From: Paracyclopina nana
Taxonomy: Eukaryota; Arthropoda; Copepoda; Cyclopoida; Cyclopettidae
DNA: 64,000 nucleotides
Assembly: GCA_019096065.1 (NCBI GenBank)
Contig: JAGUCH010000009.1
Span: forward strand, 3,420,001-3,484,000
Direction of reading: 5' to 3'
The notes under the pieces: generated by a model
The model's database searches: none
Seen by the model: only the letters and a program-made list of their open reading frames with translations
What the model was told of the DNA's origin: nothing
Program-made: the position numbers and the translations under genes
Shown here: piece by piece, positions 1-64,000 of the stretch
Numbering within the stretch: position 1 is the first letter of the stretch
Layout of the letters: each line of letters opens with the position of its first letter

Positions 1-550
1 GAAGATGGATTTCAATTTACATTTATAGGCCCGTTGCGAATATTCACCACCAATTCTTTTTATGGCCCATCGAGAATTGAACTCGGATGACAAATCACCC
101 GTTATCACGTCTCATTGAAACAGCTCAATCATTCCCTTTATTTATTTTAAACGCCCAGAAACTTATCAAATGATTCTAAAAAAAAGAATAGCTTTTCCCA
201 ATTGACACATTTGTATCCACCTGAGCATGTAATGGCTATTTAAAAAAGCTCTCAAGTCTAGCTTGTTCATGTGTAGAGAATGCCCTAAAAAACTGACACT
301 GCCTGTGCAGCTGGAATTAACCGTACAAAAAAAAAAAGATGGGCTTCCACCTCCCAGTTGAGCACAAAATAGATTCCTATTTTAAAAACGATATGCATTA
401 CTGTTATTTATTTCTCACGGACTGCATCAATATAATGCTATATTAGATTGTTAACAATTATGTCTCACATAAATTCGCGTCACTTTTTTGTATTGGGGTA
501 ATTGCAGCTTCAAGATGACTGGATTGCACAAAGGAAATCCTGCTTGCTTT
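1..550. other. 3' flank of the first GPCR; no gene seen
   Basis: AT-rich noncoding sequence downstream of the minus-strand GPCR. A TTTATT word near 410 could serve as its polyadenylation signal on the minus strand. I see no other gene or repeat. Confidence 0.4.
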
Positions 551-3500
551 CTAGCTGATTTCCATAGTTTGAGGAGCTGGTTCTGATTGCTGCCTAGATT
601 GGCGTATTTCAGGCATGGGATGCTGCTGCAGTTGTTGCCTTCGTTCCTGCCTACGCGAGCTCGACTTGAACCACAAATAGGGCAAAAAGTTGCAGGCCGA
701 ATTGAGGACAACCATGATGTGAGACAAGTCCTTGATCCAATTCAACCAGGACGGCCAGACGGGCGTGATTGCACTGCCATCATCGTTGAAGCCGTGCACA
801 GCCTCGTAAATGTTGGGGATCAACTTCCAAATGTGGCAAAACACGTACATGAGCATGATGTAGAATGAGATCCAAGTGAGCCTCGTCTCCTTTGGGCTCG
901 CTGAGGCTGAGCCGCCGCCATGCCGGATTAACCCGTCCCTGCCGAGCTGGCTGCGACGAGTGGAGAAGGACCTTTGGAGCGATCCCTCATGGTGGCCTCT
1001 CATATGAGTGACCAATTCCCTGGGCTCACCACCAGCCTCTCCAGGGTGAGCCGTCGGTGAGCCTAGCTCAGAGCCTTGAGGCGACCTCCGAGATGACCTC
1101 CGCGTGCTGCGACGAATTGTCGTCAGCCTTCGCAACTTTCTATGGAAGCTGCCGTGGCCTTCAGAGTCCTCGGCCTCGTCCGCCTGTATGATTGCCTGGG
1201 ACTCTTTCTTGTTCTTCTGCAGCAAGTAAACGATGAGGACGTTGAGAAAGACCAGGAGGACGAAGGGCAAGAAGTGGCCGAAAATGGTGTTGGCTCCCAT
1301 GTAGTAGATGTTGTAGTAGGTCCAGCTGTGCCTCATTGAAGTGGCTTCGATGTTGTAGTAGGTCAAGTTGTCTCTTCGGTTCTCTTTCAGGATGTTCAGG
1401 CAGTCCCAGACATTCTTCATTTTGGCAGGCTTGAATTCGAGATCGATGGGGCCGCTGCAAAATACGCAATATTTTCCACATTTTCTGAATAAATTTGGCG
1501 TATCTGGTAATTAGTAATTATAAATACTAAGCTAATCAATCCTGCTTACTAGTTTTTTCACTCAATTATAGGTTGTTCATCTATGCCTCGTTTTCTTAAA
1601 ATCTTACGACAGCCTTACGAAATGCTTAAGTTTTCGTACTTCTGATTAATCAAAACACTTCTAGCTCATAGGGCGATCCCATAATCGAATTTTTAGTCAA
1701 GTTACGTTGCTAAAATAGCAACCTTAGTTGATCAGTTAAGTTCAGCTTGTTCTAGCCAAGTTCGATTCGTTTTAGCAATCTTCAGTTGACCGCTGAGCTG
1801 ACACGCCAACGCGTTGTACATCAGCAGATTAGCTTTTATAGATTAAGCGAGCTTAAGTTACTACGCATATGAGAACACTTTTTCTAGCCAAGTTCAGTTT
1901 GGCAACTGAACTTAGCTGGGCAAGCTAGCTAGTACTACATAAAATCAAGCTAAGTTAAGTTCTTCCTGCATTAATATCTGGGAACGGAACTGATCTAAAC
2001 TTAACTTTCTACCTAACTTAACTTGGCTAACAGGCCAATACGGGAACGCCCTCATATGACCAAAAGAGGTCGGAAAAGTGGTCTAATTGAAGCTATGAAA
2101 CGTGAGTAAAAATGATCAGTCCTGAAATAGGAGGCTTAAGTAAAACGCAATTTAACGGAAGGAAAAAGTTTCCTTAGTAGGTGAACACAGCATTAGGCTT
2201 ATTAGTATTTATTTACGAATGAATTTTTGCTTTTTTCGGGTCTAATCTACTTCAATGGTGTAGGACAGGTTGTAATGTATACATTTATTACTCTGACTAT
2301 TAATGAAAGAATCAAGAAAAAGCGGAAACTTCTATGAAACCGCTTCATACGCCATTGTTTGGTTTTTACAGCGCCCCCTAGCGCCGCTACTGGGCTTAAA
2401 ACTTAACTCACTCCAAGCAATCAAGTATTGTGAATTACCTTGAAAAGTTGTGACGCTCAAGAAACCCATTTAGCTCCGTTTGCGTCCAGTTGACGGCTAA
2501 TTTCCGCTCGATCAGCAGCCTTTTGTACAGCCTCCGTAGGGAATCGTATCCATGTATCACTGTGCCCATGCAATAGACCTCCTTGTTGACTGCTGCGATT
2601 TCAAAGAACTTTGGCGCATAGAACAGAATGGGGAAGATGACAACTGCCGCTCGGTAAAAGTTGAGATTCTTGTTGGTGATCCACGAGCGATACTTGAAAT
2701 TGCAGTAGTATTTCAGCCGCACGAATCGCTCAAATCCGATGACTCCAGTGATGAAATTAGACGACATCACGGCCATATGGGAGATAGCAATGAGGAATGG
2801 CGCCATTTGGGGGAAAAAATGCCTCGAATAGGCATCCACACCACGTGGGACCCCCCATAAGAAACCACACCCGATTTCCACGATGATGTCGCTAACAACC
2901 AGAGTCTTCAGCAGCCTGAGGCGTAAAAGTGAAAAAAAGCATCATAAGTTTGGTGTCCACTTTCATTTTGAGGCTCTCGCCGCGTGAAATTGGGCCCGAG
3001 GTTCAACTTTAGCCCTTTGATTTATGGCCGCATTCTGCAGTTGCGAAGATCTACATTTGAGATTGCGCGGTACGTCTCTTATATTTTAAAAGCGCTTTTT
3101 TGCACCGTTCCTGCACGGGCCCGAGCTCTTTTATATTTTTAGAGTTTGGCTGCAGCCAAACATGTGCAGTACTGATCCGCTAGATGGAGCTAGGAAATGA
3201 CATACCGCACAGAAATAATTTCGGCATTCGATTGCCAAAAAGGCCTAAAATAGCACAAAAAGCGAAAAATCCACTTCGGGTAGTTTTGGTATTTCAAAGG
3301 GATATTGAAATGCCAGAGTTAAATGCCATGATCTCGAAAAGGCAAAGTTGCGTGACTATTTGGGTAGAATTTCCGCAACCCTAAAAGAGGAGAGCGAGCC
3401 CGGCAATTAATTACCGCTTGATTTCAAGAAAAGAATTTGCGGTAATTGTTTGACATTACTTTTATAGGCGGTCAAAAATGAGTGATAATAGCTATACAGA

Positions 3501-3738
3501 CTGTCCTGCCTATATTTGAAAGCTTAAAAATCTACGGGACAGGCTGTACGCGCGACTCCAGCGTTTACCTGACAAAAACGCCCTGATGCTTTTTCTTGTG
3601 TAGAATGACCGCAGCGTAGCAGTTGATGAGGATGCCAATGATAGCCAATGTCATGATGACAATTTGCGAGTATGTCCATTTGGTGCGAAGGTATTCTTCG
3701 ACCAAGTCGTGATATTCCTTGATTCGTTCGGTCATCAT
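551..3738 (-). CDS. FMRFamide-receptor-like class A GPCR
   Basis: A peptide-type rhodopsin-family receptor of the plasma membrane. Exons are 3738-3569, 2915-2439 and 1454-551 (stop at 553-551), giving about 516 residues; all joins keep frame and use GT-AG. Exon 1 carries TM1 (IVIMTLAIIGILINCYAAVIL). Exon 2 begins LLKTLVVSD (TM2) and holds TM3 ending in ERF, a variant of the D/ERY switch, then TM4 ending YAPKFFE, which is characteristic of invertebrate FMRFamide-receptor-like proteins. Exon 3 has TM5, a long Ser/Arg-rich third intracellular loop of about 110 residues, TM6 (ISFYIMLMYVFCHIW) and TM7 ending NSACNFLPY in place of NPxxY. The start is uncertain: I use the Met pair at 3738, but Mets at 3837 or 3900 would add an N-terminal stretch, and an upstream exon is possible. 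Ligand unknown. Intron 2 hosts a 383-bp MITE and intron 1 a small palindrome. Confidence 0.82.
1670..2052 (+). mobile_element. AGGGCG-family MITE, copy 1 (383 bp)
   Basis: Starts AGGGCGATCCCATA and ends CGGGAACGCCCT, so the tips are inverted repeats. It is flanked by a direct 3-bp duplication CAT (1667-1669 and 2053-2055). The interior is rich in AAGTT/AACTT words. It has no coding capacity. It lies in intron 2 of the first GPCR and is homologous along its length to the copies at 21724-22118 and 42443-50777. Confidence 0.9.
3495..3548. repeat. Short palindrome with TACAG/CTGTA ends
   Basis: 54 bp beginning TACAGACTGTCCTG and ending CGGGACAGGCTGTA, inside intron 1 of the first GPCR. Similar ends occur at 11977-12048 in a PRODH intron and, more loosely, at 16946-17033. 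TA-flanked CAG termini suggest remnants of a Tc1/mariner-like MITE. Confidence 0.5.
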
Positions 3739-5180
3739 GACTCGCGGAGAAAAACTGAGCGCGGAGACTGCGGCTATCCAAAATGCAATGTCAATGTCAT
3801 AGGCCGCTACACACTGCTCTTCTCTCCTCGGAGCCATGCTTACCACTCTCGAAAAAGGCCTTTCTTTCTTACTAACAATACTAAGTTTAGCTCCAACCAT
3901 ATTTTCTACTCTACTGACGCATTTGAAAATAGAGAAATTGGCTTAATCCGCCACCTTTTTTACCTCAAATTGTTAGCTAACTTCGCAGGCTGTTACGCAA
4001 GACATTCGAGTAGTTAGCGACGGCTCCATTTTTTATAATTTGCACAAAAGCTTGACAGCACGTGTGTATCGCTGCTTTCTTTTCAATCTTTGTGGTCAAG
4101 AAAGAGGAAAAAATATCAATTAGCCTACAGCTGGATTTACGAGGGATAAAAGCCATCATCAGTGAACTGTAACTCGCTTGTGCACTTTGCCTATTCTTGA
4201 GAACGAACCTCATTATTACCTGGTAGAAGACTTCTCTTATATATAATAGGCCTGAATGGAAATTACGGTGTTTGGCTTGGAAAACGCTTTGAAGACAAAG
4301 TTGAGCACACGTCCATATACTTGCTATATATTCTGGATGCGGTTGCCAAAGTTTTGCCAAGCTTTCAATATAGACACGACCTACAACTATATCAAAAACT
4401 GTATATGCACTGTGGCGGTGATAAGTCTTTGCCAAAGTTTTTGCCCGTGAATGCGCAAATTCAAATTAGCTGTCAACGCTGTAGTGTTCGCTAAGCCTCG
4501 CTTGAAATAGGGCTCAGTTTCAGAGCAACTGCAACTTGTTCAATAAATTAATTTTCATTGAAAGCATTTCTGGGCCTTCAATTCGTACAAGTACTGGCTA
4601 CTTACTATTTGTAAATGAATGATACGTACAAGTAGCTACTTACTTATTTTAAATGAAGGCGCAATCATAAGTAGTGGAGTCACATGGCATTCATTGTATA
4701 TTTTTTTCTTGTGAGTTTCTAAAATAATTCAGTGAGGCCCAGCCAGAAATTTTGAGCCCTCATACGCCAAAAAAACTCGTGTTTTTCGATTTTTTTTACA
4801 TAGGTGCAACGACATAAACTATTAGAACATTTCTGGTTGGGAATGGTCAAGAATAGAATATAAGTTGACCCACTATGACAGATGTATTTCAACATTTAGG
4901 CTGTCTCTATGCTATTTGGGGGCCTTTGACGAAAAAAGTAGAGAGTAGAGTACTGAATTTTGATGAGAGTATCTCGTTCTCAACAACACCTGAACTTTTT
5001 TGTGACAAAAGCAGCTCAAACTACAGCTCCGATCGGAACGAAATTTTGAGGCGTTCATGGTTACTCGATACAATTACCAAATTGCGAATAAAAAATTGCA
5101 CAACATAACATAAAAAACGGTGGAACAAAATTGGGCAGTTGTCGTGCAACCGTAGGGCGGCCGGCCACCTTTAGGCCGTA
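3739..5180. other. Intergenic; no supported gene
   Basis: AT-rich sequence between the 5' end of the first GPCR and the complex repeat. A 152-codon minus-strand ORF (4435-3977) has no recognisable domain or splice context and is probably chance. Repeated CAAGTA/TACTTG words occur at 4580-4640. Confidence 0.4.
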
Positions 5181-5189
5181 TATAAAAAA

Positions 5190-6500
5190 AACAGCATCAT
5201 ACCGCACCAAACCGCATCGAATAGCACCATACCGCACCATACTAAAAACCGCACCATAACAAAAGGAGGCCAAAAACGCGGCTACCACATCCATAGTAGT
5301 AAAACAAGGCTATGCAATGATGTAAAAATTACTTTGAGGAATCTCATGGACCAAAAGCTGATTGGACCTCATGAGTTAAGTCCCAGAGAGTCCAAAACCA
5401 GTCCTAACTCAAAAACTTTACTACACGGTGCTGTACGCTAGAGGCCAAAATCAGGGCTACCGCACCGAACCGCACCCATTGTAGTAAAACAAGGCTATCA
5501 TGTAAAAATTACTTGAATCCATCTCATGGCCCAAAAGCTAATTGGACCTCATGAGTTAGGTCCCAAAGAGTCCAAAATCAGCCCTAACTCAAAAAATTTA
5601 CTACTCGGTGCGGTATGCTAGAGGCCAAAAACGCGGCTACCGCACCCATAGTAGTAAAACAAGGCTATCATGTAAAAATTACTTATATCCATCTCATGGC
5701 CCAAAAGCTGATTGGACCTCATGAGTTAGGTCCCAGAGAGTCCAACTATGTTACAACTATGGGTGCGGAAGCCGCGTTTTTGGCCTCTAGCATACCGCAC
5801 CGTGTAGTAAAGTTTTTGAGTTAGGGCTGATTTTGGACTCTTTGGGACCTAACTCATGAGGTCCAATTAGCTTTTGGGCCATGAGATGGATTCAAGTAAT
5901 TTTTACATGATAGCCTTGTTTTACTACAATAAGGAACGATGGCGTCTGTCACGTAGTACAGTCAGCGCACCCTAGCGTGAAAAGCCGTGTAGTATGTTCA
6001 CTACAGAGGCAGCTAAATAGCAATTCGAAATTTGCCAAAAAATTGGCCTTCCCATATGATTTCTCAAAAATTCGATAAATAATATTTGACCCCTATTACA
6101 TTTCATGCTACTTAGATAAAAAAAATCAGGCTAATCAGGAGAAAAAAGCGGGAAAATGCTAAAGTTCTTCAATTGCAATGTAATTTGAAATTTTCCGCCT
6201 TTTTTTAGACCAATAAGAGCAGTGTTAAATAATGTTGGCTTTTATGGCGCCACCAGATAAAAACTTTTTTCATCGCGTAATTTGTGATTTGGGCTGTTTT
6301 ATGAAAATACAGGTAACTTTTAGCAGCTTTTGAGTGCGTAACCTTAAAATATTTTTTTCACACTTTTCCGTCAAAGCGTCATGCGTAAACAGCTGTACTA
6401 CCTTACAGTGGCGCCATCTAGCAGGATAAATTTCAAAATCAGCTCTTATGGGTGCGGTTCGGTGCGGTAGCCCTGCCTCTAGCGTACCGCACCGAAAATC
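5190..6500. repeat. Complex direct and inverted repeat block (GTGCGGTA ends)
   Basis: Three head-to-tail units of about 175-180 bp begin AGGCCAAAAACGCGG or similar at 5267, 5442 and 5622. The third is cut short near 5755 and is followed by a copy of the same unit in the opposite orientation (about 5760-5929). The outer parts repeat short words such as ACCGCACC, at 5210-5260 and again as GGTGCGGT at 6455-6500. The centre, 5930-6440, is unique sequence. No transposase is present. It looks like a rearranged foldback or satellite-like nonautonomous element. Confidence 0.7.
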
Positions 6501-6991
6501 TCTCGTTTCTTGACAAGAACGCCAAATATTTCGTTTTTAAAAGTATAAAAGCCAAATGATAACGATTATGCGACAAACTAGTTGAAAGGACACTGAAAAA
6601 GAATCGGAGGTTACTCCTAATGCCATCTTTTTTAACTTATTCGGAAAAAATGTAACTACACCGTGAGCAAAGCCCAATTGCATAGATACAATTTTTCAAG
6701 CTTTTCTGTAACTGCTCGGAATAACTAGTCGAAAGCAACCATGGATAACAGAATTAATCCTTAAATTAGAGCTTTTAAGTAATTGGAGGAAGGTCGCATT
6801 CAAAATGGATTTAGCTTAAAAAATCACTTTTGTGAGCTTACTATGACGTATCATTCTATGTTGGCTTTTTTGGCCCAAATTTTGGCTCTTTGTGATGGCG
6901 AACATCGCGCAGCAGTGTTTGTTTACCTTTTTCTTCGAAACAAAACAAATCACGATTCAAAGTCACATCCATTGGCAAAAGGCAGAGAAAA

Positions 6992-9900
6992 ATGAGGCTG
7001 TTTATGGTGTCAAGAACTATGCTCACGAGTGTCACAAAAAGTCCAGTGTTGTGCAAAAAATTCTTGCGAATTTCCTGCCTGAAGTTGACGGAATCTTTGC
7101 AAACCAGCAATTGGCGAGAATTTTGCCAAATCCATGACTCCTTTTTGCTTGAGCAATATTTGGGCAAAATGAACAGCCTTGACGCAACTGCAGATTTGTT
7201 TTCTTTAACTTATGGCAACCACGTCAAAAGTAGTAGTGCTAAATTTGCAAATTTGCACGCTCCAGAAGAGCTTCTGGATCAGGTGAATCGACATTTAAAT
7301 CCGGATCAGCTTCTCGAAATTCTTCACAGTCTGGGAAAACTTCTCGCCAAAGAAGCTTCTGAGGGCTTGGACGACGCTGAAAAACTGCAAATCATCCTGG
7401 AATTTAACCATGAGGTCTCGAGCCATGACAACTATGAAATACTCAAAGAAATGCTGATCGAAGCTTTGCCCAGTTATTCCACCAATGCTGTGAGCTTCGC
7501 TTATGCCTCGCTACGAAAACTGAATGAGCCACTGACTTCTCCTGTCATGACTCAAATATATATTATTTTGAGAAGGAATCTGCTCAGTCTGGATCTGCAA
7601 TCCATCACAAACTTCTTAATAGCGTTGAGAGGCTTTGTGCACAATATTCCTTCAGGCAAGACCAATAAACGAACTTGGTCTTTCTCGTACATCAACCTCA
7701 CATTTTACCCCATAATCACCAAGTTAGTTGAAAATGGTTCGGTTTCGTTGAATTATTTTAAAACGTTTTTTCGCTTAGATTTGAGAGCATGGTGGCTGAC
7801 CTGAAGACTCCAGAGGATGTGGAGCTCTTGGCATTCTTCTGCTCAAACGTTCCTTCAATGATGTCTGATAGCAAAGTGTCCATTTTCACGGCCAAAGTGA
7901 GTGACCTTATTGACAGTGGGCTGTTGAACCCGAATCAATGCAGGTCTGAAGAAGAGCTCAAATCCGTTCTGGCTTGTCTAGTTCGAATCTCTGGTCTCAA
8001 GTTGAGGAAAAAGAGCCATTTCCTCGTTAGCAATGATCACATGGTCAAGATCTTGAGTCAGTTTGGGGGGCAAGTGCACAATTTGGATGATGCTCAGATT
8101 CTCACGTTGGCAAGGGTGATGATGCGTAGCTTGGAGCCAGCCAATGTCTACAATGAAGTCATTCTGAAAATCAAGGATGAATTGGCCAGTTCCAGATTTG
8201 ACCAGTCGCACAGGTTCTTCTCCGATTTCCTCTACATTGTCTCCAAGCTGGAGCTGGGTGTCATTCCAAAAAGCAAGACCATCAAGAAGGACTTGGTGGA
8301 CTCGATCAGCATTCGACAATTTCTGACCATTTTTGGTGGAGTACATGAGGGTCTGGAGGAGATCCTGGCTGACTTTCTCTACCGATCAGTACCTGTAAAG
8401 ACAGCTTGAGATGTTTCTGTAATAGTAGTAGGCTATATTCACCATTGTTTGTAGGAGATGAAGAAGGAGCCCCATTTTGTGGCCAATCTGGCTTCGTTGG
8501 CCCGTTGGCAGTTGAAGCACCAAAGCACCACCTTTGAAGAGAGTGTCACCGATTTGTGCCTGCAATTCGTCTCCTCTCCTTATGTCGCACACTTGACCCA
8601 TTACGTCACTCAGCTCAGCTACATTCTGAGCTCCAAATGCTTCGTCCCCAAGGAAGTGGTGGAAAAGGCCATTGATGTGATACCACAAATGAATCCTCAT
8701 CATCTAGCCAAATTGGTGGTCTTGAGGAAGAAAGTCATGCATACATACCGAGTCAAATTTGAGATGGCTTTGCTCAACAGATTTCTTGAGTTGATCGGAG
8801 AGCACAAGTTCATGAACAATACCCTAAGACTGAAGCTCCTGCGTATTTTCCTGTCCCTCGGTCACCTTTTTGACGAAAATCAATTAAAAAAGGTGAAACA
8901 AATTTAATTTAGAGAAATCCATCATGAGGAAGTTGATGTTTTCCCCAATAGATCGAGGAGTCTGATTTCTACAATTGGACTCGTGACCCTCCAAAATCGA
9001 TGGATACGGTGCAAGTCATCGCCAGAAGTCTCAACCTTGAGAAAAGAAGTGCCTTTGAGACTTGCGAGTTGGCAGCATACATCCTGGACGAAATGATCAA
9101 AAATGATGGCAGAGCTCATGCCATGATCTATAAGAGCGTGGCAACAGCTATATTTATTAGCAGATATTCTATTTCTCCGGAGAAAGTGAACAAATTCATG
9201 ACCTTGACAGCGTCGTGCTTACTCAGAGACTTTGACACCTCATCATGTGAGTGAATAATTTCGTACATGTGATGACACAGACGTGATTTTTTTTATTAGG
9301 CGTCGGACTTGTCAGATTGGCGAATGTTCTGGTCTACTACGATGCCTTCACTCCGGAATTGGCTGTGAAAATCTTCAACTCGGAGTTCTTGGACAAACTG
9401 GACCAAATCAATACTAAAACGGATCCATTCGCGACAATCAGGATAAACCTGAAAGTCCTCAACCAGTCTGTGTGCTCTGTGTATCCGGAATACAACGTAC
9501 CATGGTTCCACGAAAACTACTGCAGTGAATACTATCGCCAAAAATTGTGAGTCTTTTCATAGTTGTACCTTTAACAGAAGGGTGTACTTTTATCGGGTCC
9601 CAGCGATTTGATAGAATTTAGGATCGAACCACCTAGATTTCAAGACCGAACTGAAATTACCCCTAGGTTTAAAGATCTAACGGTAAAATGTCTATTTTTC
9701 CTACCATACAAAGATTTTCATGTTGTATCGCAAATGTTTATAAGGTATTTGACATTTTATAAGCCAAAACTATGGTTAACCTTCAAATGGGAGACAATTG
9801 CAGAAGTATAAGAAATGAAGACATAGTTATATGCGGAAATCGAATTTCGGTCTTTCTATCGAGATCTCCAAAATCTTTCGGTTCGAACGTTTCACCAATT

Positions 9901-10620
9901 AGCCATAAACCTTCCACTGTAAAGTCCCCTCGAAATTCGGAAGATTTCGATATTATTAACGCTTCCCCTTTCATGTAAGCAGTCGAATTAAAATGTTTTC
10001 ATTGCTTTGATTATGCACAATTACCTTCTCTGATTCAATTGCTAATGCACTTGTGCAATGAGTGAGTACTTTCATGTTTTGAAAGCCTTTGAATAACTAA
10101 GTACTTTAATTTGCATGAAATTAAAAAATGGATTGCCACTCTTCAAGACGATATATTATGTTTCAGGTTCCACCATTCAGATCCGGAACTGTATACGGCT
10201 CTCGTGGATGCTACAGGATTGGTGAATTGCGTTCGCGAATCTGTGGTCAGCCCCAATTGGAATGAAATGCTGTTTGAACTTGCTTTTGATGCAGAATCTG
10301 GCAAATTTGTGCCTCTGGTATCAGCTTCCAACAGCATGAGTTGTCCAAACAAATCCACGATAAAGGAGAGGAGCAGCCCGAAAATTCAGCATATTGCTGT
10401 CTTGAAGTATTCGCCCAAATACTTCACGCTAACCGCCCCTCATAAGTTGGTTGCTTACTCCGCGTTGAATGCGAAAAACCTGGAGCACGAAGGGTACAAA
10501 GTATTGGTAGTGAATTCCCTGGAATGGGATCGTATGAGTTTAAATGATCCTTTGGCAAGAAAGGCTTATGTGGAAGATAAACTTAAGGCCTTGCTCCAGA
10601 TTGACTCTATATTAAAATAA
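6992..10620 (+). CDS. FASTK-family protein with C-terminal RAP domain (mitochondrial RNA regulator)
   Basis: Six exons: 6992-7722, 7779-8394, 8455-8892, 8952-9246, 9300-9546 and 10167-10620, giving 926 residues. Introns 1-4 are only 53-62 bp and intron 5 is 620 bp. The first ~40 residues are rich in Arg, Lys, Ser and Leu with almost no acid, as expected of a mitochondrial targeting peptide. The middle is a long run of Leu-rich alpha-helical repeats, as in the FAST_1/FAST_2 regions of FASTKD proteins. The C terminus (HEGYKVLVVNSLEWDRM then ARKAYVEDKLKALL) matches the RAP domain, an endonuclease-like fold found on organellar RNA-binding proteins. Family members process or stabilise mitochondrial mRNAs. 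I cannot assign a FASTKD subtype. AATAAA at 10616-10621 overlaps the stop codon, so the 3' UTR is probably very short. PRODH starts 157 bp downstream. Confidence 0.85.
9547..10166. other. Long intron 5 of the FASTK gene
   Basis: The only intron over 65 bp in this gene (620 bp). Short open frames inside it do not extend the protein: splicing at TT|GTGAGT (9546) to CAG|G (10167) gives the conserved continuation from YYRQKL to FHHSDPEL. It may hold an old insertion, but I found no clear termini. Confidence 0.55.
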
Positions 10621-10621
10621 A
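10616..10621 (+). promoter_or_regulatory. AATAAA polyadenylation signal overlapping FASTK stop
   Basis: The hexamer AATAAA includes the TAA stop codon at 10618-10620. Confidence 0.55.
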
Positions 10622-10777
10622 AGACTAGTTTCATTTTTTTGCTTCGAAGCCTTGATTGAACCAGAATTTAAAGCTGTTGTATGTGGGTGGCAGTAGCAAA
10701 ACTGGCTTGGGGGAAAATTTATCATCCATCAGTTGGGAACTTTGAGTCAACAGCCCACATCATCATCGTCTTAGACA

Positions 10778-12897
10778 ATGTCGAGGTTGCTAAGCCTTTT
10801 TCCAGCCAGAAGTTTCTGCACAGGATCAGGGCTGAAAAGGTCGATTTCCTTCGAAGACTTCCGGGCCATTTACCAATACAAAACAACTCCGGAGTTGTTG
10901 AGAGGTTTTCTCATCTTGAGGCTGTGTGGCCTCAGCGTTTTTGTCGACAATTCGTTAAGTGTAATTAAATAACTTCAATATGTACTCTTCTACTACTATG
11001 ACGTTAATGTTTTTACTGCGATAGCTAATGAAGCAGTGCCAGAAAGTACTTGGACCCAGGGTATTTAGTGTCATTGCCAGGCCCACGTTTTATAGCCAAT
11101 TCGTCGGAGGAGACTCGGAAATTGAGCTGCAACGTACTGTGGATGGGCTCAAAAAGGCTGGAATTCGGCTGATGGTGTGCCCAGTTCAAGAAGAAGATGT
11201 TGACGATGTTGATACAGAGTAAGCAATTTTTGCTCATCCTCGATTAACCTCGAAAATGGATTCATTGAAAATTAGCTCCACATTTTTATGAATCCTAGGG
11301 CTTCCAATTTTTTGGATGATGCGAGGAGCAAGCATGATCGAAATTTAGATTATATTATGCACACAGCAGCAATTATGGCTCACTGTGACTCGGATCGAGT
11401 GCCCAATTTACAAGTCAAGGTGACAGCTCTGCTGCCTGCCATAGTTGTGGTAAGTATTTTCAAGAGCATTATTCAGTCACCAAGTGCAAAATATGCCATT
11501 TTTGTGCATTGATGGCTAAATTAAGTTTCCATGCACAAACCAATATGCTAAAAATTAAAAACATCATGGAATTGCTTAATGTGTACATAGAAGCATAATT
11601 TTTTCTTGAGAAGAGCAATCGTTTAATTGAGCATAAATAATTCCCAGCTTTTCTTCCAGACTCAACTCACTCAGAGGCTGAATGAAAATCCGGCCCTAAA
11701 GGAGACTTTGCTAAACAGCTTTGTGCATATTTTGGCAGGCAAAAAAGCTGATTTGGCTGAAATAGGAGAAGAGCTCGAGCGTGGCCTTAAGCGGCTAAAA
11801 AAATTGGCTGATTATGCCAACAAAGAGTGCTTGAAATTGCTCGTGGATGCCGAGTATACCTACATGAAAGAAGGCATTAATCTCATTGCTATGGCAATGA
11901 TGTGCCACTACAATAAACAAGGCATTCTCGTTGGTAACACTTACCAATGTTACCTAAAGGTAAGTTTTCGAAATTGCCTGTCCCATAGATTTTTTACCAC
12001 TTTAGTGGGCATTTAGAAGGGGTCAATAAATCTACAGGACAGACTGTATAAGTAGCATGAATTAATACATCATATATGCGACGTTTGTTATTAAGCTCAT
12101 ATTTAACCGCAATTGAAATACTAGCTTTATCATTTGGATAAGGGCTTTTTTGGAGATTTTTCCTTATAAAAAGGCTCACAAAAGAGGCAAAAAAAGCTGC
12201 GCCTGGGGGAAAAACAATGTAGATGCGCGTAGCTACATTCATCCATTTTCCTCATTCTTCATCGCCTTGAAAGGAACTAGCATTCTTCATCAGAATTTAA
12301 TTTCAGGCTACATATGACACAATTACGCAGGATTACGACCTAGTGGCCTCACAGGGAGCCAAATTCGGGGCCAAAATCGTACGAGGGGCCTACATGGAAA
12401 AAGAGCGAAAATTGGCCGCACGGAAGGCCCGACCTGATCCTATAAATGATACTTATGAGGCCACAGGGAAAATGTATGATAAGGTCACACATTTTTTGAT
12501 AGAGAAAGCTGTCAACGGCGAAGATCTGTATGTCGTTGTGGCGACGCATAATGAAAAATCAGTGCTGGCAGCCGCAGCCCAATTGTCCAAGAATTCATGT
12601 CCCTCGGGTGCCATTGTATTTGCTCAGATCTTTGGAATGGGAGAGCAGATTACAATGCCATTAGGTTGTGGGACTCATACAAATTGCAGCCATATAGAAA
12701 TGTATTTAAAGATTGGTCTCTTTTCAGCTAACGAAGGCTTCACAGTCTACAAGTCTGTGCCTTTTGGGCCCATGGAAGAAGTTTTGCCGTATTTGTCTAG
12801 AAGAGTTGCAGAAAATCGATCAGTTTTAGCCGGTGCTCGCAAAGAAAGGGAGCTGCTGACTTCAGAACTCAAACGTAGATTGTGGTTTGCTCAATAA
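10778..12897 (+). CDS. PRODH: Proline dehydrogenase, mitochondrial
   Basis: FAD enzyme that oxidises L-proline to pyrroline-5-carboxylate in the mitochondrial matrix and passes electrons to ubiquinone. Exons: 10778-10960, 11025-11218, 11299-11449, 11660-11959, 12307-12664 and 12728-12897; 451 residues. The N terminus (MSRLLSLFPARSFCTG) is a typical targeting peptide. Family hallmarks are LMKQC..TFYSQFVGG, LLVDAEYTYM, NTYQCYLK, GAKIVRGAYMEKER (barrel strand with the RGAY motif), QIFGMGEQITMPLG, and the substrate-binding helix YLSRRVAEN near the C terminus. Intron 5 (12665-12727, 63 bp) is a multiple of three and stop-free, so a naive ORF reads through it; removing it restores PLG-ANEGFTVYK. 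At 451 residues it is shorter than most animal PRODHs (about 600), mainly in the region before LLVDAEYTY. Drosophila slgA is the functional reference. AATAAA at 12893-12898 overlaps the stop. Confidence 0.93.
11977..12048. repeat. Short palindromic repeat in PRODH intron 4
   Basis: Begins CCTGTCCCATAGATTTTTT and ends AATCTACAGGACAGACTGTA. The arms pair imperfectly. The same CAG.CTGTCC...TAGATTT tips occur at 3495-3548. Confidence 0.45.
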
Positions 12898-12898
12898 A
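12893..12898 (+). promoter_or_regulatory. AATAAA polyadenylation signal overlapping PRODH stop
   Basis: The hexamer AATAAA includes the TAA stop at 12895-12897, the same arrangement as the neighbouring FASTK gene. Confidence 0.55.
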
Positions 12899-13346
12899 TA
12901 CAAAATGTGTGCATATTACCCTTAGTGTAAGTAAGAACAGGAAAGAAACAACGCACAATAGTAGTAAATTACGCGCATTCTTTATGCTTTAGGAATAGTC
13001 TCATATGAGTTCGGATTACAGCTAGTAATTACTTGACGATAATCACACAGCTTTCACTAAACAATACATTAGGCACCTACGATACAGAGACTAGATCGAT
13101 ATATTTGTATCCGCAAAACTTTCAAGCTGAATGAAGCAACTTTTGTTTGTATTGGTTTACGTTTGTATCTTGAGGTAATTCAACTTTCCATAGGCTTTTA
13201 AGAGGCATTTGCAAAACACATTGTGATGTTTGGAAGTTTTATGGGAGTACATGAACGGGACATTAGCCTACGCCTTTTGTTTGAAAATGATGCTGATCTA
13301 AAAAATGAATTAGTGCAGTACATTGCTCAAAAGTGTCGCCATATCG
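12899..13346. other. Intergenic downstream of PRODH
   Basis: AT-rich, no supported gene. It contains CATGAACGGGA at about 13250, which matches the terminal word of the MITE pair at 29702 and 40253. Confidence 0.35.
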
Positions 13347-13957
13347 TAATACACATTGACTTGAAGAAGGTCCTAACCCAAACTCCTTACAACACCCAAA
13401 AAATAAACATTTTCTGAAAGCTTATGTTCTTAGGGTTCATTTGGTAGTAATTTAAAAATCCTGGCCTATGGCTTCTCATAACATAAAATTTTCAAAAATG
13501 TCTAGCACCTACAGTTTTTTTTTTTGAGATTGTCATTAGCAATGACCCCCTCTGAAAAAAGAGGATCAAACTTTTTTATTTCATTAGGAAGTCTGTAAAA
13601 TGCACTCAAATTGAGATATTTGCAACCAAACTTATTTTGCAAAAATAATCAAGTTGGTAGTTATCAGCTTTTATCATGGCTTTATCTCCGTTTCTGTTCA
13701 TCCTATCAATTTTACTATGTAAGTTTTATTTTTGAAATTTAGTGGGGGACATTGAAGCTAACTATCCCCCCAAAAAATGAACCGTTTTTGCGCTAAACGT
13801 TTTTGAAATCTTTATGCCATTGGAAGCCAAAGGCCAGGATTTTTATTTTATCGCCTAATGAATCCTTGGGACACACGCTTTCAGAAAATAAACATATAAT
13901 TTTTGGGTGTTGTAAATAGTTTGGGTTAGGTCCTTTGCCAAGTCAATGTGAATACGT
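13347..13957. mobile_element. Foldback element with ~120-bp inverted arms
   Basis: The left arm (about 13347-13470) and right arm (about 13830-13957) are imperfect reverse complements. Matching blocks include ACATTGACTTG / CAAGTCAATGTG, GGTCCTAACCCAAAC / GTTTGGGTTAGGTCC, ACACCCAAAAAATAAAC / TTTTTGGGTGTTG and AAAATCCTGGCC / GGCCAGGATTTT. The ~360-bp centre has no ORF. Nonautonomous; I could not fix the target duplication. Confidence 0.7.
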
Positions 13958-14273
13958 GTGAAAAGTTGGTCATCCTCTTTTGGTAGCACAAGAGGGTTCA
14001 TTAGAAATCCTTCAAGAGAAATCCCCTTAGACTATTTCCTATTTTTGACGTCCACTGTAACAATAATGGAAAGATCTCGGGTGCATAATACGACAATAGC
14101 GTGGAGAAGAAATATTTTTTCTCCTCTCTCATTCGCGTTCTCGAAGGAAACCACGGTTTCATCGTCGACTCTCTCTTTGAAAGCTCGAGGCCTCCTCCAA
14201 ATTTGAGGCCCAGTCGTTGAAGGTTGCTAGCTTGTAAAAGTCGCACAACAGCGCTGCAAATCAAGAAGCAACT

Positions 14274-16667
14274 ATGAACTTCTCCGCTGAAGAAGAGCTT
14301 AACTTGACCTCTTTGCCAACGACCCATGAGGATCAACCTGAATGCTATGGTGCTACAGAAGAGGAAATGGCCATTTATTCCGAGCTCACCTACTGGATCG
14401 AAATGGTGGTGCAAACTGCCATCGGAATTTTGGGAGTGCTCGCAAATCTGGTCGCAATCCCTATCTTGTGCAGGTAAAAAATGAAATCTCAAGATTGGAA
14501 AGTCAACTTTTTGTACGCACTCCATTCATTGTGTACCCTTCAGATTAATTGGAGCAAAGTGGAAAAAAGATATTAGTGCAGAAACTATTGTTTCCCTTCG
14601 TGGCCTTTAGAATCACATGACAAAGGTATCTTAGTTTTTTTCATCTCTCATACTTGCTCTCAAGAAAAAGCAAGTTTTCCTCTTTGTCTTAGTAGAACAT
14701 ACACGAAAATACTCAACATTTTTTGCAGCAAACTCAAAAAGAGCTGAATTTCAGCTTGCGCTTGGCTGCAAAATGATACCACATTAACCTACAAGAGTAA
14801 TTGTAATTTGTCAGTTGCAGATAATTCAATATTTTTTTTCTTTTTGCAGCAAGTCATTAGAAAGCATTTTCCACCGAATGCTGGCTGGCCTGGCTGTCTT
14901 CGACTCCATTTTCATAATCCTGAGTATGATGGAATCGGTGCGTAGGCATTGGGGCCTCCAAGGCGCTTATGCATACGCATTTGCATATTTTCTGTATCCG
15001 CTACAAAATGTTGTTCTCATCTGCAACATTTACTTGCCAGTGGCTCTCGCTTTGGAACGCTACCGAGCCATCAAGTAAGATATAGAGACCCAAATCATAA
15101 CATTTTGTCGCTATCTAGTGTGAAAATATGGGAAATACTGGTTTGAAAAGGGATGCGACAACTTTTTTGTTGACAAAATGGAGCAATTTTTTTGAGGTGC
15201 ACAACCCTTAAAAAAGCAGACATAATTCTGGTTTTTCTTAAGAAAAATCAAAGTTAACAAAAAATACAAGAAGAGGTATGAATGGTCATATTAATTGATG
15301 TTAACTCCTAGCTAAAAATTAAAGATTTAGCGAAAATATCGAAATTAAAAAAAGATTGTACCCCAGACGATCCGCTTGCAGTAGTACCTCATTCTGACTC
15401 AGGAAAGTGTTAATTTTTGGTATCTTATGCAAAAATACAATTTCTGATAGAAAAAGCCAAGCCATAGACAAACAAGTTCTGAATGGAACTTTCTGGTAAT
15501 GATTACTTCTTTTCCGGCTGCACACCAATTTTGCCCATAAAGATCGCGTGGAAGACTCTATGTCAATGTTATTGTTATGATTTAGGTCTCTATACACAAA
15601 TAACGAAAGCTCAATTAGGACAGCATCTGTAATAAGCAATTCTTGCAGACATCCTGTTGAATATCACAACTCCAATGCTGGCAAGAACACATGGAAATGC
15701 GTCATGTACTACTATATCCTACCTGTCTTGGTGTTTGCCATTGGCATTTGTATCCCCAAGTTTTTCGAGATCAAAATCTCCAGAGCTACAACCACAAACT
15801 ACTACACTGACCCCGATGCCAATGAAACTGTTCAGGTGTGCATAAGCCTAGAAAAAAAATTAAACATGTTAATTAAATAAAAATTACTCCATAGGAAAAC
15901 TACACCCAAGCTGTCATCGGCTTCACTGATCTCAGATTCAACTCGGACTATGTTCTCTGGTACCTCAATGTCACCAGGCTCATCACTGCAGGTAAGAGGC
16001 CCAAAAGACCATATTTGTGACAAAACTTGCCTAATAAGAAAGGAAAAACTTATCACGCCTCTAATTGGTTCCTGAAAATATTTGCAGTAGAGCAGCTTCA
16101 TCTTGGAGCTGATTAGTTTCTGAAATTAATTGCAGCTTTCACTTTGTTCCAGGCTTAGTTCCTTTTGCCTCCCTGGTGACACTCAACTTTCAGATATACC
16201 GCGTTATCGTACGTCGTCGCAGCATGAATAACCGCGTCTCCAACCAGCAAAATGCAGCCTTGAAAGTGGCAGCCACCAAAAGGTCTCACGTCCTTTTCGT
16301 CATTTGTGGCCTCTTCCTGGCCTCACATATTCTGCGAGTGGCCCTTGGCATCCACGAGCTGGTAGTTTTGGAGCAATATAGGAGCAGTATTGGACACGAT
16401 TGCAATGCTGTCAAGTTTTGGACCCTCATCACGGCTACAGTTTCGCAACTTTTGCTCACGCTCAACTCCTCGTGCAATTTCGGCGTGTACTGCCTCATGT
16501 CAGCTGAATTCCGCGAAGTGCTGCTCGCTCACATCAGGCGCTCGCTGCGCCGGTCAATCCCGGAACTGATGCTCAACAACGGCGGGCCAAACAGTCATGA
16601 GAGGATGGACCAAGAATTGGGCAACTTGTTGACCGAACCAAAAGGGGACCAGAATCGTAGCGGGTGA
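14274..16667 (+). CDS. FMRFamide-receptor-like class A GPCR (second gene)
   Basis: Exons 14274-14473, 14850-15074, 15649-15835, 15895-15991 and 16153-16667; 407 residues. The extracellular N terminus opens MNFSAEEELNLTS with two N-glycosylation sequons (NFS, NLT). TM1 is MVVQTAIGILGVLANLVAIP. TM2 has LAVFDSIFIILS, with the conserved Asp. TM3 ends LALERYRAIKHP, an intact ERY motif. TM4 leads into CIPKFFEI, the family signature. The second extracellular loop has NET and NYT sequons. TM6 is VLFVICGLFLASHILR and TM7 LLLTLNSSCNFGVYCLMS, where NFGVY replaces NPxxY. The C-terminal tail has a basic patch (RRSLRRSIPE). It is a plasma-membrane receptor probably signalling through G proteins; its peptide ligand cannot be read from sequence. 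It belongs to the same group as the gene at 551-3738 but differs in exon structure. AATAAA lies at about 16835. Confidence 0.92.
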
Positions 16668-18952
16668 ATTTTGTGCTAAAAAATAACACATGAATGTAAC
16701 CAAAAAAGTTTTGAATGTGATCTGGAAATTGTTGATGTTTGAAACGAAAATAACATAGTATGCTATATACACCTGAAACAAATCTTTTATTCTAAATGTT
16801 GAAATAGTTTTTGGAGAATAATGACTTTTGGACCAATAAAGAACTTGCATAGAAAAGCGTTCACTTCTCTTAACTTTTGCAAGCATTTCTAGAAAAGGAA
16901 GAAAAATAAATAATAAGATGCTAAAATGGATTTTTTACTTATGAAATACAGCCTCATGCAGTCGTCAAATACTTTACACACTACAAATACTTTTAGATTG
17001 AAAGTGTAAAGTATTTGACGACTCAGGCTGTATATTCTACGATCAGGCTGTATATAGCTCAAGACAGTTAAATAGGATAAGTTGGCTTTTCAACAACAAT
17101 TATCAGCACCGAAATGGAGCAAAATTAAAGAATGGCTGCAGTAGAGCTTGAATCGTATAGTGCACTTGTTGTTACTTATCATAAGAAGTTGAAAACCGCG
17201 AAGGTTGCGTTGACCTGACTTTTAAAATTCCGACGTTGCTTTGCCGAGCTTCGCTTTCCATTTAATTTTGAGGAACAATAGACAATCAAAATGCAATAGA
17301 GGCCGTGCTGAATATTTTTGGATCCTTTGCGTGCGTCTGCAATGCTTGCCTCAAGCTTTAATAGCACGCAAGACAAATGTGCTTTATTAGTGACTCAGAA
17401 TTCCGCAAGGTAGCGACACGGTATTTTAAGGTGGCAGATTACTCGCTGAGGTGTTCACAAAATTTTGTTCAGTGTGGTTCAAGAAAAAGCTTCATTTTTC
17501 GCCTTCAAAATTCGTGTATGGAAAATACACTTTTGACCAAATGACGTCATAATGAAAGAGCCAACAAAAGCGGGTCCGTGTCCGTGATTTGACAAACGCA
17601 GGCCGGTGTTCACAACTTCGCATCGTGAATTGATGACAGGCACCACAATACAATAGGCCATGTGATTCCGAAAAAAATCACAATCAACGTTAGTTCAGAA
17701 TGCAGCTAGCGCCATCCGATCCAACTTTGTAGCATTAACCTAAGCTCAAGCCATGCATATTTCGTTCATCTCATTTAACTAGGTAAAGGCGTCCATAAAT
17801 GGACAGCGGGGGGCGAGCCTACGGTTTCATGTGAAAGTTGCTTTCTGCTAATTTTGTACCATCATAATTGTAATTTATTTAACGTCAATCTTATGCTGTT
17901 CCAGCAAGAAAAAATATCGATTCAGTCATGAGAAATGGTATATCTGGCTGCAGGGAACTGTAAATGGCACCATATTTATCCTACTGGCGAGCTCATAAGA
18001 TTTCAGACGGCTGATTTTCTTAATTATTTTTGGGAAGGTATAATTTTTACAAGCTTAGGTAGCATCTAAGATTCAAATAGACCAATTATATTTATATGAT
18101 GGAAAGTAATTTTCGCATGTATAATTCAGTTTACCAATTCGTCTCAGTTCATATAACTACACATATATAAAGGCTCTGAGGTTTTCTTTATCAAGTGACA
18201 CACATTGACTAAAATCCGCTATTAGGAATATGGCTTTTCTGGTTTTTCGCCCTATACCGAAATTGCGCGGAAATTGTGACCAGCTGATTCTGGAACCGGG
18301 CTTTTATTGCTGAACTCAAGATGATCTATAGGTTACACTCTTTTTTGGCCGATACAAATCTTAATTTGGATCAAATCAGTAATTTCACTTACTCCCTCCG
18401 CTCGAAAGAAACCTAGCTACTCTCTAAAAATAGGAGGTTGGCTTAAAAAGCTATATACATTTGTCGTTGCTTTTGCTCTGAGATCCAAAGCTGATTTCAG
18501 CTGATCAATGAAAGTAAGCAACATAATTGAGCACACCCTACACGATGGAAGCTTTTGGTCATCTCGACTTTTAAAATACCTACGTTCCCATGGAAGTGTA
18601 AAAAGCCCTATGACTCTTGTTCAAAATAAAACGCCCATTTAACGACTACTGGCTAGTTCAACCAACTAACTTCTAAGCTTATTATTTTTTGTGGAAAAGT
18701 ATTAGTTGTCAATTATCACTTGCGTTTTAAAAATTAAAAGTCAGTTCAAGCTCCTCATGATGTATCAATGCTATTTCCCGCGCTCGATTTGAATCTTCGG
18801 GCTTTCTCCTTAAAGGCCCAACGCCAAGTTGGCTTTCTTTTCCCCACAAGCTAGGCCAGGAAAGGCCTTTGGTTGTTTACTTTTTTGAGAAGGCATGATG
18901 AGCCTTGATTAAGTGAAGGAAAATGTGACTTTTTGCTGATTTCTCAGCAATC
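16668..18952. other. Intergenic between GPCR and ADAM17
   Basis: No supported gene. It holds a palindrome (16946-17033) and a perfect TGACGTCA word near 17541. No other structure recognised. Confidence 0.4.
16946..17033. repeat. 88-bp hairpin element (ATACAGCCT ends)
   Basis: The left part reads ATACAGCCT then GTCGTCAAATACTTTACAC, and the right part is its reverse complement, ending AGGCTGTAT. There is a loop of about 21 bp. TA-flanked CAGCCT tips resemble a short Tc1/mariner-type MITE. Confidence 0.6.
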
Positions 18953-21900
18953 ATGAACTTTTCCGCAGTGCTTCTGTGGGCAGCGGTGACATGTTTAGTG
19001 CACTGTGCTTTAGCTGTCAGTGATGCCCTGCGCAAGAATCTTAAATACTTTGAGGTCATTCACAGCAAAGATTTCGGCCACAACATTGTTAAACGTGGGC
19101 TTCATCCAAGCTCTCATCCTTATAACAAAATTAGAGAAGTCAACTTTAAGGTAAGGCCGAAAATCCGCGAATCCGGATTCAATTCTATATCATTGTAGAT
19201 GAACTGAAGTTCATGACAACTATGCATCACAATTGATGGTGCATATCCTAACTATAAACAATTTCTTTTTTGAGTTCGTAAGTATTTCTTGAGTTAATTT
19301 TCTTTCATTCATCAAACAAAAAAATATTCTGAGCTTACCTAACCGAAGAATTAGCCGAGTTTCCAAAGGATGCACCACTTCAGTTGACAAGCTTCACATT
19401 TTGCTCTTTTTTTTTGCTCTTTTTTTTATTTGTGTCCCTTTTTTACTAAGCCGTCATCATTTTAGGCTTTGAGAAATTGTGTAACCGGAAAGCGAAATGG
19501 CTGCAAAAAGATGACGGCAACTCCTCCTTGGCTAATGGGAGTAATGGCTGAAATTTTTGTGACGTCATTTGTTTACATTTTTCGAATTGTTGGCAAACGC
19601 GCGCGTTACCAGACGTAACGTATTCAAAATAGGCCGATTTTAGGCTGCTTAGTTGACGAAAAGGCAAAATGAAGGTCACAACATACTTTCGACATTTCTG
19701 GAGCTTTGTTTTGTTAGTTAAGCTGACTTATCCATCTTCGCAATGTTTTAGGCACTGGGGAGAGATTTTCGGCTCATTCTGTCGCCCAAAAAAGGCCTTT
19801 TGCATCCCAAGTTCAAAGCAGTTGAGGTAGATGACGACAACGTGGAAAGGCCAGTCAGGATTGACTATGAAACGTTCTATGATGGGAGAGTTTTCGGCGA
19901 GACCAAGTCAAGAGCTACTGTGCATTTGGAGCCTGAAGGGATGATCACTGCCAAAATTGAGACTCCTGCCGAAACCTACCACATTGAGCCATCATGGAGA
20001 CATTTGACTGACTCGGAGCCTGAAACCATGATAGCCTACAAGTATGTTTAATTCAACACCAATGTCAATGATATTGATTCACTAATGCTCCTTATTGACT
20101 CCTAACAATCAATAGCCAAAGTTGCAAAATCCAGACTTTTATATTAGTGTCTCTTAGGGAATCCGATATCAACTTTAGCTGGACAGAGGCCAATGACGAT
20201 GGTCTGATACCTCCAAAAGTGTGTGGGTATGTGAAAGAAAATGGCACTCGAAAATCGACAAAATCAACTGGTGGCCACAACGATGATTTCACTGATGATG
20301 AAGAGAAAGCTTATTACAAGGATTTGGGTCTTTTCAAAAGCTCCGACTCGAATGAAACGGAATCTCGTGTGAAAAGGCAATCTCAAGAATTTTTAACCAT
20401 TCTTAGGCAAACAAGATGTCCCCTTCTTCTAGTAGCCGATTATAGGTAATTATTTTCAATGCAATGTGTCAGAAATGAGATTTTTGAGCTGATGCACTTC
20501 TCAAATTCGAATGAAACATTTTGTAGATTCTTCACTGAAATGGGCGGAGGCAGCTCCAAAACGACAGTCAACTATTTGATCAGCTTGATTGACCGAGTGC
20601 ACAAAATTTACGAAGACACAATTTGGGCTGACAAACCAGATGGGCAAGGATTCTCCGGCATGGGATTTATCATCAAGAAGATCGTCGTGCATAGGCAAGT
20701 TTCTCAGCGTGAAAGCAATATGCAATGCATTCAAGAATTTATTTCCATTTCTATGTAGAAAGCCGACTGAAGTCAGACAAAACGAGCAGCATTACAATAT
20801 GAAAAGAACCTCTTGGGATGTAAGAACACTCCTAGAAGTTTTTAGCAGAGAATTCACTCACAAGGTAAAATAAATTTGATTTTATCTTAGGAAAATGCAA
20901 TTTAGTTTCCCCATTTTTGCTTGAATATAAAAAAGGAAAGCTGTGGAGCAAAAATACCTCTAGGAACTTTAAAGGTCTTAAAATTGCTACTTTCTGTATT
21001 CTATTTATAGGACTTTTGCCTTGCCCATCTGTTCACTGATATCAAGTTTGAAGGGGGCATATTGGGCCTCGCATATGTAGGCTCTCCTAGGCGAAACTCT
21101 GTTGGTGGCATTTGCACTCCCGAATACTTCAAGAATGGTTACACATTGTATTTGAACTCTGGGCTGAGCTCAAGCAGAAATCATTACGGACAAAGGTAAG
21201 AGCTTTCATTATTTCATGCAAGACTTGTTTTGACTTTTTTAAAAGCGTCTCTTTTATATAGGGTACGCTCCCTTTAGTTTCAATACCGCCTGCTTTATTC
21301 TTGGAAATAAAGAATGCTTATGCCTCTTTCAGAGTGATCACAAGAGAAGCCGATCTGGTAACTGCCCACGAGTTTGGCCACAATTGGGGATCAGAACATG
21401 ATCCTGATGTTCCTGAATGCAGTCCTTCTGCCAGCCACGGTGGCTCATACTTGATGTATACCTACTCCGTGTCGGGTTACGACGTCAATAACAAAAAGTT
21501 TTCCCCCTGCAGCCTCAGATTTATCCGAAAGGTAGGACTTTATCTCACCAGAAAGTGTTTGATAATTGAAAATGATGCATTTTATATAGAGAAGCTCCCT
21601 TGCCATTTTTTTGTAGTGATTAAGCCTGAAGTAAATTGATCGTGGGTGTCTATTTGGTTACCTTTTTTCCTTTTGGAAAAGTTTGCCTCTGATAAGTGCT
21701 TTTTTTGAGTTTACGGTATCAAAAGGGCGTTCCCGTATTGGCCAGTTAGTCAAGTTGAGTTAGGTAGAATGTTAAGTTTAGTTCAGTTCCATTCCCAGAT
21801 ATTTATGTAGGTAGAACTGAACTTAGCTTGATTTTATGTAGTACTAGCTTGCTTGCCCAGCTAAGTTCAGTTGCCAAACTGAACTTAGCTGCAAAAAGTG

Positions 21901-24623
21901 TTCTCATAAGCGTAGTAGCTGAAGCTTAATTAATTGAGAACAACTAACTTTGCTCATCAGCTGCTGATGTACAACGCGTTGGCGTGTCAGCTCAGCGGTC
22001 AACTGAACATTGCTAAAACGAACCGAACTTGGCTAGAACAAGCTGAACTTAACTGATCAAGTAAGGTTGCTGTTTTAGCAACGTAACTTGACTAAAAATT
22101 CGAATATAGGATCGCCCTAAAATCTAAAGGCTTTATTCTGATAAATAATGCTTGTATGCTAGCTATAATATACTGCGCAAGCATCAATTACTTCGTTTAA
22201 AGGCTGCATGTTATGTGGCATATATGTATTCATGTGGGAATCTTTCTCACAGCCCACATTTTCCCTGTTTGCCTGCATCATTGCTTATTACCATAATACA
22301 TCGTGAGTTGAAGTAAGATATTAGAAAAGCAAGGCGGTTCAATGAATGGCATCAAAGGAACGGCTCCAATACAAATTACAGAGGTTACCTTGACGTTGGA
22401 GATTAATTTGGATGTTACTCTGATTCGTTTCACTCCATCGCATTCCATTTTGTGTTGAGCGCATTTTACGAATCTATTTTTGCCAGAAAAAAAAGGTGAA
22501 AAAACCCTCGATGGCAAGAAGGAGCCAAATTTTTTTCTCAGGGACAAAGACACTTTTTTAAAATTATCTCTCATTTGCAGGTTTTGGTGGCCAAGTCAGG
22601 TCGCTGTTTTACCGAGCCCGAGGAATCTTTCTGTGGCAATTTAAGAGTGGAAGGTGACGAGGAATGCGATGCTGGCCTTCTAGGATCTGAGGACAGTGAT
22701 GAATGTTGCGACGAGTACTGCAAATTGAAGGAACATGCCAAATGTTCAGATAAGAACTCGCCATGCTGCTCTAGATGCAACTTTTCGAAAATTGGGGAAG
22801 TTTGCAGGCATGCCAACTATGCAACCTGTGAAAAGGTGAGCTGGAGGTTTTTTTTCATGAAATATCATGATGTAACTCACAAGCTTCAAGTGCTGTGTGC
22901 TGGAAAATATGCTTTTGTTTATCGAGGATGGCAGAAGATTGGCCTTTTATCTTTAGGCAAGAAACTTCAAACAGATATGAAGTGAATGTTTTGGCAAAAC
23001 TGTCTTCTATGTCAGAAAATTGAAATTGATGGACAAAAGGAGAGAGAGATGTTTTCCCTTACTTTTTTCTTTTTGCATAATTTGATGGCTTCGAGGAAAA
23101 GACCGAAAGAATACATATTGCCAATTTCAAATACATGAACGAGGCATATAAATTGCGGAGTTGAGCGATAAGTATATAGATATGCTAGTTCCTGTCATAT
23201 GTCGAGAATATCTTAATAGAGGCCTCGATTCATTCGAAGCCGCATTTATATACAAGGAAGCACGTCATATTTTGTCCGTCAGGCATCACTCAAGTGAGCT
23301 TGTAAATTAGGCCGTGAAAAAATATAGTGTTTTTCCACCATTTTCTATTTTTAGAGATCTTGCTTTACATAATGATAAGCCATATGTGATGCATTTCTTT
23401 TTCAAATCCACTATCGAGTATTTGTCCGCCTATTGATTTCGCCAGAGAAAGACATCAAGCTTTTTGGTTTTTTTCAATTTCCAATCGAGTTGACATGGTT
23501 TTTTTTATTGCAGGAAGCCACATGCAATGGGAAAGAGGCCACATGTCCCACCTCTTTACCCATGGCAGATGGCACCAAATGCATAGATCGGGGTGAATGT
23601 CGGTCGGGCAAATGCATCGCGTTCTGTGAAACTCAGGATCTACAGGTTATACTACAGCTACTCATTGTTCGTGTTGAATGAACCCTATTAGATCCTTTTG
23701 AATTTTTCAGACATGCATGTGCGACACCATTCCAGACTCGTGTAAACGCTGTTGTCGCATGAATCTGAATACGTCGTGCTTCGTGATGCAACCAGAGGAG
23801 ATGCTTCCAGATGGGACACCCTGTAAAACAGGCTTTTGCAACAAGGGCATTTGTGAGCCGACCATGACGGACATTGTTGTCAGAATTTGGGGCTTTTTCG
23901 AAGACTTCAATCTCAATTCTGTCATGCGCTTCCTAAAGGTACAAAGCACTTTTTTGTGCCTGATTTCACCCTAGTAATCCGCTTTCTAATTGATCAATCG
24001 CTCCTCGTATGACGTTTTTTTATTTGTACGTGGGCAGGTCAAATTATGATGTATTGTGGTGGCAGCGCATTCCACCTTTTCACCCCAATTTTCCGAGGAG
24101 TTTTTCTAAAGGTCGCCTGCACCTATTTTTCATATCTGCAAAACAAACAGCGAATTTTCTATTGTCCTCTTGGGAAAATCTGCGTGGTTCGCATGCTCAT
24201 GCGCTCTGCAGCGGATTAAGTAAATTGAATTTTCTCATCATGAGATATCCTACAAAATGCGGAAAATGACAACAAATTGTTTTTAAGAGCACAACTGCGC
24301 ATCACCAGCTCCTTTTTTTCTTTTAGCATATTTACTACGCTCTTGGGAGGTCTCCTATTTAGCAGCATGTACAACATATTTTCACGGTTGCACATATTTT
24401 GCAGGATAATCTGGTTGGTACCGTGGTGGTCATCAGCTTACTCATTTGGATTCCTGCTTCATGCCTGATCTCGTGGATTGATCGCCAGCGAGCAGAGAAA
24501 GACCAAAAAGAGTGGGAATGGAGGCGACAAGACGAACTTATTCACCCTGATGACAAAAGACGAATTATCCACATAAGAGTGCCACGGAGAACTGTTTCTT
24601 TGGCTGCTGCTAACCAATTATAG
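18953..24623 (+). CDS. Tace: ADAM17/TACE-like membrane metalloprotease (sheddase)
   Basis: Eleven exons: 18953-19150, 19752-20041, 20158-20445, 20527-20694, 20759-20864, 21011-21195, 21333-21531, 22581-22835, 23514-23645, 23711-23938 and 24405-24623; 755 residues. In order: signal peptide ([20 protein letters not shown]); prodomain with the cysteine-switch motif PKVCGY; furin site RVKR; catalytic domain with the zinc site [12 protein letters not shown] (three His and catalytic Glu present) followed by [10 protein letters not shown], containing the Met-turn; disintegrin-like domain ([15 protein letters not shown]); Cys-rich membrane-proximal domain ([13 protein letters not shown]); TM helix [20 protein letters not shown]; and a short basic tail of about 50 residues. 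ADAM17 cuts membrane-anchored cytokines and EGFR ligands at the cell surface. Exon 4 ends in a GC donor. Intron 7 hosts a 395-bp MITE. ADAM10 is excluded by the close ADAM17 match in the membrane-proximal and TM regions. Confidence 0.95.
20695..20758 (+). other. GC-AG intron of the ADAM17 gene
   Basis: Donor AG|GCAAGT, acceptor TATGTAG|A, 64 bp. Joining these sites gives VVHR-KPTEV and keeps frame into HYNM, which is conserved in ADAM17. The next available GT (20699) would break the frame. GC donors usually need an otherwise perfect consensus, as here. Confidence 0.8.
21724..22118 (-). mobile_element. AGGGCG-family MITE, copy 2 (395 bp)
   Basis: Reverse orientation relative to copy 1: starts AGGGCGTTCCCGTATTGG and ends GGATCGCCCT. 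The direct duplication AAA is at 21721-21723 and 22119-22121. It lies within ADAM17 intron 7 (21532-22580). Confidence 0.9.
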
Positions 24624-25904
24624 TAATTATTCTTTGCTTGTACGAAAATACAGTTTTTCCTTCCGTACCTATGTAAAGTGCTCGCTCATCTAATTGCAAC
24701 TAAGTGCGGCATTATTAGATGCGAGGAAAGAGTCCTAATTGTATAAAAGCTTTCTTATTAGAGCACAAGTTTCTTGTCTGAACTCGAGGAAGTCGCCCAT
24801 ATAATGCTGTTAAAAGAATGTAGGCGAACGTGTAGAGAAACTGCTAATTGCCTCGGATGAGGCTTGAATACTCAATTGTTGAAAGATAAATGGAAATATC
24901 GTGGCATCACCAACCATCTTAGCAGCTGAAGCTACATTCTGTTTTGTATTGAAGAATTTCATGAATGAAATATCGGGAAATTGACTTTACTTCAGTCTCA
25001 GCTAGTTTCTTTCTGAGTACACACTGATCTCCTGAAAGCCGCGCTCTTTTTGCATCAAAAAGCTTTTTGAAAGCCCTCAATTTTTAGCTAAAAAGAATAA
25101 GTAGGTATGTTGCAACAAAGAATATCATTACATAGTGAGGTAACCAGTTAAGTCAGGTCGAGCTAAGCAGGAGCACGATTTTTCTGGAGAAAAAAGGTCA
25201 CTTAAATATAATCTCTGCTTTTTAACGAGCCACTCCTGCTTCTCATGCAAATGCCAAAAGGTATAAATAAGATACCGATTGAGTCATCAAAACCGGGTAA
25301 GCGCTATGGCCAATTCGGCCGGTTTATTTAGTGCGACAGTGCAGCCAGCGCATACCGTTTCTCAAGACTCAATCGGTATTTCTCAAAAGCAAGCAATCAG
25401 GCGATGTGATGGCTGGAAAGACAAGATTATTAGGTTATTACATCTGCTTGATTAAGTTAGAAGGCGAATAATAAAATGAGCAATATTGAACTGGTTCCTT
25501 TCTCATTTTTTGTATTTGTTTCAGCTCTGAATTTCTTTTATTGATGGCTATTCTAATGACTAAAAAGAACTAAATTCTACAGCTGATGGCACTGTGCAAT
25601 TTTTTAATACAGTTTAAAAGTGTAATATAATTCTAATTTCAAAGATTTTCTGCTAGCTGACATACTCGGTATGCTTCAGTAGAACATGCGCGCGCGCGCG
25701 TCTCCCACGTTTGAAACGGTTTCCCAGGATGATTTTGAGCGGGGCAAACTTTAAACTTCTCGAGGACGAGGACAGGCCGCCAGTGGATCGCCAAACGCCT
25801 GTTGCAGCGGCGCCACCGCCTATGCAGGAATTTCAGGATCAACTCAGCTGATTGAACTTCAGTGGCTCGCAAACGGCCGACAGTAGCAGACATCAACGCG
25901 CGCT
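24624..25904. other. Intergenic between ADAM17 and cyclin D
   Basis: Contains a 15-bp inverted pair, ATACCGATTGAGTC (25272) and GACTCAATCGGTAT (25364), and an alternating CG run (25688-25700) in the probable cyclin promoter. No gene seen. Confidence 0.4.
25688..25700. repeat. Alternating (GC)n tract upstream of cyclin D
   Basis: A run of about 13 alternating G/C bases in otherwise AT-rich DNA, some 205 bp before the cyclin start. It could form Z-DNA; no function can be inferred. Confidence 0.5.
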
Positions 25905-26915
25905 ATGGACCTGGTATGCACTGAGGTCCTCTACAGAGACTCCCAGGAAGAAGACGACTTGGGCCTCGGCGGCCTCAGATCGCTGCCCGATCCTGCCTTG
26001 CTCACCGACAAGCGAGTCCTTGAAAACGTCCTCCTTGGAGGCCAAGGCAACAACCACACCATCGTCGACTACTTCAGCCTCCAGATCCAGCGCCAAATCA
26101 AGCCCCATATGCGGAAAATTGTGGCGGACTGGATGCTCGAGGTGACAGAAGAGCAGAAATGCAGCCCAGAAGTATTTTCACTCGCCATCAACTACATGGA
26201 CCGCGTCTTGAGCCTGACCAGCATTGACAAGAGCCAATTTCAACTGTTGGCCTCAGTCTGCATTTTCTTGGCATCAAAATTCAAGGAGAGCAGCCCACTG
26301 TGCGCAGACAAGCTGGTCATCTACTCCGATTTCTGCTTCAGCACCGAAGAAATCATGGTAATTTTCCTTTTTAAAGTTCCATTGCAAATCACAAAAAAAT
26401 AACTTTATTTTTCATGGCAGAGATGGGAACTTGTGGTATTGAAGCTACTCGATTGGGACTTGTCAGCCATCACGCCATTCTGCATTTTGGATCAGCTGAT
26501 GCGAAGGATGCTGCTGACCGGCGTGCACACGTCAGCTGTTGTTGACTTTCAGGCCGCTCGCAATTTGGCGGAAACGCTCGTCACGCTCGCGGTGACGGAA
26601 ACCGCGTTTTTAACCACCCAACCTATCCTCGTGGCGGTCTCCAGCCTCATTACAGCTCTCTCACACACACTCACCACTCACGAAAGCCAAATACTTTTGG
26701 CAGACTTTGTCAAGACACTCTTGGATGTCAGTGGGCTCGGCGTTGAAGAGGTCACCAAGGTCATGCTCAAAATCGAGGACACCATTCTGAGCATGAGGCT
26801 GAATAATAACAACAAAAACCAAAACACTAATACATTCTGCAGCAAAAAATCCACGAGTAGCAATAGTAGTAGCGTCGTGGAAGTATCCAATGCTACATCC
26901 GCGTGCGTTTGCTAA
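25905..26915 (+). CDS. CycD: G1/S-specific D-type cyclin (canonical copy)
   Basis: Two exons, 25905-26357 and 26421-26915, separated by a 63-bp intron; 315 residues. The N terminus MDLVCTEV contains an LxCxE retinoblastoma-binding motif, a hallmark of D cyclins. The cyclin box is highly conserved: MRKIVADWMLEVTEEQKC, then NYMDRVLSL, then QLLASVCIFLASKFKE, in which the Lys of ASKFKE matches the CDK-contacting Lys of cyclin D1. The second fold starts RWELVVLKLLDWDLSAITP. The C-terminal tail is Asn- and Ser-rich and lacks an obvious TP phosphodegron. The protein would activate CDK4/6 to phosphorylate Rb in the nucleus at G1. The intron falls between EEIM and RWEL in phase 0, exactly where the divergent cyclin at 38979-41448 is split. 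Confidence 0.93.
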
Positions 26916-27097
26916 ATTCTTCCTGCTTTTATACGTGTATTCTTATTGTACGTAATTTAAAACTGTATCTGTGACTGTAACCTTTCATGGGCATTATTAT
27001 CATCCAGACTTGTTGTTATCATCATGTACCTGACTTGTGAAATACAGGCAAAGCAATTATAAGCATAGCTAAAAGTTTTGACCACGTCACATCATTA

Positions 27098-27298
27098 TTA
27101 TTGAAAGGTCATCAAAAGAGCCTTCATCACAGAAAGTGCACTCGATACTCTCGACTCGAACACAGAAGTATCAAGAAGCGCACTTCTACGTATCTTGCGA
27201 TCCGCGGTTTTTTCCACGCCAGTATTGGATGAAATACACACAACGCAAGCCATGGCCATAAAAAGAGCCACATATATCTGGGTTATTGTGTCTACCAT
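27098..27298 (-). CDS. Possible small secreted peptide precursor (unconfirmed)
   Basis: A 66-codon ORF. The first ~25 residues (ending MAMACVVCISS) look like a signal peptide, followed by a basic stretch DRKIRRS that could be a dibasic processing site. TATA-like words lie upstream on the minus strand (about 27309-27318 and 27330-27338). There is no cysteine framework and I recognise no neuropeptide family. A chance ORF is quite possible. Confidence 0.22.
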   Translation of the reverse strand: MVDTITQIYVALFMAMACVVCISSNTGVEKTADRKIRRSALLDTSVFESRVSSALSVMKALLMTFQ

Positions 27299-29701
27299 TG
27301 CATTTGATCTTTATATAGCAGAGTGAAGCTCTTATATGGAGCAAAGGTTGCATTAATTAGCCGAGCCAAAAAAAGATAAAAGGGGGGAAATGGCAGTGGA
27401 GTAGCTTTTCACAGCCACTCGATATGACATGCGCTCGCACGAGGTTTTGCGCAGATACTTTTCCCACAGTGCATAAAAATTCGAAAGTAAGGAGCCAAGC
27501 TATTAAGCCACTCGTATATAACGTATATATGGAGCCATGATGCCCTTTTTTCCGTTAACTGATCTACATTTCAGCCATCTGCAAGGGCAGCAGTAGCCCT
27601 TTTCATACAAAAACTGCCATTATATATTGTGAAGCTGCTCGAATATAGTATATGAAGTGCGCATATGCAATTCTGGCATGGCGGCAACAAGTAAAACTAC
27701 CACGAATGTTCACAACACTGAAAATTGGGCTGCTACCATTCTTCTTGAGTTGAAAAGTGAAAAACTAGCGCAAATAACAAACAAGTCGGAAATCCGTTGA
27801 CAATGGTCGCGACCTACTATTCAATATCATGCATTTGACACTTGGAGGTAAACGGTGCACAAATCCATGGGATTTTTGATATGAGATAGGTGAGGATGTT
27901 CCCATTGTGCCGAGCGGGTGTCAGATTTTATTTTTCAAACTTCGACTGTGTGATTCCATTGCTGTGGCACACAGGAGCGGCTAATTTATGAAATAAAGCA
28001 AAAAGCCGTGAATACTGAAGGGTTCCCATATTTTTCACACGCTCGATATCGCAGCGAGACATTTTTTCCAGAGCTACTCCCCGATTTTCAACACCTTTAT
28101 GCTCAAACTAGCTAGCTTACATTTTTTCAGCAGCATAATGGAATAAATTGGCCTAGGATTTCTTTAAAAAGGTTGATGGTAACATTATGCGTGAAAATGT
28201 CAACTTGGCCTCGCTTACAGTAGCTTAGATCACGAGCCTCTTCAGAGAAAACTTGAATTGTACGAAAATCACGAATGATAACGATCGACATTGTTCTTGC
28301 CACGTGCTTTCTCCTATCTCAAAGTAAACCGCAAAGAGACACATTACGAATTGTTGATCTTGTCTTGTCACTCAAACTGCATTAATTTTGAAGCATTTAT
28401 CTCAGATGATGTTGACAAAATCGTCGCCAACATACGACGTTTAATCTCAAGGAAAGAGCAAATATTACAGCTTTGTATTTGTTATTGAAGAAGTTCACGT
28501 TTTTTCAATGAAGGACCACACTTTGCTCGAGTTAATAAGTGATTTTGATCTTGAACGTTATTAAAATCGGGTGATGATTAATGAGCTCAAAAGTGATTAT
28601 CTTCCCAGTCTTATGATAAAGTACAAAATCTTCAAGGCCATCACCAATGTTGATGGTAATGATTTTCATACATATTAGAATTTGGCCACTTTTCATTGGT
28701 AGTAGCTGAAAAGGCTCCATTTTGAACTATTTCAGGCTTTGAATGGAACTTAAGATTGATGTGTATCCACGTGCAGCTTTTTAGGTGTCTTGTTTGCGCT
28801 TGGCTCACGTTTAGTATTTGCGCTAAGATAAGAAAATGTCAAATTGATCCCCCAAATGTACATGATTGTACACAAGAATTACTGCTAGATCGCGTGCGCT
28901 ATTTTGAGCCAGAAGAGGAATCTTAAATATATACAGCCCTTTTGCCGAAAACCGTCCATTTAAAAGCCAAGTCCGAAAAATTTGCGGCCAATTATTGCCA
29001 TCATTCATTTTGCTGGCTGTCACAAAACAATAATTACGTTTGTTGTCACTCGCTCGACTCTCCCGAGAATTGGCCATTCAAAATTCCTGGAACCGAGAAA
29101 ATAGCTCCTGATAATTTCTGGGGGGAAAAAAGCACTTTGATCGTTTTAAAATGTCGAATGGGAGGGTGGACTTTTACTACTTTTTTACACAGGGAAAACT
29201 TCAGACTTTGAGGGTCTCGGACAATTACCGAAAATATATGAGTGGACCACTGTGCAGGCAACGATTTTTGCACTCTGGCCACTGTGTGGACTTTCTCCAC
29301 TAAAAATCCTTTGCTCCTTCTTAGCGTTTATTATTCACTGCTTTCTCTGGGCAAATCTCCGTTTCGGAGTGAAGGTTTTATCGGCCAAATTCAGCCTGTG
29401 CTCATCAAGTTCAGTCACTAAGATCGGGGGTGGGTCCAAATCATCCGCCATTCACTGCTGGACTCTTCTTCAGTTTCTTTTCTTTACCGAAAAAGGCAAT
29501 GCCTTGTTGGACCAACAAAACACCGAGGAGCTTCAATAAATTTCTGTGACATAAAAACCCTGCTGTCTAATTTGCCATGAATGAATACCGCTATTATGCA
29601 GACAAGTGCAACGAACTGTAGGCAGCTCCGCATGAAATTGAAAGCTACTCCAGCAATAAAAAGACATCTTCCTTTTTCCAAAAAAATGAAGAAGCGCTCT
29701 T

Positions 29702-30134
29702 ATATCCCGTTCATGTGCCCGCAAATTCCTTACGATAATGCACGTCGAACGTCGAAAGGAGAAAAATTGTCTTATTTCAAGCACAAAAGTAAACTTCTGC
29801 TGATGCTAATACTTACGAAAAGAATCGGTCAATTTTAAGACTATTGAAAAGTAAACACTGAAAGTTTATTTCAATTTCAGTGCCAAACTGGTTACTTTTG
29901 AATCAATATGTTTAACACAAATTCTGATGAACCAACTCTAAAATTGCAGAGTTATTACATGTAAGAAACAGGTGAAATAATCAATGTTTTTCGGAATTTT
30001 GCCCTAAATTTGTTAGCTCGATTCCTGGTTCAACTAGTTGAGAAGCCTTTCTTAAGTGGTTTGATAACAAAACTCCGTTGCCTTATGACAATTTTTTACT
30101 TTCCGAAAAGCAACTTTGCACATGAACGGGATAT
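29702..30134. mobile_element. TATCCCGTTCATGTGC MITE, copy A (433 bp)
   Basis: Begins ATATCCCGTTCATGTGC and ends GCACATGAACGGGATAT, which are inverted. The interior is strongly similar to copy B at 40253-40691, for example TTCCTTACGATAATGCACG and AAGCAACTTTGCACATGAAC. TA-rich flanks prevent exact definition of the target duplication. No coding capacity. Confidence 0.8.
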
Positions 30135-30360
30135 AAATCTTGGGGAAAACATATTTGCAAGACCTCAAAGGTTTCCAATTACAAGTAAAATGAGCCTTTT
30201 TATGAGCAGGTGCCTCTAATGCCCTTTTCATGCTTACATCATTAAAGTATATGGAAAATTCAGACTTTTTAAAAAAGTTTTAAAAGGGCGCTGTGCAGTC
30301 GACAACCAACATTCCCAAGATGGGCAAAATGACAAATAACAAGCATGAGTGTCACCTCGG

Positions 30361-30458
30361 CACAGTGGATTATTCGGCTCATACGAAATTATTTTCTGTG
30401 ATGATGAATGATTCCAATATTGAGAATGCCCATCAAAGGTGCAAAATATTCCACTGTG
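30361..30458. mobile_element. Possible 98-bp Transib-like MITE
   Basis: The left tip CACAGTGGATTATT and the right tip, read on the other strand as CACAGTGGAATATT, agree at 13 of 14 positions. The flanking pentamers CTCGG and CGCGG differ at one base, compatible with a decayed 5-bp GC-rich duplication. The tip contains CACAGTG, the heptamer shared by Transib elements and V(D)J signals. Confidence 0.45.
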
Positions 30459-33400
30459 CGCGGCGCTAACTAAACATATACATTTATCTTCGATGTTTCC
30501 ATGCATTCATCCAATTAGCTATGAAAATGAGCTTACTATTTTCTGGCTGACGAAACATTCTTGTGCCACATATTTATTGTTGCAGCTCAGTGGAATTAAT
30601 GAGACTATGTAGTATACATCCAGTTTTTGGAGGCGGATGTGACTAAATTGACTTGTCTTTCACTGGACAATGACCTCGTTGAAATGAACTCTCAATGTGC
30701 TTGATGAGGTTTCCTGTTGCCCAAAATTAGACTAGCCATGGCCATAAATGAGAATTTTCCTTGCCGGCCAGCAGTGATATTGCCGAGCCGGTCAGAGGCG
30801 CAGATTAGCCATGTCGGCAAATATTTACACCACACACCATTTCAGCGCAGCGGTCAACTTCAAAAGATAATTTAAGTGGCGCCTGCGACATTATTCATTC
30901 TAATTTGGGAATCGTCCAAAATGTGCCTCGAATCTCACCTCTGCTCAAGGTTTTTTCCAAACCATTCTTTTGGTGGCATTTTTTGGCTCCTGAGAAAAGA
31001 TAATTGGCGTAAATTGCCCCTTTGGTTCTGGACTCTGTGGCAAATATCTCACGTTGTCAATGACCACTAAAAACTGGCCTTGCTAAAGAGCCTTTATGCG
31101 CGCAGGAAAATGATCAAGTTGAAATCATTATAGATATAATAAATGAATAATTACACTCCATGTAACTCTTGCTGTTTATATTTTAGAGATGTCCATTTCA
31201 TTCAGGCTCTTTAGCAAGTTTCAAAACTGGGCACTTTTTACTCACATTCCAAGTGGAGCGTTAAATGCCACTTGATGACTCCTCGACCTGTAAACCAGTT
31301 TAACCTTTGACTTTGAAAAGTTGTCACTCTCCAGAATCATCAAAATTGATGCTTTTTTAAGAATTGATTGCCGACTGTCACAACAATATTACCAACCCAA
31401 TGGAATTGTCATCGTATTGCAGCAAGCATTAAAAAATTCCTCATTGCATTGTGAATGTAAAAAGTACTGTGAAAAATAATTTAAATCTACAGAATGTTAC
31501 GTTATTTGCTTTGGGAATTTCATGAAAGCAAATTGGGTAGAAATGCACTATAAAATTGTTGCTTTGGGAGTTTCACAGTGGGAAAAGCAACAGTCAATTC
31601 AAAGGGCAGACAAGGGAAATTAAATCCCTCCTTTGGTTCTGTTGCATCAATTCCATGCAATTCTCTTGCGTATCCCCAATTTGAATCGAGTTACATAGCA
31701 CAATCTGCTTTTTCGTCTCGATCAAAGCTCACAAATTGAAGAAGAAGTTAACGTAACTACTGCTTTCGAATTTCGAATTAATTTTACCAGCACAAGTAGG
31801 TGGCGTAAAATTCCAGCATAATTGGGGTTTTGTTGCTGCTGCAACCAAATTGTTAAGCATGCAGTTTAGCAGTGTGTAGTGGACACAAAAAGGCTGTTGA
31901 ACTTTCTTTGGAGCTGCTGAACCCTTTTTAGCCATTCGTTTCGGCCCTCTAATTGTTGTCGGCTGCAGGAAAAGTGGCATATGGCTCTAATTGTGATCTG
32001 GAACTTCTGCCAAAAGGTGTCAATGATTATTAGGGTGCTCAAGAACATCTCGTTGGCACTGATGAATGACGACTTTTATTGCCCAACTGGAACTCAAACT
32101 GCTTTTGTTGCAATTGTCCAAATTCGGTGAAACAGTTGAGAAAACTCAAAATATTGACTCAGCAACCAAACTCACCCTCGAAATTGCCCTCTTGAGAGAA
32201 TAGACAGCCCCGGAATGGCTTCAGTAAAAGGTAGAAACTGGCTCTGAAAATTGCATATGTGATGCTCTCTAATAAAAATGCAACAGGGACTGTAATGGTG
32301 AGAAATGTGATGTGAAAGGATTACAAATGAATGGTGGTGGTAGCTATCATTTCATCCAAAAGGATGTCGTGTCTATGGGTAGTTTTTTCATTATGAATCG
32401 TTGGACGGTGAGCTAAAAATTCCATAGAATAATGTGAAAGATTTGACGCGTGACAAATTGTAAAGGGCAGGTTATACCCTTGAGCCGCCCACCGCGATGC
32501 ATAATAAAAACCAGACCACACCAGGAGCCAAAATAGAGGCCAACTCAATATTTCACACAAAACTGCATTTTTTGATTGTTTTTCCAATTTGCCAATGGTG
32601 GCTGGTAACCATTACCCTTTTTTTAGAACTACCAGCCTTGCTTCTATTTCCCTTGTGAGCTTTAATTCTGCCATCTTGAATGATGGCTTGCAAACTTTAT
32701 TTATGTTTCTAGTATCAAGCCTCTGGTCGCCAAAAGATAGTCCGAGGGTCTTAAAAAACTTCATGAGGACTATTTTAAGGCAACTGTTGAACTTATTTCA
32801 CATTTCTGGCATTTTTCCTGAATCTTTGTCTTTAATCAAGTCTACAGCACCTACTAGCTCTGAAACTCATTTGCTCACTTCTCAGCCAAATCTTCACTAC
32901 ACTTCACTAATCTACTTGGTTGTTCTAAGGTTGTTCGTGCCTGTTCTGCTATTTTGATTATCTAGATTAGTCCACAGTATATTTGGAACTACTCATAATA
33001 TCCTTATAGGTGAGGCAGCGGCGGAACTTGAAAAGTCAAGTCAACCAAACCTTTGCAATTTCTAATAGAGTATTTTTTGAATTTTTAAAAGTATTTACTG
33101 ACGATTTCAGCTCTACTTTTTTAAATTCATGCTCGCTGATACAGTATTTTTGCTCACAATCAATAATGACATGCTACGTTTTCATATAAAAAACTCCAGT
33201 GTTTTTGGTAGATAAGGCCAATGTCCTGACCATGACACTACACTAATCTGGGTTCCAATAGTTATCCGAAATTGAAGGGTAGTTCACCAATTTCGGGTAC
33301 TTTTTGCAGACGTCATCCTTTGTTCGAAGTCTGAATTGAGTCTAAGTTCTCCACCTCATTGTGCTACCATTTCTCACCCTTGCACAGTGGGGCAAAATAT

Positions 33401-36100
33401 CTTCAAAAGGCCCTGCGGAAAAATCGTCAAATGCCATTTTTCGTTGCTTGAAAGTCACCCCGAGCTCATTCATAGCTCGCAGTTTTCATTCATTGGTCCC
33501 ACAGTGGACTCCTGTCTATATATATTGCTCAATCTCAGTCAGCGAAGTAGACAGGGATGCTCTTGAAAAAAAGGAATGCGTGAGGTTTGAAAAAATTGGC
33601 CAGGACCACCTAGAAAGCAGTCATAATGATTAGACTCTCTTGAGGCAAAAGTTTTGAACTGTAACGAGCAAGTCCCGAAGCAGCAACGATTTTTTTGGCT
33701 AAATAAGCCTCAGAAGCTTCAGATCATCACTTTTTTATCTCCTTGCAAAACCACAGCCATTATTTTTTTTTTAGCTTGGACATTATCATTTCGCTTTTGG
33801 ACAAGTCCTCAAATATGCTACGTTTCAGGAGGCCCCAAATTTATCAAGGTCGTTGAAGGTTTCCAAAAGCTTATCAAACGTCAAGTTGGACAAAAAAATA
33901 TAGGAAACATCATTGGCCATTTCTTGGTAATCATAATGAGATATTGATGGGATTGTTGCTCAGAAATACACGCATTTGATTTCTTCCTTAAAAGATACAT
34001 TATGCCAACTAAAAGAATCGTCACCTGAGTCTAATTTATGCCCCCAAATTCCCGATATTCGTGATAACCATCATCTCATCCCAAGCCGCAAAAGCTGAAA
34101 ATCAAGGTCATCTATTTTGAGATTGAGAGGGAAGAAAAAAGTAATTGATGCTGCATGATCAGAAGATATCAAGGAATGAGAGCACTATTTTTTTAAGCGT
34201 CTTGACTGGAAAAATTCTTAATTAATGCAAAAGCTCATTAAAACTACTCCACTGTTTTTGAAAAAAGCACCCAAATTGGATAATGAAGGGTAGAAAGACC
34301 GATTAATCAGCTTCTAGGCAACTTTTGAGACAGTACTCTGGTAGCGTTAACGTGCTTAGACCAATTTGTAAACATATAAACAAAGTCACGTGGTTTTACC
34401 ACGTTCTTGGCCAATTTCCAAACTCTGCTCGGCTGGACGTCAATTCAAGGCTGGGTATGTGAATTTTTTATCACCTTTAATGCTTGAATTTATGTAAAAG
34501 TTCGTTTTTGTGCGCACTCTTTGATGATGGGGGCGGTCTAGTATCCATAAAGCACGTAAAAATATCAGTGATCAAAGGATAGAATTTTGGCTCATGCTCG
34601 GGGGGGTGAATTCATATCTTTTGAATCATCAGTCCCAAGCATAAAGTAGACCGTTTCTCTAGGGTCAAGGCCAAAACTAGCAGCTGAGTCGATGCATTTC
34701 TGATTAGTTTCAATTTGCACTTCATGTCACCCTGGAGACGGTTTTTTCTTCTGAAAAATGCAACTTCTGAATTGAATTTCCAGCCGCTGTGCACAGTGGG
34801 CGGTTGAACGCTAATAAAAGTCGCATGAATTGGCATACTTGTTGACACGAGACATTTACTGCATGTTTAGACTTTAGACATGGCGTTGTTAAACAAGCAA
34901 ATAAAAGCTCAGGATGTTCGATGGTATTTTTTGTGCACACATTCATTCCAGTGATGTTTAGATGCTGCAAATATCCTGTAAAGGGCACAGTTCATCTCGT
35001 TGCTTTCATATTTCAAGCTTTTGTGGCTTTCCTTTTTGTTTTTGGTTGAGCACACAATTGTTTTTGTATGATGAAGCCAAAAAGTGGCTTGAAAGGAAAT
35101 ATGCTGGTAATCCAACTGACCTAATCTACTTTTTTGTCTCGGTCCCATTTTGCAGTGGATGGAAACCCACTGTGCCCCTGAAATTAAAAAGTCGTGAGAA
35201 AAATAGTTGAAGGCGTGGCTGATATGGCAAAAATGCCTGATGTTGATGTGTCCGTTTTGATCCTTATTTTGACATGCTGGTCACTTCCATCTTTTTTGTT
35301 AGCTCGGTTTAATTAGCCAGAGTTCCTTTGGTGGTACTATGGTGCACACATCGAGCTAGGTGTCAGGGAAAGAGCATTAATTTTGAGCTTTTATAATACA
35401 TCTTCAAGGTCAGCAGCAGCAGCGGAGTGAAGCAAAGGAAATGGACTTTGCACAATCAGATGTTTTCACTGGATTCAATACTTGTTGAAGATCATTGGCC
35501 CAAAAGACGTTAGGAATTGGGTTGAAGTTGTGGAGCGAAGTGAGACGACATTCCTGAGGCGGCAATAAAGTTTGGGGGGCAATTTTTGAAGGCATTTACT
35601 CAATGATCGTCCACATAGTAGTGCCAAAAAGTTGCCTGACTTTGGGGGCTACTGATGACACAAAAAAGTCCTGGGCAATTACAGTCGTCAACAACTGCTG
35701 TTATTGTTGTTATTAGCACTCGGCTCCCAGGCAAGGTAAACAAACCGACAAAAAGTTTTGAGTTATGACATTTTAAACTGACACTCCTACTCCATCTTAG
35801 GAATTTTTCAAGGTGAACAAATGGAGCCATAAAGTGTGCACCTCTTAATTTGCCTGAATCACCTATCTTCGGTGCGATTTGAAGCCTTGGACTTCTAGGC
35901 AATTTTGAGCTCCTGGCCACTTTTGGCCTCTAGTCAAAATGATAATCCCACAGGTCTTTAAGGATGTATTAATGACTTCTTTTGCACGAGGATAGTGACT
36001 TATGTTGGGTCTCTGAAAGCTCAATTAACTGCAGATATGAAGAATGCTCTAATTAGTCTGTCAGATGAGAAGGCAGCCATTTTTTGCAACGCCTCTACTG

Positions 36101-36120
36101 CTAGGCTAGGCTAGGCTAGG
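36101..36120. repeat. CTAGG microsatellite
   Basis: Four tandem CTAGG units. Confidence 0.8.
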
Positions 36121-38978
36121 TATGAAAATGGCCAACTTCCTTTTTCTGCCCCCTACTACATAGCATAATAATAACAGCTCAATATTCATTCACTGGGTTA
36201 AACTGCGGCCATCAGTTTGGGTGGCCATAAACTCCAAAAGGCCATATTGACAAGGACCCCCCTTTCCAGTTCGATAACGGTTGAAGGATTTTTATAGAGG
36301 GAGCAAAAAGTGTGACACATAAAATCTGCTTCTCAAAGCTCTGGGATAAATAGTAGTAGTTTTGCTGAGCATAACTCAATTTGTGAAAAATACCAGGGAT
36401 TCCAGGCGCATCACGAAAAAACTTGATAATCAGGCCTTCCTCTGACTGTTTTTGCTATTTTGATCGTCAGCCTCTTGACATGAAAGAATTTTTCTTGACC
36501 TTGGTCAATTTCAAAAAGTTAAAGTGTATCGTGATTTTTAGCCATTTCACGGTATCCCTTCAACTGTCAAAACTGTTTTTTTCTTTTCAGTTTTCGGTTG
36601 AGGCAGCCTTTTTTTCATTCATTTCACTGCACGCGAAATGTATCAAGAATTTGACCATAAATCCCTGCTGCTGCCTACGAGGGCGGAGGATGAACAAACT
36701 GGCAATTTGCATAAGCGTTGTTGAAAATGGGAGCAAAAAACCTGCTAAAAACAAGACCTCCCTATTAGGGGGTCCTGTTCACAAATGGCTATGACACAAC
36801 AACGTCCTTTTGGGGGCCAGAGCCGACAACTGTTGTCTACTCCTCCTCTTTTAAATATAAGCACGAGGGTGCCCCTTCTTTATACAGAAAAAAATGGCTC
36901 AAGAAGACGTTTTCATAATGATAATAATGGGGGCATTATACATGCTTTACCAGCCTCTAATTTGTCCACTTTTGACAAACACAAAATACCCACTACTAGC
37001 CTAGCTGCCCTTGAACCACTTCATCGCCTTGGCTTGGGCAATGTATGCTACAAGCCTAATAAAAATGGTGCTTTCTAATTGAGGAGAAACGATAGAAGTG
37101 ATCCATGCTCGTTTACCTAAAGAAATGACGAATCATACTCCATGTATTAGCAGATTGATCTATTTTCTGATGGAAAATGGTTGGTATTAGCTTGAGATGT
37201 CTTCTTTATCCTAGCACGAAAGTCAATTGAGTGGAGAAACAGCCACTTTTCTTCTCTCTCTTAGAGACCAGAACACACCACTTTTTTCAATTTCCACCCA
37301 GTTGATGACACGTTATGGTGCCAACTTTTTATGGTATCAACTAATAGTTGCTCATCACTGCGAGATCTACAAAAGCTGTTGGCCATTGTGCAGTAATTGT
37401 AGAAAAATCATTGTCTATTTCTCCACAGGAAATCATAACTCAAGGGCAGCAAGGGTCATCATTTTTTCAGACTACTTTTCATGGAAATAAAAAAATCATC
37501 CCCGCCTGTGTTTTTGCGGGAGAGACTTTTTGTCATAAACCACCCGTGATGCTTCTTCTACTATGCCAATGCCAAGGTCTGAATGTCCCTAAAGACTGTT
37601 ATTAAGTTTTTTGTGGTCCATCATGTCGTCAAACTGAATGGTGGTGGAACCTCACGGTCTTGATGGTAATTTTGCTCTGCTGCGGAGAGCAATTCAAACT
37701 GCTATAAAAAGATTACATTCCAACTTTTTCACTACTTGAGAAGAAATTCTTGCGTGAACTTGTGTCAAAGCAAATTGCTTAAATAGTGTAGTGTTGTGTG
37801 TGGTCGTTGCTGTGGTTAATGCATTATTCTTAAGTTACACATTTTTTGGTACGAATTCTACAAGCTGTCAAAAACATATATCACTTATAGTGCATGGATT
37901 CAATTTTGTGTATCATGAAAAACGATCCAGCTCTTCCTCTTCCTCGATGTAAGAGGATACAGCGAAATGGCTACGTAAGAGAGAAAAAATGTATTTCTTA
38001 GTTTTAGCGTATTTGCAAAGCCTGTAATCTTTCTATCAAAGAAACCTTGATTGCTTCACTTCTGAGCCTAAACATCTTCGTATGAAAGCCATTTACGCGT
38101 AGCAGCTTGGCCTTTGATTTCTGCTTTTATTCATTCGTTATTTTTAGGTCCCCACAGAACTCGACTTTTCCTCAACGGTGTATTTTTGTCTGCAGACACC
38201 GCATTACCCTCGCAAATGCATAATTACATTCATAATCTTATAAGTGCTGCAAAAAGTTCGTAAAAAGTTCGTTTTAAGAGAGTTTTTTTGCTAAAAATAC
38301 TTCAGTACCCGTTTGCTACGGTTCATTTATTATCAAAGATTTTTTGTCCTGCCCTGAGCTATTCCGGCGATGTTCTGCTCTGTGCAAATAGATTTCTGGG
38401 GGCGAAATTTGGACAATTCCAAAGGGGTTCAACATGTAGGGGGGTTGATAAAAAAAGGGCTTGGTGCCTTATCTTACTATACGCTTTTCAGACATTAATG
38501 GCTCTCTTTTTGCCAAAAGAATCTCAACTGTTGCCTGCAGCTCTGCTTTTTCACGGTCAAACCCATTTATTTTAGGACTCAAATCATTGAATGATAATGG
38601 GTAATAAAAATCCCCTTTCAAGCTCTGCAAATTATCACTTTTAGCTCTCGCTTTTTATCTCTGCTACAAAAGACTGGCTCAAAGTGGATGAGTTATGGCG
38701 ATCACAACATTTTATCCTTTTTTTATCCACGAATATGGCGTCCATGGACTATACGTACTAGCCCCAGAATAATTCCCTTGGGGTAATCCCTCGAAATATT
38801 ATTATCGAGCCTAATGATTGACGCACTCGAAAGCTCGTACAAATCCATCAAATAAAGCTATCTGACTTTGACAAACAGGAGTAATTTACTTCAATATAGC
38901 ATGATCGATTTCTATACTTATGAAAGGCACGCGACGTCGTAATAAAAAAGGGATATGTGGATATGCTATTTTATATAT

Positions 38979-41448
38979 TTAAGGACTAATGTGGGTCGAC
39001 TCCAATAAATTATCCAGATCTTGTAGCACATTATTGAGATTACTTTTAGCAGTTATGGCGCCAGTTCCCGAGTCGGGAGATGAATTCTTCGAGCTGCTTC
39101 CACTGGAAGAACAGGTGGGAGTCAAAAGTCCAATGGCACTGTCATTATTCTCCTTGTTCATCTCCAAAGAGTCGTTCAAACTGGTTAATCTCCTCTTCAC
39201 CGAGCCGGCTGCTGCGCTGCTGCAGCAGCTGACTTTGTTATTGTCTTTGTTTACTTTTGAGTTTGGCGTTGAGCTCGACTCAACTTTGAAGGGACTGCTC
39301 AGTGATTTGGTGGGAGTGGTGTCAATCGCTGAGCCTTCTTGGCTGCTCAGCCTTTCTGCGCACTCAGCAAGGTCAGTTTTGGTGATTTTGAGCACTTGAA
39401 ACAAGGGAGGAATGTCGAGATTCAAGGCAGCCATGGCCACCACTTTGGGTGAGAAAATTGCTCTGAATGTGGCATATCTACAGCTGAGACTGCAAATGAG
39501 TTTGGATTTTTTCTGAACCTGCTGCTGCTGCAGCTTCGAGCGAGGACTTAACGAGTTGAGTGGCTCCAAATAGTCCAGAGCAATCACAAGGTTGATATCC
39601 CAGTCAAGTTTTGAGAGCACCAGCATTTCCCAAGCCTGCAATGCACAAAAAAGTAATTATGCACTAATTGTGATGTAATAACAATCATTCTCTTGACAGT
39701 AAGAAATAACTAATTATCACTAATTTGTACACAAAAAAATAACATTGGATAGTTTATTTTTCAATTGGCATAAAGTATATCTTTTTTTCTTCTTTTTTTG
39801 CTTTCACTCTTGCTGAAGACTTATTTTGCTAAACACATAAATTATAGGGCTTAACAATAATAGAGTATATGAGAAGCCATTTCTAATAAAAATTCTGCAT
39901 TGAAGAACAGCAGATTTTCATGTTTTCTAGTTGAGCAATTGGAGAACTGACGTCCTTTGTTGGCTGCCTGTGAATAATTGAATCTGAAAGGTGCATGGGG
40001 GAGATTAGTTTCAAGCACGTGCTCCCCCAACTACAACAACTCAACCCCTGACTCAAGATAATCTCACGTAGAATCTAAAAGACCCCATCTTGACCTTTTG
40101 TGAACTCCAAATGAAGTGGTTATGACCTGTACTCTCCGAAAACCACACACACGCAATTGCGGGTGCTTTAAGTAAGTTCCTAATATTTTTGGTTCAGCAG
40201 AGGCAAGAAAACCTTATCAACTACGTACCCTACTTACTTTCATCATTGGCTAATATCCCGTTCATCTGCCCCCAAATTCCTTACGATAATGCACGCCGAA
40301 CGCCTTACGGAAAGGAGAAAAATTGTCTTATGACAAACACAAAAGTTAACTTCTGCTGATGCTAATACTTTGGAAAAAACGGGTCAATTTTAAGATTATT
40401 GAAAAGTAAACACTCACAAAGCTTATTTCAATTTCAGTGCCAAACTTGTTATTTCTGAATCAATATTCATCACACAAATTCATATGAACCAACTCGAAAA
40501 TTGCAGAGTTACTACGTATAAGATACAGCTGAAATAATCAAAGTTTTTCTGAATTTTGCCCAAAATTTGTTAACTCGATTCCTGGTTCAACTAGTTGAGA
40601 AGCCCTTCTTAAGTGGTTTGATAGCAAAACTCCTTTGCCTTATTACAATTTTTTACTTTCCGAAAAGCAACTTTGCACATGAACGGGATATAAGCACCTT
40701 TCAATTATTTGGTTGGGTTCATTTGGCCACTTATTATATTAGAGGCAAGAATTTTCCTTATTGGCTCCAAGAAGTGATACACTATGGCTCATTATCTTCC
40801 GCGTCTTTGATCGTAGCATGGTTGCGGTTGTTATCGCTTCTTATTTACTGACATCGCAACCTCGTCAGTAAATAAGAACCGATAACAACCGCAACCATGC
40901 TACGATCAAAGACGCGGAAGATAATGAGCCGATATATCATGCTTGATTGGAAAACGGATTTCTCATAAAGTTAATTTCAGAATGGCGGTTTTTCCTATGC
41001 GCTCAAGACATATTTTGGGATTTACCTGAAGCTCGGGAATAGTAATGGCATTGTCAGTATAGTCCACAATTTGGGCCTCCGTTAAGCCCCTCTCTTGGCG
41101 TCTGACCTTTGCGGCGAGTAAAAGGCAAGCACTGGCCAATAATTGCACTTGATTATCGAGGATGGGGCAAATGTCCAGAAAACAGTCCATTACTGAGACG
41201 GAATGGAGGAAAACGTCCAGATGGACTCCAGAGTCGATGACCACCTCGTACATCCACTCAGAAGCCAGATCTCGGTGCTCGTAACTGATCTCCTCACTGT
41301 TTATCATCTGTTTTTCGCCAGTCTTCCGCTTGTTGCACTTTAATGCCAAGTTTGGCTGCGACCAAAATCGCTCCTCGCGTTCCATTAGCACTTCCAGCTG
41401 ATCTTTCACGCCAGCTGGAATCATTTCGGCGTCACCAGACATTTTCAT
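38979..41448 (-). CDS. Divergent D-type cyclin (second copy)
   Basis: Two exons, 41448-41026 and 39635-38979; 359 residues from the MKMSG start. A GTAAGT donor at 41636-41631 and pyrimidine-rich acceptors near 41518 and 41464 suggest a spliced 5' UTR exon. The cyclin box is recognisable but divergent: HRDLASEWMYEVV, QLLASACLLLAAKVRRQE, LTEAQIVDYTDNAI, then after the intron AWEMLVLSKLDWDIN. YTDNAI and KLDWDIN are specific to D cyclins. The N terminus lacks LxCxE (it has LKCNK). The C-terminal half is Ser/Thr-rich, with a KEN sequence (MNKENND) and several Thr-Pro and Ser-Pro sites that could mark regulated turnover. The intron position and phase match the canonical copy, indicating duplication. 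The 1,390-bp intron contains two transposable elements. Confidence 0.88.
40253..40691. mobile_element. TATCCCGTTCATGTGC MITE, copy B (439 bp)
   Basis: Same family and orientation as copy A (29702-30134). It lies in the intron of the divergent cyclin D and ends 94 bp before a 145-bp hairpin element. Confidence 0.8.
40786..40930. mobile_element. 145-bp near-perfect hairpin MITE (GGCTCATTATC ends)
   Basis: The arms GGCTCATTATCTTCCGCGTC... and ...GACGCGGAAGATAATGAGCC pair over about 68 bp with a short loop. It is in the intron of the divergent cyclin D. Two copies of the same length lie at 63531-63675 and 63822-63966. Confidence 0.9.
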
Positions 41449-41637
41449 ATGACAATTGTCTGCAAAAGCGTTGAAAAAGCAATTAAAACCGCTTCCCTTT
41501 CCAAAGAGAAAGCTGCTGCAGGAGAAAGACAATTATAATTACATAAGTGACAAAAGCTTGTAGCATGATACAGAGAGCAGGAAAACAATGAAGTTGCTAC
41601 ACATACCGAGGCTATTCAATTAGAGAAAAAACTTACT

Positions 41638-42442
41638 TGTTGCTGTGGTAAGTGAATGTCCTCAAGAGGATTTTGGTGTTGCTGGAGGAGGCCTCAAAAC
41701 AACCGTGAAAAGAGGCCTTGCAAGTGTTCCGTCCATGTAATAAAGGCTGGATTTGCTCAATTTATATATGCACCTCAACGAAATCAAAATGACAATTTTC
41801 GCAGCTACGATTTTTGGTGGGCCACCACACAACTGTTGCTTCGCGGCTGCTGCCAAAACTAGTAACTGCTAAAAGTTTCCCGCCGTTTTTCCCATCTGCG
41901 CCGCCAAAAGTCTTTTGGCCGTTTAAAACTGTAATGTTCATCCCCTTCAAAGTGAGCCAAGATCCACCAAAGGAGGTGCCGACATTTGTGCCGCCATCAT
42001 TTTTTATTTCGAAGAAGGATCAGGCGTCTTTTTCGAAGATGATTTCGCTTGATGCACCAAAAAGTGGAATAGAAAGCACTTTTAAAGAATTCACCTTTCA
42101 GTTTGAATTTCGTAGGAATTACAGTGGACAGACCCGGAGTACATCCACCTTGGCAGCCGAAAATGGATGGCATCAGCTGTAGAAAGGAATTTTTTCAGCC
42201 GGTGGCTGCTCGGGATGACGGCGGTCGGTCGGGAATAGCAACTTGCGGATTGGTCCCTCAAAAAGTTCGTTAAAACCTGGAGTAACCGCGAGTCGCGAGC
42301 TCAGACGCCGTTCGTTCCTATGCAGTCTCGATTTGTCAAAATTAATGGGTAATTAAACCCATAATTGCCATTTCCCTCCTTTTTTGCGCACATCTTCGAA
42401 CGTAGCATGCAGCCTCCAAAGTAGGGACGTTTTAATGTCAAA
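41638..42442. other. 5' flank of divergent cyclin D
   Basis: Probable promoter and 5' UTR exon of the cyclin on the minus strand, whose donor follows position 41637. A 122-codon plus-strand frame (41814-42182) has no recognisable domain. Confidence 0.4.
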
Positions 42443-42677
42443 AGGGCGATCCCATATTCGAATTTTTAGTCAAGTTACGTTGCTAAAACAGCAACCATAC
42501 TTGATCAGTTAAGTTCAGCTTGTTCTAGCCAAGTTCGGTTCGTTTTAGCAATGTTCAGTTGACCGCTGAGCTGACACACCAACGCGTTGTACATCAGCAG
42601 CTGATGAGCAAAGTTAGCTTTTCTCTATCAAGCAAGCTTCAGCTACTACGCATATAGGGCGTTCTCATATTGGACTT

Positions 42678-42795
42678 TAGCTTACCAAAACCTGATTTTG
42701 GTTAACCAAAAACCAGTTTTCGGTAGGTAGCCACTACATAGAGCTTTACTAAAACCAGTTTTTGGTTAACCAAAATCAGGTTTTGGTAAGCTAAA
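42678..42795. repeat. 118-bp palindrome inserted in the left terminal repeat
   Basis: Runs from TAGCTTACCAAAACCTGATT to AATCAGGTTTTGGTAAGCTA and folds on itself around CACTACATAGAGC. The right end of the transposon lacks it. It is closely similar to the core of the MITE at 57166-57326. Confidence 0.85.
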
Positions 42796-42904
42796 CCCCA
42801 CTTAGCATTTTTGCGTTCCTCAGGTCGGTTTTGAATTGTCACTAAGTACTTGAAAATGCTACCTAATGACGACCAAGCTCGAGATAAGCGGTCCGAAAAG
42901 GTTG

Positions 42905-43165
42905 AGCTCAGGAAGTAGTTTCAGGTAGCTTATTATCTAATGGCTACCTTACAAGTTGGTGAATAGGTTAGTGGTTGAACGTGAAAAGACTGTCACTAGG
43001 CCATTTCAGGTACAAGGCCGGTTCCTTCTATCGATCAAGTTCCAGGTGCAAGACGTAGTATTTCCTACTTGTTCATGAGTGTAAAGGTCATAATAAGGCC
43101 GCCTAATCATTTCTTTTCAGGTTGAAGCCTTTGAGCCACCCCAATCGTGACCAGGTTGAAGCCCG
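42905..43165. repeat. Left subterminal repeat motifs of the 8-kb element
   Basis: Copies of CAGGTRCAARGC-like words at about 43007, 43043, 43117 and 43153 match words at about 50382, 50405, 50475 and 50498 near the other end. EnSpm/CACTA elements typically carry such subterminal protein-binding repeats. Confidence 0.55.
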
Positions 43166-43520
43166 CTTACGGCCTACCCGTTGGAACCGTTGCTAGGCCT
43201 TCTAGGCCTTTGAACTGAAAATATTGTATTCAACCTAAATTCAACCTAATTGTGATGATGAAGTATGTGATTATGTAATTAGTAATGTATTTATTCACCA
43301 GATGAATAGCATAGCACTCGTTTTCTTATCCGAAACGTCAAAAATAATTGCATAAGTATATACACGTTAGCTAGTCACTTGTCAGCATGCAATTAGCAAT
43401 GCAGTACATGTCATTGTTGAAATTGAGGAATTTGCTGAATGCCAAGTGACAGCGCTAGGTCATTGAACACGTAATAATAATTTTCTCTCGAGGCGGCTAT
43501 ATCGATCTTCTCTCAAAGGC

Positions 43521-46500
43521 TTACTGCTCCGGTTGCTTGGGGGGAGTCTTAATGTTGTCTTCAGTAAGTTCATCCGAGCTTGACGTCATAACAGGAGCTG
43601 GATCATCTTGCACAGTCTTTGTTGCTGACTTCTTGCCTGAAGTACTCGGCTGGCTAGTCGTAGGACCTCCAGTGCTGGTTGAAGGCAAGTCAGACTGAAA
43701 GAAGGAGAGAAATGAAAGATGATAGCGAGGTGTAAAGAAACTATGTACGACTTAGATACATATTGCAAACAGATGAGAAGGTAATGAAAAGATAAAGAAG
43801 AAAAAAGGATGAAACTTAGGGACTCACTGGAGGCACTTGCGAGCGGCGTTTTGCCTCCCTCGCAAAGTAGGCTCTAGCTTTTTCAATCTCCTTCTCCCTA
43901 CGGGCCTCTAGCTCGGCAGTATTGTCTGCTCGGAAGTCATCATCACTGTCGCCAAGATCAATCTGAGTGACTTTCATGACCTTTGAGGACGGCTTCTTTG
44001 CTCCTTTGAACTGAGTGAATGGGTAGCGCTTAGTTGGAGAAACTGAAGCTGAGCGACGTTTCCTTTGTGGCTCGTCCTCAACCTGCTCTTGCTCGTCCAC
44101 GGCCTGATCACGTTCGGCATCAACAGTCCTCTTACGTCCTTTCTTGACAAGCTGATCCACATAAAGATGTGGAATGTTGTTGTGAGCATCCCCAGACAGT
44201 CGCTGCACAAGCGCAACAATGTCTTTATTCCTTGTCTTCGCCATATCATAAAGCAGTGGAAGCTATAGATAACAATGTATTCTTAAACTAGTTTGCCCCA
44301 ATCAGAAAGTGTATAACATATAAAAAGATTTACCTCAGGTACAGAGTCCGGGAGCGATTCATAAGCCAGGTTGAATGGATCATAGCCCAACAGGTAAGCC
44401 CCAGCCATAATCAGGTCGATCATCTCATCGGGAGTAACCTCAACGCCTTGATTTCTGAACATGTCAGTCAGTCGCTGATCCTTCGGTACATAAATTCGGT
44501 CTCCTTCCTTCTTAGAGTTGAACGCCTTAGTCATCTCACTCCTCTTAATGACAGCCTTGGCATGAGTAGCCCGGGACACAGGAGGTTTCACACTATTTGG
44601 CAAAGCATGCTTGTTTGCTTGGTAGAACCGAAAGTCCCAATCAACGACCAATTCGCCAGCCTCTTGATAGTCAGGACTTTGCAAGGCAGCATTAGTCAAG
44701 AACGCTCCGTACTCGTTAGAAAAATTTTTAGAGCTAGGAGTCTGAATGTCGTTGAAGTGATGGCTGTCACTTTCTGGGTCAAGCTTCTTTAAGACACAAA
44801 GCCGAGGCATCAATCTCTTGAAAATCATACTGAAGTATCCCTTCATCAGGGGCCTTTTAATGAAGGTCAGCATCCTCAGCGAGCTAATTAAATAGTTATA
44901 GTAAGAGACAGCTAGTCGCAAATGCTATAGTGTTGTTATAAATAATTACTTGTTGTTCAGGCCGACGATCAAGTGCGCACGAGCTAGTTGCGTGAAGCAA
45001 TTCATCAAACAGTTCCTGGCCAGGAATACGTTCATGTTCTTGAGCGGGAGACTATCCAAAGTTGGCGTGATGTATTCAACAAGTTGCTCCTAATAAAGAG
45101 GTCAACATCGCAAAGTACTTATTTCACTACTACCTAATTACTTACTTGAACTACGAAGAAAGCAAAGAAAACATCAGCCGTTTTTCCCATTAGATTAAAG
45201 GGAATCACCCGAAAGAGAATCCCCCACGCCTGACTCTTTGCTTCTGGATTGGCAGCAATGTTTCCAAGGGTATTGACCTTGGCTTGTTCAGTCAGCGACA
45301 AGTTGGCAATATTTTCATGGATATCCCTTGTTTGCAATTTGAGGGCCTAAACGATTACGCATTTGGTAATTATACGCTTACAAATCTAAATGCGACCTGA
45401 GCAGACATGGATAAAAGGTACTTACATTGAAGCCTTGTAGTTTGTTGTCGACCTTCTTGCGCAACTTGTCAAACTTGTCGTCATACTTCTTTTCAAGCGC
45501 GTTCGACTTTTTGATCATCCATTTCTGGAGAGTGATTAGAGCCTGCATTATCTCCTCATTTGTAGGATTTCCACTTGACACAATCACGTATCCAGCTTCT
45601 TCAGTTGCGGGATCGTAGTCAGGGTCGTCATCCCTGTTGAGGTCAACAGTGTCCTCAAGATCCTCAGTCTCATCCAAGACTCTTTGGCGCCTCTCCTCTG
45701 CAGCAAAACGCTTGGCTCGATCAATAGCCTCAGCTAGCGCATCATCGTCAATAACTCGTTCCAGCTCTTGTGGCATCAGACTTTTGGTGCGGACTAGCTC
45801 TTCGCTCGCTCTCTTTTCTTGGTCCATCGCAATGTGTTCAGCAATTACTGCTGAAGGATCAAAGACACTGCAAGTTGTTGGTGGCTGAACAGAAGGTTCG
45901 TTCGTCGGTACCGAAACCTCATATACGACCTCAGCGACTACTTCCTCTTGGTTCGGATCATTAGGAGCTGCTTCCTCTGTGGCGCTTTCTTGAGATGGCT
46001 CCAAGAAGTCAATAGGTACTTCAGTTTCGATTCCATCTTTGTACTCGACGATGCGCGTTGTTGGCTCCTGGAACGCTTCGTTCAGCGTCAATGTTGTTGG
46101 CGTCTCCTTAACGACTGAAATTCCCTTGGGGAGCATTTTCTTGGCGGCAACCTAAACGTTAATTGACATGTAATCGAAAATGTGGACATCATAAAATTTT
46201 AGGCCGTTAATACTCACGATGGCTGGATCGTCATGGGTGATTTTCTCCTTCAGACTTTTCTGGACATAACCTGGCTCGGCGTCCTCATCCTTATCAGTGA
46301 TTGGAGCGGCGCTCTGTTCAATCATCCTTCGAGTTTGAATCTTGTCCAAACGCGGGAAACGAAACTTCTCGCCAGGTAGCCGTCTTACGTAGTCGATGTT
46401 CCCCATGATCTTCTCATACCAGTGCTCCACCATGTTTTGGTAGTCCGCACTGATGTGCTTCATGTCGCCCTCGGTAATCTCCTCATTCAATTCGTCCATG

Positions 46501-46879
46501 ATGGCTAGGAGGCGGTCTTCCGTGACATCTGAAAATGATTTCATCGGTCACAAACTATTAGCGACACAAAAGGTTGCCATTTACCTTGTTGAACCCTAGC
46601 AAAGACGCGTACAATCCGGTCGGTGCAAGTGTACTCATCCTTGATGACGAAGATGTAGTTACGATGATGTTCTTGCATTTCTGAGGTCGGCTCCATTTTC
46701 TTTCGAAAAGTATCGATCCACAAGTTGCCACTAGCGTCGGTGATGTCCGTGCTGATGTAGCTGAAGGGCGATTCATCCTCAAACTGACAAACTATGAGCC
46801 TGTCATACACCGCGGCCTGTTTCGGCTTCTCCTCGGCCTTTTTTGCCATGATTTTGCGGCCCGAATCAATTTCTTCCAA
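43521..46879 (-). CDS. Transposon accessory protein, 8 exons, unknown family
   Basis: Exons 46879-46585, 46528-46218, 46151-45426, 45346-45146, 45089-44950, 44883-44334, 44262-43828 and 43694-43521 (stop). All use GT-AG with introns of 56-133 bp, and they close to 943 residues. I recognise no domain. The N-terminal ~95 residues look globular (YDRLIVCQFEDESPF, then IVRVFARVQQ). Residues about 200-400 are very acidic with a charged helical stretch (DRAKRFAAEERRQRVLDE). A second globular region of about 180 residues includes VVDWDFRFYQANKHALP and VEVTPDEMIDLIMAGAYLLG. The C-terminal ~200 residues are basic and Ser-rich with a likely nuclear signal (RKRRSASVSPTKR). By position it is the counterpart of the second gene of EnSpm/CACTA elements, whose product binds subterminal repeats; that role is inferred. 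It shares a 373-bp divergent promoter region with the transposase. Confidence 0.8.
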
Positions 46880-47252
46880 TTTTACGCTTCTGCGCTCGCT
46901 GAGATGGCGGCCAGAAATGAGCGGGCAATTCGAAACCGGTAACGAATATTTCTTTCGTCAAATCTTTAAGTACCTGGTTACAATCTTTTCACTACTGATT
47001 GTCTCGACGCCAGGAACTGTCAGGTAATTCTGTTTGATGTCAGCTGTCGCCGCAGTGAGTCAGCACATTTCTGAGAAATGTCAGCTACCTGTCAAAAACC
47101 TATTAGCGAGTAATTAGTGCGTCAGCAGATTGCATTTAGAATCGTCTCAGTAATAACTGAGAGGATTATCACACCGGAAGTTGTTAGTGTTTAACAACAA
47201 ATAAAATAACAAAGACGCAAAAGCGAGCGCTAAGAAAAATTGAAGTGCAAAA
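46880..47252. promoter_or_regulatory. Divergent intergenic region of the 8-kb transposon
   Basis: 373 bp between the start codon of the accessory gene (46879, minus) and the transposase start (47253, plus). It must hold both promoters. It includes TGTCAG/CTGACA words at about 47018, 47038 and 47080. No clear TATA box. Confidence 0.5.
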
Positions 47253-50043
47253 ATGCCGAGAACGTAAGAAATAGATTATCTTGTGGAGGTAAACCTTTCT
47301 CAATTACTTCTTTTCCAGAAATAAGTCAATGGACAGGTCGCAGAATCGTGAGCGCCGCAAGTATAAACGCAGACTCCTGAATGTGCGTTCAATCTTGAAA
47401 CAGCACAGCAATGGCGAGGCGGCTGACAAGGACAAACTAGCCATGGCTGTTCGAGAGCTTGAAGCAGTCATTGGTGCGAAAAACCTTTCACAAGAGGACA
47501 ATGACGCATCCGACGAATATTCTGAAGACGAAGACCAAACAGCAGCAAGCGACCAAGAAGCAAACGCTGCCGAAGGATTATCGAGCGCTAACGCGGAGGC
47601 TATAAGAAATTTCCGTTTTCGGCGAATCCAAAGTGCAACCATTGACCTATCCGAGCCCGCTCCCGAGGTTGGTGTTCGTGCTTTGCCAAGCCTTGCTGAA
47701 GTTGCGACTACAAGTCGAGATAATCGTGTGTCCGTTCCAATTTTGCCACGACGCGAACGAGACCAAGACGAGCAGTTGCTTGTGAGAAATCCAGACGCAG
47801 TAGCTATTGTGGACCTAAACACATCATTAGAGAGCAACGACGACGACGACGACGACGCTGATAACGAAGCAAGCGCACGCAATCAAGCTGATGTTGAAGA
47901 CGCCGAGATTGATGCTCCGCCCACTGTGGATGATAATCCAACTAATGACTTCCTTGATAGGATTGTCCAGCAAGAGCTTGATGGAGACAGCGATGATGAG
48001 ATGGATCAAGAGGCGTCTGGAAATGAAGCCGTCAATGAAACAGGAGATAGTGACGCTGATGATGAAAACGAAGAGGATGGAGGCGAAGCCGAAGCAGCAG
48101 TTGACGATGACGATAACGTTCAGGCAGATGTAAATGACGATGGAGGGCCGGTGAAGCTAAATTACCAAGGATTTGTTGAATACTTCCGCCGAGAAGCCAG
48201 AATGGAGGGAACAGGCCTTCAAAATCGGAGCTACACCGAAATATTTGACGAAGTTGCAAGGAAGAACTACCTGACCGCCACCGGAGAACGAATGATGTTT
48301 GACCTTCACCGCGCCAGAGACAGAGTCTATCGAGACGTAAAAAGGAAAGGTTTAGACTCTTGCAGAAAGCAATGGCTGCCGAAGAAACCAACAGTTAGGA
48401 TGGACTATGAGTTCAGAGAAATTGCCACTGGAAGAGTTGTTAAAGTTCGTAATAGCTTAAAGTTCCCAAGGAAGGCATTTCCTGCTGACAAGTTTGTCAG
48501 GATCTCTGAGTTTGCTAGATGCAGCCTGCAGGAACTGTTCCAGCATTCACAACGCCTGCACGGCAATAACTATGAGTTTGTGCCGAAGCCTCACAACAAC
48601 AAGCTCGACCTATTTATGGATGGCGTTCCGTGCGCTAAAAGCGCATCTGATAAGCTGGACGTTGTTAGTATCAGATTCCAAGATTGCGATTTGATTTACG
48701 TGCATTCCATGCACGTCTATAAGAAGGACACTAATCTAACACCTGTACAAGTGCTGGAGTCGCTTATCAAGGAAGCAAAGGGATTTGAGTTCAACATTAA
48801 TAGAGTCATCGGCGACGCTCCTATTCGTGCACGTTTGAAATGCTTGAAATTGCATTCAGGCTACTATTCATGCGAATGTTGCTTTGCAAAGGGAGAACAA
48901 GCTTTGTCATCTCGAAAAGTGGTTTTCCCAAGCTCGACCATGAGGGCTGATGCTCGAACTGATCACTGGTGGAACAGGACTGTCGAGAAGATTTATGAGA
49001 ACGGTGGTACAGTTAATATGGATGATGAAGAACTTAAGGGGATGACTGGCATTTCTCCGTTGTCGGTTAAGCTACCTGGCGACTCCATGTACTTTTCCAT
49101 GTCAAAGAAGTTCACGGTCGAACCTATGCACAATATAGGTGGATGCATTAAGCAGTTGCTAAGGTTGCTATTTCAGCTCCCCAAGAGCTCGCAAAAGTTG
49201 TCTGCCGAACAGACAAGGAAGCTGCGACTGCTTGACAAACGTTGGACGCAGATCAAATTGCCAAGGGAGTTCAACCGCCGTAATCGTGAGATTTTGAGGA
49301 ACTACAAGCACCTCAAAAGTCAGGAGTACTTCTCAATTGCTGGAGCCGGCTTTTTGGCTGTTGCCAATGCCATGGATCTGAAAGATGACACCCGAAAAAG
49401 AGAAGTTTGGCTTCGTTTCTGCTTCATTGTTCGATTGGCGATGTTCCCAAACAGAATGTGGGCCATGTTTAAAGTCAAAGTTGGTATCTGGATGAAGATT
49501 TGGCACTTCTACACAGCTTTTGAACAGGTTTTTGGAGTCGACGAATGCTCTTGGAACATCCACACATTCAGTCATCTGATCCAACTGCGAGACGTGTCCA
49601 ATTTACCAGATGGCTCTGCTCTTATGTTCGAAGGTGCTTTCAACTACATGAAAAAGATAATGAAGACCAACACACCCTCGTTTGCGAAGCAAGTGATCGA
49701 GAAGATGACAGCAAATAATGTCCGCAGCCATTCCTGTAAGCCTGTGGTTCGTTTTTCTGCCAGAGATCGTGCCAGATATGCCGACAATATGATCTACACA
49801 GAAACTGGTGACTTCTATCTGATTGACTCCATTGAAGGAGATCATTATAACGCGAAGAAATTCTTGACAAGCAAATTTGTCACCCCGGAAGATAAGGGCC
49901 TCAACTGGGACCTAGTCGGTGTAAGACTTGTTCACCAACTGAAGTCGGAGATTCATCAAGTCCGAAAAGTAGATGTCGTTGGAAAAGCTACCATTGACGA
50001 CACTGTTATTATTGCTATGCCTTTTGCGTACGCCTTTGTGTGA
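47253..50043 (+). CDS. EnSpm/CMC-like (Tnp2-type) transposase
   Basis: The main exon is 47319-50043. An 11-bp first exon (47253-47263, ATGCCGAGAAC|GTAAGA) spliced over a 55-bp intron would add MPRTNKS before the Met at 47329, giving 911 residues; without it the protein has 904. The N-terminal third is acidic and disordered. The core resembles the Tnp2-like transposase domain: LFMDGVPCAKS (D431, numbering from 47329), VIGDAPIRA (D496), a Cys cluster C515/C517/C518, FTVEPMHNIGG (E598, where plant proteins have D..H), and HTFSHLIQLRD, then MFEGAFNYMKK (E768). D431, D496 and E768 are the candidate DDE residues; this is inferred by motif alignment from memory. It cuts and joins transposon ends in the nucleus. 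It is intact, so recent activity is plausible. AATAAA lies near 50166. Confidence 0.85.
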
Positions 50044-50613
50044 TTGTGCGACAAACTAGTCCACATGTGCAACATACGCAGTATTTCAGCAGTCGTATAA
50101 ATGCCGTAAATAATTATTAGCCGCTATGTCATTATTTCTCATGTCCATTTCCAGTAAAATATGTAAAATAAACATTTGCAATCCTTATCAATTTGCATTT
50201 ACTGATAATAACCTGGTTATAAGGTGGTCATTGCATAAAAGGTACCATTTCATTAAGTTTTCATCGTTTTGCTTCTGGTCATCTCAATATTTAGTTCACT
50301 TCTTCAACATTGCCATTTTATTCATCGCAACGAGCAGTGCTTACAGAGACTTGCATGAAGTGCTGCACTACTACATTACACCAGGTACAAAGCGACCTAT
50401 TGGCAGGGTGCAAAGCAATTCCATGATGAATACTTGGTGGCAACATTTCCACACCTGGAAACTAAAAAAAACTGTCAGGTACAAGGCGAGAATTTCAGGT
50501 TATCAAAAAGTACTTGAACTCTTGCTAGTGACATGATTTTCACTTTCAAAATCTAAATTTCATACTAGGTCGCCAGTAGCAAATACTCCACGAGTGATCA
50601 GATTGAGTCAATT
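50044..50613. other. 3' region of the transposase and right subterminal region
   Basis: 3' UTR with AATAAA near 50166, then noncoding sequence with the subterminal CAGGTRCAARGC-like words. A 136-codon frame (50126-50536) is probably chance. Confidence 0.5.
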
Positions 50614-50780
50614 GCAAAAATGCTAAGTGGGGAAGTCCAATATGAGAACGCCCTTATGAGAACACTTTTTGCAGCTAAGTTCAGTTCTACCTACATAAAT
50701 ATCTGGGAACGGAACTGAACTAAGCTTAACTTTCTACCTAACTCAACTTGACTAACTGGCCAATACGGGAACGCCCTAAA

Positions 50781-53700
50781 GTTACAACAAAACTTCTTAT
50801 GGAGATTACATAGCAAGACTGTTAGGTTTTTCATTATAGAGCATTTCCCCCCGAAAGCACATTCAAAAATTGATTTCTGTTGTAAGACTTCTCTTATAAA
50901 TAGCATATAACGCGACTAATGAAACATGCCTACTGCCTGAATTTTGGAATTTGCAAAAATTCATCGAACGCCAGAAATGTGTACTACGTGTCTCCTTTTC
51001 CCATAAATTTGGTTGTTTCCCTTGGGAAGCAACTAGTAAAAGTAATAGATAACCTCGACCTCTTTTTTGTTTCTTCCTCTTCAAATTTCTGTCATAATTT
51101 CGGTTTGCACGGAAGAGTTAATTTCCAAGCTGATCTCATATCTCACCATTTTTGTGGCGCTTGCATGCACAGGCAAAAAAGCATCATCCTTTTATGGATC
51201 AAAATTCAGTTGAAGTTGACCAATTTTAATGCTTTTTTGGAAGGCAATCAAGGAGAGCTCAATTTGCCTGCGAAAGGTTAATACATCCTACAACTGCAGT
51301 ATGTTGGCCTGGAATTTAAAGCAAGAAACACAGAGAGGAGCAATTCTTCTTTCCAACTCAGCTGTCAAAGCTTCCTAAAATTATGACCACCGACTGTGAC
51401 TCTATTCAAAACAATTCGTGGGAGGAGAAACACATCCATTCTTGCCTAATGAGTATGTTTGAGAAAATATTTTAATGTCAAGTGTTGCTGCTACACTTCA
51501 ATAACAAGTAACGGCAGCTTGGCTTTTCTGCGAAAAGCCAATTCTGAATCTGCGCGTATATCTGGTTAATCCGATGGGTATATGCTTATCGACAAAAAGC
51601 CGAATTGGAAAGCCGCCAGCAGCTGCCAACAAATAGTCCAAAGTCATTTTCCAGGTGATGGAAAAAATGTGCTTTAAAAAAGTAGTTTCAATCGGAAGTA
51701 ATTTCATGGATGCTTAACTTTGGAAAATTGAATGCACTGCTGCGAGCATCTGCTCTCGATTCTGTGACCCGATCTCAAATGTCACTTTAATTTTGTGCAT
51801 TTTCTCAGCATTCAAAAAAACATCTGCAGAGTCCCCTGATTGATCTGATCCAACTGACGACGTCAAAATGCCACCTTTGGCTCGTGTCTGGTGATTGTTC
51901 CTTGATCGATTGTAGAATCGAATTTGGAGCAATTCTAAAACTGCCAAAAAAAATATTCCTCAATTTACATCACGCTCCACGAGGCCCATTCAAAAAGAGT
52001 TCAAATGAATATAAATGGACTTTTTTCAGCCATTTATATCGCAGGATTCCAAGAAAACATTCTATTTTGAGCTTTTTCATAACAACTTTTTCAATTGACT
52101 AAGCTCATTCAGCAGAAAGAAAAATCGTACTTTTTTCGGTATAAGCTGAAAATTACAGGTACAGAAATCAGAGAAGTCTGCATGAATGAAAGAAATCAAT
52201 TAATCCTCACAAGTGCTAATTAATCGAGCTTGTTTTCCACAGAAGGTATCTTGAATCAAGTTTCAATTGACGCACACAACTGGCTAATAATGAGCACCAT
52301 TTTCAGCAGAGCTGAGGAAAAAAAGTCGTTGGTTCAAATTAGAATGACTTTTCCTCTGCTGGCCGCCATTGAAGGAGGGAATTCATTGGCATACGAAAGT
52401 AGGTGTATTGGAATTCAAGTTACTATGCATAGTGGGTAATAAAGCAAGTCTAAGAACAATGTGAACTGTTCATTGACCCGCGCTCTGTATAATAGTCCAG
52501 AGCAAAGAAGTAAAAGCAGTAAAAATGCCACACTTCAAGGTCAAAACGATGCCTCTTCTTAAATGCCAATTTGGACACTCACAGCCATAAACATGCGTGT
52601 GATTCGTCAATCTATGAAAACTGGCATTTCCTGCGCGTGAACGGCAATATAATAACATATGGGGCAACTGCAAAGTCATCTCATCCTGTTCGCGCAACAA
52701 TTAACGGTCAACTTTCATTTTGATGAATGGAATTTCTGCTGCAGTTATAATGGAAAATCAGGGCTCAACAATCAGCGCAGACAAATGCCTTCAAGGGTTC
52801 ACTTTTCCAAATGATAAGCCGTTGGTTGCAGAGCAACGCGAGCATTAAGGCTTAAACAAAGTCATTATTGGTGCAACGTACAGCAAAGGGGATTAGGATC
52901 TTGTTGCAATCAGTGGAAACTAAGCCACAAATTCCTGACCGGAATGGCTTCTTGACACGTTGTTTCTTGAAGACAAAATGCATTGTCCTTTCACACGAAC
53001 TTCCATCCATCTTTGCCTTAAATTGTTTTACGACATGCCCTGGTGTAGAGCTATATAAGACACAAAAAGGGTTCTTTTCGGGCAATTAAAGAGTCTCTTC
53101 TCTCAAGGGCCAGTACAGCACTAATTGCAAAGGACACGAAAAAAATACCCAGCCAAAGTGATACAATCCCAGCAATTTCGTTTCCTAAGCATCGTTTTCC
53201 ATGATATGGTTCATCCCACAAAAATGCATATGTCTACTGTTGCATGGTGTACCAAGGGATTGTCAAAAGAATACAGCGGAAAATACTGCATGGCTGTTTT
53301 CTCAAATACAATGCTGTGCGAGTGTATTTGGGAAAAACAGCAAGTGGCAATTAGAGCTGAATCTAGACTGATTTAATTGCAGGTCATGCACGTCTGAATG
53401 GGCACTAAAGAAGATGCTTTCAGTCCTTTTCTCCACTTCTTCAACAATACAGCTCAAATCAGCGCTCGACACTTTGCAACCTTATATGAGATCAATTTTT
53501 CTATTTGATTCTAACGTGAATTCATCAAAGCTTGTGCGTGAATTCTGTACCCAAATCAAGGCAGAAAAAGAGGAAACCATAGCACTCTCACACACCCCTT
53601 TGTTGTTAGGCTCAAAAGTACAGGGCAAAATATGAAAATTGTGTAAAATATGGCATGGAATCCGAGATGATGATAATGATCATTATCGGCTTGAGGATGA

Positions 53701-56700
53701 ATGGCTATTTGAATCCGAACTGTCGAAATGATTCGTTACACATTCGGACCGAAAATTAGAGCTGCTAGCTACCACTAAGGTTCGGCAACCATTATTTTTT
53801 ATTCTGACCCAAAAAATCCACTTGCTGCTGCAGAAGAAGAATGCGGCCTTGAAATGTGGCAAGATAATATGAGGGACACCGAAGTAAAATACCCGGCAAT
53901 TTTAATTGTGCTGCCCTTTTTTCAGCTTTTCAAATGTTGACACTGTTGACACTTGACAGTTTACTCCTCAAGGAAAAAAAAGAGCTGGGCTCAAAATTGC
54001 CTCAAACTGAAATTCATCCAGCCTTTCAACGCCTTTGATGCACAAAAAAGGGAAGCTAATTTTTCAGTGATCTAAAGGAAAGTTGCCCCATTGATAGGCA
54101 AGACTTTCCTGCCTCAATCTGAAAAAGGGAAGATGTAAGCCAAAAGAATGGTAAAAGTTTCTTTTGTGCAGCTTTTATTAACAACTTGAGAATGACATTT
54201 TCTTGGATTAGTCAAGTTTTCCACAAAAGAATGTAATATGATTCTGTCACAGAATAGATCATTTTTGAGGAAATTGGCCTGCTTTTCTTAAAATTGACCG
54301 TTTTATATGAACGCTTTTCAGCTTTTCTCAAATGGGTTTGCGAGATCCTTTTTTCAACGTCGAAGGGAAGACAATTCGGTTTTTGCGGTGGATTTGACGG
54401 TTTGGTCTGCATTTTTTAGTGCTTTTAGAGGATGTCAGATGCTCTGGGGACATCTTTTGGTCGTTCCCCCCGGGGGAGATGCAATGCAACAGCGCAAATT
54501 GATGACCTCGAAGCGACAGGACACATTCAAAATGCCTGAGAACAAATAATAATCGTGCACAGTGTGGGCAATTAAGCCATAAACCAGTCGCCCACCAAAA
54601 TCAGCGAGTGGGCTTTTTTATGGATTTTCCTTCAGTTGCTGCAGCCCTAAAAGGCGAGTGCATCATGATCATTCTGGTGTGGGACTTTTTCCCACCGTGC
54701 AATTGAGAAGTCTTGGCCCACCCAAGTGAGTGATGATTTGGGCCTCCAAATGCGAGCTACTCTAGCAAATACCATTCATTGGGCATCAGTTGGCTTGATT
54801 AATGATGAGCGTTTACCGAATTTTTCACAAATACTCTACCTACTGAAAAAGGTTGCCAAAATTGTGTAATTGCGCAGCTAAAGGTTGATAACGCATAATT
54901 AACCTCCAATGATGGAAGGCTTGCGTAAAAAATGCATTAAGGCCGAAAAAGAATTCATTCGGGCATGAAAACACTCAGCAAAATACAGTAGTACTCTGGG
55001 CATTTATGGAGAGTAGACGGGATATGAATTATTGGAGAAAAGGATTGACGTTAAAGGTCACGTTTCCTTTGGGCTTTGGTATTCCCTAGAATTTTGGGAG
55101 ACAGCTTTTGCCTCAGCCAATTCCCCATAGTGATGTAGCCATAGAAATCCGGATTTTTTTGTTGGAGACCAGAGGAAGTTGATGACGAGGACAACAGGCG
55201 GTTGTCTGTCTTGACATTACTACTGCTATAGAGTATTTTTCGATGTTTCGAAACCCTGAGGGGTCCATTTGCAAGTTGGCACCAAATGTGTAACCCAAAA
55301 CGAAGTCTGGAAATTGGAACTGAATTTTAGGCATCACCAGGGACAGGATACTGCTCCTTTATCTCAATCTACTACTTACTAGCCAAAATTGGACTAAGCC
55401 TATAGCCCGGTTCCAACACGGGATATCAGCATAGTGCAGTACGGTAAACCAGTTCAGTCAGGTTGAGCTGAGCGCGCGAGCTAGCTGTGACCTGACTATG
55501 CTAAAAAGTCAAGTTACGTCTCCTGACTATGCTGATTTTCCTTGTTGGAAACGGGCTTATATAAGCTTTTCCCTTCCAGTTATCAAAAAATGACGTCTGA
55601 ATTAAATGCCTACGCTGGTTTTATGTCAAAACCCAATCTGCTTACAAGCCAAAATTGGACTAAGTTTATTTAAGCTTTCCCGTTCTAAAAAATGACATCT
55701 AAATTGTGCCTCCACTAGTTGTATATCAAAACTGAGAGGAACTGAGAGGGATAACGCATTCTTTACGGAGGCTGAATGATCATTTTTAGGGAGGAATTCG
55801 AGCTGCAAAGAAAATGTAAACAAATGGCCTGACATTGAAACGAAATGACAACCGTCGTCTCCCAAGATAGCTAAAGACAAATTGTGTGGCACAAAACATT
55901 ATGGGCCTTTTGCTAGATGCTGCGTTACAAAGTTAAGCGACAAAAAAAAAATGCGGGTTTCTTGCAAGTCACGCGACTGAGCAGCCTATTGTTGACAATT
56001 TTATTGCATCTCCCTTTTTGTGCCTCGATATCCGTCTTACTTAAAAGTAATGAAAAAGTACGTAGGTACGTTATTTTTGCTTGCAAAATAAATCAAGCCA
56101 ATGTTGCTTTGTTCAGAATGCTTATTGCATGAAGAAAGTGAACCTGATGCTGATTATTGGTATTATGCTTGGCACCGAGCTGCATTTTAATGGGCAAATT
56201 TGGCTATTTCGTGGCTTTTCTCACGCCGAAACAGCTTTATTCCTCTTTCTTGAATATGATCAAGCATGTTAATGCCAAAAAGAAACACAATTTGAAATCT
56301 GAAGAGTTATAGCAGAAAGATTTATTTCCCTAATTAAACCACGCCCACTATCTACATTTATGGCTAAATTGATTTATTGGTAATCAACTGGCAAGACTTA
56401 ATTTACCTCCTTCAATTTTAAGCCCTTGATTTTCAGCACTCAATGCATAAAGAGTTCCCCAAGCCCTTCTTTCTCATGTGTAAGCCCTGTGAAATTTTGT
56501 AATGGATTTGCATGCAATCAGTCCATCTGAATATTCATCCACAGCAGCTACCTCTAACGCCCATAAACCAGGCTAAATTGCAGTGTAAATCTTGCAGCCA
56601 AAAGAGACTTATTGACAACCATTTTGTGGATGGATTTTTACAAGAATTAGAGCCATAAAAAGAATTCATCCCAGTTGACTGATTGGTCTCCTCCTGAACA

Positions 56701-57165
56701 CTTGTTACTTGACATTCCAAAAATTTTGCCAGAGAAGAGGCTTTTTTATTGTTACTTCATTTTAGAAAGGCTACAGGGGGTCTTGTCCCTGAAAAAACCT
56801 ACCTGCTAGCAAGAAGCTATCCTTACTTTTTTATTGCTCTTCACAAGTCCAAATTGGATTATTGATGAACAATTCAACCTTTATTACCCAAAAGACCCTC
56901 CTCCTCCCCATTCAAATGATTCAGACGGTAGACAGAAAAAAATCTTGTTAATTTTGGCGATGAAAAGTCGGCTCAACCAAGGCTACTTTATAGCGGGGCT
57001 CAAATTCCACAATGTGGCCGCGAGGAAAAAGCAAAAACAACTGAAACTGCAGCTAAAAACCGACTAGCTCTTTTATTGGCTTCAATTAAAATCCAGAGCT
57101 TTATTATTCAAAATTGTGAATTCTGGCCTTTTTGGCGCCTACGCTTCCCCCACTATGCTTCTACT
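50781..57165. other. Gene-poor AT-rich region
   Basis: No supported exon or RNA gene. Scattered short ORFs (at most about 120 codons) show no domain, coding bias or splice partners. I see no clear repeat apart from recurrent oligo-A/T. Confidence 0.45.
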
Positions 57166-57326
57166 AGGGCGTTCTCATATTGGACTTTTGCTTAGCAAAA
57201 CTTGATTTTTGCTAACCGAAAACCTGTTTTTTGTAGGTAACCACTACATAGCGCTTGACTAAAAACCAGTTTTTGGCTAAGCAAAATCAGGTTTTGGTAA
57301 GCAAAAGTCCAATATGAGAACGCCCT
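57166..57326. mobile_element. 161-bp palindromic MITE of the AGGGCG family
   Basis: Starts AGGGCGTTCTCATATTGG and ends CCAATATGAGAACGCCCT. The direct duplication ACT is at 57163-57165 and 57327-57329. The whole element is a hairpin around ACCACTACATAGCG. Its termini are identical over the first 22 bases to those of the 8-kb transposon, so that transposase could mobilise it. Confidence 0.92.
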
Positions 57327-59312
57327 ACTAATAATGTTCAGTTTTGCTGAATTAGTCTCAGCCATCTCCATTCTATCAGGCTTTTGTCATTTAGATTAGG
57401 GTGGCCAGAAAAAAGAAGATTTTTCAGGGGAACTTGGTCCTGACAGCTCACTTGCTGAGCTACAAAATTATTCCCTAATTGAGAATTACGCAACGAAATG
57501 AATAAAAACCACGATAGCAACATATGCTAAATTCATCCTTAATCACTCCGAAAATTGTAACGAATGTGAAAGTTAATTGGGTTCCTGGAAAAGCCAAGGA
57601 GGGAGCAAATATCAATTTTTCACTTTAAACATTAACTGTGCCCATTCGTGCATCCTTCACCTCACTTTGTAAATTGGGATGAAAAAGAAGTGGAAGTGGT
57701 GACATGGCCCCACAAAGTGCATCCATTTTTTCGGTTGCAAGCTGTTGCTTGCATTATTTCAGATGAAAGAGCCACAAAAACCATGACCTAGGTCGGTAGG
57801 TAGTGCATCACCATAGTATTTTGCTGTAAACGATCTGGAAAAAAAGGCAGGAAATTGTCGGGAATTTTTCAAAGCAGCCAACTCTGGCAACTTCCATCCC
57901 TGATTTGCGCCTTATCCTCTGATGTTTGGCTTTTGTCCATCACTGCCATTCCTATTCTCTTGTGGGGAAATTGGCCATAAATTGGCTGTTGCTTGAGCTC
58001 AACAAGTGATTTTTATAATAGCTGCTCCAAAAATAAATAATTTTCTACTAACTGAAAATAGCGCACAGGATATGACGGGTATCTCTCCCTTTTCGTGGGT
58101 GAAGTAAATTAATTTTGTGGGCTTAGATTTTTGAGTGAAAAACTGCTACCACTCACTTATTACTATATGTACAAGAGTAGCAACAGTTGGTTGGCGTACT
58201 GCTATGCATGTCCTGTTTTGAGGCCATTGTTTTCAGGGTCATACTCTAAATGAAGGTGCAAAAAATCAACTTTTAGTCTGAATAGAAAAAATACTTTATA
58301 ATATAATATTCCTTAGCATCATATTACATTTGACAGCTCTGCAAGAAATGCAAGTACCACAATCTAGAGATGATTTTTCCTCAAAATATAATTACTAGCA
58401 AGATCGAATTAGCAACAAGTTGATCTTTTCTCATGATCAATTTCGACTAGCGACTAATAATTATGCAATAAGATAATTTGATGATTAATGGCAAAAGTGA
58501 AAGCCCCTTATTTTCATAGAAAGCAATTGGACACCTCTTTTATTTAGATTTTGAAGGGACTCTTGTTGCAATGTTGACCTTGACTGGCAAGTATAGAGTT
58601 CATTTACATGGGGTCATGTAGTAAAGCAGCATGCTCCAGGTGGTTGATTGAAGCAACAGCGTTTTTCCATAATGGCTCGTGCCAAAAGATAATCGTCTCT
58701 CTCATTTCCGCTCATTTTAAGTGATGAGATGAAAATCTTCGGCGCATTTTTTGTCCTGTATGTTCGCAAGCTGCTATTTTTCCATCAAACGGTTTAACAA
58801 CTTTTTTAATTGCATCGTCACAAAGTCTTTGTTAGCAATAAGAGTTTGTTTTCCTTAATTTGTGCAGTTATCCGTGTATGTATTTGTAGAGGCACGACAT
58901 AAAGCAACAATTAGCGTGGCCAAGTCAAGCTTATCATCGCCATGACAACTGGAACAAACGCCATTGAACAGACAATGAAAATTAACTCACATGAGAAGGC
59001 CCTACAAGAGAAAATTATCTTTCACGTGGACCGCTATTGCACAGAAACGTATATACATAATTTATGCAGTCTTGCAGAAATGATCTAGCTTTTTTTTGTA
59101 AACCTTGCTGATGCATTTACCTCCATGTAAAAGGCTGCTCCTTGCATTCTTCTTGATGAATTTCACTGAGTCGATCAATGACAATTTTGTAAAATTGCTC
59201 CGAATCTTCTTTCTCTTGGTTCATTTTTTTCGCTGCCACATATTTATTATGCTTCTAAAAGTGGCAATTCAGGCTTACTTTTCAGAAGTCAATTAGTTCT
59301 GATTTTACTTAC
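57327..59312. other. Gene-poor region
   Basis: AT-rich with no supported feature. If the orphan exon at 59313-59438 belongs to a real gene, this is the start of its first intron. Confidence 0.4.
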
Positions 59313-59438
59313 TCGTGGGTCGAAGCAGCCTTCGAAAGGTTTGATTTCGTACATGCATTTCGATATAATGATTTCAAACTTCTTCTTTTCGATGCGTTCA
59401 CGGTTGGCCCGAGTGATTTGCGCAATAATGGCCGCCAT
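59313..59438 (-). CDS. Probable first coding exon of an unidentified gene (partial)
   Basis: 42 codons from an ATG in a good context (AAAGATGGCGGCC) to a strong donor CGA|GTAAGT (intron begins at 59312), phase 0. The peptide opens MAAIIAQITRANRERIEKKK and ends FEGCFDPR. It is free of stops, charged and unlike the surrounding low-quality frames. The rest of the gene would lie to the left on the minus strand, but I could not find a partner exon before the transposon. The family is not recognised. Confidence 0.45.
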
Positions 59439-61888
59439 CTTTGAAACTTCCGACCCCTTCTTATATCAAAATGTGACTGAAAGGCCACTAGCAGACCTTT
59501 CAATGTGTACAATGAATCTGCAGCAGCAGAAAAACTTCGCTGCTATTGCGTATTTCAAGATTAATGAGACTTCAACTTCGCAGAAAAAAGTTTATCCGGA
59601 TAAAGTTTTTTGTCTCCATTTTCTTCTTTCTAAGAAGATAAGGGCACTCTAATTTTTGTTGCTAAAAGAGAAAGAGGGACAGCATCCATTTTTCTGGAAT
59701 AAACGAGTTTCAAAAATATTTCGCTGCTGTTTTTTAAAAAAGCAGTCGGAACAGCTTGCCGAAAGAAAGGTTGCGCGATCGCGCGCTTAATTCTTCCGAA
59801 TGCATACCTATGCACCTATAAAACGAAAAAAAATCCATGAAACATCATTTTGAATTTTTTCCAATTTATCAGACGGTTTGTAGTCACAAAATGTAAAGTT
59901 AACTAATATATATTAACACTAAAAGTTGCGCAAATCGCTAAGAAAGAAAATAAGCAAAATTAGGGCAAGTTTGAGATCTTCACCAGAGGATTTTTAATTT
60001 CATCATGGAGACGATGCGTGAGTAACAAGGTTAAGAAGAAAAAATACCATTGTTTGGCATTAAGGATATCCTTTAAAAATATTATTTTTGAAAAAAAAGC
60101 GCAAAACACTTGCGTTAGTTTGCGGAATGGCTAATTTTCGGTCTGGTTTCACAGCACGAAAGGCAATTGTCAACTCGTAAAAATTCAATTGTTTTGGGCT
60201 ACTTTAACAGCCCAACATAAATCTCACCCCAAAATTGCCAGGGCACAGTTGGAACTCTGAAGTGCAAAAAACTGCTTTGAAAGGCTTGCGCCGATATGTT
60301 TAGCACACGCGACCACCCAAAATTAGCAATTATTGCTGAATAATCCTGACACTGAAAAAAAAAGACAAAAGTCGTAAACCATCAAGTGATCCATACGGGG
60401 GAACATTATAAAATCAAAACTTCTTACAAACTTGCGCCAAACTCGAGATTTTTTACTGGCAACTTTTTGCTGGCTTTCTGGACAAACGCAAATATTCTCG
60501 TTTTTCTCCCCAATGTGACTTCTTTCTGTTTGGTTCTAGACTTGGCCAAGACAACTTTACCTGGTCTGATGCATTGTCTGTTTTGCGCATACTTCAATTT
60601 TACAGATGGTTATAAGCCCTTTCTCATCTGCAGCTCATAGCTTTAAAACAATGAAAAAATATTTGCTTTGCTTTGAGGAAAACAATTAACTTCCTGATGT
60701 CTATTGCTGGAGCTTTTCCACATAAACCCATGAAATTAGTCTGATTTCATTTCGCAGAGTGAATGCCTCAGATGACAAGGCTCTCGAGGAATCCGACATG
60801 GTCAAATAAAACTTGGGCTATTGTCAGTAATTGCTGCAAAAAGGGCCTACATTCAGCTGTTGTCTGGCCACATTCCTTGCAATGACCCCATGCTAAAACC
60901 ATAGCTTAGTGTGGCTCTTTTCCACTCAGACTTAATTACTTTACTGCTCTTGTGTAAACCATGCAAATAAGCCCATTTTGGAAAGCCCCAAAAAAACCTG
61001 CATATTTTCTATATCATCAAAGCGAGTGATGATACAACTTTTTGCAACTCACTAAAGTTCAGCATTTACTTCTCTTCACATTAGACGATGCCGAATCCAG
61101 ATAATGAAATGCACCATCATCATCCGCAAAAGGAATTATAATTCCTTAGTCTGGAATCCCACAAATATACTGCGACGAGCAGACGCTTCTAGCATTGCTA
61201 AATGATGCTTTTTTGCCCCCCCTGCCTGAGATGATATCTTTTAGCGCTGTCTCGTCGCATATATTTTTCTTACATTTCGTCTCGACCAAGTCTATCCGAA
61301 AAAATGGATTTTTTGAAACGAATTTTGATTATTAATCAAGCTTGGCTGCACGCAGGTCAGTGCAAAATTGCACTCTAGCCAATCTCATTTTTTATGTAAG
61401 TGAACATGACCTAATTTCGCTGATTAGCAGCTACGTAACCCGATATTGAAGGCTTTCAAAAAGTGCATACACTTAACTACGTTGTGGCATATGCCACGTA
61501 CGTTCAGGGGTAGATTTTGAACAATATGTCTGATGCTCTACTTCCAGCATAGTATACTATAAAGCAAAAGAGCGCCCGCTTTTTCTGTTTTGTCTGGCTG
61601 CTGCTCATACGAGCGACGTATGTAGCGAAGGCCACCTCACATATGTAGCTACTAACCCAGACTCAATCCATCCTGGACTACACTGCACCACCAAGTCCTT
61701 GAAGCATCACCCAGGGAAGGTGAAAATCAGGTAATTCAATGAAAAGAGACCTCGCACTTTTACGAAATGCAGGACTGAGATTACAGCAATTCACGAGACG
61801 AATTTCATAGAGGGAAATTTTTTTTTGACATATGTGGCCTGACCTGTTTTCACGCGCCTTGCGTGTCGCGGCGTATCCCTCGATATTA
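59439..61888. other. Gene-poor region 5' of the orphan exon
   Basis: Would contain the promoter of the orphan exon if that is real. No supported ORF, RNA gene or repeat. Confidence 0.4.
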
Positions 61889-62058
61889 GGCCGATCTCAT
61901 ATTGCCGGAAAAGCAAAGCAAAGCTCAAAGAAGCAAAGCAAAGGCTCAAAATTGAAAGCAAAGCAGCTGCTTCTTTTGAGCGATGAGCGATTTAGCTGGT
62001 TGGCTTTGCTAAGCTTTGTTTGGCTTTGCTTTGCTTTTTCGGCAATGTGAGAGCGGCC
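61889..62058. mobile_element. 170-bp Harbinger-like MITE (GGCCGATCTCATATTGCCG ends)
   Basis: The left tip GGCCGATCTCATATTGCCGG and the right tip, whose complement is GGCCGCTCTCACATTGCCGA, are inverted and followed by AAAGCAAAGC runs. The direct duplication TTA (61886-61888 and 62059-62061) is typical of PIF/Harbinger elements. No coding capacity. Confidence 0.8.
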
Positions 62059-62472
62059 TTATATGTGTTTTGATCGTGCAGCAGTGCGCCAAGTCGTGTA
62101 CAAATGCATGGGCATGTGAAGAAGTCGTCGTTGAGTATATAGAAGTAGTTACCATTGGAACTTGCAGGTGGAAACAGGCCCAGGATTGCGAAAAAGCGCC
62201 CTGCAGCATTCCTGAGCTGCCAGTGAAGAATTTCTACTGATATTACCCATACCAAGGAAGAAGACATATTATCCCTGTTATATGAAGCTCGCAGCACCCA
62301 ATCACGAATATCACAAGAGTGAGTACTCATTAATTAAGAAAGCAATACCATATCCAAACGAAAGAGTACATACGTAACCGTCCAATTAGCTCTCACAAAT
62401 TAACCAACATGAGCTACATCATTTAATAATTTGATCAAATGATTGCTATAAGAGGTTTCGAAGGCTAATTTA

Positions 62473-62694
62473 GGCCCTGTTCACCTGCATTATTATCAGC
62501 ACAATAACGCGCGATATTATGCTGATATTTGCAAATATCAGGCACTTGCACAATCATTTTTCAGATTTTGACTTCGAAATCGATATATTGGTACCAAAAG
62601 CCATCCTACTCTAATAATAAAATTCTTAGTTTCTCAGTATTTCTATTCAATATTTTGCCAAAATAACGGCCATAATAAGCAGGTGAACAGGCCC
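62473..62694. mobile_element. 222-bp Harbinger-like MITE (GGCCCTGTTCACCTGC ends)
   Basis: The inverted tips GGCCCTGTTCACCTGC and GCAGGTGAACAGGCCC differ at one base. TTA flanks both sides (62470-62472 and 62695-62697). A different family from the element at 61889. Confidence 0.75.
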
Positions 62695-63108
62695 TTAATT
62701 GATCAAGGGCTGTCCAGCTAATTGGGCATAATTGCGCGCTAGTTGTTAACTCTATGAAGAAAGGTAAATTTACAATTTTGGATTTTCCACTAGATTCTTT
62801 TGGGCCAGATTCCAAACTTCACTCTCATGAATCGTTCAATGAACTCGAGATGTGCGAAACATTGCAGATTTTCTATATTGTGACAAAAAGTGCAAAAGTG
62901 GAAGAGATTTATTGGGTAGACATGGCTACATATACTACTGTTGCCCCAAGTTCAACGACACTTTATCTTCGTGACTTGGAGACAGTTCTAGCTTATATTT
63001 CTGCCGTATCAAAAATCAGCTTCCTTATGAAATTCCCCCAAATCACAGAGAGGGGAGCTACTAGAATTCTGGTCCATGCAGATAGAGCCCACTTGCCCCA
63101 GTGTGCAG

Positions 63109-63162
63109 GACCAGCCAGGACTTTGAAGGGACCAGCCAGGACTTTGAAGGGATTAGCCAGAA
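63109..63162 (+). repeat. 21-bp tandem repeat, about 2.5 units
   Basis: The unit GGACCAGCCAGGACTTTGAAG is repeated and then decays to GGATTAGCCAG. It falls in an uncharacterised 141-codon frame (62754-63179), where it would encode the heptad GPARTLK. Confidence 0.7.
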
Positions 63163-63530
63163 TATTGGGGGCCTCATAGTACTAGACACCCTGCCAGACA
63201 CCATTATTGCAAGTGTTGTTATCGTTCTTGGCAATCAAGGGGATTCAAAAACCAACTGCCAATAGAGTAGTAGCCATTCTTCATTTCGAGCACAATAGAG
63301 TCCAACCATCAGATTTGGTGGAATTTTTTTCAAGCCCCCCTCAAAATGCATTTTAGAATGAGCACACACACCAAGGTTACTCAAAAAAAGAGGCCTTTGC
63401 AACAAATGAGTGGGCTGAAACTACTCACGAAAGTGCTTTCTAAAAAAAGTTTCTTTAGACACCAGTGGGTTGATGATATATACAATAATACTTGGCTAAA
63501 TTATCTTCATGAAACGAATATTCTGACTTA

Positions 63531-63675
63531 GGCTCATTATCTTCCGCGTCTTTGATCGTGACTTGGATACGGTTGTTATCGCTTCTTATTTACTGACAAG
63601 GTTGCGATGTCAGTAAATAAGAACCGATAACAACCGTAACCAAGTCACGATCAAAGACGCGGAAGATAATGAGCC
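63531..63675. mobile_element. 145-bp hairpin MITE, window-end copy 1
   Basis: GGCTCATTATCTTCC to GGAAGATAATGAGCC, arms of about 68 bp. TTA is duplicated at 63528-63530 and 63676-63678. Confidence 0.9.
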
Positions 63676-63815
63676 TTAGTCTCTTCTGGAGATTTCATAG
63701 TGACCAAGCCACGGTCATTATCGATTCTTATGTAGTTCCATCGCAACCTACTCAGTACATAAGAAACGATAATGACCGTGGCTTGGTCACTATGAAATCT
63801 CCAGAAGAGACTAAG
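63675..63815. mobile_element. ~141-bp hairpin of a related but distinct family
   Basis: CTTAGTCTCTTCTGGAGA to TCTCCAGAAGAGACTAAG, long arms with few mismatches. It abuts the preceding hairpin. The internal order (GTGACCAAGCCACGGTCATTATCG...) resembles a diverged form of the 145-bp family. Confidence 0.85.
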
Positions 63816-63821
63816 CCTCTA

Positions 63822-63966
63822 GGCTCATTATCTTCCACGTCTTTGATCGTAGCATGGTTGCGGTTGTTATCGGTTCTTATTTACTGACGAGGTTGCGGTG
63901 TCAGTAAATAAGAAGCGATAACAACCGTAACCAAGCCACGATCAAAGACGCGGAAGATAATGAGCC
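63822..63966. mobile_element. 145-bp hairpin MITE, window-end copy 2
   Basis: Same family, orientation and length as 63531-63675 and 40786-40930. Begins GGCTCATTATCTTCCACGTC and ends AAGATAATGAGCC. Confidence 0.9.
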
Positions 63967-64000
63967 TCTTACATACGTTTGATGTTAAGTGCAGGACTTG

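Follow-up and report, generated by a model that had tools for sequence, protein, structure and literature searches.

A two-gene transposon with CCC ends, very probably of the CACTA/CMC group, nested in two MITEs of the copepod Paracyclopina nana

Transposases of the CMC/CMCT group carry the acidic residues D, D and E, with C(2)C and H(3-4)H between the second D and the E. Their target duplications range from 2 to 5 bp, and most members end in 5′-CA..TG-3′. Plant CACTA/EnSpm elements have CACTA..TAGTG termini and 3-bp duplications, and one source (PMC4158355) describes them as cut-and-paste elements with a DDE-type transposase and a second protein. For animals, TRC elements with CCC ends and 2-bp duplications have been published. 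According to that report (PMC1636069), the 2-bp duplication was seen for 7 of 14 copies of SmTRC1 from Schistosoma mansoni, which also gives alternatively spliced transcripts with distinct ORFs; some TRC copies sit in other repeats, and the insect elements measure about 5.2 and 9.2 kb. The element described here lies in a window of 64,000 nucleotides from P. nana (contig JAGUCH010000009.1, positions 3,420,001 to 3,484,000), and all coordinates below are those of the window.

Borders, layers and genes of the element

The two-gene transposon is 7,837 bp long, spans 42796-50632 on the plus strand and ends in CCCCAC..GTGGGG. Inverted-repeat search and end comparison located perfect 19-bp inverted repeats, CCCCACTTAGCATTTTTGC, at 42796-42814 (left) and 50614-50632 (right; both annotated on the plus strand), which mark the true ends of the element. 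The AA/AA flanks at 42794-42795 and 50633-50634 are its 2-bp target duplication, the right copy being recognised by end comparison and by the empty site. When the flanks were joined without the element, keeping one AA, a 160-bp MITE was obtained that agreed at 160/160 bases with 17 of 22 other intact copies and at 159/160 with the remaining five. An exact empty site for the element is available in the 22 MITE copies read, and the borders were set from the inverted ends, the target duplication and this empty site together.

The 160-bp MITE is present as two pieces on the plus strand: the left 140 bp at 42656-42795, which ends in the AA that forms the left duplication of the element, and the right 20 bp at 50635-50654, assigned by comparison of MITE copies. 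The perfect 22-bp inverted repeats at 42656-42677 and 50633-50654 belong to this MITE, and its own target duplication, TAT, is seen in the sequence at 42653-42655 and 50655-50657. The genome holds roughly 95-120 copies of it, about 0.017-0.02% of the total. Of 27 copies examined, 5 lacked an exact end on one or both sides and were left out; an exact 3-bp duplication flanks 14 of the 22 intact copies and is lacking in the other 8. This MITE is inserted within another one of 332 bp, with which it has the AGGGCG start in common. The arms of the outer MITE, at 42444-42655 and 50658-50777 on the plus strand, are bordered by AAA at 42441-42443 and 50778-50780, and its left arm is also supported by genome copies; apart from the window copy itself, these matched at 95-97% (best 40 of 329 candidates scored). 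Three layers are thus present, the outer 332-bp MITE (AAA), the 160-bp MITE (TAT) and the element (AA), and the triple nest fixes their order: the outer MITE was inserted first, the 160-bp MITE second and the element last. A genome search with the 221-bp right end (50434-50654) matched itself alone; therefore, within the limits of the search tool, the element was found once.

Gene 1 (47329-50043, plus strand) encodes a 904-aa transposase, P0001, in one open frame without stops. Gene 2 (43521-46849, minus strand) is its divergent partner and is predicted to encode 933 aa in 8 exons (46849-46585, 46528-46218, 46151-45426, 45346-45146, 45089-44950, 44883-44334, 44262-43828 and 43694-43521). The seven predicted GT-AG introns, of 56-133 bp, were picked by eye, and the frame is open when spliced at these sites. 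The blocks of exons 1-7 were matched in 5/5 relatives, and that of exon 8 in 1/5. The best 50 of 305 candidates were scored and listed as transposase places; 30 of the 50 were read as loci, and for two of the other 20, 1 kb downstream was read. A divergent match to exon 6 of gene 2 lies 2.4-4.2 kb from the 40 top-scoring places, corresponding to 39 elements (one is in two pieces), and was absent near the ten lowest-scoring ones. No convincing Pfam match was found for the second protein, and a match to a CdiA tRNase model (E 0.0076) was dismissed as below the curated cut-off. By analogy with the second protein of plant CACTA elements, it would aid excision or end binding.

Related elements and their insertion sites

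The ends of related elements were compared at 24 of the 29 loci outside the window (L011-L039). L029 was left out as part of the element of L019, and L020, L025, L038 and L039 were left out because GTGGGG was absent from the 1.5 kb downstream. Right ends were hand-picked among GTGGGG sites, and for the left ends the CCCCA site giving an inverted match was taken, which partly prescribes the CCCCA..TGGGG form; the 2-bp duplication played no part in the choice. With the window copy counted, an exact 2-bp duplication was present in 25/25 elements with set ends. The weakest inverted matches among these were 6 bases (L019, L032), and in three of the elements (L019, L024, L037) the transposase frame is broken or short. 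Near-identical copies with different flanks also bear on the ends: the match between L014 and L015 stops exactly at the GTGGGG end, and that between L033 and L036 stops one shared base past it. In other lineages, the point where copies diverge gives CCCAAC ends for L020/L025, which close with ..TTGGG, and probably CCCAGC ends for L089/L090. L038 and L039 are alike over nearly all of the 4.9 kb read, and their end was not seen.

In all six divergent pairs compared, some of which share members, non-synonymous divergence was 0.11-0.23 per site and synonymous sites were saturated, which points to selection; against this, dN/dS was 0.52 for the close pair L021/L022. The compared subfamilies are saturated at synonymous sites, yet copies inside some of them are near-identical (98.6-99.9% across about 4 kb) and occupy different sites. 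Judged from these sequences, the family has apparently been recently active and is unusually diverse, with a conserved partner gene.

Given the nesting, we considered that elements of this family may target the palindromic 160-bp MITE, so that the nesting would not be due to chance. Of the 25 elements whose ends were set, two sit in this MITE; without the window copy, one (L013) of 24 does so, against about 0.004-0.005 expected, and L014, a third element, has a MITE copy at a distance of 117 bp. However, the analysis set out from the window copy, and a whole-genome pattern search for element ends near MITE ends gave just the same two cases. In a coarser distance test, which used 62 listed MITE copies on C1-C6 and 39 transposase places, 2 cases were counted where the mean was 0.35 (P = 0.049). 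Among the 23 elements outside this MITE, L033 (8 places, 90-97%) and L030 (4 places, 77-87%) have paralogous empty sites across the junction, which support the borders. For the remaining 21, none clearly spanned it among the best 40 candidates of 148 and the best 40 of 140, suggesting that these elements do not usually insert in repeats. We regard such targeting as unlikely, and general targeting of MITEs as a weak lead.

Placement within the CACTA/CMC group

The residues D431, G432, D496, R500, C515, C518, H601, H745, H749 and E768 of P0001 are invariant in 23/23 aligned proteins, and in 19/19 of a reduced set. The larger alignment left out L019, L024, L025, L029, L037, L038 and L039; the smaller one additionally left out the near-identical L015, L022, L035 and L036. 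The D, D, CxxC, HxxxH, E pattern of CMC transposases is kept in all 23, and the 2-bp duplication falls within the CMC/CMCT range. The termini differ from the CA..TG of most members, the CA here following three C (CCCCAC..GTGGGG). As in plant CACTA/EnSpm elements, a transposase with a DDE-type acidic triad is accompanied by a second protein and cut and paste is indicated; unlike in the plant elements (PMC4158355), the ends are CCCCAC instead of CACTA, the duplication is 2 bp instead of 3 bp and the transposase is one open frame.

Features shared with TRC elements (SmTRC1 and those of Tribolium castaneum and Aedes aegypti; PMC1636069) are the CCC terminal core, found in 25/25 elements with set ends (searched as CCCCA..TGGGG) and, via copy divergence, also in L020/L025 and probably L089/L090; the 2-bp duplication (25/25); the CxxC motif near the second D (19/19 proteins); a comparable size; and the location of some copies in other repeats. 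On the other hand, the ends are CCCCAC, the D431-D496 spacing is 65 in P0001 and 80 in TRC, and a separate divergent second gene is present, where alternatively spliced transcripts are what is reported for SmTRC1. The printed TRC motifs I and A were strictly matched in 0/19 proteins, and a relaxed motif A ([DE]-x-[LM]-H) in 19/19. When 19 relatives were searched against Pfam with E values up to 10, no transposase model, Transposase_21 (PF02992) included, was among the families listed; the nearest was the integrase core rve, in 1/19 relatives at E 0.1. A PF02992 profile search of the genome gave no match, and neither did its controls. PDB sequence searches gave only insignificant matches (best E 0.51 and 1.9), an acetyltransferase match to P0001 (E 0.021) was dismissed as below the curated cut-off, and no relatives appeared in the viral contigs searched. 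A literature search on CCCCAC ends gave nothing relevant, only an off-topic match on maize recombination.

These results make it very probable, as far as sequence comparison can tell, that within the CACTA/CMC group the element belongs to the animal branch with CCC ends and is an intact DNA transposon moving by cut and paste. The best reading is a divergent two-gene member of the CACTA-related TRC group, and the element looks ordinary in mechanism. The main claims of an earlier note on this DNA agree with this: an intact cut-and-paste transposon that was inserted late and lies within MITEs, its two genes undamaged, and an EnSpm/CMC-like transposase with non-CACTA ends, the last supported by the invariant residues.

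A more speculative and rather improbable view would make the family a deep unnamed CMC branch, marked out by its CCCCAC ends, its 2-bp duplications and an obligate pair of divergent genes, in which dozens of anciently separated lineages remain active in parallel within a 92-Mb genome and one clade favours palindromic MITE ends. Quite unlikely, too, is a transposase from a superfamily of its own, with just the D-D-CxxC-HxxxH-E pattern and the CCC ends in common with CMC/TRC. The absence of a Pfam transposase match in 19 relatives and of the strict TRC motifs in 19/19 proteins fits this, as does the conserved divergent second gene; however, the CMC-pattern residues are all invariant, and the ends and duplication size agree with published TRC elements.

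Corrected borders and their meaning

A single 7,999-bp element with AGGGCG ends and a 3-bp TAT duplication, the MITEs being its deletion products, is scarcely credible: the perfect 22-bp outer inverted repeats and the TAT duplication would suit it, and the 140 bp on the left plus the 20 bp on the right add up to the MITE, as expected from an internal deletion, but a relative (L013/L062) sits in the same MITE elsewhere, 13 bp from its end and with the duplication AT, the 160-bp MITE does not form the flanks of 23 of the 25 elements whose ends were set, and the AA at 42794-42795 and 50633-50634 is what an insertion would leave, whereas a deletion would give it only by chance. The MITE cut elsewhere by L062, with a different 2-bp duplication, contradicts the reading of the 160-bp MITE as an internal deletion product.

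The earlier note had placed the element ends at 42656 and 50654, and genome copies checked for these ends went against those borders, which belong to the 160-bp MITE. The TAT and AAA repeats that it reported are present, and the outer MITE does start with AGGGCG; TAT, taken there as the duplication of the element, is that of the 160-bp MITE, and the element has the 2-bp AA. Likewise, AGGGCG is not the end of the element, and the terminal sequence that the element was said to share with its host MITE is shared between the two MITEs.

The corrected borders matter because annotation with AGGGCG ends and 3-bp duplications would put the element in the wrong family and credit the MITE to the wrong transposase. 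The family itself bears on the number of lineages within a single transposon group that stay active at the same time in a small genome.

Nested mobile elements and the borders of the transposon

Three mobile elements are nested one within another in the segment 42441-50780, which bears out the nesting of a transposon in a MITE proposed in the earlier note. The outermost layer, a MITE that measures 332 bp without its insert, has AGGGCG..CGCCCT as its ends and is flanked by AAA duplications. Inside it lies a 160-bp MITE, likewise ending in AGGGCG..CGCCCT and flanked by TAT duplications, and this holds the innermost layer, a 7,837-bp element at 42796-50632. The order of insertion follows from the nesting itself. 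The transposon had been thought to end at 42656 and 50654 and to carry a TAT duplication; however, these positions are the ends of the 160-bp MITE, which had been joined to the element, and TAT is the duplication of that MITE, whereas the element's own is AA. An inverted-repeat search gave two perfect terminal pairs, 22 bp (outer) and 19 bp (inner), separated by 118 bp on the left side only. The left 140 bp (42656-42795) matched 160-bp MITE copies on many contigs, and these copies continued past the element start into the same 20 bp found beyond its right end. The 221-bp right end matched nothing in the genome except itself. When 42656-42795 and 50635-50654 were joined and compared with 22 other intact MITE copies, the product agreed with 17 of them at 160/160 positions and with the remaining 5 at 159/160. 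The distance from the element to the right end of the MITE is 20 bp, or 22 bp counting the duplicated AA. A relative on contig C5 (L013/L062, two handles of one element), 56-57% identical in transposase, also splits a 160-bp MITE, closer to the MITE end and with an AT duplication; its rejoined MITE gave the same identity scores and has AAT on both sides.

Copies of both MITEs were searched for in the host genome (92 Mb, ten contigs; G000). The left arm of the outer MITE gave 329 first-look candidates, and the 40 scored were 95-97% identical, excluding the window copy itself. A second copy of this family lies on the minus strand at 21906-22117 (C9:3441906-3442117; 95% identity over 212 bp). For the 31-bp end of the 160-bp MITE, a pattern search at ≤2 mismatches found 95 forward and 91 reverse matches, while a control pattern found zero; 97 listed places on contigs C1-C6 collapsed to 62 copies. 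Match numbers and merging together suggest about 95-120 copies. An exact 3-bp duplication was present in 14 of the 22 copies with exact ends. At G000:C5:6101445-6102015, two 160-bp-MITE ends are spaced 571 bp, not 160; they belong either to a longer relative or to a MITE that carries another insert. At G000:C1:4862240-4862517, an intact copy lies about 117 bp from the start of the element L014/L063. In the window, short repeats at 57186-57306 (AAAACCAGGTTTTGGCTAAGC) are similar to the 160-bp MITE's palindromic interior and are perhaps a related MITE.

Other features of the window include two cyclin-like genes on opposite strands less than 15 kb apart (25887-26915, plus; 38979-41532, minus), with Cyclin_N domains in the ORFs 25887-26402 and 40963-41532; they are perhaps a diverged duplicate pair. 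A disintegrin domain was found in an ORF at 22500-22985 (plus), and a 180-bp tandem repeat (2.7 copies) at 5266-5745.

Ends, target duplications and landing sites of the family

Searching the host genome by protein returned 305 candidates, of which 50 were scored and listed. Leaving aside the window copy and a fragment at 65%, these showed 31-59% identity; 41 of the 50 lay within open frames that the tool put at 800-1,000 codons, and one of these 41 had a stop inside the match. Both ends were set for 24 listed relatives and the window element. All 25 started with CCCCAC and ended with GTGGGG, a form partly imposed because right ends were hand-picked among GTGGGG sites and left ends chosen by inverted match among CCCCA sites. 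Equal 2-bp flanks were present in 25/25, and this duplication is an independent check on the set ends. As a motif-free boundary, two near-identical pairs with different flanks diverged at the GTGGGG end, one exactly and the other after one further shared base. Paralogous empty sites across the junction were found at eight places for L033 and four for L030, with one marginal place for L016. Outside the 25, the copy divergence point gave CCCAAC ends for L020/L025 and probably CCCAGC ends for L089/L090, whose copies part just after TTCGCTGGGA and thus have ends unlike GTGGGG. These lineages, besides CCCCAC, indicate CCC as the common core. L089 and L090 have 98% identical 3′ flanks and belong to a distant transposase lineage with no gene-2 match nearby. 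L038 (C1) and L039 (C6) matched at 99.98% over almost all of the 4.9 kb compared, with internal direct repeats downstream; they are elements of greater length or else parts of a duplicated segment.

Two of the 25 elements lie inside the 160-bp MITE, which makes up only about 0.017-0.02% of the genome. With the window copy left out, 1 of 24 was observed against 0.004-0.005 expected, an excess over chance nesting that offers preferred targeting of this MITE as a lead. However, a genome-wide pattern search picked out only these two elements, P was 0.049 in a coarser test of distances, and no clear paralogous empty site was seen for 21 of the 23 other elements, where 40 candidates out of 148 and 40 out of 140 were scored.

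The two genes and comparison with TRC elements

Gene 1 (47329-50043) is a single open frame encoding the 904-aa transposase P0001. P0001 had no convincing match in Pfam, and a PDB sequence search gave insignificant rows only. At E ≤10, 19 relatives matched 13 Pfam families, each in one or two members and none transposase-like besides rve (integrase core; 1/19, E 0.1). Residues D431-G432, D496, R500, C515, C518, H601, H745, H749 and E768 were invariant in 23/23 aligned proteins, matching the arrangement D, D, C(2)C, H(3-4)H, E given for the CMCT clade in the part of PMC12730594 (2025) covered. In six divergent transposase pairs, non-synonymous differences were 0.11-0.23 per site and synonymous ones saturated (0.80-0.84); the ratio for the close pair L021/L022 was 0.52. 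These substitution patterns indicate that the transposase is kept under selection.

Gene 2 (46849-43521, minus strand) has eight predicted exons encoding an acid-rich product of 933 aa; its splice sites are predictions, with introns of 56-133 bp. Blocks of exons 1-7 were matched in 5/5 relatives read over 10 kb and exon 8 in 1/5, two of the five (L062 and L064) being close copies with identical scores. When the 183-aa exon 6 was searched against the genome, 39 of 50 matching places had a transposase in divergent orientation 2.4-4.2 kb away and 11 did not. Conversely, 40 of the 50 listed transposase places were paired with an exon 6 match, and the ten with the lowest scores were the unpaired ones.

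The covered parts of PMC1636069 (2006) group SmTRC1 of Schistosoma mansoni with Tribolium and Aedes elements as 'transposons related to CACTA' (TRC), with CCC as the terminal core and duplications of 2 bp. They report the duplication in 7/14 copies of SmTRC1 and three of its copies inserted in other repeats; they hold no description of a divergent partner gene, which may be in print elsewhere. The window element agrees with TRC elements in ends, duplication size and CxxC, but no Transposase_21 domain was detected in the proteins here, and 0/19 carried motifs I and A in their printed form (relaxed motif A, 19/19). Therefore, the window element works in the manner of TRC/CACTA elements and its ends fit the group, but by its protein it is only a candidate TRC member. 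In the most likely mechanism, the CCCCAC ends would be bound by the transposase, whose DDE residues would cut the element out. The element would then be joined to a target site cleaved with a 2-bp offset, a stagger shown by the duplications. The gene 2 protein may assist, by analogy with the plant CACTA second protein, which aids excision according to the part of PMC4158355 covered.

Age and activity

The window element postdates the 160-bp MITE copy into which it inserted, and that copy in turn matches 17/22 sisters exactly. The genome searches made found no sister copy of the element, so no direct date can be given for it. Over about 4 kb, pairs of relatives at different sites showed identities of 99.88% (L014/L015), 99.6% (L034/L035) and 98.6% (L021/L022), and L033/L036 reached 99.86% with zero mismatches and one gap. 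These near-identical pairs make it likely that the family moved recently, and the intact ends and open frames of the window copy suggest that it may be active.
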